Assembly (NCBI GenBank): GCA_907163375.1
Contig: CAJQUW010011280.1
Location: forward strand, 558,001-622,000
DNA: 64,000 nucleotides
Direction: 5' to 3'
DNA from: Prostheceraeus crozeri
Lineage: Eukaryota; Platyhelminthes; Polycladida; Euryleptidae
In this document: piece after piece, positions 1-64,000 of the stretch
Position numbering within the stretch: the stretch's first letter is position 1
How the letters are laid out: each line of letters begins with the position of its first letter
Notes under the pieces: model-generated
Told to the model about the DNA's origin: nothing
What the model saw: the letters and a program-made list of their open reading frames with translations, nothing else
The model's database searches: none
Translations under genes and position numbers: made by a program

Positions 1-1593
1 AATGAAGAAAATTGATTAATTACACGTTGACGCTATGAAAACGACGTATTACTGAGCATTTCACGTTCCATTGGTTCAAATCACAGCAATCTGATTATCA
101 AATATGTGATAATGATGTTTTGAAAACGAGAGAATGTTATTCATTTTTTCAAATGTTCCCTTGAATTAAACTCATCGCGTTAATTTGGTTTGAAAATGAC
201 GAGAAATGAAATAGTTGAATGAACCAGTAGATTTTGTTAAATCACGGAAAAATTATACTGTAGCTCGCAACTTTAGCCCTTACGAGGTATTCTCAATATC
301 ATCATCATATGACTACAACCAGTTCTAACGATGAATTCTAAAGAAGATGCTAACAAAATAATGCTAAGTTGATGGTTTATCGATTAATTGATGGCAGATG
401 ACAAACAACGAGTTTATCTGAGAATTTTATTGCAACTCTACAATGGTGTCAAGTGCCATTTAAGCAATGAATCAGTGTGCTTAATAAAATAATATCCTGG
501 TAACCCACATAAAAAAGCTAAAAAAGCTTCCTTTCTTCCATGAAATGACTCGGTGCTTTTTTCTATTCTCATTCATTGGCATTGAGCTTCTATCATTTTT
601 TTAAAGAGCGCGCTTATTCTAAGTTTCTCGCATGATCTGACCAACGATTGAACCATTAACAGTGATTAAGTGTCTGTAGCATGACCTGACTTTTGATTTA
701 ATATTTCTTCTTCAACACGGCATGAAATTCAATGCATTTGTGTCTTTAAATGTTCGACAACGCCATAGTTAATCACTCATTTAAATACTGTCTTATGACC
801 ATGATGACTGGTGTGAAAGAACTGTATTATTTTACTTCTAGAAATGTTGAATCATAGAAATTATAAACTAGCATTATTCTCAACTTTTACGAAATGCAAA
901 TAAAAGCAAGAGTCAATTAAAAAATCAATTAATCAATTATGAAATCAATTATTAATCAACCAGTAATAAAAGATGAATTAATGTTATTAATTAAAAAAAC
1001 AAGAAAGGTATATTGTCTTAACTTAACTGCTGAAAAGAAAATGATTTCTATAAGGTTTGTTATAGATGCGTATGCAGTCAAAGACAGCGGACACTGTATG
1101 CAGCTGGTAATAGATCCAGCCTGGCCATAGACCCCAGGCTTGGCGTGGATGGATCTCCATGTATGAAAACCAAAAATTTTGAAATATCCATGGATGTTGT
1201 AGAGTTTTTGAATATATATTTCTGCAAATTCTGCCGCGATTGTTTCAAGCGTATTATTAAGAAAACATGCCTTCACAAATTATGGCTAACTTCATGATAA
1301 ATCACTAAATTATGGCAGCAAAAGTGAAAGGGCAGCAACCAATGTGAACAGAGATAGAAGTCAGCCTTACCGGTGTTATGCTATTCATATTCTCCATTCA
1401 CTTATATTCACCCGGAAAGTTAAAAGCTTAGATTGATTTTACGGGCCGGAAGTTGAACTGTAAAACATAATCACGCCATACAGTTTCTCCATATAATCAG
1501 CTACCTCCGCCGGGTGGAAGCTGAAAGTATGCATTCATTTTATCCTCTAGAAAATTCGTGAATATTATCATCATGTGCACTAGACGGTCCAGA
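1..1593. other. AT-rich stretch, no supported feature
   Basis: I see only short chance open frames here and no repeat, splice-flanked exon or RNA gene. The GC level rises slightly around 1430-1520 but without a coherent frame. Confidence 0.5.
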
Positions 1594-1601
1594 CCATAGA
1601 A
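1594..1601. repeat. Target-site duplication, left copy
   Basis: CCATAGAA, matched exactly at 2402-2409 on the other side of the 800-bp element. It gives the insertion boundaries to the base. Confidence 0.85.
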
Positions 1602-2401
1602 CAGTGTTGTATGCGGTCATGATTTTTTGACCGATATCACGGTCACGGTCATGAGCGCAGAATTTTTCAAAAATGGTCACGGTCATGGTCACGGTCATTT
1701 TTAGCAGTCATTATAAAGTAAACACATAAATTAACCTGTCAACCGAAAGCGAAAAGTTTTGGAGATTCGACAGGTTATTTGTATTTGACTTTCGTAAATC
1801 TTCCCATAAACAATTCATTCAGTGAAACCGTAAAGTGAATAAATAGGCTTAGAAGATGAGAGTAATATCATCACGGGGTTGAATGCAATAATATTTTCAT
1901 TGTTAGTCTATAGAAGCTATAAAACTTGTAACATTCAAATAATGGTTCAAGCAGCTATAGGCTATTTTTACACTGAAAACTCTACTTCCGCCTTGCATAT
2001 TCGCATCTAGGCCCCATAGAAACACCGTACCTGTACATGATTTTAATTGCTTGAGTGAATAATTGTAGCAGAAGATCTGAATTTTCATATGCAACAGGAA
2101 TTAATAAAATCGACAGTCCTAACGGAATCTACAGCGACCCGCGTCCTTTTTCTGATCTAATTTTCCTAGTATTAAGTAAATACAAGAGAGCATGTATGGA
2201 CCAGGAATGTAATGCTTTTTTTATGCATTCATTTTTATGGAATTCATAACCACCATCGGCAGCAAAATGTATTCATTTTTATATATTGTTTACCTGAGTT
2301 GATCATTTTTTCACATGAACGCTAAAATGACCGCAGCAGATATGCGCTCACGATCGCATTCATGCCGCGGTCACAAAAAATGACCGCGGACATAAACACT
2401 G
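1602..2401. mobile_element. Non-autonomous hAT-type DNA transposon (800 bp) with perfect 8-bp target duplication
   Basis: The element starts CAGTGTT and ends AACACTG, and both ends carry GCGGTCAT/ATGACCGC and TTTTTTG...GACCG subterminal words in inverted orientation. The same 8-bp word CCATAGAA lies directly outside each end (1594-1601 and 2402-2409), which is the target-site duplication expected of hAT transposases. The left end has several copies of GGTCACGGTCAT, the sort of subterminal repeats hAT transposases bind. No transposase-like frame survives inside, so it would need a transposase supplied elsewhere. The family-level call (hAT) rests on the CAGTG terminus plus the 8-bp duplication; the precise family is not known. 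Confidence 0.85.
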
Positions 2402-2409
2402 CCATAGAA
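2402..2409. repeat. Target-site duplication, right copy
   Basis: CCATAGAA, identical to 1594-1601. The empty site would have carried one copy. Confidence 0.85.
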
Positions 2410-2641
2410 ATAAATGCCACTAAAACCTCTAGAACGGAAATGTAGTTTCTTGCAATGCATAATAACATATTCCTAAGTAATAGCACAAGGCATAGGGGTT
2501 TGCAGAATAGTATTCAACGCATTTCTATGGTCCATATAGAAAAGCTGACCATCATCACTCAGTGAGCAGGTGAATAATTAACATTCACTTTAGAATATAA
2601 GAGGGTACAATTGTGTCAATTATTCGCATCTTTGTCAAGTC

Positions 2642-3194
2642 ATGGAATTTACTGATGGTCATGTCAGGGAATACTTAACAAATAGGACATATCCAGACGG
2701 CCTTCGAAGGTGAACTGTGGAGCAAAGCTTCGAAGTACTCAATATTCAACGGTCAGCTCTGCTATCAAGTGAAGGAGAAATTGGTCAACTCCAAAAGAGA
2801 ACGACATTCGGAGGTTCATCATGTGCTGTTCAACGATGCAGAGAAGGAGGCCGCCCTGAATGAGCTACACGGTGGGAGAACAGGAGGTGGCCATTTGGGT
2901 CAGAGAACGACTGGAAATGGAACATGTTAGTTTATTTATATCTTTTGAACATCATTCGTGGTGGGAGATCGTGTCCGTCATAGAAATAAAAAACGTGACG
3001 ATCGAAAAGATGGTGACATGACAACCATTTGGTGAAGCAAAATGTACACTGTTCATGTGAATAAAGGCAGGGCCGTTTATATTCTGAAAGATGAGAACGG
3101 TGTTGTCCTGAAGAAAAGTGTCAGTGGTTGTCACCCAAAGAAGTTATTGATTAGCTTGCCAAACGTTCTTTCTAATAAATGTATAATTGGATGA
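2642..3194 (+). pseudogene. Internally deleted integrase relic (Gypsy/Ginger type)
   Basis: Two blocks of integrase-like protein lie on the plus strand. The first (2642-2930) resembles the N-terminal zinc-binding (H2C2) region: a short lead frame (2642-2713) breaks off at a TGA, then a shifted frame (2709-2930) carries LYHG-like spacing with the signature GGGHLG near its end. The second (2955-3194) resembles the integrase C-terminal region: it starts FVVGDRV, then RKDG, then a W followed at once by a TGA stop (3033-3035), then VYILKDENG and a SVSG-type ending. The whole catalytic core with its acidic residues, which normally separates these blocks by well over 100 residues, is missing and only about 25 bp lie between them. 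So it is a dead copy: one frameshift, one stop and one large deletion. It could derive from an LTR retrotransposon or from a Ginger-type DNA transposon; the sequence does not decide. Confidence 0.7.
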
Positions 3195-4045
3195 ATAATC
3201 CTGAACTGAAATGAGAGCTGTGGTGAGAAAGGGGATAATAAAGAGCACAAGATTGTGAAAAAATCTGGGAGAATATTAGAAAAGGAAGAAGTACGCTACA
3301 AAATTGAACACTAAGTTTCTCCCCGGAAAATGAATAAAACCATATATATTTTCCGATCGGAAACTGTGTGTAGGGGAAAGTGAATACCATAACACCGGCC
3401 CAACCGACCTTTTTAGGCCGGCTTCTTTTGATCCTGTGTACAGAGCTGTTATTATTTTTGAAGAAACTGTTATCATCATGTGTACATACAGGTGAACATA
3501 GCAGTCGGATGAATTTTGCATTTTCTGATTGTTGTAATGAGCACATGCACTTTCAGAGTGTCCTATAGGTTGTAGACCTTTATTTGTAGATGATTCCGAC
3601 ATGCGTGAATAGTGGTTGCAAATTGAATGCGAATATAGTGATATCCAATCAGTCAATCACAACAACGATTTCATGAAGACGAATGCGTTATCGAATACAG
3701 CAACCGAGAAAATTTGATAACCGTGAGTTATATTGGTCAGTCCACGTGATACATCACTTTCGTCATACATGCAACTTCTTCGGTTGAACTTCTCTTCCAA
3801 TAAAACTGAATCTGATTCATGAGATAGTTTTTGCTGATAATATCGCAAAGAAGATATCCATCATCTTGCACAGCCTCACATATTGCATTGGGGGTAGCAG
3901 CATGGACCGCGGAAGTGGGGGGGGGCAGGGGAGGCCAGGCCGAAAAATTTGCCGGGGCCACATGTGCATTTGGCCCCCCCTCAAATTTGAGCTGTCAAAA
4001 TATTCATCTTAATGATAATTTGCAATCTAATTCTTTATTATCTAT

Positions 4046-4262
4046 TCAATAAGTACAAAGTCGGGAGATGAAACGAGTCCCACTTGAATTAACAGATTTT
4101 CTCCTCATCAACTCAGCGAGTTCTGACGCAAAAAAGTCGACAAAGTGCTTTCCAATCCGTGCGACCCATGGACCGTCTACCCACATGTGTAGTGGTTTGC
4201 TCATTGGAATGCCTACAGCATGTGCTAGCTATTCGATTCGCTCTCGAAGGTATCTTATATGT
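4046..4262 (-). pseudogene. Degenerate coding fragment inside the 2.2-kb hAT element
   Basis: Read on the minus strand, one frame is open for about 70 codons apart from a single TAG, with protein-like composition; a representative stretch is HMWVDGPWVARIGKHFVDFF. It may be a remnant of the element's transposase, but I do not recognise a named domain. The nested element at 4294 lies just upstream and would have separated it from the rest of its frame. Confidence 0.35.
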
Positions 4263-4293
4263 CGTTGGATAACTTATGCATCAAAGCATAGAC

Positions 4294-4989
4294 AAGTGGT
4301 TCTCAACATTGCATGGTCTGTGGCTCCCTTCCCAGCCATTCGACTTTCCGTGGGCCTCTGCTTAATATCTGATAGCAATTCATTTCTCATTCAACTTCTT
4401 TGTTACTACTTTCTCCAAGTTTCTTCAACCCTTACAATTACATTAATTTACTTAAATTGTGCCGCTATAAATTAAGCACAGAGTACCGATATTCTGAACA
4501 AACTGGAGTTGAAGCAAATAATCAAGCACGAGTTTGATTTGTTTCTGGCTTCATTATTGATTACAGCAATTGATTTGTAGCAGATAGATAGTAAAATGTA
4601 CAATAGTTGTGCTCAATCAAAAATAACCAACAAGATGGTGAATTAGGCATAATAAATCAAATACACAGTAAAAAACATCGATCAGAGATTCAGTGTGACA
4701 TCTTTTCTTGCCTTATTAGTACGAATTTTTGATGCTCGGTTATGTACTCGAAGCAGAAAAATGCGTTGTAAAGCAAAAGTTTCTGATTGTTCTTTTACCC
4801 AATGATGCTCAAACAACATCCTTATTCTATTTATATTAGTGTCCCATGCGACTCTCTGACGGGAAGTAGCCTAACCTGGGAATTATCATGCTGACAGACA
4901 CAACAACTGTATGTGCTCTTCTTGTGGCCCCCAACCAATGGTCTCGTGCCTCACTAAGTGGGCCATGGACCCCCGGTTGAGAGCCACTG
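4294..4989. mobile_element. Nested non-autonomous hAT element (Charlie-like ends)
   Basis: The left end reads AAGTGGTTCTCAAC and the right end GGTTGAGAGCCACTG, matching the widespread CAGTGGTTCTCAACC terminus of hAT-Charlie-like elements. The flanks are GCATAGAC (4286-4293) and GGATAGAC (4990-4997), seven of eight identical, as expected for an aged 8-bp target duplication. It lies wholly inside the 3901-6116 element, so it is the younger insertion of the two. No coding frame is seen. Confidence 0.75.
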
Positions 4990-6124
4990 GGATAGACTAT
5001 GGTTGACTTCTATTGTGTCGTGCACATATAACAGATTTTGTTAACCGCTCAGCGGATTTTCTGCACTTTGACTTGAATTCACGGTAAGTAAAATTCATTA
5101 TGAAATGATGAAATTAGTGTTTTCACACTCAAGGTCGGTGGTACAATGCGGTATAGAGTAGCCTCATCAGCGGTTCCAGAACCCCAGTCGCTGTGTGGTT
5201 CCTGGAAATAGTTACGACTAAACCTCCAAGATAGATGAACGACGACAAGTGTTCTCTTCCAAGTGTGTGTGATCTTTTTTCGTGCGAAATATAAAGTTAT
5301 ACGCAAACAAACACTTGTTTATAATAATCAAAATCAGTATGAGATTATATTACTACTACACTATTACACTAGCACTTACTAGTATTATTGAAATTTTGAA
5401 TAGGCTGTTTGCTTTTTCTTTCATTTCATTTAACATGGAAATAAAGTATAATGTTGTAGTAGAGAAGTGAGATATCTCTAAAATTTATACAATGAATTGA
5501 TTTTTTAAGATGATCGATGAACTACAGTAATTTCAATTAGACATGTGATACAACTATGTTACTTCTAACAGAGCATTGGTGCCACTTATATTTCACATGA
5601 AATATGTTCACTTTGATCAACAGATTTTGTCTATCAATTCATCGAATTACATACATCTGAAAATTCTATCTATGTCTGTGATTTATAAGAAGTTTTCATG
5701 ATTTTACTTTGCACTATGACCATAAATCAGAGAAAATAAATAAAAATACTGGTGTAGATCAATGATGCTTACATTGCGATTGCGAAAAATGTTTATAAAC
5801 ACTCTAAACCAGCACCTCCTAAATCACACAACTGATGAGACACATTCCGTAATAATAAAAAAAAAAAAAAAAAAAGCAGCGTTTTAAGGCTAGCGCAGTA
5901 TGTTTTTGTTATTCTCTTTATTATGTCAGCATTCAATTTCACACCTAAAAAAAAAAAGTGTGTGTGTGTCGCGATGCAGATTTCGATTTTCTTCGATTTT
6001 AGGAGGTGACAGTTTACAGTGAACAGCATCTTTTATGTCTATACAATCTTACTGTGATAAAGCATTATACAAAATTTATGGCCCCCCCCTCGTGAAAAAT
6101 TGTTCCGCGGGCCCTGGGTAGCAG

Positions 6125-7341
6125 TACTAATACTCCACAATATTGTGATCAAACTTGTGATTCTTGCATATATACATTAACTGCGAGTATAAGAGCCCCT
6201 GTATCCTTAAGTGCAGAATCCTCTTATATTATAGAGCTCTCTAAGCATGCCAATGAGTCTGTTTTCATGATGTACGATATTCCAATCGAAATTCAAAATG
6301 GAGGCCTTAGGCAGTCTTCTTCTTGTTTGAATTTTTGGCCGCTTAATTGCGCTTCGACATTGTAAATTTGGCGAGCAAGTGCGTAAGAATTCAATTGCTA
6401 TCACACTAAGAGACGAGATCCATCCTAACTCTGTCGTTTTCCGTTCCCTTGACTCCTTAGTTTCACCGTGGTCGAAAATCATCTGCGTCGCCTCTATCAT
6501 TGCTCGGAGGGGATTGTAATTTTCTCTCCTAGCTTGCTCGGCCTATAATTCTCATCATGCATACATACGCCGGCGGGTCCGAATTGTGTTTTCCCATGTA
6601 ATTGAGCAATAAGTTTAATTATCCGACGTTAGGCGGTTGTCCTGCCTTTAATTGCAACTTACTCTGTATGCTGTTGGCGAAAAATCTAGTTTTCGAGAAA
6701 ATCCAAAATTCTGTTTTAGTGCTTCATGTTTTTCTTCAATATATCAACTAGACATTTCTTGACGTCTGTCAAATGTGATATCAACGAAACGATAACAGTA
6801 CATTTGGAGGAAAGGTAAAAATATGAACTGATTGAAAACAGTGAGTGCAGGTTCAAATTAATCAATTGCATAACTTGTCGATTATTGTTGAATAAATTCA
6901 TACACCAGACTGAGCAATGTTGAGACAATTGCCAGTATGAAATCTGCCCAGTGAGAAACAACATCACCCTTTGTAGGGTAAATTAAGCAGAAAGAAATTC
7001 ATAATTCAAAGCAGTATCTGGCGAAGTGCCTGAGGCTTGCAGTGAGTTCCAAGTCCTTTGGTCTCAATTAATAACGACAACGCCCCTTAAATTATGGTTG
7101 ATTTGTCCTTGTCATCTGGCACAAAATTAGCTTCGCATGACATTCAAATTTAAGACAATGTTTTTATGAAACAAGCACTGATACTAATACTTGGCCTGTC
7201 AAATTTGATATCTAATCGGTCGACGGATAGAGCTCTCCATTTATGAATGATTGACGGCTATTGGTACCTTAATGTTAATACGTGTGCACCTTTTACATAT
7301 CAATGTGAAACAGTTCCTCTTCTCCGATATCCATGTAATTG
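6125..7341. other. No firmly supported gene; one 97-codon minus-strand frame
   Basis: The only frame of note runs on the minus strand from 6500 to 6207 (ATG start in the context GCAATGA). It has no recognisable domain and no splice context that I can defend, so I do not call it a gene. The rest is AT-rich. Confidence 0.3.
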
Positions 7342-7448
7342 GTACACATTTAATACTTAAGAAAACCAATCTCGGATTCGAAATGTAACAAAAGCATATA
7401 ATAAAATTTCGAATCCGAGATTGGTTTTCTTAAGTACTAAATGTGTAC
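7342..7448. repeat. Near-perfect 43-bp inverted repeat (hairpin)
   Basis: The arms 7342-7384 and 7406-7448 are reverse complements over 43 bp with a single mismatch, separated by a 21-base spacer. The inner arm ends read GGATTCGAAAT and ATTTCGAATCC. A looser extension (ATGTAA outside the left arm, TTACAT outside the right) follows after a few unpaired bases. Such identity between arms suggests recent origin or strong constraint. It could be a small foldback element or a hairpin precursor RNA; no mature product can be assigned from sequence. Confidence 0.8.
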
Positions 7449-9280
7449 AAGTTTTACATATAAACACTGAAATCTTGGGAGTCGACTTAGCGCAGCAACA
7501 TATTATGATAAACAAATGACAAATAAGCAGGTCCAATTCATATACAATGTGTAGCCTACAGATGTGTTATAGTAAAGAAAAGCTGGTGTTCTAGTATTTT
7601 GGCTATTTGGAATATGCAAGTACTGTACCCAAATTTGAAATATGCAAGTACTGCACCCAATATTAGCATTCATGAAACAGAGCATATGACCCGATATTTG
7701 TATTCAACCTATTCTGCATCATTTTTTAAGAAAAATACAACCGCCATTCGCCTAGAAAGTTATCTGCTATGCACACTATATCCCACCATTTCTCATTACC
7801 CATATAGCTAATTATTCTAATTATTAATTATTATACTAATTATTCTTAACCAATAAATTCGAATTATAAAAATCCTGTCAAATTTTGATACCTGAATTAC
7901 TTTCGGGCATGTACTTCAAGAACATATGGAAGGCTGATTATCCCTGATTACCATTCTCGCCATCACTAACTTACCAACCTTCCGCGTTTGGAGGTATGAA
8001 CTCGGAAGAGGTTTAAATAAGGAGTCTTGCAAAGATGATGACCACAAAACGAAGAAAGAATAGAGAAGAACTTTCTACGCCAGCGAAAGGCTCAATGATT
8101 GCATGCAGGTCTCGCTCTCCCCCAACAGAACTTTAAAATAAAATATTAAGGCACCTATGAACAAGTTTACATCATGCTCAACTGAGATCTCAATTAGGAG
8201 TTAAAATATGGCGCTTCTTAAAAGCATTATTAAAACCGCGGTTATTATAAAAAATTTCTCGAAAAATGAATTAAAGAAATATGTCTGAAAACATGCCTAT
8301 AAACAAATTTTTACAGTGCTCATGGCGTGGTGGAAAACTCTTGTTTCATTGAGGGCAGCTTTAAATCCGTCAAGGAAAACAATGAACAAAAAACCAAGGA
8401 CAGTGGACCACAAGACCAAAGACTGTAAACTCGCGTGAAATTTGGAAACAGAAATCCGGGGTAGCACATATCTTCTAAGAGAATAGAAATTATTCAATAT
8501 CTTCATTGAGGACTAAATAATGAGTTGTTTACAAAATTTTAACATGCAGAGTCTTTAAAAAATGCGGTTTTTCAAATACATAATTAAAAACCTGCTTTTT
8601 TTAAAAGCGGTTGTGAAGCTGTGTTTTAAAGCTATCACTTTGTCCCTTTGGCGATGCAGTTATTCAATTGATATCTGAAACTTCTTTATTTAATAAAATT
8701 CAGCATCTGGTTATTGTCTTGTGTTAACGTGTATATGAGGAAATTAAGACTATCGCATGGATGCTCACTTGCTAGTGACTATCGAATTCATGCATAAAAA
8801 GAACACTTATGTACAAATGCTTACAAAAGCTGCTATCAAAGCAAATATTCATCATTTTGCAAAAGGAGATCAGAAATCACTTGTCATTATTTGAAATGAT
8901 CTGCATTGTAATAAATAACGGCATATTTTTTGAAACTGAGAAAGCACATCTTAAAGCATTTTTGTTATTTAACCTCACTCAGGACTATGCGTCTGTTCGG
9001 TATGCGGTGGCACTATAATCCTTTCCTTATGTTGTCAAACGGGGAACTCATTGATTAAAAATATTCGCCAATAGTTAAGCAGTTATTTCTCTTGAAGTAT
9101 GAATTCATATTTCCCTTCCTTGGGAGGCTCTCTAAAATTAATAGGAAATCTTCATGAACGTTCATGAGCAACGAGTGAATTCTTTACTTAAACATGAATT
9201 ATATCTTCTGATCAGTTCGCAACCCCATTTACTACAAAAAGCTCGTGCTCATGGTCGCATATGCATCATCTGGAACTTTG
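7449..9280. other. AT-rich stretch with no supported gene
   Basis: Contains TTAATTATT-type low-complexity sequence near 7810-7860 and short chance frames. Nothing else can be supported. Confidence 0.4.
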
Positions 9281-9294
9281 TGATCAACGGTGTA

Positions 9295-9767
9295 CACTGT
9301 AAACCGCTGACATGACAATTGACAGACATTTATCCTACAAAATCTATTTTGTCGGTCATTGTTAGTTCTTGTATACAAGAATAATGTATACAATCATCCT
9401 ATAGGATGATTGCCACTGAACACCTGCAATATCTGACAAAATGCGACAAATTGAATAGCAATGAATTATGGCTTAAATTTTATCAAAAATGTTGGTAATT
9501 AATTAAATTCATTAATTAAATGTCAAAATAAATCATAGTTTTGCCACACAATAATACATATTGCCCACAAGTCAAGCAATCACTAATCGAAAAGATCAAT
9601 CAATATTCAACAGTTTTTGTTTAGTTAATTTGCATACAAAGCATCTGTTTTGATGTCGGTGGAGAATCTACAAATTCGTCGGATATCACAGGATATTGGA
9701 GATGACAATCGTCGGTTGATTTTGTCAGTACTTTTGTAGGATAATTGTCGGTCTACGGTTTACAGTG
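9295..9767. mobile_element. Palindrome-rich terminal-inverted-repeat element (MITE-like)
   Basis: The ends CACTGTAAACCG (9295) and CGGTTTACAGTG (9767) are inverse, and a second inverted block follows inside (TATCCTACAAAA on the left, TTTTGTAGGATA on the right). Similarity may extend outward (ATCAAC before the left end, GTTGAT after the right), so the true boundaries and the target duplication are uncertain. Two perfect palindromes lie inside: TTCTTGTATACAAGAA at 9366-9381 and a 22-bp palindrome at 9391-9412 with half-site CAATCATCCTA. No coding frame. It is most likely a non-autonomous DNA transposon of unknown superfamily. Confidence 0.7.
9391..9412. repeat. Perfect 22-bp palindrome
   Basis: Half-site CAATCATCCTA followed directly by its exact complement, no spacer. 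It sits 10 bases after another perfect 16-bp palindrome, near the left side of the 473-bp element. Confidence 0.9.
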
Positions 9768-10859
9768 AGCACAAAAGTTGATATTTATGTAAATAGTAGG
9801 CCCTATGTACTTAATGGAATATCTTTGTACCACTGTACAGACTTCTGTGAATCAGGTGGCCCGATGGCCAGGCCTGGTCGGACTCGAAAATAATTTTCCA
9901 TTTATGCGCGGTAATTGTGAAAGTCAATATATCATGGCATTGGTGCATGGGAAAATCGTGATGCAAATCACATGGCATTGAGGCCCATTAAGTGAATAGC
10001 AGGCATTCCAGTTGGGTTCTTACAAACATATGCACGAACCACGCGAGATGGATAATAAAAATGATTAAAATTATAATGCAACCATAAACGTAAATTATCT
10101 AATTCAAGTGTTTTCCTCGCGCCACAAAATTTGACAGGTCGTCTCTTCTTCCGTTTGACTAGAAGGGAAGCATTGGAACATGTAACGTAAATGAAATGGC
10201 ACAATCTGCTGACACAATACCATAGCAATCGAACAATGAGCAGCCAGTTCAACATTAAACACGCCAAATTGTGCAAAGTTTCAGTGACTGTTATCAACCG
10301 GATCACACAGCAAAGAGACACAGACGATGTCAAGCTCCACAGAGAAGTTTGTGAACGTTTTTTCGTGCGCCTGCTAACTTTTTTAAAATGATCGGAGGGC
10401 CCAACATTATCGAGAAAACTTTTGCGAATAGTTCTGAATTTTTCGAATCTGAAGGAATCGTGGCGATCAGATCATTTTGAAGGAATTCAGAGCTATCCGC
10501 AAGCGACGCACGACTATTTTTCCTATCTCTGCAAGGTATTAGGAATTTCTTTTTGCCCACTTAATAGGTTCCTCGATGTGCCATCTGTTTAAATCAGTTT
10601 GCACTTCTAGCAAAGTGATACTATTAAACAATCTAATTCTGTGCCTCGTACTATACAATGTAGAGTCTCAGAATGATGATGATCGGTAATTAAATGACCG
10701 AAAGATACATCGATAAAGCTGAATAGGTCAGTGGTCACGTTTTACTTCTAAACATGTCATCTTCACAATTTGTACTGAGTCGAATAGACTACGGCTTTTG
10801 AATGAATTGAATATGACTATCACTTGGTACCATCAACAATCATACACTGCCAACCATTC
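9768..10859. other. No supported gene; decayed coding-like stretch at 10190-10560
   Basis: Both strands have open frames at 10191-10391 (plus) and 10330-10560 (minus) with fairly protein-like composition, but neither shows a domain I recognise, and they overlap antisense. This may be an old transposon coding remnant. Confidence 0.3.
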
Positions 10860-11410
10860 ACAGCTTTTGGCGAAAATCTTGTTTTTTGTATTTGACACAA
10901 TTGGGGAAACTGCCGTGCCAACAGGACCGGGCGAAACTGGACTATCGCAATTTTAATGGAGAGAACAATATGGAAATGCAAACATTTCACAGAAAGCGTA
11001 GGCCATGACACTGAGTTTCGCAATATGTTATTTGAAACAGTAAAGTCCGAGACTTTTAAAGTTGTTGGAGATGATCGGCTCCATTGAGTTGCTGACATCA
11101 TTCTGACTTGGCAATCGCAGGACTCGACGTTGGATCTGGTCTAGAAGTTTGAGGTCATTTCGAGAACCCCAGACCACACAGGAAAAAGGTATCCCATTTG
11201 TGTGCGGATTCATTCTTTGTAGGTAGCGAAGACCACAGAATCAGGAGGGCAGAATACAACTTGTCGGAGAGCTCCCATTTGTTGGCTGCATCTTATGGCG
11301 ATCTTCTTGATGTGGTCACCCCAAGACAGTCCAACGATAAACAGTCTGTGCTCAAGTTGTTGTTCACCGAAGTAAATGGGAAGATGGCATAGATACATGT
11401 GCTTCATTAT
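10860..11410 (-). pseudogene. Decayed LINE (non-LTR retrotransposon) reverse-transcriptase C-terminal fragment
   Basis: On the minus strand the frame 11407-11210 carries LSWGDHIKKIAIRCSQQMG followed by ALRQVVF and a TYKE ending, which is the linker after the reverse-transcriptase domain of jockey/CR1-like LINEs (pattern LSW..HI..I..R....LGAL). The frame then shifts, and 11213-11028 continues with VVWGSRNDLKLLDQIQRRVLRL, matching the usual VW...L..L..IQRRALRL. A third decayed frame continues to about 10860. Several frameshifts and a missing 5' part make it dead. No AAT-type tail was found at its 3' side, so the end is approximate. Confidence 0.75.
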
Positions 11411-12157
11411 TGAACATAATTATATTGACATCATTGAAAGGCAACCATTTTGTGACTTCTTAATTAACATACAGTATACGTATAATTACGAATAAGTAAT
11501 AATAACGTGAAGAGGAGTCTTCACCAAAACAAAATGCAATTCATTATGCATGTAATGATGTGTTTATAAATGTCTCAGTAAAAATTCATTTTGCACTGAT
11601 TAGGTACTTCTTGGGTTGAGAAGGTTAAACCTGATCCAATGGCCTGCGGGCTGGATTAGATAGTCGACTCCTAGTCTAATAGAAAATCTCAAATCGCTAG
11701 CGAGTGAATGCGAACAATTGAACCATTGTAAGTTTTGTTGCATTTGTTTTATTCGTCACTTTCGCAAGTAGCTTCCATGTCATATGCAGTCTACAGTATA
11801 TAGTCACTCCAAATATTTGATGACATTTTCATTGAACATTTGAATTGATGCATCTATTCCATGAGATTCAGTTGCATATTGAAAGTCCACAATATGAGTG
11901 TATGCGTGTAACCTTTAGCTCAAAGCTTTCATTGAAAAAAGTGCACCGGGCGACGCCATCGAAAAAAATATGTAAATCAACTGAACACACTTTTGATTCT
12001 CTCAAGTTTGTGTCTCTATTTCATAATCAATATTGGCAAAGAAATGTCAAAATAAAATTCATGAAGTAATGACTTGACCTGAAAGGTGCTAGGGATCTTC
12101 AGATTGAAATATTCAGATGGAGCAGATAAAGTATTTGAATTTCACATTGATAACGTA

Positions 12158-12160
<3 letters not shown>
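11411..12160. other. AT-rich stretch, nothing supported
   Basis: No frame, repeat or RNA gene that I can support. Confidence 0.4.

Positions 12161-12217
<57 letters not shown>
12161..12217. repeat. (AT)n microsatellite, 57 bp
   Basis: Uninterrupted alternating A and T. Not linked to any element I can define. Confidence 0.95.
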
Positions 12218-12220
<3 letters not shown>

Positions 12221-12608
12221 GTGTTTTTCAAAAGTAGGCTACAGTAGAAAATGCTTGAAAGAAAAGCATTGTCATAATGCTATTAATTAGCTATTTCATT
12301 ATATAATTTTTTTTCACGCATGCCAAGATATCTAATATGCCTTGTATTCGTAAGGGCAAAAATTCAAACCTATGACGCGGTAATCGCAATCATAAAATAT
12401 CTCATCATCTCCAGTGTTTTGTTTTCAATATTTCAATACTACAACAAATGAAATTCTACCGATCTTGAGAAGTCGAATAAAATAACTATCCAACTATCAA
12501 AAAAAAAATTATTAGGAAAAAAAGTGTAAACAAAATTTTGTTTCCAGTAGTGTTCGGAGAAGGAATAAAGAAAGACCACATCATGCCTCCGCGCGCGCCG
12601 CGCCCCTC

Positions 12609-12764
12609 ATGGCAAGACGCGTCGTCTGTCGTCAACACAAGACAGGGAAGGCGAAGAAGAAAACATCCAAACATCCCTTCACCTTCAACCCTTTGTTAAT
12701 CCAGCTCCCCATCGAGACCATCGAGAAGCTTTCTGACGATGGCCTAGAGAGCCTGAAAAATTAA
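12609..12764 (+). CDS. Possible 51-residue open frame, unrecognised
   Basis: ATG at 12609 with G at +4 opens a 51-codon frame ending TAA at 12762. The first 20 residues are very basic (MARRVVCRQHKTGKAKKK), the last 25 form an amphipathic stretch (LIQLPIETIEKLSDDGLESL) that faintly resembles the start of an F-box. The local GC and CpG content is much higher than around it. It also overlaps, antisense, the place where the last exon of the minus-strand candidate gene may splice (acceptor at 12753-12755), so one of the two readings is probably wrong. Confidence 0.2.
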   Translation: MARRVVCRQHKTGKAKKKTSKHPFTFNPLLIQLPIETIEKLSDDGLESLKN

Positions 12765-12870
12765 AAAAGTATTAACATTAAAACAACTAACCAATTGTTT
12801 TTTGTTGCTTCCTAACACAAAAAAAAAAAAAAAATAATAACCAAGGGGCCCTATTCCACATATCAAAAAA

Positions 12871-13869
12871 TTAATCAACTAAACGTTGCAAAATTTTCAC
12901 AGACAAAAATGTCTCAAAATGTCCACCATGATGTTCGGCACATGTCCTCGTTCTTCGGGCCACACTGTCTGCATAAGTTCTCATAAGTTCCTGTCTGTCT
13001 ACAGGCTTTGACTTGATCTGGCGAGTGTGATGTAGAGCGAGAGAGTTTGGTGTGTGTGACTTTTCGCGTCCGTACCTTTCTCACTAACCAAAAAAAAAAG
13101 AAAAAGTCCATAGAGGTTAGATCGGAGAGGATCAAAGGCCAAAGGATGCTATCCACCGATCCACGACCACTTTCCTGGTAAAGTCCTCACACCTAGCTTT
13201 CTCACGCAAAATGCCCAAATGCCAAAGTGACGAAAGTCTGAAATTACAGCTCCGTGGAATTGTTCAATGACTGGAATCTCAGGAATTGGCCACTTTGGGG
13301 AGGAAAGGGTACAAGATTCAGTTCTCACACTTTCAAAAAATAAAAATGCCTAATCAACAACACGTGCTTGACATACCGGCCTAGACGGTTAAGCCAGGCT
13401 GGTTCAGCTCATTTGTTGATACATGTGCGATTTTCAGGAACCAGTAGACACAGTTATTTCTATTTACGTGACCTGATAGTTTGGAAACTTGCTCGTCAGA
13501 CCACTCTAACTGTCAAGCAAATCTGGGTTCCCCGATTTTCCGACAACATGAGCACAGCAAACTGCAAGCAAGCGTTTCCGTCATCCGGTAGAAAGGGTGC
13601 TGCACAGTCTGGTCGGTATGGTTTTCAACTCAACTTTCCTCACAGTCTCCCAAACTATGCTTTCGAATGTCCTCCAACATGAGGGCTCTTCTTGTTGCTT
13701 TCTTTCGACTTTGAAACTGAAATTGGGCCACTAGCTCCTCGTTTCGTTTATAGTTGTTTGAAACGACGAGGCCCTCTGATCGGTCATTCTCTACCTACCG
13801 AACTTTTCAAAATTATCTCGAATGCCGATAAATAAGCAAAATCTTGATGAGGATTGCTGTGAAAGCCAT
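12871..13869 (-). pseudogene. Frameshifted Tc1/mariner-superfamily transposase
   Basis: Reading the minus strand from 13869 to 12871 across several frames gives the parts of an IS630/Tc1/mariner-type transposase in the right order: an N-terminal MAFT-like start; a helix-turn-helix-like stretch (SRKKATRRALMLE, then VWETVRKVELKT); NPDLLDS; the catalytic-domain signature WSDE at 13492-13503 with KLSGHVNRNNCVYW after it; a GPFFFE-like FLFFESV; IPVIEQF; a decayed VVVDRWIASFG; SDLTSMDFFFFFW, matching the usual SPDLTPLDFFLWG; and a C-terminal ARRTRTCAEHHGGHFETFL. About 1.0 kb equals the usual length of about 330 residues. Several frameshifts and stops, plus a run of T in the DFFLWG segment, show it is inactive. 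I could not find its terminal inverted repeats. It lies inside what would be the last intron of the minus-strand candidate gene. Confidence 0.8.
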
Positions 13870-14174
13870 CTCTCCCATTCCATTCGCACCTTTCAGCATC
13901 GTTGTTTTTTCCAAAAAGGATTTTCCCAAATTCTTTTCTTTTCTTTCAAATCTTTTGACTTGAAATTACAGAGCAAAATCAAAAAAGCAAAAAAGCTTTT
14001 ACTTGTTTCACTTCAAACAAAAAAAACCAGTTTTGATTCAATCAAAATAATCATTGAACATATCCGATGTATCAATGTCAGATTGGAGCTATATCCCATG
14101 ATTTGATAATTCAAAAAAGCAATGGAATTGTGGTGCACTACTCTTCAATCCTTTAGAAGTGATAGTCAACTTAC

Positions 14175-14266
14175 TTCGCTCATGTTGGACATGTCATGAT
14201 AATGATGGATGATCCATCGACTGAAATCCATGAAATTCGCCCAATACAACGGTCCAACATATTCCT
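14175..14266 (-). CDS. Candidate internal coding exon of an unrecognised minus-strand gene
   Basis: Read on the minus strand, the 92-base segment is open and protein-like (for example GPLYWANFMDFSRWIIHH) and is preceded by a good acceptor (pyrimidine-rich TTTTGCCCTCAG) and followed by a consensus donor GTAAGT (14174-14169). It enters in phase 1 and leaves in phase 0. The next exon could be at 12752, after the acceptor TTTAATTTTTCAG, which would add two codons and a stop; the transposase at 12871-13869 would then lie in that intron. Function unknown. Confidence 0.45.
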
Positions 14267-14683
14267 CTGAGGGCAAAATCAAACTGTGATAGACTTGAAT
14301 ACTATATAGTCTATATAGCCCACCAACACCCTCACTACTTACCTCACCCTTAGATATTATAAAGCGTAAAGCGAACTATTCGTCGTCTTCTCCTTTGTTC
14401 TATTCATTTGGAATACACGATCTTTGATTTATGAATGATCATTAATTCATTTAGGTTTGAGTGCAGTGATTTCGATTTAGAATTGAATTTACGTGATACG
14501 TTCAAGCGATTTTCGATTCATTATTTCACTTGTCGAAATTCATTATGATTCATTTTTTCGCATTAGAATTCGCATTATGACTTTCAAGAAAGACATCATT
14601 AGACTTAATTATGGGATGCTCTAATCTGCAACCAAAATGAATCAGATCTCATGCTGATTCAGAGACGTCGATGAAAGAGACAC

Positions 14684-14806
14684 TTGACGGCATTGCTGGA
14701 CGATTAAAGACATCACGAGAATCATTGGCTAACCGGTAACCAACAAAGGTGATCGAGTCCGGCAGGAAGAGGTGTACACCAGAAATCGGAGATTGTTTCA
14801 CAGGAA
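14684..14806 (-). CDS. Candidate coding exon, same minus-strand gene
   Basis: The minus strand is open here with strong purine-any-pyrimidine codon periodicity (for example FLPDSITFVGYRLANDSRDV). An acceptor GGCAGAG at 14809-14807 allows phase-1 entry from the 15.1-kb exon. The donor (GTGTCT, 14683-14678) is weak and chosen only because it keeps phase with the next exon; the frame stays open to about 14640, so the 3' edge is uncertain. The opposite strand also has an open frame (14772-14996), which I take to be the shadow. Confidence 0.4.
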
Positions 14807-15003
14807 CTCTGCCACGACCGACAGAGCATCAAGCATCATCAACAAACTTTTTACACAATCAAACTTAACACTCGGCAGAGTGAATCGTACTATCCGTCAA
14901 TCTACCAGATATGATCAAGATCTATACCAAGAAGGATCATACAATAAAAAGAGATATCAAAAGAAAGTCTCAGTTGCTCCAATAAAGTTACTGTAAGTCT
15001 CAC

Positions 15004-15234
15004 AAGGAAAAATCGCCGGTCTGGTGAACTGATGAGTAACACTGAAGAGACCTTCAAAGAACAAGTTCGATACTGCGGAAACCGAACCGAACGTAAGATC
15101 CGACATCAATGTACTAAAAGCGTGAAAACGATCCTCCAACTGAAGGAGAATCCCCGAATCATTTTTGAAAAACCATTTTAACAAAAGGGACGCTGGGGTA
15201 TTGGAATCCATTATTGTTGGGGTCGAATCGAATA
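15004..15234 (-). CDS. Candidate first coding exon of the minus-strand gene
   Basis: The ATG at 15211-15209 has a favourable context (ATAATGG: A at -3, G at +4) and opens 69 codons (starting MDSNTPASLLLKWFFKNDSG) that end at a GTGAGA donor (15003-14998). Before it is a convincing acceptor, a run of about ten T followed by ATAACCTGAG at 15235, so a 5' non-coding exon probably precedes; its donor GTAAGT is at 15284-15279. The predicted product is rich in hydrophobic residues and I recognise no domain. The three exons and the short last one would make a protein of roughly 140 residues. Confidence 0.45.
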
Positions 15235-15284
15235 CTCAGGTTATAAAAAAAAAATTGATGAGAAAGTACAAATGAGAGACTTAC

Positions 15285-15743
15285 TTCATGGAGTGACTCC
15301 CTACCTTCACACATGAAAAAAGTGGATTAAACGTAATTCAAGTGATAATCAAGTTAACCGCTCGAAACTGGCCCATCAATCCCCTGGAAAACTGGCCATC
15401 GATTCCCCCGGTCCTCAACTTCATCGAAAATTGCAATCTTCATTGTCCTTCTTCCGAAAGTGATTCATTGTCGTTCTTGAATGAGTGATCTTCTTCGGAA
15501 CATCTTCCAAAATTCTGTCGGCGATTGGTAAGATTCATGCCATCTGTCAATCCAAGTAAAGTTTGATATCTTCCTGCATCCAACAAATATTTGATAAATG
15601 AGTTATCCTACCAAAATCCTACATCATTGATCTTTGAACATCATGTTTCTATGAAATAAATGATTTTTTCTGACAATCTCGTTCTGATGGATATTTTGAA
15701 AATTTATGTATTTCAATAAAATAAATGATTTTGATAACTATGG
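15285..15743 (-). other. Upstream region of the minus-strand candidate gene
   Basis: A consensus donor GTAAGT (15284-15279) closes a possible non-coding exon here. Two short overlapping minus-strand frames are present: 15538-15440 (33 codons, acidic, CSEEDHSFKNDNESLSEEGQ) and another starting near 15443 (MKIAIFDEVEDRGNRWPVFQ). Either could be part of an earlier exon or of an upstream frame; I cannot place a promoter. Confidence 0.25.
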
Positions 15744-15766
15744 TATATATATATATATATATATAT
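15744..15766. repeat. (TA)n microsatellite at the 3' edge of the Penelope-like element
   Basis: About 23 bp of alternating T and A, matched by a second tract at 18032-18059 on the other side of the element. Confidence 0.95.
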
Positions 15767-15795
15767 TGAAAGAAAAAACAACTATGTTTCTATCA

Positions 15796-15840
15796 ACCGA
15801 ACATGTTTCGGAATGTAATGATCATTCCATCTTCAGCGGT
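15796..15840 (-). ncRNA. Hammerhead-ribozyme-like motif in the Penelope-like element
   Basis: On the minus strand (15840 to 15796) the parts come in order: stem I 5' strand ACCG; core CTGAAGA (fits CUGANGA); one extra U; stem II GGAATG / CATTCC, six perfect pairs closing a 7-base loop; core GAAA; a two-pair stem III (A-U, C-G) with a 2-base loop; cleavage-site base U; and stem I 3' strand CGGT, which pairs fully with ACCG. All conserved core bases are present. Departures from the ideal are the unpaired U after CUGAAGA, U rather than C at the cleavage site, and the very short stem III, which is usual for Penelope-element hammerheads and is thought to favour dimeric action. Confidence 0.7.
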
Positions 15841-15970
15841 ACAGGAATCCGATAAAACAACAGAAGTAAGCTTATATACAGATCAGCGTAAAATGCAAGA
15901 ACCGATATCCATCAAATATGACGTGTAAAACTATGATGCTATGTGCAGGCGAAAAATGACGTCATGAAAA

Positions 15971-17917
15971 TCACAAATTCAAGTGCAAGGGCACTGAGCC
16001 ATTCCTTTCATTAGATAGCAAATCGATATTTTCTTTCAGAAGAATAGACTCCAAGATAAGAGGATAGGCTGATGCACCGATAATAGAGAAATTTTCAGCT
16101 TTAGGATGGTGCTCATGTAAAGAGATTTCAGTGGCTACGGGATAGGCTTTCAAATGCTCGCTGATTCGAGTGGCTAAGGGGCGCTTGGTTGCACCAATGT
16201 ATCGCATTGGACAGCGATTACAAGTATACAAATATGTAACATTCGATTTCAAGCCAAACGAAATGCGATCTTTGTTATTGAAATGGTTCAAAACTTTATT
16301 GGTTTTGAAAGCCAAGTAAATTTTCACATTCAGCAATTTCTCATTCAACTCGTTTATGCGTCTTTTAAGTTGCTTATGTTTGCTATCTATGAAAGGGATG
16401 GACCAGTACACCTTATCCACTTCAGTAGTGGTTGAGGCATTTTGCGAATTTTCAAACTTGGTTACCACATTTCTTTTTATTTTGTCTATAAATTGCGAAT
16501 CATAGCCGTTTTTCAGAAACATTGATTTGATGCGTTCACACGCTATTCTGAAATTCTCTCTATTGGAGCAAATTCTGTATGCTCTCGGAAATAGGGAACG
16601 CATAGCAGCGATTTTATAAGTAGAGGGAGAACATGAAGAGGCAGGTATGTAGATACCTGTATTGGTTTCTTTAATGTGATGGCCAATATCAAATGCACCA
16701 TCAAAAATGCTGACAACAGTGTCAAGAAATATGAGACTCTCATTCTGGCCTAATTCCATCGTAAATTTTAAATTTTCCTCAACCGAATTGAGGAACTCGA
16801 AAAAATGCTTACAATCCTTTTCAGTGCGAAAGATCGCAAAGCAGTCATCTACATATCTAGTGTAGAAAAGGGGAAGATGAGTAAGTTCTGAAAAACGGCT
16901 TTCTACAAGATTCATGGCAAACGCAGCCATGGTGGGAGCCAGCTTCGAGCCCATTGGCATGCCATCAATTTGGTAAAACAGTTTCTCATTAAAAGAGAAT
17001 AAAATGTTAGTACATGCTATTTCTAATAAACTTTTCAAAGCTGGTTTGGAGATAGAACAGTGCTCAAAATCAATTAACGACAAAATGTGATCAATCGTCT
17101 TGTTGACAGGAATCGACGTAAAGAGATTCGATACATCAAAGCTAACTAATTTGCAATTTTTCAAATCCGGAATATTGAGATGCTTTAACTTTTCAACAAA
17201 CAGAAAAGTATCAGTAACACTATATTGCCTAGGGATGAAGGGCTTCAGCAAATTATCCAACCAACCCGACAAATTGGAGAGATAAGAATTTCTCATATTT
17301 AGAATGGGACGATACGGAGGATTGTTGATATTTTTGTGGACTTTCGGGAGTCCGTACAACCTCGCGGGTCGAGAACCAACAGATTTGAGTTTATCAATGA
17401 TATCATTGTTTAAAAGCTTCTTTGACTTCAAACTTTGGAGCTTGCGATTAAATCTGTCCTCTTCAAGAATGAACGGATCTTTTTTCGAACGTTTATCATA
17501 CTTGTAGGGATTGAATTTGGAATTGTCTTCTAAAATTCTATCAATCTTTTCGACGTAAGAAGAGCGATCTTCAATGAAAACGCCATTACTTTTGCCAAAG
17601 CGACAGACAACAATCGTTTTATTTTGAACTAGCTTACGTAGAGATTTGAAATGTTTGGACCATTTCATCGAAAACGTTTGTTTCGAGAAGTAATTTTTGA
17701 AAATGCCTCTGAATTTACAGATGAAATCATCATCAAAGGAAACATGCCTTTTGATTCTATGAATAAGACTTTCAGCCTCCGCTTTCTGAATATTCATGTT
17801 GAATTTTTGTTGGGGCAGTGACATCGATATCCCAAGAGAAAGAAGTTCTTCTTCTTCCTTCGACAGCCTATAGGAAGAAACATTGACTATAGAAGTCACA
17901 TTCTTCGTCGATTCCAT
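15971..17917 (-). CDS. Penelope-like reverse transcriptase with C-terminal GIY-YIG endonuclease, 648 residues
   Basis: It would copy the element's RNA into DNA at a nick made by its endonuclease domain. Residues 1-180 are a PLE-type N-terminal region (LSLGISMSLP near 26-35). LPKVHK at 190-195 and RPILN at 203-207 begin the reverse transcriptase; motif A is SFDVSNLFTSIP (259-270, first Asp 261); motif B is GMPMGSKLAPTMA (319-331); motif C is YVDD (355-358, Asp 357 and 358), and FLDT follows (397-400). The thumb-like region has KIAAMRSLFPRAYRICS (435-451). The GIY-YIG domain is at about 560-630: TYLYTC (561-566) and RYIGATKRPLATRISEH (572-588), with Glu 623 as the probable catalytic acid; CNRC (566-569) and LHEHH (600-604) may bind zinc. 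There are no stops or shifts. The ATG at 17917 is the first in the frame; length suits the family. Minor alternative: the true start may be slightly different. RT fold and family are clear. Confidence 0.93.
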   Translation of the reverse strand: MESTKNVTSIVNVSSYRLSKEEEELLSLGISMSLPQQKFNMNIQKAEAESLIHRIKRHVSFDDDFICKFRGIFKNYFSKQTFSMKWSKHFKSLRKLVQNKTIVVCRFGKSNGVFIEDRSSYVEKIDRILEDNSKFNPYKYDKRSKKDPFILEEDRFNRKLQSLKSKKLLNNDIIDKLKSVGSRPARLYGLPKVHKNINNPPYRPILNMRNSYLSNLSGWLDNLLKPFIPRQYSVTDTFLFVEKLKHLNIPDLKNCKLVSFDVSNLFTSIPVNKTIDHILSLIDFEHCSISKPALKSLLEIACTNILFSFNEKLFYQIDGMPMGSKLAPTMAAFAMNLVESRFSELTHLPLFYTRYVDDCFAIFRTEKDCKHFFEFLNSVEENLKFTMELGQNESLIFLDTVVSIFDGAFDIGHHIKETNTGIYIPASSCSPSTYKIAAMRSLFPRAYRICSNRENFRIACERIKSMFLKNGYDSQFIDKIKRNVVTKFENSQNASTTTEVDKVYWSIPFIDSKHKQLKRRINELNEKLLNVKIYLAFKTNKVLNHFNNKDRISFGLKSNVTYLYTCNRCPMRYIGATKRPLATRISEHLKAYPVATEISLHEHHPKAENFSIIGASAYPLILESILLKENIDLLSNERNGSVPLHLNL

Positions 17918-18023
17918 TTTAGTAGGGGTTTGCTGATTTTTTTAAACTACTCAACTTCTTGGCATGAATTTTCGAAATACGACTTTTGACTTTGATCAAC
18001 GTATGGTCAATAATTGATTGAGC

Positions 18024-18031
<8 letters not shown>

Positions 18032-18059
<28 letters not shown>
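18032..18059. repeat. (TA)n microsatellite at the 5' edge of the Penelope-like element
   Basis: About 28 bp of alternating T and A. With 15744-15766 it brackets the element, as if insertion occurred in a TA tract that was then present on both sides. Confidence 0.95.
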
Positions 18060-18063
<4 letters not shown>

Positions 18064-20320
18064 GAGTAAGTAGAAAGAGTGTCGACTCAAAAAAGTGTCT
18101 GTATACAGTGAAAACTTTTATATGAAAAGATTCAGTTTTTTGCGGAGATAGCGTTCTTGCGGTCCAAAAAAATATTTGAGCAGTTTTTAAAAACTTAAAA
18201 TTTTGCAAATTTGTATACTACCGAGATGAAGCTCCTTTATAAGTAGTATGAAGCAAGTTGGATATCAAAAGGAATAAAATTCTGCTAACAAATTAAGCTG
18301 ATTGTCAAAAGAAATTCATGAGCTGCATTATAATGCAAATCTTCATAAAATTTCAAGTTTGTAATTCGATTTCCATTGGTATAATTACTTTTACGATTCA
18401 CTCAAATCTAAATAGTATTGCGGACACATTTTCATATTTTCAGTTAATTGTGATCGCATTGTCAGAAGTTATTTTATTTTGCTCTTCCAATGGCAGTTAG
18501 TCATAGCTTGTATGATCACGCTCAAGAAAGTGCTCTAATTGATAAGGTCATGTATTAAAGTGATAGTAACCCATCGGATTGCTAATTTAACAAATTATAT
18601 TACCTCTCCACACAGGTTGACATGACACGGAGAATTTGTAAAATGCTATTATTCCTGCTGTTTTGCTATCACGAGCAGTCAAATGTGATAACTCCAAAAG
18701 TGCAAAAATTTGCATATTTCACATGTGTTGCTGGTTCTCATTCGAGTTCATTAAATAAAATCAAAACTGTATACAAAAGGGGATTCAATTATTGGCGATG
18801 CTACTCTACCTAATGTACTCGTACTTACTCTATGATCCGAGATCGCAAATTTCTTATCACATATCCAAGAGACAGCTCATCATTTCAACTGGGAACGAAC
18901 CAAAAGTTTGAATACATCTCAAAATCGCCATAGACGGCTGTTCATAGCAGCATGGTGTTCTAACAATAATTCCATCTATCGCCATATTGATCTTGATAAT
19001 TCTATGTTCACCTTCGTCAACAGTTAGTGTAATTAGGATAGCCACATTTTTAATTTCTTTTATCAGCACATAAGGTACACAGGACTATAATAGCATAGTT
19101 TCCTCATTTTCATAGAAACTTCAATATAATGTTTTGAAATCCCTCTATCACCTTGTTGCCTGATGACGTATTGCGAAAAAAAAATCATTGAGAAAAATAT
19201 TTCCATTTTCTCTACTTTTTCACATGAATCTTTTTAAAAGTGCATATAGTTAATCCTTTTTCTCTTTAGCGTTGACTGATTAAATAATATTGACGATCAT
19301 GCTCGTTCAGTTTACTAAGTCACACTCCCGCCTCCTTGAATCAGTTGTTCTGAATTTGTAATATGTGGTGAATGATGATTGATCGTGTCTCTAATTTCAT
19401 TTTCAAAACTAAGGCTATTACCCTCGTCCTTCTGAAGTTGTAAGACAGATTTTAAAAGAGTTGACGAATCAGTCATTGTAGCAGCTTTTGGTGTATCATT
19501 AGTCTGTTTTAATCGCGCATTAAAATCAGTTACTATCATAAGAACAATTATTGAGCATTCGAGTGTCAGCAGTGTTGTAAAGGAGCCGTTAGTCGGGGTT
19601 TGTACAGAGAGGTCTTATGTTGTTGTCTTCTCACTGCACCTTAGACACGCCCAATACAACGAGGTTTCTCTAAATAAATACTTACTGCCTCCTACTAGAA
19701 TTCCCGCATAAAGATGATTGTCTTGGCAGGCAATAATTAAGATTCGTTATGATATCATTTTCTGCCATTTTCCGGGTCTAATATTTCCTTGCTTGTCTGC
19801 GTACAGACACATATCCAGTTACGTGCATCTAATTGTAGAGGCTAAGGAAAGGATAAACAGCATTTTCATCCATGAAGACTGTCCCGTTAGTGAAGAACAT
19901 TTGATCTGATAATAAACACTATCATTCACAATATGATGGTGCAAGTACCGGTAGAAAACTATTCAAATTCATATACAGAGAAATGACTTTAACGAGTATA
20001 AAGCCACCTAAATAATCGCACAAAGATATTTTAGAACGATATTAGTAAATCAATGCAATGTGACATGAAAACAGGGACTATTATTGCATTCTTTGTTAAC
20101 AATGAAAACTAAGCTAGGTAAAACAGGCTAGATAACTCTACTAAAGTAGCCTACTATAATCATTACATTGATGTTTTATGGTGGTGCTAATTTGAATTTC
20201 ATTGTGGAATCATAGAATTACTGTCGATGCATTTTCTGAATAAACTGTGTTGTCGAAAGTCATAACCTAAGCATCAATATTGATGTAACTTGCAAATAGG
20301 CCCACTAATGACTCATTGAG
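18060..20320. other. AT-rich stretch, no supported gene
   Basis: No convincing exon, repeat or RNA. Short frames are chance level. Confidence 0.4.
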
Positions 20321-20862
20321 ATAATAACAATAATAATAATAATACTTTATTCGTCAGTTACAAAGGGTGGTAATGACAGAGGCGGGGTGACAATATCATG
20401 AGTACATCGAAAATTTCACAAAACTGTTATTATACAAAGCAAGTCGCCTATTCAAAGGTCGTAAAACCCGTGAATGTCTCACACCACTTTGGTTTTTTCT
20501 CAATACAAAAAATTCCGATAAGGGATGATTTTCTTTCGCACATGAAATCTCTTTTATAATCCGAATACAAGTCTTGTCAAGTCTGCTTTGCAGACTGGGA
20601 ATGTCATTGACTTTTGCCCATCTTTGGGCAACACGATCTAGCTGAACAAGTTTTTTCAAGTTTGTCTTTGAAACATCACAAATGGCTGGCCAGCAAAAAG
20701 ACATGTGACAATACACAGGAGACGTATAAGCCTGCCAAACAACACTGCCGCGGTTAGAATTACATTTCAGGCGTTTTACTATTGACATTGCCCGACAGCA
20801 CCTATTATACAGTCCGCTAAACTGTTTATCCCATTTCGCATCATGATGAAATCGATTGCTTC
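20321..20862 (-). mobile_element. 5'-truncated LINE with AAT-type repeat tail
   Basis: On the minus strand a LINE 3' end runs from about 20862 to 20321: coding remnant, a short 3' UTR, AATAAA (complement at 20346-20351), then (TTA)n (20321-20344). Short microsatellite tails rather than poly(A) are typical of many CR1/jockey-related LINEs. Truncation of the 5' side is the usual result of incomplete target-primed reverse transcription. Confidence 0.8.
20396..20862 (-). pseudogene. LINE ORF2 C-terminal remnant
   Basis: The frame is open on the minus strand from about 20862 to its stop near 20396. The first ATG is at 20788, but the coding similarity begins earlier (KWDKQFSGLYNRCCRAM), so that ATG is not a real start. 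Diagnostic parts: VVWQAYTSPVYCHMSFCWPA (matching the linker IY.S.V.P.L.Y...VW), LKKLVQLDRVAQRW, HPL, and an R...R...Y.NSF ending (RRLALYNNSF). The reverse-transcriptase catalytic core and endonuclease are missing. It encodes no working enzyme. Confidence 0.8.
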
Positions 20863-23800
20863 AAAAACTAAGTCATGTTTGGAAACTCGACTATATGAAA
20901 CAAATGAAATCATTTCGCTAAAATTTTCTGTGTCAATACTTGAGGCACATGTACCAGACTTCATGCATATTTACAACGATTATTATTTGAATGCTCAATC
21001 AGATGAATCACAGCTTTGCGTGTAATTAGGACATAGGTTGCGCACGTAGAGGAAGGGGATGGAGTCCATGTCCCCACTTTTGTAGTCTAAAAAATCGAAA
21101 AATGGAACATAAGTGATTTAGCAGACTTAGTCTCTGAAATCATCAAGGATTGAAATGTTAACTAAGTGTACATGTTCCGCTGCATATGGGCGTACACGTC
21201 GAAAACGAATATCACATGTAATTTCAACGAATAAGAAAATACTTTCTAAATTCGTCTAGCAATACTCGATTTGTTATCAGATTAATCATCATCTTACTCA
21301 TGAATTTTCATCATATTAACGTCATGACATGAGTCAAAAATCAAAACGTTTTATTACTGACTTGCGGCTAACATAAATGATATCTATAGTGAAGTACAGA
21401 TTAATAGTGATATCATTTGAAGATGAAATGAACAGAAACATGGCACGAAGGGTACTGGAAGTTGAAATGTTTAAATGTCGAATGTGCTATGAAGGAAGGA
21501 GAGATAGACTTTTGTTATCAATGTCAAATTCAGGCATTTCTATACATTGGCATTCGTCACAAGGCAAAGTGTTTAATAAGAGGCGGTCCAAAAAGGCTGT
21601 TAATAATAGGAGGTGAGATGTCCATTATATTGTAGAGTTTCAAATCCAATAGAAAGTACTTGCTGAGTAGTGCTGCTAGTCTACTTATGTTGCACACTTA
21701 ATTCGTGATTTCTTATCAGCCCAGGTTAACAAAAATTTCTTCCGATGTGTACAGCACAAATGGGGAAGCAATTAACAAAGCAGGAAGCAATCAATTGCAA
21801 TTATTTGATGACAGCGATCAATTAATTGCGATTAAGAGATGACATGACACAATCAATTAAATTAGGTTAATTGCTGTCGTCAATCAGCATATTGTGATTT
21901 TTTATTATCACCGTCTATATGGATTTATCAAATTCTTGATGTTGGATATTCAACTTTGATTTTTCACTTCAATATATAATGTAAAGCTAATGAAATAATG
22001 CAATAAATTAAAGGAAAATGAATAAAAGTAATAGATTATTGCCAAGCTAAAACTATATAAAGCTTTACAAGTCATATGCTACCTCAGTGTCTGTTTGTAG
22101 AGAACTTGGCAGTGAGTAGGTCTCATATATGAAATGCATATTACTATATTCGCATAATTGGAAGTGAATATTGAGGAATTTTATAACAGACTTAAATTTG
22201 TGCCTCGTAATTGCTGTGATAATCAATAAAGAAGTAAGTGATTGAAAAATCATGCATTCCTGTTGACAACAGTACATAAAGTAAAGATTTTCAATAGTTA
22301 TTGCAAAATTATTGTGCTCTACAGGATGGGATACTGAATAAGGCATGCACCAGATCCTGTAGAAGCTATTGAGTTTGAGATAAGGTGTACTGTATAGTAG
22401 CATCTCAAAATCATCACTCTACGATGCTGCATGGTGGTCGCAAGTTAAGCATTTATTAATCAACTAAATTCACTTTCATTACATTAAATGACTCGATGAC
22501 ACCTATCAATTGATTGCAATCTTTTGTTGGTGGCAATCAATTGATTTCGACCAATTGCATGCACATGTAAGTGCAGGTTCAATCAACTTCGTCCTTGAAG
22601 TGCGAAACGTCGACATTGAAAACACATTATTTGTCGACTTGTGCCGTATGATCATCTGGAGACAATCCACGACAGGCCTATTTGAAAAATATGAATTTCA
22701 ACCACCTATAGCTCCTACATTTCTGTATTTTATGTTCAACTTTTAAACCAATTATCGAATGAATTTCAAATTTGAACCACAAGTGTCTCAGCAAATGATG
22801 TACATATAGTCTGCACTTTATGGTCGGCAAGCAAATGGTCTGATAGTTAATATGATAATTTTGATCAGCGTTTGAAATTTGGTCCATCATAAAAACTTGT
22901 GACAGAAAACATTGTTGCTGCTTACTTACTTTAAACACGCGCATTTTCAATGTAAGTTTATTATAACAATGCAGCGTATATTGCATAGCAATGAAAATCG
23001 AAAGTTAAGTTGCATCATGACTTAACAGATGTCAATTATTGCCGGTAGCTATGGGCTAATTCAGACAATAATGTGAAATCTCTTAATGTGACATATCATA
23101 TTACATTAAAAAGTTACTTCTTCAGAACTTGGAACATTGAAGGAAATTAGTATTATTCTACCACCAAACTTTAATGATATCATGAATTTGTGATCTGAAA
23201 CACATCTTTCTGATAATCCAAAGATGTGTTACTATGTTGTATACCGGTACATAAATTCAAGTTCATCGATTTTGTCATTCATCTTGTCATTGAAATGCTC
23301 CTTTCATCCTCTCAATTAGCCTTAATTATGTTTCGAATCTTTTTATCCAAAGGCACAATGTATGCAAGTTTTACTTTTTGAGTCAATTAATTTGCCATTT
23401 TAATTGTGTCGAGTCCCAAATAATACAGCCGATGAAAGTTACAAGTGATTTAACCAGTTTGTTTTGCTTAACAGGATGCAAGAAGATAGGAGATAGAAGT
23501 CTGTGCGTTCTAAGTTTGCTGCCTAGAGGTAAACGTGATAATAATCACGTTCATATGAGTTTTCAGTCTTGTTTAATTAGTGACAGTATTTACAAAAATC
23601 AAAAGGAAATGAGAACTATCTTTTTAACACTTACAAATGAATGAGCCGTGAGGCTTATCGTTGAGTATCTAAATATCTAAGAAGACTATTTTGGCGGTGA
23701 TTTTAACTAAGCTTATTTATCGCAAGGATTAGCATATCGTGCAGCAAATTAAGTTTTCTCATTACAGCGCACCTTGGAATGTTGTTAAATTAAAATCTTT

Positions 23801-26800
23801 GTAGATTCAGTTATCAATAGCACCAACAACAGGGGGATTAAATCGCATCATTGAAGAAATAAAAAAATTGTAGTAGACTTGAATCTAAGAAACTCTCATG
23901 AGCTCATCAACCTGTCTCATCAACCTGAGAAAAACAACGTAACCTCTTGAATTCACAAAAGAATTTCCTGTCCCGAATCGAAAATCTGATATTAGTCATA
24001 TCATAATAATTTTCGAGAGACGCGTTCTTGAATCAGAAATCAACAAGCTCTCGCTGTTTGATTAGTTCCGTCTAATTCAACAATAATGAAATGAGATATT
24101 ATTAGAGATGTGAGTATTAGGTTTTGCCGTATGATTGGCTGCATCCCTGCGCTGTTCAAATTAATTATAAGATGATATATCTGTTTCAAAAATGTTATAG
24201 AACAAACGTAGTGCTTATTTGATGCTATAAATGTTTGAACTTCAATGCAGAAAATTGATGCAAGCATTTAAAGAAACATTTGTATTGCCAGTACATGCTC
24301 AATTTAACCCTCGCCCCACTGAGGTGTTTCTGCAAGGGAAGAAACAACCCAATTTGGTGACTTCATCGAGACACTGAGGCTAAAACCAACATGATCCTGT
24401 GAAAATTTCAGTAATTGCTGATTAGATGCAGAACTAAAAAGTACAAAAATAATAAAAAATCGTATGCAAAAATTGAATTTCAAATTTCAAACATGCTTAC
24501 ATAATAAGCAGATAATTTTAAATTCAAAGATTTTGCATTTGTGAATATCTCTGCACTGTATGTTAATAGTAGGAATTCTTTATGTAATATTAACTTATTT
24601 CATCAAGAATTGATGCCGCAATACACATTAGAAGTGAATATATACCGAAATCAGCGAAAATATTCCAAACATTCAAATTTTAAAATAGCTCTAACTCCAA
24701 AAGTATTGTGCCAAATTTATTATCCTTCTGTCAAAAGTTGCATAATACGTAGAAAGTAAGCTACTAGAAATCTGGTGGCCACAGCTTGCTTGGTCTAGAA
24801 AATATTCAAAAAATTCGCCAGGGGGGCAGGGTTTTAAACAATTATCAACAAAACAGTAGCAAAATTTCAGGTGGACATTTTGCTTTGCACTTCGATATCA
24901 TATTTTTTGGTGTAGGCTTTGTTTTCAAGCGGTCAACGAGAGCCACATTTTGAATGAAGCACATTTATGAAATTGCAGATTTATTTATTGTACCATTTAC
25001 ATGGGTACCCTCTTTGCTCCTTTGTTGCGACATCATGCGGGCAGTGGGGCATGTGGGACTCATATCGCATCACTGAATTAACTGAAGGTAATCCAGATTA
25101 CACCACTCAAATATGATATCAATATCTCCAGTTACTTAAACTTATAGTTTAGACCATTCAAGCATCCTAGGCATGATTATCAAAATAAAATCATGATGTA
25201 CATGTACCTGCATGTTTGTTATTCAAGTTTTATAATTGATGGTTTGTGGCTTCTGGAAGATCATGAAGCGAAGTGTGGATAATGTCGTTGCCTGGATGTT
25301 TCCGGCCTAATACGGACATGTGAACAAAACGCAAATGATGGTTTGCATTTGGCTCCTCTTCGGATAAGCCGCAATTGTAACAAAACGTCTGTAACTGTGT
25401 AAATACTACAAGTAATCAGTTGCCATTTGCATCAATTAAGCATTTTGAAAGACACTATGACAAGTCCCATAATGTTCAAAATAATAAGCTTCCTCTAATC
25501 CGTGTTTAACCGGACAGAATCCTTTTCAGTTAATTTGATGTAGCATCCGAAGGCTGTTTCTTAGTCTGCATGTTTCTATAAATAGCAATTCAACATTGCG
25601 CTGATTACAACTTAAATATAGATATTTGAAAATACATGCAAATATCATTTAAAAGGGATCGCCTAAATTATGTCGAAATTAAGTCGATTCTCATTTCTTC
25701 CAGTCGTGTCGTACAGCAACGTGGAATACATCATTCGAGAGCTTGCGTTCTCAGTTTTCAAAAAAAGCTGTGATGAATTTGCATCCGCCATTGTATTTGC
25801 TGGACAGTGGTCAAAACATGAAAACCGCTCAATTTAAAGATCGCAAGTTTTTAATTAGAAAACATGTGAGTATAATAATGAATCAGGAACGAGCGGAAGG
25901 AGTATTTTCTGAATTTTCTTTTGATACATTGCTCATCGAATTCGGTGAACTAGGAAAGAAGTAGTGTCATTGTTTAGTTATCAGAAATTCGTGGCTCTAT
26001 TGACTGAAAATATCATATTCTCACTTTTTCATCAAAAATGTCAGTGTTTGGTGTCTTTACAGTCCTTACAATGCAAGGAATGAGAATTTATAAGTTACTA
26101 AGTTTATTCAAATCAGTCCAATAGTTATTTTTCAAACTTCTTGCAACATTCTTCTCATTACCGCTAAAGTACACAAACACCAAGCAAACAAGGTCAACTA
26201 AGATACAAAGCACTTGCGTTGAGTGGTCGACCAACATCATTAAGTCTTCGATTTTCAGATTTGATCATGTCGTTTTTCATGTATATCTATATAATTTTCG
26301 TGATGCTGTTGAACAACTTGTAAGTTGGCGTCGTTCATAGAACCCAGTGGATTGGAAATGTGTTCTACACGACCAGAGACAGTGTTGAGCATGCCGTCCT
26401 CAGCTTCTCTCTGTGCTCGTTGAGGCGCAAGCTGCCAGGTAGCCCTTATCTTGTCCGAAGAATAGCATTGAGGCTGATATTATATCCCCGACAATTACGA
26501 TCGTAGGTAAATTTCCGATGATAACCGACGTTGACAGATGACACACACTATATACAGTGTTCCACGACATTGCAGACCAATACTTGGGGAAAAGCGATGC
26601 CAAATGACCAACTAACACCCAAGATCGCCTTTTCATCTGGTAGTTAAACTATCGCACGACAGACCGCAGACAGTTTAAACAGACAGTTAATGGCTTCAAT
26701 GTGAGTTTTTAGTGCCTGTGGCAGAAACCTAAGTCATACTCCTTACTGAAGTAACCAAAGTAAACAGACCTTACAAATAAGAAGTAATACTCGACACAAA

Positions 26801-29534
26801 ATTTCAGATGATTGTAACCGCAATGTAATTATTTTGTTGCTGTGTTGTATACCAAAATTGTTGTTTACCTGTGAGATGCGCAATTGAAAAAGTGCAGGGA
26901 AAAACACGTCCTTCTAATAATAATTACAACGAAGATGAGAAAAGGATGAAAAATTATTTAAAGCAATGTCAGTGTTCTTTTGAGATGCAATGAAATTAGC
27001 GGCAAGATCTGATTAACGATTGAAAATCTTTTCTTTTGCGTCATCCGGTTGAGAAGAGCTCGGATGAATCTTGTCTCATGGATTTTCTTAAACTCATTTT
27101 CAACAGGTGTCACAATACAATCTCTCTGATTCGGATGCCATATACCATTGCGTTTCATATGAAATAACTTCATGTAAGGATCAGTACCCAAAACATCGGC
27201 AGTAATGTAAATTTTGATTACTATTTTGGCATAGAAAAATTCAGGAAAGAGTTTCAATAGTTTCAATATCTTTGTTTAGACTTTCGTGTATGAATATGAT
27301 CTTCCCTTCCACTAACACAAGACACCACTATAGATAAATGAATATATAATAAATAAATAAATAGTAATAATTACAAACAAATGTATGTATATACATAATC
27401 TGCATATGGTAGCCTACATTAATAAAGAACATAACAGTGCATAGTTGTAAAAGTTTATGACTTGTTAATCACGAAACCGGTGACAAAAACCATTTTTTCT
27501 ATATGCAGATAAGAAGAATCAATTCTAATTATCCGAAATTAAAATTACCGTATAATGTGCAACATTTAAGTTTCAAATTGATTCAATTTCCAAAGTGTTG
27601 ATTAATCTTGGTTTGACAAGTCAATGGAAAGATTGATATATCTAATAATTATCAGATAATTTCTTAATCTGCGTTCATAATCGCTGCTGCACCGAAGCCA
27701 TCGTTAGCATATTTAAGGATTGCCTGAAGGCACATCGAAAGCATACATTGAATGATCGAAGGTGCCTATATTTATTCCCCTTTAGGGTGTGGTTTTGCTT
27801 GCATCGCTGAAATCTGGTCGATTGTAATTAGTTTAACAGCATGCGATTTTAAAACATTTTCCTGGAGGACAAAAAGACTACCATTTACCTGCAGATGTGA
27901 AAACAATTTGAGACTTGAGTAGATCAACATCGCTGCTTTGCTCTAAAAATGAGTTATTTCATCCTGAGCTTGGTACTTCGTGTAAAGAAGTAGACGAAGA
28001 TTGTGGTGTGTAAAGATAGGTAGTGTGCATATTTGAAATATATTTGAGCAAACGTAATTGCAACAATTATTGGGTTTAATGATATTCTATTATTTATACA
28101 GATTTATTATGTGAGACATTACAAATAAATTGAACTTAATTGTCAATAACAGTCAGTGTGAGTAGAAATGAAATAGTTTTCCTGAAAATCACCACACTTC
28201 TCGTTCAGAGATACTAGAATTTTGTTATATTTAAGTAACATGAACCTTGTAAAAAACAAAATAGAGATAAACTTTTCAAACAGAGATCTTTAAAAAATTA
28301 GCTCAAAAAGATGAGCTAATTGATCATGATTTCATGATTTAAGTCTTCACACAAAAAGATTGGTAACTTGATTTGGTTCTTGTTTCAATTTTTGAGCTTG
28401 TTGACTCCATAAATTTCGTTAATAGCATAATTCTCCATCAGGCTGACAGGATTGTACACAGTCAGGTTTTACTCGACCTAACCCAACCAGTAACATGTGT
28501 GAAAATCTCAACCCACCCGGCCGGTCGATTGGTGGACCGGCAATTTTCTAATGTCATGTTCTTATTCAATTACAGGTAAATGAATAAAAAAACTCGTTGA
28601 GAAAAACTTCCTTTCATTTTATTCAAATTAAGCGAAGGATTTGCAAAATTCCACCTTAGTGACTTCCATCTTGCACCAACCATTCTATCCAAAAAAGACT
28701 CTCTGCTTAAACCACTCTCTACCAGCTTGCGGAGCAGTCACAGTTGGTCATCATTCCCGGGTATGTGGTAATCATTGAAAATGTAGACAAATGCAGTAGT
28801 GAATGCATAGATACATTATTGTAACAGAAGCGTTTAAGTACGCGAAACTGATGCTGTTCACCGATGATGGTACGTTACCCGTAATGAAAAACTTCTGGTA
28901 CAATAATATATATCTATGCATGTGGTGATCACTTTAGACACAGCGGCATTTGTAGTTTGTTTCGAAGAAGTACATTTTGATACAAATAATTAAGATTCTT
29001 ACTTATGCATGGAAAATTAAATTGCTTCCTTTTTCGTATCGTTCATGTTTCAGATATTTACCAATATAGCATCGAATCTACGAATCAGGTTCAAACATGA
29101 GGTATAACTTAATTCTTTGTAGCATATAAACTCAATATTCTTTGATTATCTTTGATTTGTCATTGTTAAATTTGTATTGGATGAATCAGCCATTATGTCA
29201 TTTGATATCAACCTTTAGTTACATTTGATCGAGAAAACCTATAATTCATAAGAATTCTATGAATCAATATGAAAACTGAGTGTTTTCGGAGATACAAATT
29301 GCCATCCGCTTCAACTACCAAAGACCATTAATATGAGCTTCTTTAAGTCCAACTAGAGTTTCAACACTGCTTGCAGATAATAAAGATCGATCTGAAGTAC
29401 AAATCTCTCCGGTGATAGAAGAATGTCGCACACTTTCTCCGCTTGATGCTTGGGCCACATAAATCCGACGGCGCATCTATGATAACAACGGAAATGCATC
29501 GTACTCTCTGCCAAATCTTTCACTTTGTCAAATA
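20863..29534. other. Long AT-rich stretch without supported genes
   Basis: I see no splice-flanked exon that I can defend. Clustered CAATCAATT/AATTGATT words occur at 21790-21870 and 22505-22550; a 10-bp perfect hairpin (AATTAGCTCA ... TGAGCTAATT) lies at 28298-28323; a 78-codon protein-like minus-strand frame without a recognised domain lies at 26636-26400. Everything else looks like intergenic or intronic DNA. Confidence 0.4.
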
Positions 29535-30088
29535 CCGTAAGTTGGGGGGCGGGTCACCTAACTTGGAATAAGTATCAGAGCCTTGCGATCTGAGAAATTA
29601 TCACTTTTTGGAAAGTTGCACATAATGGCAAGTTTATCATGACAGAAAATAGAATGCATATTTTATATATATAAAGTACAAAAAAAGAAATTTTTCTTAT
29701 GTCGCAAATCGTGTTATTTAAACACCAGCCAAAACTTTGATACTGCACAATAGAGAGCACTTCATTTTCATTTGATATACATATGATGACCTCAAGAACT
29801 GTTATGCAGGTATAATTATCCAGTTTCTGAAGACGACAGCAATAATATAGGATCGAGTTTTAAATGATGTTCGTCGTGCTCCCCATAGGCCGTAAGTAGG
29901 GTAACTAAGAAAATGCGAATTAATAATGAAATATAAAAGCCAGTTACAGATTCATTGCATAGACGAATGGCCACCATGTGTGGTCACTGCATCATCTTCC
30001 TGGCCTGATTACAAAATCACAGTACTACATTAGAGAGCAGGGGCCCATGAAACCCTTATAAATTGACCCTATTCACTCCAACTTACGG
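29535..30088. mobile_element. TA-flanked inverted-repeat element (possible mariner-type MITE)
   Basis: CCGTAAGTTGG at 29535 and its inverse CCAACTTACGG ending at 30088 are each preceded or followed by TA, the target duplicated by Tc1/mariner transposases. A related word CCGTAAGTAGGGTAACT recurs inside at about 29890. No coding frame. With only 11 matched bases and a 2-bp flank, the call is tentative. Confidence 0.5.
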
Positions 30089-31140
30089 TACATTCTTATG
30101 AATACGTACACAGTATTTGATGCACTGCCTCTTGTCGCGGCAAAGGGGTCTGCTTCAGTCGCACTATCTTCAACACCCTGAAGTCTTTAAATCTAATTTT
30201 GAGCAAATTTTCATTTCAATAGCTTTTAAATGTGCTTTTCAAGAATCATTTTCAAGCATCTTAAAACTTTTTGGATGATTCTTGACCGGTTTTTCAACCG
30301 GTGTCAGTCTGCAAGTTGGCAAAATTTCAACCTAACCGAACCGGAACCGGCTACAATTACCCTGAGTTGTGAATCTGTTAATTGAACAATTGTATAAATT
30401 ACTAGCTAACAGAATGCATGATTGGTTCAATAAAAATTATTGTGTAGAATTGATATATGCTTAGTTTGAAATTTACCATATACTATTGAATATGCTCTCC
30501 GGCAATGATTAGGTTGTATTTTTATTTATACTCGTGCGAGTGGATTAATTTAATTTTCTTATATATGATTTTTGGTTTAATCAAGTTTTATTTTTTATCT
30601 AAATCATATTGTGGGTCCTTTCTGTATATTTTATGTTATGAATATTATGAATCATTTGTGGAAAAAAAAGAAAATCTATTTCAATACCCCCAGCAGCAAT
30701 TGACAGGGTTTCCGTGGGGATTGAATTTTGAGTATCCACCCCACCCCATACCCACAGAAAAACCTGTGGTCATCCTCACAGAGTCCCCATACTCACAGGA
30801 TAAGTCATCAAATTTATATGCTATTTTTCTTCATATAGAATAGCTGATGTCTAATATTTCAATCTCAGTAGAATTTACAACTTTATACGATCCGATGATT
30901 ACCAATGCGATGACTTGATTGTAAGACAATGATTTCCACTTTAATTTACTTTCTGTCACCTTATCAACTCATGTGCATGGATATTATTTCTACAACACAA
31001 TCGAACTCAGACGAATGCATTTGTATTGAATTGACTCTTCAATGATTGGCAGCCAGGGGAGACCGCACAGAAACAGTGATAGATAGAGAGTTGTTAGTGA
31101 CAAGGTAATGTCAATGGGTGAATTATACTGTTAGAGATTT
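30089..31140. other. No supported gene; part of a dispersed repeat
   Basis: 30740-30760 contains CCACCCCATACCCACAG, which recurs in the same orientation near 35150 (CCACCCCATACCCATGG) with similar C-rich neighbours. These are probably two pieces of one repeat family. Nothing else supported. Confidence 0.3.
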
Positions 31141-31330
31141 GTTAGCCTAGTGTTTAGGTGTGGTCGCCCCAGGCCGTCAGACATAGCGGGTTCCAATTGA
31201 CATTATTTGTACTTGGCCAAAAGTAACGAACCAAGACAAATGGCTTCATGTAGTGAACTTACCCAGGTCTCATAAGAGTATGTAGAGTCAGCCGGATCAC
31301 TCAGGATATAATTTTCCTCATAAGCAACTA
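31141..31330 (+). repeat. tRNA-derived SINE
   Basis: The A box of an RNA polymerase III promoter (TAGCCTAGTGTTTAGG, 31143-31158) is followed 30 bases later by a B box (GGTTCCAATTG, 31189-31199). The B box departs from GGTTCGAATCC by a few bases and no tRNA cloverleaf closes, so this is a SINE head rather than a tRNA gene. The 3' end is placed only roughly. Confidence 0.6.
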
Positions 31331-32230
31331 TTGCAGTGCTGTTATTCTTCGTAATTGCATGGAACATGGTCATCACTCACTGGAGAGGTTTCAAACTGAA
31401 ATTGTTTGCAAGTTTCTTGACAAGTTTCCTGCAGGCAAATTGAGATGCCTATTTACTACCTGTCGATGAAAGAGTCACCAGAAATTGTTATTGTGTTTTG
31501 ACATTTACGATCTTTGAGCACGTTTTGGGTACCGATCTTTACTTAATCAGAACACGCCGATGCGTTGCTGACCGTTGTTGGTACCGGCAAGGATGATGTG
31601 GACTACTCGTTATACGAGTCATGCACATAGATGAGAAAAGTAGAAAAAGATAAGATCAAAATGTTGATTGAAGCTTTCGGATGACCTGTCAGTCGTTTAG
31701 TGGGATGTCTTTGGTGTAACAAAAGTTTTCGATCACTGTCTTTTCCATTGACTATTACTTCACTGACGACATTTAGGAAATCGTCATAGCTTAGTTCTCA
31801 TACGATGATGAAAGTCATCCCAGTAGCCATTTATAATAGAATATAATGCTTACTAATTTAAATTATTAGTTAAAGTAGTCCTAATGAGGACTGATGGCGT
31901 TCTCCAATCCGCAAGTGTACAAAGGCAATGCTAGTGTAACCATTGGATTAATCAGTTCTTAAAAGAACTCAATGTAGCTTTCTCGTGGCAACGAATTAAA
32001 ATTGATCAGCTTTGGCCCAATATCTGGTAAAAATGGAAATCTTAAGACTTGTACTAATACCATAGATTCCAAACACTGCCGTATACACGTTCAAAGCAGA
32101 CGTCTAATATACTGTACCGACTACAGATGCTGATAGTAGAAATAGAATAAGACAATGATCACCGTAGGTTAAAGAAATTAAAAATGGATATTATAAAACA
32201 ACAGGAAACCGATGAATAGAAATTGGAAAA
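31331..32230. other. No supported feature
   Basis: AT-rich, with no coding or repeat signal that I can support. Confidence 0.4.
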
Positions 32231-32232
32231 GT

Positions 32233-32417
32233 GGAGGTAAAATATGGAAATACAACGATGCTACTACACCGATTACAAGTGAACTATATCTGACACTACA
32301 CAAAGTGGATAATGGTAAGAGTGGATAAGTGGAAAGTGGATAATGGAGGTAAACAATAGAACTACAATGACATTCTACTACACCGAAAGCAATGAAACTA
32401 TACACACTATACCTAAG
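32233..32417. repeat. Degenerate tandem duplication, period about 112 bp
   Basis: The segment beginning GGAGGTAAAATATGG (32233) recurs beginning GGAGGTAAACAATAG (32345), and both continue through a shared CTACTACACCGA to a shared ACTACAC. Between them the words GTGGATAATGG and GTGGATAAGTGG also repeat. Confidence 0.6.
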
Positions 32418-32867
32418 ACTACACATGGAAAATACTATTTCTTCACTTGAATTTGTTATCACCAGTTTCTTCATCCGTCTATAGTACTTCATGTAATTCC
32501 ACATTTCTTCATTTGAATTACAATACATCGACCACTACTTCAGCTACCGATTAAGGGATATAAAACATAATACTGCAGTCCGTCAGTCATTTTACGCTAA
32601 AGCGCTATTGATTTACAATCAAAATTTAGGGAATTGGGGAATCAAATTTAAAATAGTATTAAGAATTTATCGTACAGTTACGAACAAAAATTTATCGGTT
32701 ACAGTTACAAAAAATTGAGCGATGTCCGGTGCGCTCACGAATTAATTGTTCATCTATATTTTAATGTATAGATTTTTCGTCGCGCATGTGACCTTCAGTG
32801 TGCGGTAATGTTTGAGGTGAGGTGAGCCTTCTGCCTTCAGCATTTGGCAACAGCTTTGGTACAGTTT

Positions 32868-32902
32868 TATAAGTTTATAAGTGGCACAGACGATTTCACA
32901 CT
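32868..32902 (+). promoter_or_regulatory. Candidate TATA/initiator core promoter
   Basis: TATAAG at 32868-32873 (repeated at 32876-32881) lies 30 bases before the A of TCACACT (32896-32902), which fits the initiator consensus. The coding start of the candidate exon follows 47 bases further on. The arrangement fits a focused RNA polymerase II promoter but is based only on motif spacing. Confidence 0.4.
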
Positions 32903-32923
32903 ATTAAATGTTTGTTTATTTGA

Positions 32924-32944
32924 TTTGTCGGTTTTCCCGACAAA
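32924..32944 (+). promoter_or_regulatory. Stem-loop directly before a start codon
   Basis: TTTGTCGG (32924-32931) pairs perfectly with CCGACAAA (32937-32944) around a 5-base loop, TTTTC, and the last paired base is immediately followed by ATG at 32945. If the proposed transcript exists the AUG would be held at the base of this hairpin. Confidence 0.5.
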
Positions 32945-32993
32945 ATGACGAAACTTGCCCTCAGCGTCTTCGCACGTGAACAAACGGTCAATA
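32945..32993 (+). CDS. Candidate first coding exon (unrecognised gene)
   Basis: The ATG has A at -3 (CAAAATGA) and opens 16 codons (MTKLALSVFAREQTVN) before a consensus GTAAGT donor at 32994. It leaves in phase 1. It lies just downstream of a TATA/initiator pair. An earlier ATG at 32908 lies only about ten bases after the predicted start of transcription and is in another frame. The next exon may be 33383-33568. No homologue recognised. Confidence 0.45.
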
Positions 32994-33382
32994 GTAAGTG
33001 TTCTATGCTCATCGCGTGAGCGCAACCCGAGACTTTTGCTGTTTCGAGAACTGTTATTTGACTGATGTAGGATGTAAAATGGTGATTTTTTTCTTCTTCG
33101 TGACTATATGAAGTCTAATTTATATGACATGATCAATTATGGGTGGTTGACGGCTAAACAAAAACAAAAATTTCTCTTCTTCCTTATCTTATTGCACTTA
33201 GTAATTACGCAATAGCCGGTTTGTTTGTGTTTCCCTTCTTTCTGAGAGAGAGAAGGAAAGTCAAGACCAGACAGACTGAAGAGTGTGATGACTTAAGACT
33301 TCCATGTGTATCCCACTATCCCACTATTGTAATACGCAACATCCTCAAAACACTGTCATTTCTTTTCCCGACGCTAAAAGAG

Positions 33383-33568
33383 TACCGATAAATGAAATGG
33401 GAAACCATCCGAGTACGCTAAATCTGTTATCGTCCGCGAACGCCATTTATCGGTACAGTTACGACAACAGCAGGTACTCGTCTAGTTGTGTTTCGACCCC
33501 TAACCTGAACACTCAAACCCAGACGAGCGGGGTCCCACACATAGTGGCTGACAAAATACTGAATAGGT
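33383..33568 (+). CDS. Candidate second coding exon, same gene
   Basis: After a pyrimidine-rich tract (TCATTTCTTTTCCC) and AG at 33381-33382, the frame is open for 61 codons to AATAG, with GTAATG following as donor. Entry in phase 1 matches the exon at 32945-32993. The product is polar and rich in Ser, Asn, Thr and Tyr (for example YRYSYDNSRYSSSCVSTPNL), with no known domain; it looks disordered. GC content is well above the neighbours. A nearby alternative acceptor (33380) would change phase; the open frame itself extends upstream to 33292. Confidence 0.4.
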
Positions 33569-35957
33569 AATGATATGTCTTGAAAGATATGCCACAAAGA
33601 TAAATCAGACATCATTCAATTGTTGCGTTTCCCACATGTAAACTGATCCTGTCATTAAATTCATCCCATCAATAAATACAGTATGCTTTTTGCGATCCGC
33701 ACATGTAAACAAATCGTGTACATCAATCTTTGCCTTTTCGATTCCCACAAGTAAACAGATCCTGTTCATCCTCGAATCCCATAAAGATGTAATCGCTGTG
33801 TGATAAATATGTAATCCGCCTTTACACAAACTTCGCCTCATACATCAAGACTTAACAATGGGAGCTCTCTCATCTCCCGTAAGCCACGCTAAGCGCTCTG
33901 TATTCACTCTTCAGGGGTAGATGTTAGTTTTTTATCAATTTTGTCCTAAAATTAGAAGCTTTTCTTTCGTCTGTTACACCACAGATTTGGAATAAGCGCA
34001 CCCTAGGAGGTAGGTATATCGAAATGGGTGCTATACGGTGTAGAAGATAAACGAATTTGAGCTTAAATGGATGATCATTGCCTTACCCTCCCGAGCTCAA
34101 AGAAAATCGTAGGCCTGTATGGTGCCAAATTTTGACATGAAGTGCCAAAAAAAGATGATGGAAGGGGAAACGCATCGCGCTACACTAGCGACACAAAATG
34201 TTAGGGACAAGACGAATTCATACATCACTACAACCGCAAATGAGTGTTTAGTGGAAAAGTTTCCGCATATCCTATTATTATCACTCTGCTTTACTTAAAG
34301 ACCACCGAAGCATTCTTATATACATTGGATTTGTTGAGAATTTTGATTTGCCTCTACGAGAGACACTACATGGGGCCAGGTTGCATCACCGACTTCTGCT
34401 ACAAATTTTGCTGAACACCTTGTAGTATACATTGAAAAGCGTTTAAATCTTAAAAGCGCACGCCCAAAACATTGTTACATAACGGACATCCTTGATTTTG
34501 ATAGTCCTGTGTAATCGAAATAATGAATATTAAAAAATGTCTTCGGGACACAACATTTCTAGTTTTCTGTGGATTCCCTAGTATTCCCATGTATTATCTA
34601 TTTTAAACGCAAAGTGTAAAAGAGATTTCATTATGACATATTTTATATCAAATATGATCAATCGCATTTATCACGCATGCATAATTTTATATCACACAAT
34701 CATTATGAATAAAAGTGATGTGATCTACAATGCACTGCTGCATAAGTGATTTAGACAACCAGAGCTAATATTTTAAATACATAATTCAACATACATGTAT
34801 GCCGGCATAAAAAGGTGCGCGAATCAGCCTTCATTCAGTTTTGCAGCAAAACATGCACGTGGCGTTCCTCCCCGAGGAACTTTAAATGATGCTTCAGACG
34901 ACCTTGACACACCGAAGCTATTATTAATCATTCAAATCATTGAGATTGTATTATGGATTAAAATCAGCATAGATATCTCATAGAATTTAAGTGGTGAGAT
35001 GGTAGGTTTCTCGACAATTCAAAATCATAATTCATTGTATGAAAAGCGGCAGTTCTGATTGCTTCTAGTGAATGACAATATTAATGATGATCCACACAGA
35101 ATCCCCATAGAAGCGCTATGGGAGCTGCGGGGAGGACCTCAGAACCTAAACCCACCCCATACCCATGGATATACCCACAGAATCCCCCTGATAACAATGG
35201 CAACCGTGTCAATAAATAGATAGGCAACTTATCACCCAGTTTCAAAATTCGAAATCATTGAAACATTTCCTACACCATATGTTTCTAAACTATTCTACCT
35301 TCGATTCACCTGTTGTTTATGCCAGAACAAATAGAAGACAAAATTCTTTCTTTGTCTGCGCGTCGTTTTATTTGAATCACTTTTGTGTCGGCATGAATCT
35401 ATTTTAAAAGTTCTTATGTAAACAAATTATCTCCTTTAATTAGAAATATTGTATTCACGCTTATTTTAATGAAAATCTACTTTCATGATTAAAATACGAC
35501 CGCAATTTCCTCATTTTGCTCTGACTTTCCTATGGTATTCTTGTCAAACTGCAATGCTAATTATAACTTGTAATGTGAACTTCAAATATGAATGGACTGT
35601 CAGATTATTTTGCATAAACCATTGTATTTTTCAATCACTCACTAGGCCTACAATGCAGATAATTTTGGTAATTTTGCATTTTTTTGGCTCATGCATCTCT
35701 TGTAGCGGATATTGTCTTATGTTTTGATTGAGAATCTATTCTATTATGATCTATGTGCTCTCAGTATTTTTGTGACATAACTGGCTTAGGAAATCACTCT
35801 AACTGGCAAGGCTGAGTTCTTGAATAATAATCGCTTCCATTGAGGTCAATTTTAGAAATACTACCTCTCCAAGCTGATCAGAGACTCAAGGTTTTAAATG
35901 CTATTATTTCTTCTGCATTGCTATTCTATCCATTTAACGAAATCAAAATTGCTATCA
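33569..35957. other. No supported gene; short repeats
   Basis: Three imperfect copies of a 22-bp word like CCCACATGTAAACTGATCCTGT occur at about 33631, 33698 and 33745. A C-rich dispersed repeat lies at 35097-35200, related to that at 30700-30800. The rest is AT-rich without coding signal. Confidence 0.4.
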
Positions 35958-36745
35958 CATAATAATAATAATAATAATATATTTGTCAAACACAAATAGT
36001 AGTACAGAGATAATACAAACTGAGAGTGACAAATATCTACCCATGAAGGGCATAACTGAAAACAATAGGAGTACCAAAGTGGAAATGCATACGTTAGAAA
36101 GACTAGATAAATGTATTATATCACCGACGTTGCTGTAACTACCAAATGTCCATCCGTTTGAAGTAGGAATTAATTGAACGTTTAAATTTTTGAACCGAAT
36201 CAACTTTCACTTCATCGTCTGTCATCATATTCCAATAATCCACCACATCCACCGTAATAAAATTGGAGCGATATCTGTGCTTAGATACATGTATAGGCTT
36301 CAGCAGACGAAGGGAATTGATGCGATCTGGCTGAGTAGACAGTTGGAAGTAATCATCAGAGACAAAACCATACATTCCATTTATCACCTTATAGAGAAAA
36401 ATCAATTTATATCGAATACCCCTAGATGATAGGCGCAGTAGACCCAGGCGATTCAGTCTACTTCTGTAATCAAGATCTCTTAGATCACTAAAACATCTTG
36501 AAAACCGTTTTTGGACCTTCTCAATATGGTTGATGGCATTGTCATAAGCGGGGCACCAAATAATGGATCCAAATTCGAGAATGCTGCGGACATGGCCCTT
36601 GTATAGATTCACCATAGCCAATTTGTCTCGGGTACGGAATGATTTTTGAATAACTCCAAGCATGCGATTGGCCTTGGTAACCATAGAATTAATATGTCCA
36701 TTAACACTAATAGGGTGTAATTCGCGATGTAATTCTAATTCTGAG
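35958..36745 (-). mobile_element. 5'-truncated CR1/L2-like LINE with AAT tail
   Basis: On the minus strand the C-terminal part of a LINE second frame is followed by a short 3' UTR and an (ATT)n tail (35959-35980). Similarity to LINE linker sequence runs upstream of the first ATG to about 36745 (for example LHPISVNGHINSM, fitting S..HI..M). The rest of the element is missing, as usual for LINE insertions. Confidence 0.85.
36139..36745 (-). pseudogene. LINE ORF2 C-terminal remnant, open frame
   Basis: The uninterrupted frame codes the part after the reverse-transcriptase domain: KANRMLGVIQKSF, then VRSILEFGSIIWCP, IEKVQKRFSR, Y.RL..L.L..L..R, and near the end FITVDVVDYWNMM and a FKRSINSYF finish before the stop at 36139. 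This is the CR1/L2/jockey pattern. The catalytic YADD region and endonuclease are missing. The lack of stops over some 200 codons suggests a fairly recent insertion, although the fragment has no enzymatic function. Confidence 0.85.
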
Positions 36746-37093
36746 TTGTTATACTCTACCTAAAGAGTGATTAAGTCAGCATTACAACGATTATGTCAAA
36801 ACTTTTTCAACTTTAATTACTTTCTATGACCACTATTTCTACTGTATTTCAAATTTCAGAATGTGGTGAGTCCATGCAACCTATCCCCCTCTTTCGTCGC
36901 TTTTGGAGTTGAAACGAATCCTGTCATTCAGAATCAGGATGTCCTGTTTCTTTCTCTTTAACCAAAGGAAAGTGATAGCATTCCATGTGCTCTGATGCTT
37001 TGTTGCTCCTCACAAGTTCCAACCATCGACCAGCTACATGAAAACATATGACAATGACGTAATATTTCACGCATTTTCAATCCTTCTTTGCAG

Positions 37094-37245
37094 GGTGACT
37101 CAACTTATCACAAGCCATGTCTTTGTCGGTTGGTCTGCGTTTGATTTATGTCGGAAGAAAGCATGTACAGAAAATAAATAAGATGGGCGTTGGCAGACTG
37201 CAGCAGTGAACTACATGGCGGCTTCATCTGTTGACAGCAAGTGCC
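37094..37245 (+). CDS. Candidate exon with a start codon (MAASSVDSKC)
   Basis: A strong acceptor (TTTTCAATCCTTCTTTGCAG, ending 37093) opens the exon and a consensus GTAAGT (37246-37251) closes it. The ATG at 37215 (context CTACATGG, G at +4) gives MAASSVDSKC in phase 1; the same frame has a TAA at 37179. An upstream frame (ATG 37117 to TGA 37207-37209, 30 codons) ends five bases before this ATG and could limit its translation. So it may be a 5' exon with a coding start, or the upstream frame may itself be coding. Coding part 37215-37245 only. Confidence 0.4.
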
Positions 37246-37251
37246 GTAAGT

Positions 37252-38916
37252 ATATATGTGCTATGTACGTATTTTAAGCTGGAGAATGCAGTTGGCATAT
37301 TAATTTACATTTGCTTATAGAAAATTCATGTTATAATTGTCAAGTCTAAACAATTTGGATCATTATAGAAATAACAACACTCAAGAGTTCATAACTTTTT
37401 CCAAAGAATTAGAACGTGAATAAGCTTGCAGTTAGTGATTATATTTAAGATACAATTAAATATAGCAAATGTTTAGTTGATAAAAAACAATAATGAATTG
37501 TCTTTGATAATAACCTTGTTGACAAAGTTGATGAATGGTCTTTCTGATAAAGTTCAGAAAAAACATTTAAATACAAAGATGATGCATCATATGTCATGAT
37601 GGTTGACTTTATAGGCGTTTATCGCGTCAGTTTTCATGCATTAGTGCGTATAATTATCATCAGCAATAATGGCACTAATGATATCAACCTAAATTCTTAT
37701 CATCGACATATTTGATTGTTGTTACTGGATTGAAAATAACATAAGAATACGTTTTGTGTTGCAAATACTTTATGTCGAAACGTGATGGCCGAAGACAGTC
37801 TTTGGTGATGTCATCCTATTCTTAGCAACGTACTATTAATGCAAGCAAAACATTTTGAATTTTTGCATATGTACCAAATAAGAAAAATTCTTATGTTGTA
37901 CAAATACCATTTTGATATTGGGAATGTACATGTACATCCAAATCGCTTTTTGAAGTTTAACTTTTGGTGCAAAATTTCAGAGTTTTTGGATGCACTTACT
38001 ATTGCATTACTTGTAAGCATATTGACTGTCTACCGCCTCCTTGGACAATGTCTGTTGTCTCACGCTATCGAAATATATGACGAATTCCGCCGTACAGAAT
38101 CTGAGCCAACATCCATTGTCAACAACCTAAAAGTAAAAAGGAATTAAGTGTTTCAAGTTCGACCTGCTCATTACTTACTAGAACATTGTAAGCATTTTAT
38201 ACACTGCAATTCTATGGACACTTGAAGGGACGCAAGAAATCGGATGGCACTTAAAATGGACCAACATAGTGTTGCTAAATTTCAGATTTTTGCTTTATTA
38301 ATGCTAGAGAAAACACTTGCAGGGTCGTTATTGCTTGAAATATAAACCATTGCCCTTCATGCATTTTTCCCGCTATCCTGAATGCTGGACTCCGACCGGA
38401 TCTCCAGATTAATAACCGGATAACAATCCGATCGGTTGGAACCGGATCGGATCCCGACCATCACTTCTCGATAACAGATCGAAGCCTTTCTAATTCGCTT
38501 CTTTCTTATGACAATCGGAAGTCTGAAAGAATGAAGTTTTAGTGATAGTTAGATCCTTTGTTACCAGATAATGTTATGCGCTATTTCAGATTCTCAAATC
38601 GAATGACATGTACTTAAACTGATCAACTTCGCTGACTTCATCTCGAACAAACTAATGTCTATCGGCGGCTGCACTAAGGAGTTTCCAAAGATTTTCAAGT
38701 CTGATCTATGGAGGACAGCTTTCTATCTAGGGCGGAAACCGGATCCTCGTCCGTGTCGGATCTATAGATCACACACATGATCCGGTATTTTCATAGTGAC
38801 AATCAGAAGACTGAAAAAAGAATTGGGAATGTCGTGTTGTATATTCTGATAATCTACAATGCACAGCTCAGTCGTTCAATGGCGACGTAATGTTGATAAT
38901 GAATTGCTTGTCAAGC
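37252..38916. other. No supported gene; decayed GC-richer repeat units
   Basis: Two similar GC-richer units (38389-38535 and 38735-38830) share ACCGGATC words and a GACAATCGGAAGTCTGAAA-like word (38511 and 38801). They look like parts of a decayed repeat. The remainder is AT-rich. Confidence 0.35.
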
Positions 38917-38920
38917 TTAA

Positions 38921-39128
38921 ATGTTCATTCTCACCGGACGCGGCGCGTCCTCACGCGTCCAAAATTTTCGTTCGGAACCTTAGTAAACATATGGGGCTGT
39001 TCACACCGGACACGGCGCGGTGCCGAGCGTCTCTATGTGAACAGCCCTATAGGCTTATCAAGGCTCTGAACGGAAATTCTGACGCGTGAGGACGCGCCGC
39101 GCCGCGCCGCGTCCGGTGTGAATGGACC
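38921..39128. mobile_element. CpG-rich foldback element with TTAA flanks (208 bp)
   Basis: TTAA lies on both sides (38917-38920 and 39129-39132). The two halves are imperfect reverse complements almost to the middle: CACCGGACGCGGCG near the left edge matches the complement near the right edge, then ACGCGTC, GTTCGGAACCTT, and finally GGGCTGTTCACA (38994) against TGTGAACAGCCC (ending 39047). The turn is about 30 bases. The right arm has an expanded GCGCC run. Coding potential is nil. TTAA target duplications suggest piggyBac or Kolobok mobilisation; the ends themselves do not decide. Confidence 0.75.
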
Positions 39129-39784
39129 TTAAAGATTCGAAGTCTGCTGAATTATTGTGCTCAGGCTTTGTAGTATTGCAAATCCTTGGAAGAGTTAAAT
39201 GTATTAAACTCCATCAATAACGATTGTCCACAGTTGTCCATAGTCCACACATTGTCCACATGTGTTTATCAGTGACGCGCGTTCAATCGATGCGATGCAT
39301 GTAAAGAATTCCTTACTTAAACAATTCTATTGTCATTTCCATAATTCGAAAGAATCAGACAATGTACCTTGCTTTCTTAAGGGATTGAAAATGTGTGTTC
39401 CTTTGAGGAATCGCATATTTGCGATTAGAAGTGGTGAGGCATCGGTTTCACCGCGTTTAATGACGCTATCCTGGGCGAAAAATGAAACCGGTGTCTGTGA
39501 AAATGGTCCTTTCTGGGGGCTCTTAAATACAAAAGTGCTGCGAAATCAGAGTGATTGGCATCTCGCGATTTAGGGAAATAATGTTGAGTGCAGCTGAGAC
39601 AGCTTGAATAACGTCATAAATGTGCCGATGCGTAGAGTTGTGTGCAGCACTTACTTAACGTATATAATTCAAAATTGTCAAATTTTCACGCTTGAAGACT
39701 TTATTAGTATACAACATCGCGTTTGAAAATACGTCGTGATTTCCAATATTTCTTCCGTTGAGGTTTTCAAAAATATGTCTGCTA

Positions 39785-41197
39785 GGGATCGTTCTCAATT
39801 GACGTCAACCAATTTTTCGATCTTTTTGACCCCCCCCCCCCCGGGTGTCAACTTTGACAATCCCCCTCCCCCGTTGAAGTCAACCCTAGCCATGACCTAG
39901 CTTATATATCGTGCATGATTCATTGCTATTAGCCTATATTCTATATTTTCGGAATACGTTCGCTAATTTCTATTTGTTACTTTGATTCTTTTATCACCTG
40001 ATTTCTGAATACCTATCCTTTAGTAATATTAGGTAGCTATGTAATACGTTGTCGTGATCAAGACAAACTTGTCAATAGAATGCATTACGTGATCAAGATA
40101 AACAGTCAATAAACAATAGGGTCGGATATCCATGTCGCATGCATGGCATGCGAGCACAATACCACATACGTATAGATAATTCTGTATACCTATAAATTAA
40201 TAATGTATACAACTTGTTTGTGGAATGTATCTTGCAGATGGATCAATTCAATTGATTTTCAGGAAATCTTTGAAATTTTATTCGTTTTTTTGTTTACTAG
40301 TATACTACTTGTAGGCCTATACGACTGGAATGATTTAGGAAGAATTCAAGAGGTCTCTCAAGCATAAATGATCTAACTTTCAGCAAGGAATTCTCAAAAA
40401 TCTGCAATTAACAAGAAGTCTTATCAGTACTTTTCCAGACTATGCAAAGTGCTATTTGGCATAATTTGACTCAACAAATATACATGTTGAACCGCACATG
40501 CTATCAAAACGGATCAGTGAAATGTAATGTCAAAGGGTGCAACTGATAGGGAATCAAGAAAAAGAATTTGAAAAATAGGCTTTTTTATAAGAGAAAATTG
40601 CTCTATAACAAAAACCACTTTCTTTAAAAAATGGATTTCCAATTGATGAAATTACAATCAAAATCGGTAAATTGAAACATAACAAAATTGAAACTTAAAG
40701 TGAAACATTTACATTTTTACATTCAAATTTTATCATGTGACTATTTCCTGAAACAATTACGGTGGGGGCAGCATAATCATAATTTGCATATAACGAGTTA
40801 TATGATTCAGCATCTATCATCCAATTTATTTCGTGTGCATCTGAGCTGGCACTATAGGTTATACAAATTGCAGTATTTTTTCAACCGGTGTATGAAGAGT
40901 CATTGAGAATTGCGATTTGACTAAATCACTACCTGATTTACCGGACATTGCTGTAAAATTTCGAGAATTTTATATACATATGTAGGTAGACGTGTATAAA
41001 ACTATCGACAGGGAAAATTATACAGAAGTCAATGTGTAGCCTATGTATTGATGAGCAATTTTGTATTTTTAGCCGAAAAATTGACGTCAACTTTCCATTA
41101 GACCCCACCCACCCTCAGTAAATTCCTGTCAACTTTTGTCAACTTTCGAACACCCCCTCTCCCCCGGTCATGGTTGACGTCAATTGTGAACGATCCC
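39785..41197. mobile_element. 1.4-kb DNA transposon with 26-bp inverted ends
   Basis: The left end reads GGGATCGTTCTCAATTGACG followed by TCAACC, and the right end is the inverse with one mismatch in 26 (C/T to A at position 11). Just inside, both ends carry poly-C/poly-G tracts (14 C at 39829-39842) and several GTCAACTTT-like words. The flanks are GCTA on the left and TTAC on the right, so a possible 3-bp TWA-type duplication is degraded and the superfamily is unresolved. No transposase-like frame remains, so it is non-autonomous. Confidence 0.7.
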
Positions 41198-42099
41198 TTA
41201 CTGACTGAATACTAAGAGAAACTGTACTCATTTGACTTTCTTTAGCAAAAAACAATAACTTGATAGCTTGGTTTTCATCAATCCATCATCCAAAATGCAC
41301 TGCAGAGCTCCATGGGGAATGCAATGAGCCAAAGTTATTTCAACAAAAGTCAATATTGATCGAGTCAGGCATATAGGACTTAAAAACATTTATATTTTGC
41401 AGTCTTTCTTTATATAAATCACGAAGGAATCAGAATGCGATAAGTGCAGTCTAAAATACTGCCGCATGAATAATGTTCATTCATTTTGTCAAATGAATTT
41501 TGCGCATAAAGCTTTATTTCAAATCCGAAATCGTGTTTATATCACCTCATCATACATGAACCAACATTAATATTGCCAAACCGTACATTCGAATACCTCC
41601 ATACGTCTACTGCAAATATTATCATTTTTTCTCTGACTTCGGTACTATCATTAGCTACATTGCGAAATGGATGTCCTCAAGTAAAAATATTTTAGTATTT
41701 AGATGCAGCCTATAAACAGCAATGAAAATATCCGCTCAGAGATCTTGTCAAGTATGATTTAGCATTCAAAGATGTAAGAGATGATGATGATGTGTTTTAT
41801 TAATGACCAGGTTTTCCTCAATCAATAATTGAAATAATTTGATCTCTAAGATACCCACATCACTCTTCTAAAATGAATTTGACAATGTGAAAGAAGCTGG
41901 ATGAATTGTTGTCTACTCTGTGAGGATGAGAATATAGTCTTTTTGTACCAGGACCTAAATCTAATCAAGACTAAGCTATTTTGATTAGCGGTTTATCACG
42001 GAAATCCTTTAATGGCTTAATATTGTCTTTCGGCGTTTCTTTTGTGTTGGATTAGTGTCTAATGTCCTTCGATTTCACGCTCAGAATCTCCTTTCGGTT

Positions 42100-42666
42100 T
42101 GGGCGAAGCAAAATTTTGCGAGCGATAGACGCCTAACCAATAGCTGAGCTCCTAATTCTTCATTGCTGTCGGGTAGGGTACGCCAAGCGTCAGGAGCAGC
42201 TACCGCCTATCTCTGTCTGCTTCTTCTCTTAAAGCGATAACGGTGTATTAGATTTGAGATTTCAAGCTTGGGTACTAGAAGCACATTTCCTGAAGGCCTT
42301 TCACTGCCAGCATTGAGCGCGCACCCACCAGTCGCTCGTTCAAGCTTGTGTAAATTTGGTCGGCCTCCGGTTAGGATCTCCTTACTAGAGCGCGCGGAGT
42401 AGAGATCCAGTCTGCTAGAGATAGAGAGAGGGAAAGAAGCAGAGAAGAGTGAACGGAGAACGAAAGGAAGAGACATTGAGACGCAGGGCGATACCTGCCT
42501 CTGGGTCAAGTTGCGTTTGCCTGGTTGGGTTCTTGTCAACGCCCTCCAGTGTACAACCGCCCTTCTCTTGTCGTCTGGCGCCCCGCTTTACCTGCTGGGG
42601 AGAAAGTTTTGTGATCCAATCATCCGCCAAACATTGTTCTTGCCCTCTGGAAGGAAACACGTCAAA
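42100..42666 (+). promoter_or_regulatory. Candidate promoter and 5' UTR of the 42667 exon
   Basis: GC and CpG content rise sharply over their surroundings. A CCAAT motif lies at 42137-42141, and about 600 bases before the start codon contain no ATG in any frame that I can see, which is unusual in this AT-rich DNA and fits a true 5' leader with selection against upstream starts. A purine-rich GAGA tract is at 42415-42475. The transcription start cannot be placed exactly. Confidence 0.45.
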
Positions 42667-42702
42667 ATGTCTTTTATCGCCATTGATACCAATAGCTGGC
42701 AG
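42667..42702 (+). CDS. Candidate first coding exon (MSFIAIDTNSWQ)
   Basis: The ATG has A at -3 (TCAAAATGT). Twelve codons (MSFIAIDTNSWQ) lead to CAG followed by GTATGT (42703-42708), a good donor in phase 0. I recognise no family from so short an N-terminus. No downstream exon that fits phase 0 could be supported in the following AT-rich DNA, so the first intron is probably long or leaves the window. Confidence 0.5.
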
Positions 42703-42708
42703 GTATGT

Positions 42709-44289
42709 GTTTGATATGCTAGTTTGGCGTTTGTCTGTAAGGAATAAAAGATAGACTGGTAAAGAGGGCATTGAAATTTTGAGTTTTCGTGCAAATTTTT
42801 ATCATGGTGTTTATTCCACTATTTGCTTCAGGAGTTAAAGACGGAAATTAAAACCTAAGTCGCGAAAGACTCATATTATGTCTATGTTATAAACTCTTCT
42901 GCTCATTCTTCTGTCGAACTGCTACTGTCTTTATCAACAAGTCAGGAATTCAGGAGTCGCTTTGATTGCAGATAATCTAAGCAAAATGTTCTTCCGGTTT
43001 AGTTATTTTTCTCATTCAATCTTAGCCGATTATTTCAGTGATGTTTCTTACAATGATTTCTGCGACTGCGGTGTATTCAGATGTGGAATATGATACTGCG
43101 TTAAATGAAATTCGGAAATACTTGAGGTTGATCAGTTTATTATTTGATTACTGTCTCTATCTGCAAAACCAATCAATTCCGGTAAGTGAAAATTACACCA
43201 AGTAATAATCTCGATGTCTAAGCTTAAGATGCTGACTAGTCAGTGAACGCTTCTACTCAGCAAACAAGTCATTAAATATATCCAGACACCTGAAGGAATT
43301 TCTGGAACATGCAAATACTCGTGCAAACTCATCTATCTAATTTTGAAAATTATTATAACAATCTTCAATATTTTTAGCAAATCTTTTGTCTAGATAACAG
43401 ACTTCCCTCACCTAAACTGGCAAGAGGTGCCAAATACATATAAATCAGAAATTTCATCCACGAAGTTTAATTGTACATAAGCCTTTTTCATTATACAAGG
43501 CTAGGCATTTACATGCATCATAATGTTGATGTCAGATGCTAATAAAATATAAATATGTCTTATATTAATCACTCGCTAATGCTTCATACTACTTGCAGCG
43601 TACTAATATTAAGCACATTCTCTTAGCTTTGACAAATAAATATATTTAGATAATGCACCAGCACATTAAGATATCTTCCAATTATTCAGTTCAATTTTTT
43701 TATCTAATTGATATCAAATTTTTGAAAAGATATTGAGCATGAAGAACATAATCTTTGTGTAAATGCTATAAAAAATGATTAGAAGATAATAAAGATGAGT
43801 CACTTCTTTTTCAATCACATTTTTGTATGTGTCATTATGTGTAAAATACTGACGGCATTTTATAAAAGAATTTGATCAAATCGAACTTAATGATAAATAT
43901 GGAAAATTTGTGTACTAAAATGTGCAATTCATACTGTTAATGTCGATAAAGTATCTAACATACAAATAAATCAACAAATCCATAACGCGACTTAATTAGT
44001 GTGTCGATGTTTGTTGTCAATGATCTCGTATTGTTTCATTAAAAGAAAGATAGTTATAAACTATTGCGCATTAAAGAATTATTGTATTAAGAAAATATTT
44101 TTGTATTGGTGATATCATAATCATGGCTCCTTTAAAATGAAAAATAAATAAACTTCCATCATATTTTGAGGTACATGCATGCATCAGCCCTTCTTACATG
44201 TGGTTCAGTTTCATTCATTTTAGTCTCATTCTTTGGTGCTGAATGCCTAGCAAAAATACAGAATACCTATACACTAAAAACTCTCAGGT
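42709..44289. other. Probable intron, AT-rich
   Basis: Follows the 42703 donor. An open frame with a donor (GTAAGT at 43190) lies at about 43020-43189 but neither acceptor keeps frame with the 42667 exon, so I leave it out. Confidence 0.35.
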
Positions 44290-44360
44290 TTTGCCTATGG
44301 TTTGAACTCTGGTCGCTCGGACGTGTGAGTAAACATCTAATCACAAGGCCACTGAGCTGG
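44290..44360 (-). repeat. tRNA-derived SINE fragment
   Basis: On the minus strand CAGCTCAGTGG (complement at 44349-44359) matches the A box and AGTTCAAACC (complement at 44299-44308) the B box of a tRNA-type promoter, about 40 bases apart. The intervening bases do not fold into a clean cloverleaf and the acceptor ends do not pair, so I call a SINE rather than a tRNA. Confidence 0.6.
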
Positions 44361-47300
44361 TCTACATTATTAAGGTGTATTTATACATGCTGTTTGACAA
44401 AAAATGAAAATTTAGTGTCAAATTTGATGCCTCACTAAGTTATTTTCAAATTCAATTACAAATTAAGTATTATTTCCTCAAAGTACATTATTGCACCTAT
44501 ATCTATAACTTCTATTGTCATATTTATTGAAAGTATGCAAATTTAATTAAGAGTTCGATGAGAACTCTTTACTCAGAGATTCTCATGACTCATTCTTCTG
44601 ATTATTACATACAGAGTCATTTTAAAATCAAAGTATATTGAGTAATAAATTTTCAAAGTAGTCAAATGATGAAGCATTATTTCTGCACAAAGAATGTGCC
44701 TTTCATACAAAATTTGATTTATAATGTTTAGGCATCATCAAATATATTCCACGTATTTCTTTGTACACGTCAATTTTAGGCCTTCCACTCGTCAGCATTA
44801 ATTTTTCAATCACTTAGTGAAGAAATTGAAGATAAATATATCGTCAAGAATACGGACTTCCTAATATTTTCCTCAGACAGCTAGAAATAAATTCATAACC
44901 GATAATCTTCAATTTTGAAAATGCTTTGACTTGCACGTAAACTCGATGAATTGTTGCACGCATTGGCAATCATTTAAATGGAAAATAATCACTCAAATGT
45001 AATTATAATTTTTTAATAGCATTTAAGATATTTTACAGCTAAAATATCGTGCATATAACTAGCATTATACAATTTATATATCAATTCAAGCAAAGACAGT
45101 AAGTCCAAGCTATTTTAGTATACCGTGTTGATTCCGCGGACAACAGGTTTTTACGTGGTGATTTCATCTGCACATGACAAAAAAATTTTGGTACATTGTG
45201 CTTTCATAAGATAATATTTTTCTCATAAAGATCGATTTTATCACAAGGAATTCCAAGTGTTCTGACAATTGTGATTATAGATAATGTTGATTATGTTTAA
45301 GTTATATAACCAGTTCAGTTATTGATAAGCTCTATATAATTATTCTCATTGCATCAATCAACTTCAGGTTATGGAAACAGCACATGCTACTACTCAAATA
45401 ATATTGCGACACATCATTCCAGTAATACATGCACAACAAAACAGATAGATAGTTCATCTATATTCATCAAGATCATTTCAGTTCACAATTTAGGTTTGCT
45501 TATATAAATGAAAAGGAGACATCAAATAAACATTAAGAAACATTTCGATTGATATATTAAATAAAAGGCAATGTATAAACAGTAAAAAGTATTATGATTT
45601 AAAATACCTAGATAATTATCTCAATGTTATCAGTGCCACTTTCATCACACAAATGTCTATAGAATGCGTGATGCATGTGATATTACGCAATAGCCGATTT
45701 ATCAATTGTCTAGCGAGTACATGAATGCTTCAGCATGCATAATCAGCAGCATATCTATGGCAATGATTATTTTCTTATTCAGTATTCAGCATGACTAGAA
45801 GTGGGCAATATGAAATTTGCGCGATTTGTTAGTAATATGAATTGACCAGCCGCGATGTTGGCTTGTCAATTATTTCAAATTTCCATGAATTTTGTAAACA
45901 TTTTCAGTTAATTAATTAGAAAATTTAGCTAGAATGTAGCATGAATTTGATGATGAAGATGTAGCTTTAAAGCGTAGCAATAGCCTGTTTGATAGAGAAA
46001 ATTTAGATAGGTCAGTTGACTTTATAGAGAATTTTTCATTTTATGATCAATCTATTCACCCGAAAATACCTTAGGAGAGAATTTTTCAGTCTGAAGAGAA
46101 AAATTGCTTCTCCTTCACTATCATATTTAATTTCATTGTTGTCAATTGCACAGTGGCAAAATTTTTATTGATTCATTTTGAAATTTGTTTTGCGTCGTAT
46201 CAATGCTATAAACAATTTATCAGATAACAAATTAAATTCATTTTTGATATGGCATTCAAATGATTTTATTTGTAAAGTCGTAGCTAGTAAAGCTGAAGAA
46301 ATTCAGGATGAGATGAATAATGGAATCAGCATTTGCATATTGAATTATATGATCATATCTTGTATATTGAATTCTTCTATCATATCACTCAAGAATTTTG
46401 GATTTTTTCTCCAGTTACATTTGCCTTTTTGTAATTCTGCTTGATTATATGGAAAAGCCCCTGACTGGGCATTTTTAGAGTTATAGTTGGAAAGAGTCAG
46501 GAGTATTTTATGATATTGCTGCTATTATTATTGAAAATGTGTACAAAATTTGTCGACTGCTATCCGGCATTCATCTTCAGGTACAAAAGAATAAATCATT
46601 TATTTATATCATGTAATGGGTCCTGACGAAGTGTTATAAGTTCAGAAGAATACACCGAAATCGGCAACACCGACGACTTCTCCTCATTTTTCATTTCTTT
46701 TATATATATTTTTTGTAGTTTCAAATTATTTTGCGATAATCCGGAAATTTTCATGAGATGAAAAATGTATAGTCGCAATTCAACAATAATAGGGCTACAC
46801 CTTGATTTTTCAACATCATCAAATATCGTAGCCACATTTTCCATTATTCCTAATCATATAATCTTTGAATAGTTGTCAATATGTCAATGCCAATGTTATC
46901 CCATCATGCATACACGCATTATTAAAATTCATCGGTTAGGGGCGAATGGTAAAATAAGATAGACACTTTATAAAACACATTTTATTAATTTTTTTTTGAC
47001 GATTTCAACATAATTACTGAGATTGAAAAAATAATGTCATGATCACTTTTATTTTTTAATTGTGTACTGTGCATCATACAGAAGCATATTTGTCTTTCCA
47101 TGATTGAAAATAAATCAATATTTCAAAATGTTGACAACAATTTAAGAATATTAAGGACATCTGAAATTTCCACTTGAGAAGCAGTGAGGAATAACATAAG
47201 TATAAATGTTATTGCTAAGCATCGCAGAGCATTTTACTGTGTAACACACAAATTACGGAAAATATCATTTTGCCTTTTGAAAATAGATGTCATCTCAGCA

Positions 47301-47670
47301 TGGCTGCATGTCACAATAAAATATTGATGGCAGATCATTATCTAGACATGAATCACAAAAACTAATGTCATAATCTTTTTTTGATAACTTTAAATAAATA
47401 AGATTTATCTACACGATGAAGTAATTTGGTCTCTTTATTGCAATATACACGTACAGTCAGTCTCTAGAAAAAAAAAGAAAATTTCGTAAACAGAATTAAA
47501 GCAACTGAAGAACAAATTCATTTTTTACATGACTGTCGTCGTTGTGATGCACTTCCACTCTCGATGCAATACAAGCGAGATCAAAATGAGGCTGTGATTC
47601 TGCAAAATCAAATGGCAGAAGAATTCTGATAGTCCTGATACAAGACGCTTATCATAGATTAAAAATGTTC
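44361..47670. other. AT-rich stretch, nothing supported
   Basis: Intronic or intergenic sequence. Frames are short and without domains. Confidence 0.4.
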
Positions 47671-47673
47671 TGT

Positions 47674-48135
47674 CAATTACTTATGAAATGTAATTGACTA
47701 ACAGTTACAAATTACTTACTCAAAGATGTAATTGATTTCAATTATTACATCTCTATCATTGTAATTGATTACAATAACAAATTACTCCGTTTTTCTTCAA
47801 TTACATTCTAATTACTTTTCAATTACTCAAAAGATAGATACCGGTTCTTAATTTAGATTTTGAAAGTAAGCTTCGTTTTAAATTGCTTTAAAAAAGTTAT
47901 CGGTAGTTCTACACCCTGGTACACACATAAAAATAATATCACAATGTCGCACATACATTGTATGTTATGGTATATATATTGTATATTATGAGCACTTATT
48001 GCAACGCATTATCGACGAGGATAATATAGTATTTAAGTATACATGTTTAATGGATATTTAACAGTGCTGACTGCAAAGTAATTGCAATTAATTCTCAATT
48101 ACATGGCTAAAATAGTAATTGATTACTATTATAGA
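47674..48135. repeat. Dense cluster of GTAATTGATTAC-type words
   Basis: The word AATTAC or its complement occurs more than a dozen times, with full GTAATTGATTAC palindrome-like sites at 47761-47772 and 48115-48126, the densest runs lying at the two edges (47674-47830 and 48070-48130). It could be a homeodomain-binding cluster, since TAATTGATTA is a classical paired homeodomain site, or the subterminal repeats of a transposon. Confidence 0.5.
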
Positions 48136-49079
48136 TTACTCATCAGAAAATGTGCCAACCTATAGAAATATTGTATATAGCATCACATTAAATAAACAAT
48201 AATAGCGGCGATGCTTACAGAAACGTTTTATGAAATAAAAGTATAGATTGATAAAAGGCCTGCTCGTAGTGCAAAAATGTAATGAACAGATATATATCGA
48301 CAATAATCCAACTGCCATTATGTTGATGCCCTTGTAGTTCTTAGGCTAGAGAGCATTAAGTGCAGCTTTCTGAACTCTTGAGAGAAAATGGCAAAAAAAT
48401 GATGCATAGGATGTTTGTGATTTTTTTTGTGCTAATTACTCGTGGATACACCAGTAATAAACATAAAAATTAGATGGTGTATATTCATCATTTTTTCTGT
48501 AGTTTATGTATAGACTGCTATCAGTTGCTGTATACTTGCACACACGCTACCCATAAATATTCAAAATATTTCATCTATATTTTTGTGCTGAACAAGTGAC
48601 ACAAAGTGTGTAATCCATGTTCAATGTCATTTACATGCAAACACTAATTTTTTATGATCATTGCACACTTACTGGCATATTATGACATAGATATTTTGAC
48701 ACTGGGAATTTCATGATCTTCTGTTTTAGAAATATGTCTAATTTTCTCCTCAATTTTGAAGCATATTTCATTGTGTCATTGAAGTATGACGATATGAAGA
48801 ATTAGGGAATGAAGTATCTTGGTGCTAGATGTTGTCAAAAGTCAGCCAGAATTTTTGTAGTGTAATTAAGTTTATAACTTTTCTGCTTTTCTGCAATTTC
48901 TTGGAGACTGGGAACACAATGCAGATCCGGAAAGACTTCTTCATTATTTAAAACAAGAGTTACTACATAGTTCCATTTCTTTATTTCCTTTTTTGTCAAT
49001 GCTCTCTTTCGTCTAATGCTGTGAATCGCTTTTCCCTAAAAATTCCAAAAATTTTATTTTCGGTTAGGTTCTGCTATGT
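48136..49079. other. AT-rich stretch, nothing supported
   Basis: No coding or repeat signal. Confidence 0.4.
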
Positions 49080-49094
49080 TTCCTCAGGCTTGGA

Positions 49095-49339
49095 GAGACC
49101 TTCCATGTCGTATATTCGATATGGTTGGCCTGGCCCTGCCATGTGGTATAGGTTGGAGGTTAGGGGCCGAAACCTTGCTTCATGCAGCCACATGGCTCCT
49201 CCCTGATGACTCCATAATACATAGCAAACTTAAATTTGGTTTTTTAGGTTTCTTATTTTCACCTTTTGTTATTTTTAAGTTAGCTTCTCGTCAGGTCCAT
49301 GACGAACTCTTATTACAGTTCTTATTTGATAAAAATTAA
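49095..49339 (+). CDS. Possible terminal exon or small frame, unrecognised
   Basis: A good acceptor-like sequence (CTATGTTTCCTCAG, ending 49089-49094) precedes an open frame of about 80 codons to TAA at 49337. The product starts AWRDLPCRIFDMVGLALPCG and includes a hydrophobic segment, FGFLGFLFSPFVIF, that could span a membrane. The first half is far richer in GC than the neighbours. The frame also has an ATG at 49076, so a small single-exon gene or a transposon remnant remains possible. No domain recognised. Confidence 0.25.
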
Positions 49340-51780
49340 ATCGTTTATAAGTATTAATTTATTTCCCTTACCGTCTTAAGTTGAGTTGACTAGCCTTTAT
49401 ACGTATTTCAGTCCCTACTCTATACTGGAGTAGGTTACTATATGTTGTTAGTATTATTTATATTCATTCGTTCATGACTTTTAATTACCTAATTATTTAC
49501 AGGATTCTCCACTAGGGTAGTTGTTTAACTTTGGTATCTTCCGTTTCCTAGATCCTTCGAATTTTTTTGACCGTGTCGTTTCTTGATTCGATTTTGTTAG
49601 TTACCTCAAATAGCTTATGAAGATGTTGAAACATAATCAACTTTCTCAAGCGCAAATAATTGAGATTTTTTGTAAAGAACAACAGCAAAAATATATTATT
49701 ACAGGTGTTTGTAATCAACAGCATCTTTAACAACATTTTAAAACAATCGTCTAAAATTCTCTTCATGGAAAATCTTTCCATTGTGTTGCTAGTGAATTGT
49801 GTTCTGTATATTCACATTTAATCTCCTTGACGATGAATTTAGATTTGAAATGAATAATATGTAAAGATAATCAAACGAATAAAACATGGTTCCTATCTTT
49901 GATGAATACTTGATGAATATCTTTTCGAAATCTAAGACATGATGATAACAATATCTCCGAAAAGCTCTTGATCACTGAATTCTTGTAATACACTTGCCTG
50001 AATATGGAAATTCAAGCACAAAAAGTTGAAACGTTGTATGCTTTTTTAGTTCATCTTTATGTGCATTTTAGTCAGCAGGCTAATTATTTTTATTATTCTG
50101 CGTCTGTGTTTGAAGCTTAACTTCATACCTACATGGTGAATTCATGATAAACGGCCCAAAGATCGACACAATAGCACATTTATGACGAGTATTTTCCGAC
50201 AAATGCCATCGCGAGGAAAAATAATAGTATTTGTAATATTAGGTTTTACCAATCAAATATTGAATTAAGTTTTCAAATGTGAATAATGTCAATGATATGT
50301 GACAAAGACGTTTTTCAATGTGACAATTTCAATCAGATGTGATTAATACTAATCAAATCAAAAAAATTAAATGTTCAAATGTGGCAATTGTTCTTTTGAT
50401 TCTCAGCTCTTCTGCGAGAATAAATATTTACTTCGAACATAAGCGACGCACAGTTACTCATTGTCGTCCTGAATATAAGGAAATTCTATTGGAAAACTCA
50501 GCAAAATACTTACAGTAGCGAGACGTAGTTCCCATTTGATTGAAATATGCCGCATATGCTTAATACTCATCAAGCAGAAGTATTTCTAGTCGGTGAAAAA
50601 AATCACGCAATTTGCACTTTAAGTATTTGATCGTAAAATCTACATTGGATTGCAACATTCAGATTTGCAAAAATCAACTCTATATTTGACCAGTGAAATC
50701 TAAAATGCATCCTTTGTTGTTGTTTTTAAATGACCGCTTGTTGTATTAAATGACTAACGTAAAAAGGTCAATTTCAAAATTACTTTAGCAAAATAAAACA
50801 TAATCTTGATGAAATGATAGAAATGTTTCATCGCAGTAATAAGATGCCAAACAGAAATAAATATGTAAATGAAGGTCTTAGATATGATTAGTCAGACATA
50901 TTGTTCATTCTATTTCATTAACCCTTCTTTAGCCCTTTCAGTGTATATAGATTCAGCTTTCCTTTGATTACATATCCACTATATATTTTCTTCTGCCAAA
51001 AACCTCTGGTTTATAAATTCACGTGACCAAAAATGCTTGCATACATTGGTAAAGCCTTTACTCGTACAGAAGCCAACCACATATAATAGTGTCACAACAT
51101 AAACTGCCTATTGGTTGGACAAGAAGTTTGATCGTTCTGATTCATAGTGTCATTCGGTTTGATGTAATCAATCAAATATAAATGCAAAAAACACTTAATT
51201 TTCAGTTTTCATTAAAAACTGACCAAAAATGTTTCTATCTCTCTTTAAAGCATTTTTAAAATATTTCATGCCGTTTTGCATCTTTGTGATTCATCGACTT
51301 GAAATGTCGATTACTACTCGATTTGAATCTATTGCTGATATCAATATAAAGTGCATTAATTTAGTAAAAATCGCACCTTCATTTTGAGACACTTTTGTAG
51401 CTCATAAATTAAGTTAAAACATGGTGAATTCGAGATTTTTAATTAATGCCATAAAGTTCTTCATTTTGAAGGACATCAGTGTAAGGTATGTATGTGTGTG
51501 ATGCACAGGACTAGGGTCTGTCGAGTGATGCCACTTTTAGCGTTATCATTGCTTGTGCACGTATTTTCTAAGTGAGCACGATGGATCACACGATATAAAA
51601 GCTCTGTTGAACTCTATCACATTGGTGGCTGTTATTTTCGCTTCCGTCTTCATTATTTTCTTCTCATTCCATTATCTCATTCCATGTGAAGTTCATTACA
51701 GCTGTCCGTTTTCAGTTTGTTTCTCTTTCTATGTGTATAGTTTCCGAAGTCCATCGTCAATCGGAATTCTCACAATCGCA
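49340..51780. other. AT-rich stretch, no supported gene
   Basis: A 76-codon frame at 51553-51783 with a hydrophobic stretch (about residues 21-45) has no splice or domain support. A direct repeat ATGCGCATATTC occurs twice at 51785-51808, just upstream of the 51875 exon. Confidence 0.35.
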
Positions 51781-51874
51781 TAATATGCGCATATTCATGC
51801 GCATATTCCTGTTCAACTTTTCGAGACTCATTGACCAGTTACTGCCGTGCCTGTCCAGTTAAATTGGTCTCAAA

Positions 51875-51937
51875 ATGGCAATGATGAGGCTGACCCCCAC
51901 GAACGTTCTCAGAAGCATCTGCAGCCTATATCTTTAT
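51875..51937 (+). CDS. Candidate first coding exon (unrecognised gene)
   Basis: The ATG has the best context of the window (CAAAATGG: A at -3, G at +4) and opens 21 codons (MAMMRLTPTNVLRSICSLY and two more) before a consensus GTAAGT donor (51938-51943) in phase 0. Codons are GC-richer than the neighbours. The peptide might be the start of a signal or targeting sequence, with basic residues followed by a hydrophobic run. An upstream frame beginning at the ATGCGC repeat (about 51785) ends before it. No downstream exon found. Confidence 0.5.
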
Positions 51938-51943
51938 GTAAGT

Positions 51944-54900
51944 TTTAGTCGGAAAATCAATAGCCTCTGCCGGTTTGAATAGGCTATTTAGACTCAACTC
52001 CGCCAGCTGTCAGAGACTGCTGATTTTCCGGCTGAAATTTTAACAGAAATGCAGGTTTTAAACATTGTCGGAAAAGTTTTAGATATTTCAAATTCTATTT
52101 TGTGGCTTTCCATGGGACAGTTTTATCATAACCAAGTTCCAAACTCATTTTATCCACTAATAGTACCTATGAATCAGATTTGATGCATTTTTTGCAAAGT
52201 CAAATAAATGTACTTATAATTCGGAATGTTAAAGTGCACTATTTTTTAATTTCGAAAAAAGCAGAATTGTAAATCCCAAATAATTCATCACATATAAATC
52301 TGAAATAAAAAATTTAAATGGGTCTTGCCTAAGAAATAAAAAAATATCCCTTATTTTCCGGTCAAAATGAACATCGGTAGCTTGCTAAAGTATTTTTTTA
52401 TTAAGGATCTCTCGATGACATAGAGAAATAAAAATGACATAACATTAATGATCGGACCTCATCGGAGTATCACATTCAAGACTCAGTGAAGTCAGGCAGA
52501 AATCTTTCAAGCAGAAATAAATCAAGCTGAGTCACTAGCAGTAATCGTCGGCAATCTGTGTTGAGCGCATTCGGCAGTTCGCATCCATGTAGTTGGAAAA
52601 CATTGTCATTTTTGAAAATTGGCTAATATACCCTAACTAGTGATCTGTATGCAGATCAAATCATATATGATTTTGTGTGACGTGGCATGTAGAGTCCTAA
52701 AGAAGACGGCTGCCCATTTTTTTAGTGCAGGCCGGACCGAACTGAGCCCAGCAAGACCTTGCGGATAACATGTGTTAAATTATATAATGTATTCCATTAC
52801 ATGTTCATTTATTGTATCAATGATGTTGACGATTCAGCTATCTCTAATATTTTTTCATCGTTGGGGATTCACTTGCAAATCAGCATCTCCTCCACAGATT
52901 TAACAAAAAACAAAAAATTGTATCTGACATCAGGCTCATTTTGTAAAAATTAATTTTAGAACCGATTACATGTCATTTGCGTCTGTAGCTTGCTTACGCA
53001 AAGAATGTATCTGAACGCAAATATGGGTCTTTATGAGAATGAATGATTGTCAAATCTATTAGATTTCACACCATTATCAAAGTTGGTTAGGAAATATTTG
53101 CAGGTAGAAATGCTTTGAAACAGCTCCTCCCTACTTTGCGCGAAGTGCGTATCCAAAATTAGAGGTTATTTATTACTCTGTAAAAGGATAAATTTCCAAA
53201 TAAAAATTTTAAATATTCATGATTCGCTCTAGACTAACATATGATGAATTAATGTGCCTTTTCTCTACATATGTCAAAGAAACAATAAATACAGCAATTC
53301 AAATCTTTTGTTGATACTAGTGCATAATTTGTTAGCACTATCTGAATTGATGTTGAAGAAGTGGAGAAATGCTAATGTTTATCATTAAGCTGAATTAGGA
53401 TGATGACAACCTAAATAGTTTCAGATTATACCTCTCAAATACAGTAAATCTGACCCGGTCGCGGATGGCCATGAGAGACTAGACCACTTCCAACTCTGGT
53501 TAAGTTCCCTGCTGCGGTCACCATTCCCTAATCGAAAATACATTCTCGCAAATGCAACATTTGAATTGCTATCAATTACAGGTTGATTCTCACATGTACA
53601 ACGCAAATGCAATGTCATTTCACACAAATGTATCGCTGTGAAGTAGTTAATAATATCATGAAACTTTAAACATGTTCTATGAAAAGTTAATTCCACTGCA
53701 CTACTATCTAAGTCTGTAGAAATGTACTAAGCTTGAAGTTTGCAATATTTATTATTCAAATTAAAATAACACTTCTCTTTTAGGGCTCTTCTCAACGCGA
53801 ATTGAAACTTACATTTATAACAGACTGTATGTGGTCATCACTCAGATTCTGTCGGTGCACCATCATGATGAAATCTGTTCTCATTTTCTCTTATTATTGT
53901 CCTTGAAATTTCTTCGACAAAAATTAGCAACGATGTAAATGAAGTTCTAAACAACTGGAAATATTAATTAATTAACATGTGATTACTGCAGAAACCAAAA
54001 TTGATCTCATAGTCGTAGGCAGTGTGATATTCTTCTACAGGATGAGAGATTATTTTCCATAAGAACGATCCATAGTAGAGTTATAAATACTTTTATGATT
54101 AATTTTCAAGCGCCGACTTTGCCTGAAGCAAAGTTCCTTAAACAATGAAGCTCATTGAATCACAGTTCGCAGACCCCTTGACTGATACAGACTGTACAAA
54201 CTTCGGTCTACTGATTGCCTATTTTCATCACAGTAACCGCCCTTAGTTTCTATGATTGTTTTAGAAAGGGAAACATAAGAAGAGGAAAATCCTCATTATT
54301 TAACCCTATTAACATTAAGATGTGCAGTTTCTTATCTCTTCGTCTTTATGTGGAGGAAAGCAAAGGGTGTATTAAACTAAGGAAGGAACTGTAACAGTCT
54401 TAAGGAGTAAATCCGAGCCTTAGGCAAAGATTTTCGAATAGAATAACGCATGTCATCAACGCATAGGAGTTACCATGCTGTCTGATCCTTTCGCTGAAAA
54501 TGTTATCTTCCTGCCCAAGGCAAGATGCAAGTGTTTCCTAGGAAGAGCAAGAGGCTCTCTGCGCACAAATGGTTTGGGAGGAGGAAATAGTACATAAATG
54601 CCATCGAAGTGTTTTACTCTGTCTTGAAAATTTTCGTTACAGATCCAAATATTGATTAATTTGGTTTCTATAATGAGTTTTGGCAGTAAAGAGCAATTCT
54701 TAATTTACTTCAAATCATTTGCTGATGCGGAGAATGTTAATTGACTTGGAAATCAATGTCATTATAGCTTTGAACATGTAGATTACATATTCCATTTCAT
54801 AATATTTCATAATGATCGATACTCAGATATGCAGAATGCTTCTATTTCGGTGACTGGTTCAACATGCATAATATCAGTTCTCAATAGATTTAGATCACAA

Positions 54901-56970
54901 TTATTAATAATTACACTGTGCATAAATTGAATTTGACGGATTTTTCCACAGATAAAATACAGTGTTTAACAAACATGTTTAAATGTATGTGGATAAATGC
55001 ATTATGTATATATATATAACCCGAATTTTTTAATTTAGTACATACAGGATACCGGTACTTGGATGCATTTATGATATTTTGACTCATTCACAATGTTAAT
55101 CTGTGGAGGCGGCTTTGATGAACTGTCAGTACAGAAAAATAAGTTTCGACATCAATAGAAAATATTGGTAAAAATCATTGGATCTCATAATGTGTCACAA
55201 TAAATTCATACCCAAATAAAATAATTAAAATTTACGAGAAAAAAGTGCATTTGAGGATTCACAACCGAATATGTTGTAAAAGAAATCATCTGTAGGGCTT
55301 TATGAAAGTGATTGTATATTACATGGTAGGCTAAATGCATAAAGAAGAATAACATTGCATAACTTTTGCATATTTGTATACTATGTGACAGATATGAAAT
55401 GAATAACCTATTTTTTTTTAATTCGTCTTCTATTAAATTTTGAATTGAATTTTTCGGATGTAGCAAAATGTCTTTTTGTACATGCGCATTTAGCGAAATA
55501 TTACTGAGCACGAAAATTGATGAATAGACATAATGTGCATGTCTGAGTACATCACTGCTAATTTTGAAAATTCCTTCAGGACTTTTTTCTAATGAAATGT
55601 GCAGATACTTTTATCAATGGCGCTTTAATCATAGGATGCATTTGAAGATATGAATTAATTTTACATTACCGCAGGTGCATGTCAAGAATGACATTTCGAA
55701 TATGTCGGTTATCATCATATACAGGCCGTGTCAACATTTACTGTTATTAGTGAGATTCTATGTAAATTTTGAATCATAATTGCCTCATTAAAAATAAATC
55801 GATTCAATTATTCTCTACAGGCAATTCTCATTAGATGACACGTTTTCACATTATCAAAGTCGTAAAGAATTCATCCGAGAGCATTTTCATGAAGACCTTG
55901 AACAAAAAACAAACGTGCATAGATGAAGTACTGCGACTTTAATAATGCGCTAAAGGATATTTGATAAAAGAAATACCCCAAGTGTTAGAGCCTATTACAT
56001 TGAAAAATACATTTCAATCAGCAACATGAAGTTAGCGAATGAATACGAACTCTACTTTATCAAAGCAAGTTGTGTTTTACAATCAAAATGCGAGAATGCA
56101 TAGATAGTTCACTTTTCATTAAAAATTGAAGGAATGATATTGAAAATGTAAGTCCTGCGTATGCTTTCTATACATTTTTGCGAAGCATGAGCATTATCGG
56201 CATAAATTCGACGAATGAACGTTGTTACGAATTTGACAGATGAATACAAATTTTATAAAGATTTCATGAATTAATTTTATTTATTATGATCATATCCATT
56301 TCGAAAATGACTAAAAATTTTGCGCTACAATGTTGGCGCAGTTAACAGCATTATCTTCCTTCAGTTCAAATTGTGCATAGGTGTGCTGTGCGGTACAGGA
56401 TTGATGCCCTAATCGATTATTTGATTATGAAATCTATATGACCGCACAAACATTGATCGCGCGATTAATCGTAAGATTATATAACGAATTAGCCATGCAA
56501 TGTGATTATGTGAGACAAAAAAGGACCTCTACTAAATATTTTAAGAATAAACGATGCTTCATTTAAGGGAGTCTTTGTGTTGAACATTTTCAATTTCAAA
56601 TTGAATTTTAAACTTCACTTTTCATCTTGATGTGCACTGAGTCTCCAAATAATTCGTTTTTATGATAACCTAATTTCAACATTTATTTTTAGATCGAGCA
56701 ATTGCAGTAATAAAACAAATTTTTAATCGTCGACCAAAATTAACTACGCTTAATTAATCCTCCTGTAATTAAAATATCATTATCTCCTGTAATGAAAACT
56801 TATCATTCAAAATATTAGACGCTGCGCTTCAACAAATATAAATAGAGTAGGGCTGCGTGTATGAAATAAATACCTGAACAAACTCTTTAAACCTAACTGA
56901 AAAATATGTTCGTTTTGCAAATTTAATGAAATACATTTAAGAAAATCTGAATACAACTTGCACAATCAAT
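51944..56970. other. AT-rich stretch, probably intronic
   Basis: Follows the 51938 donor. No acceptor plus open frame that I can defend; short frames at 53421-53696 (minus) and elsewhere lack domains. Confidence 0.35.
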
Positions 56971-57045
56971 TCACCAGCGCAGTGCCCTGGTTGAGTGTTC
57001 CCTCTGCGTCCACGAAACCAAAGTCGGGGCAAACCTGTGACTTTT
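56971..57045 (+). repeat. Weak tRNA-like SINE head
   Basis: CAGCGCAGTGCCCTGG (56975-56990) resembles an A box, and GGGGCAAACCTG about 35 bases on may be a decayed B box. It lacks the key GTTC, so this is tentative. Confidence 0.3.
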
Positions 57046-57149
57046 CAAATACATACGCACACTCATTTCATTTCTCAGTGGATTAATCAGTGGATAAATG
57101 TGACTCGGCCACATGGAAGAGAGACGTTACACCTACTCGTATGCTTCCA

Positions 57150-57540
57150 AGTATACCAGATTGTTATCCTGCAATGTATTTTTGCAATTCAGAATATATT
57201 CTCAATATCCCTTCACCTGATAACTTTGCCAATTCATCGCAATGCACAGAGGACAAAATGAGCGGGGACGATCTCTTTAAAAAAATTAAAGGGCTTTGCT
57301 TTAACGCAGCCTCATGTGCATTGAGATAAACTTGCACACTTTAAAACGATTAAAGGAGGACATTGATATTTGCTCAGATATCTCGGTCAATTATCTTTTG
57401 TCAAATGCCCATGGGCTATGCCCTCCGGCATTTAACGATATAATTGACCTCGTTAATCCAGTAAATATCAATGCATCCTCCTTTAGTTATTATGCAAACA
57501 AGGAAAAGTTATTTTTTTCATCCCGATGTATTGTTCATTG
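57150..57540 (+). pseudogene. Protein-like frame pair with one frameshift, unrecognised
   Basis: Two plus-strand frames abut: one ending at the TAA of 57327-57329 (with FCNSEYILNIPSPDN and KMSGDDLFKKIKGLCFNAAS) and one, shifted, continuing from 57317 to 57541 (with LHTLKRLKEDIDICSDISVN and LLSNAHGLCPPAFNDI). Both have strong purine-any-pyrimidine codon patterns and several Cys. That suggests one coding sequence broken by a single shift, perhaps a processed pseudogene or transposon fragment. No family recognised. Confidence 0.35.
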
Positions 57541-57544
57541 ATCA

Positions 57545-58138
57545 TGTTATTGTAGTCATAATTAATTCGCAAGCGAAATATAGGGAAAGTGGAATATTGG
57601 AAAATGGGAATTTAGAATTACGATGTCTTTGACATTGGAAGGTATAAGTCATTATTAATCATAAATGTATATTTTAACAAAGTGGTTTCAATGAGCCAAT
57701 TGCATTAACTCAATAATCGACTCATTGATCAATAAAGCTTCATAATCGCTCACAGCATCAGTTGTGACTCGTCTCTGACATTAAATTCCAATGTTAGTGC
57801 TGTGTAGGCAACGCTTTCAGTTGATATAGAAACACGATGCCTGCCATAGATAATGCAATCCTTCTGTAAAGACATAATGCATAATGTGTAATATATGTAA
57901 ATTTTTGATCACTACAAAGTACACACAGTATTCCCAATCAAATTTCATCGTCCTACACACTTTTGGTAATCATGTCCGACGTAATTTGATTAATTCATCC
58001 TTGAAATTAATTAGATTTTTTTTTGAAAGTCACAAGATAATTTGAATTACTCTTACTAAGTGGGCTGCATATGGTGGGCCAAGTGTGAAGTGCTCTTGTA
58101 AAGTGCTACCGGTAAAAATACTTTGAATTACTGAATCA
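57545..58138. other. No supported feature
   Basis: AT-rich sequence between the frameshifted frame and the exon at 58140. Confidence 0.4.
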
Positions 58139-58139
58139 G

Positions 58140-58381
58140 TGCTGTCGAGAATAAATGAAAAACGACAAGTGGCATTCCGAGGAAATATCAACTATGTCTG
58201 TGAAGCTGTTTGCACTCACAACGTTTCATGGCTCACTTTTTACATTAGAATCGATCGAAAAGCACTTCAGTCACCCAGTGTGAATAAAAAGAAGTCCAAT
58301 AAGGCATTTTTGACTTCGCCGCATCACTTTCGGATCACACGCAATAGTAAAATGGCTCTTTCATTATTATATTGCAGGTCA
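58140..58381 (+). CDS. Candidate internal coding exon, unrecognised
   Basis: An acceptor (TTTGAATTACTGAATCAG, ending 58139) and a consensus donor GTGAGT (58382-58387) bracket 242 bases that stay open, entering in phase 1 and leaving in phase 0. Codons are coding-like. The segment GNINYVCEAVCTHNVSWLTF has the Cys-to-Trp spacing seen in some immunoglobulin-type domains (C....VSW), but this is a weak hint. No partner exons found. Confidence 0.4.
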
Positions 58382-58489
58382 GTGAGTAAAATATTGTGTA
58401 CTTAATATGACAAAAATGCAATTATATCTTCTATTATGCATCTTATCCAGTCAAACTATTCAGACTACATAATTTTGGGGATTTTTTTC

Positions 58490-58515
58490 GCTTGATAATA
58501 ATAAAGACTTTATAC
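58490..58515. repeat. LINE-like AAT tail with AATAAAG
   Basis: TTGATAATAATAAAGACTTTATA resembles the tails of the LINE copies at 20321 and 35958 in complement, but no LINE coding sequence lies next to it. Confidence 0.3.
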
Positions 58516-58570
58516 ATGAAGTCTACAAGATAAGAGTTCAAAACTGCACAAAAGGAAACCCTTCTGTTGT

Positions 58571-58690
58571 ACCGTCAGCGTGACCTAGTGAAGAAGGTGC
58601 GAGCACGTCTCTAGCGCGGACTTCGGTTCGATTCCTGGGTCAGGCGAGTGCGGTCGGGGAATCAAGGGTGTTGGTGTCTTTTATTGACTT
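58571..58690 (+). repeat. tRNA-derived SINE or tRNA pseudogene
   Basis: GTGACCTAGTGAAGAAGG (58580-58597) resembles an A box and GGTTCGATTCC (58625-58635) is a near-perfect B box at the right distance. The region is GC-rich compared with the surroundings. The acceptor stem does not close, so I do not call a functional tRNA. Confidence 0.6.
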
Positions 58691-58699
58691 GATAGTTGT

Positions 58700-61600
58700 C
58701 ATTCTCTTTAGATATTCAATGTACTGCGACACAACCTTGTTTTCAATTTTTTGTTGAGCTGTTTTATATACTTATCGGGGAAGATGAAGAATCACTCAAG
58801 TTTTTATACCCTAACGACAGTCCAACGTTATAGCCTACCGGTCTACAGTGGACTCAACCTGGTGTCAGTAAGGTGGGAGAAATTTATCTTTCCTGTCCAG
58901 TTATGCTCTGCATCATGCCACTCTGTAATAGCGCGATATGTTCACCACTGTATGGTTAGATCCTTTCATTTTCTTTCATGATAGGGTTGTATTTAATGCT
59001 TTCAAAATGGATTTCTTCATAAGATGTGAAGAGTTCTATTTCAAAATTTTATTTTTTCATAGAACAATGAAATTCTAAAAGACATAATATTGTCGGTGTA
59101 GAGATTCCTCATCAAAGGAGTTTATTATGTAAATATCAGATACTCAATTAATCTATTGACACATAAACAAGTAGGTACAAGTATGTGAAAAGCTCTCGAT
59201 TTCCTGCATTGTATATTCATTTTATGTTTGTGTGATGGTCGTAATCGGACTTCAAATTGGATTTTAAGTGTTTTCGAATTAGAAAGTGGGCTTTAAGTTG
59301 TGGTTGGATAGCTTAGCTTTGGTCTAGACCCTCAACAATGAAAGGCACCGCTTGACTGATCTTTCAAATAAGCCATAAATAGACCAGTCAATGGTATGGA
59401 CTTCATCAATTATCGTACACGAGGGGCCTTACCTGATCCGTAATCGCATCAGTATTTTACTTCATACATAACTAGATAGAACAGTGCCATTTACTGTCAA
59501 TAACCTCGCGTGTTAACAAGGCGGATAGAAGACAGTGAGAAAGTGGAAACTCAGCATGACGCCCTCAAGATATTCATCGCATTTTATTTAAGCCTGATAC
59601 TACTTAACGAAACTCGTCGAGGAGCGAAGACCATAATTCCAATCATTGTTTAGTGGACCCCCCGCTTTGATTTTACAATTGATCTACTGTTCATTGATAA
59701 TTCATTTACATAGTTGGTAGGTCTTGAGTTCTACGCTGAAGACTAGTTTCGGCAAAATCAAAGGAGCTACTAATCTACAAGATTACACTCTGAGGCTTTC
59801 TATGTAAACAATATCTTAGTAAAGTTTGTTATGAAAAGAAACAAAAGTTAATAAACTTTCTGAGAGTGTATGGAGTCTACGGGAGCGCCAAACTTTATTT
59901 CCAGGAGGCATCAACATGTGACTTCATTACATAGACCTCAATACGCCTTGAAGATAAATTTCATGCTACCTCACCCTGTTTTCTTTTGAAATCGAAAATA
60001 TTCTAATGGGCTTTTTACACTATTGAGTGAATCAATAGAATTCAACCTTTCCGTTAGAATAATATTCATTCAATAATACACTATTGTCCGTTTTGAAACA
60101 ACGATTAACGACTTGAGCCACAAGCTATTTACAAGATTGTATCAATTGGTTTACTTTAATAAAGAATAGATAACTTCTATACCAATTACCGTTAGAAAAA
60201 CAGGGTGTCACACTTCAGTAGCAGTAAACGTATTTACGGTGGGATAGTCTGAACTATTATTATCTGCAGGGCGCACGTGCAAACAATTTTTCGGATAATT
60301 TTGAAACTTGCCAGGATATCTGTTGCATTTTATGGGTAGGCCTATCCATATTTAGAAAACACCAGAAAATCACTTAGTTGGTAAAATAAAATATTTACTT
60401 TCATGAAGAGTACGGCAATGCTGTAATCTATTGTGTGTGTTACCGGAATATTTGACTTTTGTCATTTGTCAAGGCGTGTACGATCAAAAGATGAACTCCG
60501 AAGCATCGACAACATACGAGCAGCATTGTATTATTCTGGAAGAAGTATTTATTGACTGAAAATGTATGTCAACTTCATCGAATGACGGCAGCGGTCACTT
60601 ACATCTGTAATTCCTCATTTTTATCACCAGAGTTGTCTCAATCCATTGTGGTTGTCACGTCTTGATATCTAAGGTGACAAATTTAGAAAATTATATTTGT
60701 CTCAGTCTTAAGACAGAACCTAAAGGAAAAGTTATCGATTTAAACACGAGAAAACAAAGCAAGCGGCAGTTTCAGCTGCTGTAGTATTTAAGAGATGCTG
60801 TATTGCGGGTGTTTTATCATTGTCAGCCAATTGTGACGCTGGGAGAAACTGTACATAAGCGACTCTTCAAACAGTGCTTGTTAATATTGGCGGCTATTTT
60901 GTTAAAATCTTAACTGACAACATTTCACAGTAAAACATATGAAGGTGTCCCTATGGCCAGTTTCTTATTGTCATGACTCATGACGTTTTTCACATAAAGC
61001 TACAAACTGATAGCTTGAAGAGAATTTCATCAAGTGGTTAAAGCTCTGATAACACTTAGTCATTAACTGATGTTATCATATGTTGAACGCATTGAAAGCA
61101 GAAGGCCGTCAGAGAGCTCTCCTTCACTTAAATTCCACTTTCAAATCGCAGCTATAAATGGATTGTTCAGTATGGTATATGTTGCAATGCACCTTTTAGT
61201 TTTTGAGGGAGCAAAAACAATAAATTGAATTTTTGAAGTCATGAATTCAAATGTTACGAGTCATTATTAATTATTTTAGTTACAGTTATTTTATTTGGGT
61301 TGCTCTTAAGATGTTTATAGTCTAAGACAGCATTATCTGTGTGAATGTGGACGGAACACAGACATAATAATAATATTTTGTCAGAATTTATATGGCTATT
61401 GATGTTTTGTGATAACAATTGATATACTGACAGAGAGATTCCGATTATCTTCTAAAATTCATTCTGGTTCATATCATCACGCAAAAATTCATCAAGCTCT
61501 CGACAGTTTCTCTATCACAGAAGGATTTTATACATGCAAAATTCTCCCTATTAGTAGAATTGGAAGCTCCTTCCACATGAATTTATTTTCTTCACTAATA

Positions 61601-63630
61601 TCAGTAAATTAGCATTTTCAAATGAAACAACAATGTCAGTATACGAGGAGCTAATCTGATGGATGTGATTACAAAATTTAAGCCTCTTTCTACCACATGA
61701 TCATTAAAACCGTTGAGCTCAAAAGAATGAATGATTATTTCGCGTCGACATCTTTCTGCATTGTAGCCTACAATGAGTCTTCAATACCGTATCCAGAATG
61801 GTATCGAGAGTTCTATCAAAGCACTAGGGAAGTGGCAGGCACGAGATCATTTCCGACAATTCAAGAATTGAGTCAGAAGATCAAGATCTTCAGTCACTTG
61901 CTCAAAATTCCTTTTCTTGTGTATATAGTCATCAGTGTGAGCACCAGCAGTGAATTCATTGTTCCTTAGTCTTGACCGAATCAATTTACTTTTGAATACA
62001 TCTTCATTATTGGCCAACACTATTTTTTTTAAATCAGATCCATTTTCACAACTTCGAAAACACTTTTTACAATCCACGAAAGCAATTGATATCATTTTAC
62101 AATGACTAATTGTTTCAACGTTTTCAATGAAAAATTGAATTGCATCTTTATTTCAAGCTATCAAGTAAAAAACGCAGCCAGCGGGTAACTTTTCAGAGTA
62201 AGCTTTATAAATGTAAATTATGACAATTATTTGCGTGGCTGGACTAACGTAGGTGTAGCACAAATCAAGTTCAAATGGACGCCAACATTGAATCTTCCAA
62301 CAGTAACACTGACCACGATTCGCACGCTCTTGTAAGTCCACTAGAGCTCTATTCACACGGTCAGTGCGAAAGGAACATGACTCTCCAGGATGAAAATTTA
62401 TTTTCTAGATGAATTATTTAATCATTTAATTTTAAAAAGAAGGAGCAGTAGACCAAAATTATTAAATTTTCGATTTTTTTTGGATCTTTCTCAAGTGGGC
62501 AAGAAGGCACTGTGCTATAACATTTTCATTACAGAAGCTCTGTAAATATCAAATCATTGTAAAAATATTTTTAAAGCTCAAAAATTAGGTCCTATACCTC
62601 GTCTTTTTCCTGAAATGCATTCCGAGGGTTGCGTGTTTTATTACTGCAGTTTCTATACACTTTAGCCTGCATCTCGGATGCACATGTGTATGTTTATAAA
62701 ATGTATTACAACAAAATGCGACATATCACTTTATTTGGCTATTGACTGTAGTCAAGTTTGTAACATGAGGCACGTTACTGATAAGTAGATCTCATACGTT
62801 GCTGACAGATTTGAACTAACTTTGTTGGGTCTGTACAAAGGACATGTAGGCATGACGAGACCATCTGACGTGAATGTGAATTAGTCAGTCAGGTGCTCCG
62901 GTTGGCAACCGGTTGAGGGTGGATTGCATTCTTCAATCTCAGTACTGCATTCGAAGCTCAGGCGTTTTAATACTTGCATTTGCGAAAACATGTGTATTGC
63001 CATTGATGATGCCGACATTTATGGTATACAATTACATACAAATCAGATAGCAATGTAGACCTCTTTGTTCCTATTTCATGTGCTTTGTTATACTTCTTCG
63101 AAGATGAAGTTTATTGCAAATGAAAATATTAGCTAAAATACATGCTATTCGCTTCTCGAACGAGCATTCCTAATAATGACAATAATACAGAACTTTATTG
63201 ACTTCTTAACAATTTGTTCCCATCTCATCCAAGAGGGTTAAGGCAATCAGCTATGTGGGAAAAATCAATTCGATACCTCCTGCTGGGTTTTAAATGTTGC
63301 GTACTTTTTTGGGACAAAGCAAAAAGAAGTCCAACACAGATATTTTTTCTTGATAACTTTCGAAATCCATTTTTCATGAGTGTCATATTATTTTTCAGGG
63401 ATCTGGATTTTACAAACAGTATTACGGAGATAAGGTGAGTTCTCCAAAAATGTTCATAATTTAAATTTATACAAGTCTTTATAAGTTACAAGTCTATACA
63501 GTCTATGTAAGTCATAAATACAGCTTCTAAAATCAACAACCGCATTCTCAAACCAATGATGAAATAGTTAACTATACCTCGAAAGTCAGCAACGATTTGC
63601 CACTGCTTCGATGCCAGTTAAGATAATCAG
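58700..63630. other. AT-rich stretch; one protein-like segment
   Basis: The segment 61697-61969 is open on both strands with protein-like codons; plus strand IPYPEWYREFYQSTREVAGT, minus strand TDDYIHKKRNFEQVTEDLDL. I cannot tell which strand, if either, is coding. The rest shows no features I can support. Confidence 0.35.
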
Positions 63631-63639
63631 TAGTAGTTA

Positions 63640-63760
63640 CTAGAGGTCCGCGTTCGTGACACGGGCACGATCGTGTTTCGTGTCGTGTTTGGCCTTGTCA
63701 TTCATGTTCGTGTTTTGACAGTTAGAGTCGTACTTTATTCTCGTGTTGACAAGGACTCAC
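63640..63760. repeat. CGTGTT-rich repeat, possible transposon end
   Basis: The words CGTGTTTCGTGTCGTGTTTG and CGTTCGTGACACGG, with a CACGATCGTG palindrome (63666-63675), form a compact GC-richer repeat. It may be one end of an element whose other end lies outside the window. Confidence 0.35.
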
Positions 63761-64000
63761 TCCAAAGTTTTAAATTTAGATAATTTGACGACTTAACCTG
63801 TTTAACTTAATCTGCAACTATAGACAAATTATGTAGAATACATATTTCACGATGATGAAGGATAAACAAACAGCATTCTTTCAATCTACTTGCACAGAGA
63901 TTGCAAGACAATACATGTGCATTCTGCGCATGTTTATGCATAGAATTGAAAAAGACATAGGCGAACCATGAGCATCAAGCGTCTTATGTGCGGACTCTCA
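63761..64000. other. No supported feature
   Basis: AT-rich sequence to the window edge. Confidence 0.4.

Follow-up and report, generated by a model that had tools for sequence, protein, structure and literature searches.

The element located at positions 15767–18031 of the window (the whole 64-kb stretch of Prostheceraeus crozeri DNA that was analysed) appears to be a truncated, non-autonomous copy of a young and probably active family of Penelope-like elements (PLEs), and this family appears to insert by priming on both sides of the target from one RNA. We assign to this reading as a whole a probability of about 0.7. The element is Penelope-like, as the initial annotation had proposed; its basic kind is already known, and the family member is new.

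Structure of the copy in the window

The minus strand of the window contains an uninterrupted open reading frame of 648 aa (15971–17917), while the second-longest frame of the 64-kb window has 181 aa. Both the frame and the catalytic residues assigned to it from the letters alone were found again: the motif SFDVSNLF starts at residue 259, which gives D261, and YVDD occupies residues 355–358. The reverse transcriptase (RT) domain (protein residues 210–380; 16778–17290, minus strand) matched Pfam RVT_1 with an E value of 5.1e-13. The putative C-terminal endonuclease region (residues 560–648; 15974–16240, minus strand) has the GIY-YIG-type residues in place (YLYTC at 562, YIG at 573–575, RISEH at 584 with R584, and ESILLKE at 623 with E623), and its Pfam GIY-YIG match had an E value of 0.12, below the cut-off. 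In the 795-aa protein of a sister copy (see below) RVT_1 was recognized with E 6.4e-13 and GIY-YIG was absent from the Pfam matches listed; thus, the endonuclease assignment is based on the motif as read by eye.

Comparison with sister copies revealed a one-armed, 5'-truncated Penelope-like copy on the minus strand. Its borders had been placed correctly: 15767 and 18031 are the points where homology to the sister copies stops and (TA)n starts. The 3' end at 15767 carries no tail, and the 5' end at 18031 corresponds to position T329–T332, approximately, of the full unit. By sequence reading, the (TA)n target flanks occupy 15744–15766 on the 3' side of the element and 18032–18063 on its 5' side, with no strand assigned to either. 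It should be mentioned that an old and abundant dispersed repeat (window 18070–18820; 11,901 first-look candidates, the matches listed being mostly 76–91% identical) adjoins the (TA)n that received the window copy, and that locus L044 is flanked by a similar repeat edge. Another segment, 15384–15667, is 66% identical to a repeat seen with near-identical scores in many contigs. In a search for the empty site, the 5' flank of the window copy proved to be a dispersed repeat, and its 3'-side flank gave no second full-length match in the assembly, that is, no second allele; nor did the flank of the young locus L012.

The full unit, as seen in the tandem array L010, is 2594 nt long (T1–T2594) and consists of 331 nt missing from the window copy followed by the shared part. 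The missing 331 nt hold 109 codons, which were read in the tandem sister copies. The frame of the full unit starts at T4 and has 795 codons; it was whole in two of the seven full units read (L010a and L011), and the 648-aa frame represents residues 148–795 of the L010a protein (630/648 identical). Contrary to what had been supposed, the window copy therefore is not intact: it is devoid of about T1–T328 (~330 nt) and of the upstream pLTR, with (TA)n directly upstream. Nor is it free of shifts, since the A-run upstream of the first ATG (17937–17943, minus strand) has seven A in the window copy versus six in the other 15 copies of the 16-copy alignment, a private one-base insertion. The frame opens at an internal methionine (residue 148) because the 5' part is missing and because of this seventh A.

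The window copy is also the most diverged of the 16 copies aligned, the other 15 having been picked for similarity to it: it has 28 differences from the column majority, whereas seven copies have from one to five. Five of the 28 are common to other copies. Twenty-two fall inside the frame, seven of them synonymous and 15 not. A random substitution in the 648-aa frame was computed to be synonymous in about 24% of cases and to create a stop in 3.7%, so that only about 0.8 stops would be expected from 22 substitutions and the open frame is unremarkable for a copy of this age. The numbers are small, and the substitutions look like decay under little or no selection. A case for an intact, autonomous window copy could be made from the 648-aa frame with its motifs and from the youth of the family; given the loss of the first 109 codons and of the upstream pLTR, the private insertion before the first ATG and the divergence just described, we consider this very improbable, and the full-length sister copies led us to reject it as an intact source. 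Judged from its sequence, the window copy is 5'-truncated, non-autonomous and dead, and not a likely source of others. In a young family, a long open frame says little about whether an element is intact.

The region after the stop codon (15767–15970, minus strand) is the 3' part of a pLTR-like segment which recurs upstream of the units in tandem sister copies. It carries a hammerhead-ribozyme-like motif (15796–15840, minus strand) with the core CTGANGA...GAAA at 15836–15806. Its stems and cut site were placed by eye from the hammerhead structure; the cut is predicted between 15800 and 15799, which in the full unit is just after T2562 and 32 nt short of the tail-less end. Rfam at gathering scores gave no match in the whole window, and for the element region it gave only a chance sRNA (E 1.4). 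The minimum-energy fold of the motif region differs from a hammerhead, and 26 of 200 shuffled sequences are equally stable when folded. In L058 the right arm (position 2217) ends exactly at the predicted cut T2562, the only case among 70 outer ends of the independent two-armed loci; this may be chance or a copy of cleaved RNA.

Abundance and age of the family

A search of the assembly (2.05 Gb, 14,165 contigs) with the whole element gave 1375 first-look candidates; among the 66 matches obtained from the 40 candidates scored, 63 were at least 98% identical. The repeat (TTAGG)6 was also looked for in the assembly and is absent. The 200-base 3' end gave 659 first-look candidates and at least 42 matches. 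These copy numbers are lower bounds. Copies L009 and L010b show zero substitutions between them. By these identities the family is young, given also that two copies retain the full 795-aa protein, and it is probably still active. The proposal of recent activity is thus supported for the family, whose other copies are far from being all old and diverged, and probably fails for the window copy itself, which is truncated, shifted and the most diverged of those aligned. Tandem units, which give rise to the pLTRs, were found in L010 (three units) and, as partial tandems, in L011, L012, L015, L018 and L021.

The same genome contains a second Penelope-like family, with about 65% nucleotide identity to the first where the two can be aligned. 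It is young too, with 39 of the 42 matches listed reaching at least 98% identity to the query, and it likewise shows a hammerhead-like core and copies arranged in head-to-head pairs and in tandem runs. In L026, the (TA)n located at the 3' end of a copy of this second family (699–2464) contains a copy of the first. Relatives in viral contigs or plasmids were looked for and none was confirmed; a match to a PDB entry (a DARPin) was dismissed as chance.

Organization of the head-to-head pairs

In total, 42 loci (20 + 16 + 6) were fetched for the analysis of pairs, and 36 of them are two-armed, with the arms head-to-head and the 3' ends outward. This proportion is biased and does not represent a frequency, as the first 36 loci were picked from the matches partly for having two listed arms; among six loci picked as one-ended matches (from 11 such matches not otherwise fetched) three were two-armed. 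Two of the pairs, L039 and L041, lie on two contigs and share one junction (T2178, a 13-nt filler, T899), being haplotypes or a duplicated segment, so the number of independent two-armed loci is 35. The remaining six loci are the tandem array L010, which has no inverted partner, the one-armed L022, L053, L055 and L056, and L052, the layout of which is unclear. The window copy is one-armed as well.

The 3' end of an arm either stops at T2594 or runs 30–35 nt further, forming a tail. Exactly one arm was tailed in 31 of the 35 independent two-armed loci (P = 1.7e-6 for at least 31 at a chance of 0.5 per locus). The query copy is tail-less, so tails were not selected for. Neither arm was tailed in three loci (L019, L020 and L058) and both were in one (L037). 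The latter has inverted ends (1–391 versus 3352–3744; 391 nt) that are 99.5% identical including the flanks, and is an artefact or an inverted duplication. In the second family, L060, the sole pair read at both ends, has one tail, and L061 is tailed at the one end seen.

The lengths of the arms and their junctions were tabulated for 29 of the 31 independent one-tail loci, leaving aside the compound L018 and L054; the pairs with no tail or two tails (L019, L020, L058 and L037) were not part of this set. Arm coordinates for this table and for the target and inner-end tests were entered by hand, and the compound arms of L014, L016, L024 and L045 were simplified. The lengths of the two arms show no correlation (rho -0.07), and in 22 of the 29 pairs one arm exceeds the other by more than 200 nt; the tail is on the longer arm in 11 pairs. 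A symmetric minority exists as well: in six pairs (L027, L040, L042, L043, L046 and L050), each with one tail, the arms are equal within 40 nt, versus 0.8 such pairs expected. L060 of the second family is nearly symmetric as well. The inner junctions of the 29 pairs show an overlap in 15 cases, are flush in four and contain a filler of 2–26 nt in ten; among the fillers printed only that of L048 is TA-rich. The junction of L046 is a perfect palindrome.

The two arms of a locus carry the same variants. Alleles agreed within loci in 120 of 122 informative comparisons, versus 0.64 by random pairing (37 loci, with L037, L052, L039 and L041 all included). Moreover, 39 variants private to one locus were common to both of its arms, in 18 of 35 loci, where chance alone would give 0.04 (gaps were treated as variants, and private means among the fetched loci; L037 and L052 excluded, L039 and L041 both included). 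Variants private to a single arm numbered 108, of which L021 contributed 25 and L054 16; in view of these numbers the arms of these two loci may have different histories.

An analysis of 64 inner ends revealed seven in T2219–2247, inside the coding part (P 8e-6 under a uniform model, the limits having been set after the ends were seen). One arm ends at T1926–T1929 in three independent loci (L011, L015 and L023), a possible stop of reverse transcription. The 5' end of the window copy is near the inner ends of L014, L016 and L020 (T305–T331). As for the targets, 31 of the 35 loci used here (with L039 and L041, without L037) have (TA)4 or longer no more than 40 nt away from each of their outer ends, against a background of 72 in 12,312 40-mers of the window.

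Model of insertion and its relation to known systems

We infer that the pairs arise by simultaneous priming on the two sides of the target, from one RNA per event, followed by a joining step. In such an insertion, an RNP would open both strands of a (TA)n tract, and each target 3' end would serve as a primer for reverse transcription, both copying the same RNA or RNAs that stem from one source copy. One of the two would start at T32, leaving the tail, and the other at T0, without a tail. The two cDNAs would then be extended in each other's direction, end independently or where the RNA's 5' end is reached, and be joined via a short microhomology or filler. The product would be a single-tailed pair of arms in head-to-head arrangement, their 3' ends facing outward. 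As to the window copy, only the tail-less arm would have been made or kept, and its 5' end (about T329–T332) would have been joined straight to (TA)n. Two-sided priming would explain the head-to-head layout, the single tail, the unequal arms, the shared variants and the short junctions together. The three tail-less pairs, the two-tailed one and several one-armed copies are exceptions to this picture.

In the twin priming of LINE-1, a single RNA is likewise copied from both target 3' ends, which yields inverted pieces, and the second primer lands internally. In the family studied here, by contrast, both arms begin at the 3' start sites of the element.

For rotifer Penelope elements, head-to-head repeats have been ascribed to self-priming on an antisense RNA: by folding back, the template would supply its own primer, and the resulting inverted repeat would have a palindrome at its junction (PMC3846280). 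Such a process would likewise provide a template common to both arms, and it fits the symmetric minority, which is above chance, the perfect palindrome of L046 and the near-symmetry of L060. Because of these cases a minority of pairs, e.g., L046, could be self-primed. As the general mechanism we regard self-priming as unlikely: in 22 of 29 pairs the arms differ too much in length, and one tail per pair does not seem to follow from the model alone, even the six near-symmetric pairs being one-tailed.

Still less probable is that the pairs result from two successive insertions, the second copy landing beside the first in the opposite direction. Both arms do end in (TA)n, a favoured target; we rejected this possibility on account of the locus-private variants common to both arms, of the fillers, which do not exceed 26 nt in the 29 tabulated pairs and are TA-rich only in L048 among those printed, and of the head-to-head orientation in the two-armed loci. 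We would give equally little credit to a fold-back artefact of sequencing or assembly. The inverted ends of L037, nearly identical together with their flanks, are what it would produce; the other two-armed loci have differing flanks, unequal arms and one tail, and an artefact was rejected as the general cause.

According to the sections of PMC11167929 considered here, a purified PLE protein acts on both strands in vitro, cleaving as well as extending them, and reverse transcription starts at two adjacent internal RNA sites which bound the tail. As the strands are reported not to differ in start site in vitro, these data do not explain a strict one-tail rule, and the present model in turn does not account for the lack of a strand difference. 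The element concerned, Poseidon/PAc of Anolis carolinensis, resembles the present family in combining an RT with a C-terminal GIY-YIG region, putative in the family studied here, in its tandem units with pLTRs, in a hammerhead motif (here hammerhead-like) near the pLTR/ORF start, in the tail bounded by two RT start sites and in its AT-rich targets. The two differ in that the sections considered make no mention of head-to-head pairs, while in the present family, which targets (TA)n, pairs as a rule carry a single tail.

The Penelope families of the rotifer Adineta vaga, as far as they are described in the excerpts of PMC3846280 used here, are similar in the size of the ORF (830–842 aa there, 795 aa here), in the pLTRs, in the head-to-head inverted repeats, in a 31-bp tail that is optional at one of the inverted pLTRs, and in simple AT-rich targets. 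They are distinguished by low copy number, junction palindromes and the self-priming model, as opposed to the many young copies with mostly unequal arms reported here. The head-to-head layout, the tail and the AT-rich targets, the last reported for PLEs in both papers, were thus already known. The fact of a single tail was known in part, and its count is, to us, new: the one-tail count with a shared template was not found in searches of open-licence papers.

It can be hypothesized that PLEs in general insert asymmetrically, with one RNP and one RNA, both target strands being primed, the first of them at the tail site and the second at the tail-less site; we hold the odds of this generalization to be about even. 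The excerpts of PMC3846280 state that more experiments are needed to discriminate between the models of insertion. In a young family of which dozens of pairs can be read, the insertion mechanism of PLEs can be tested from sequence, as two-sided priming and self-priming are told apart by where the arms end, by the tails and by the variants that both arms carry; for this the sister copies matter more than the window copy itself. If the asymmetric mechanism is true, inverted pLTRs, head-to-head pairs and the single tail would all arise in one step, and antisense self-priming would be needless for most copies.
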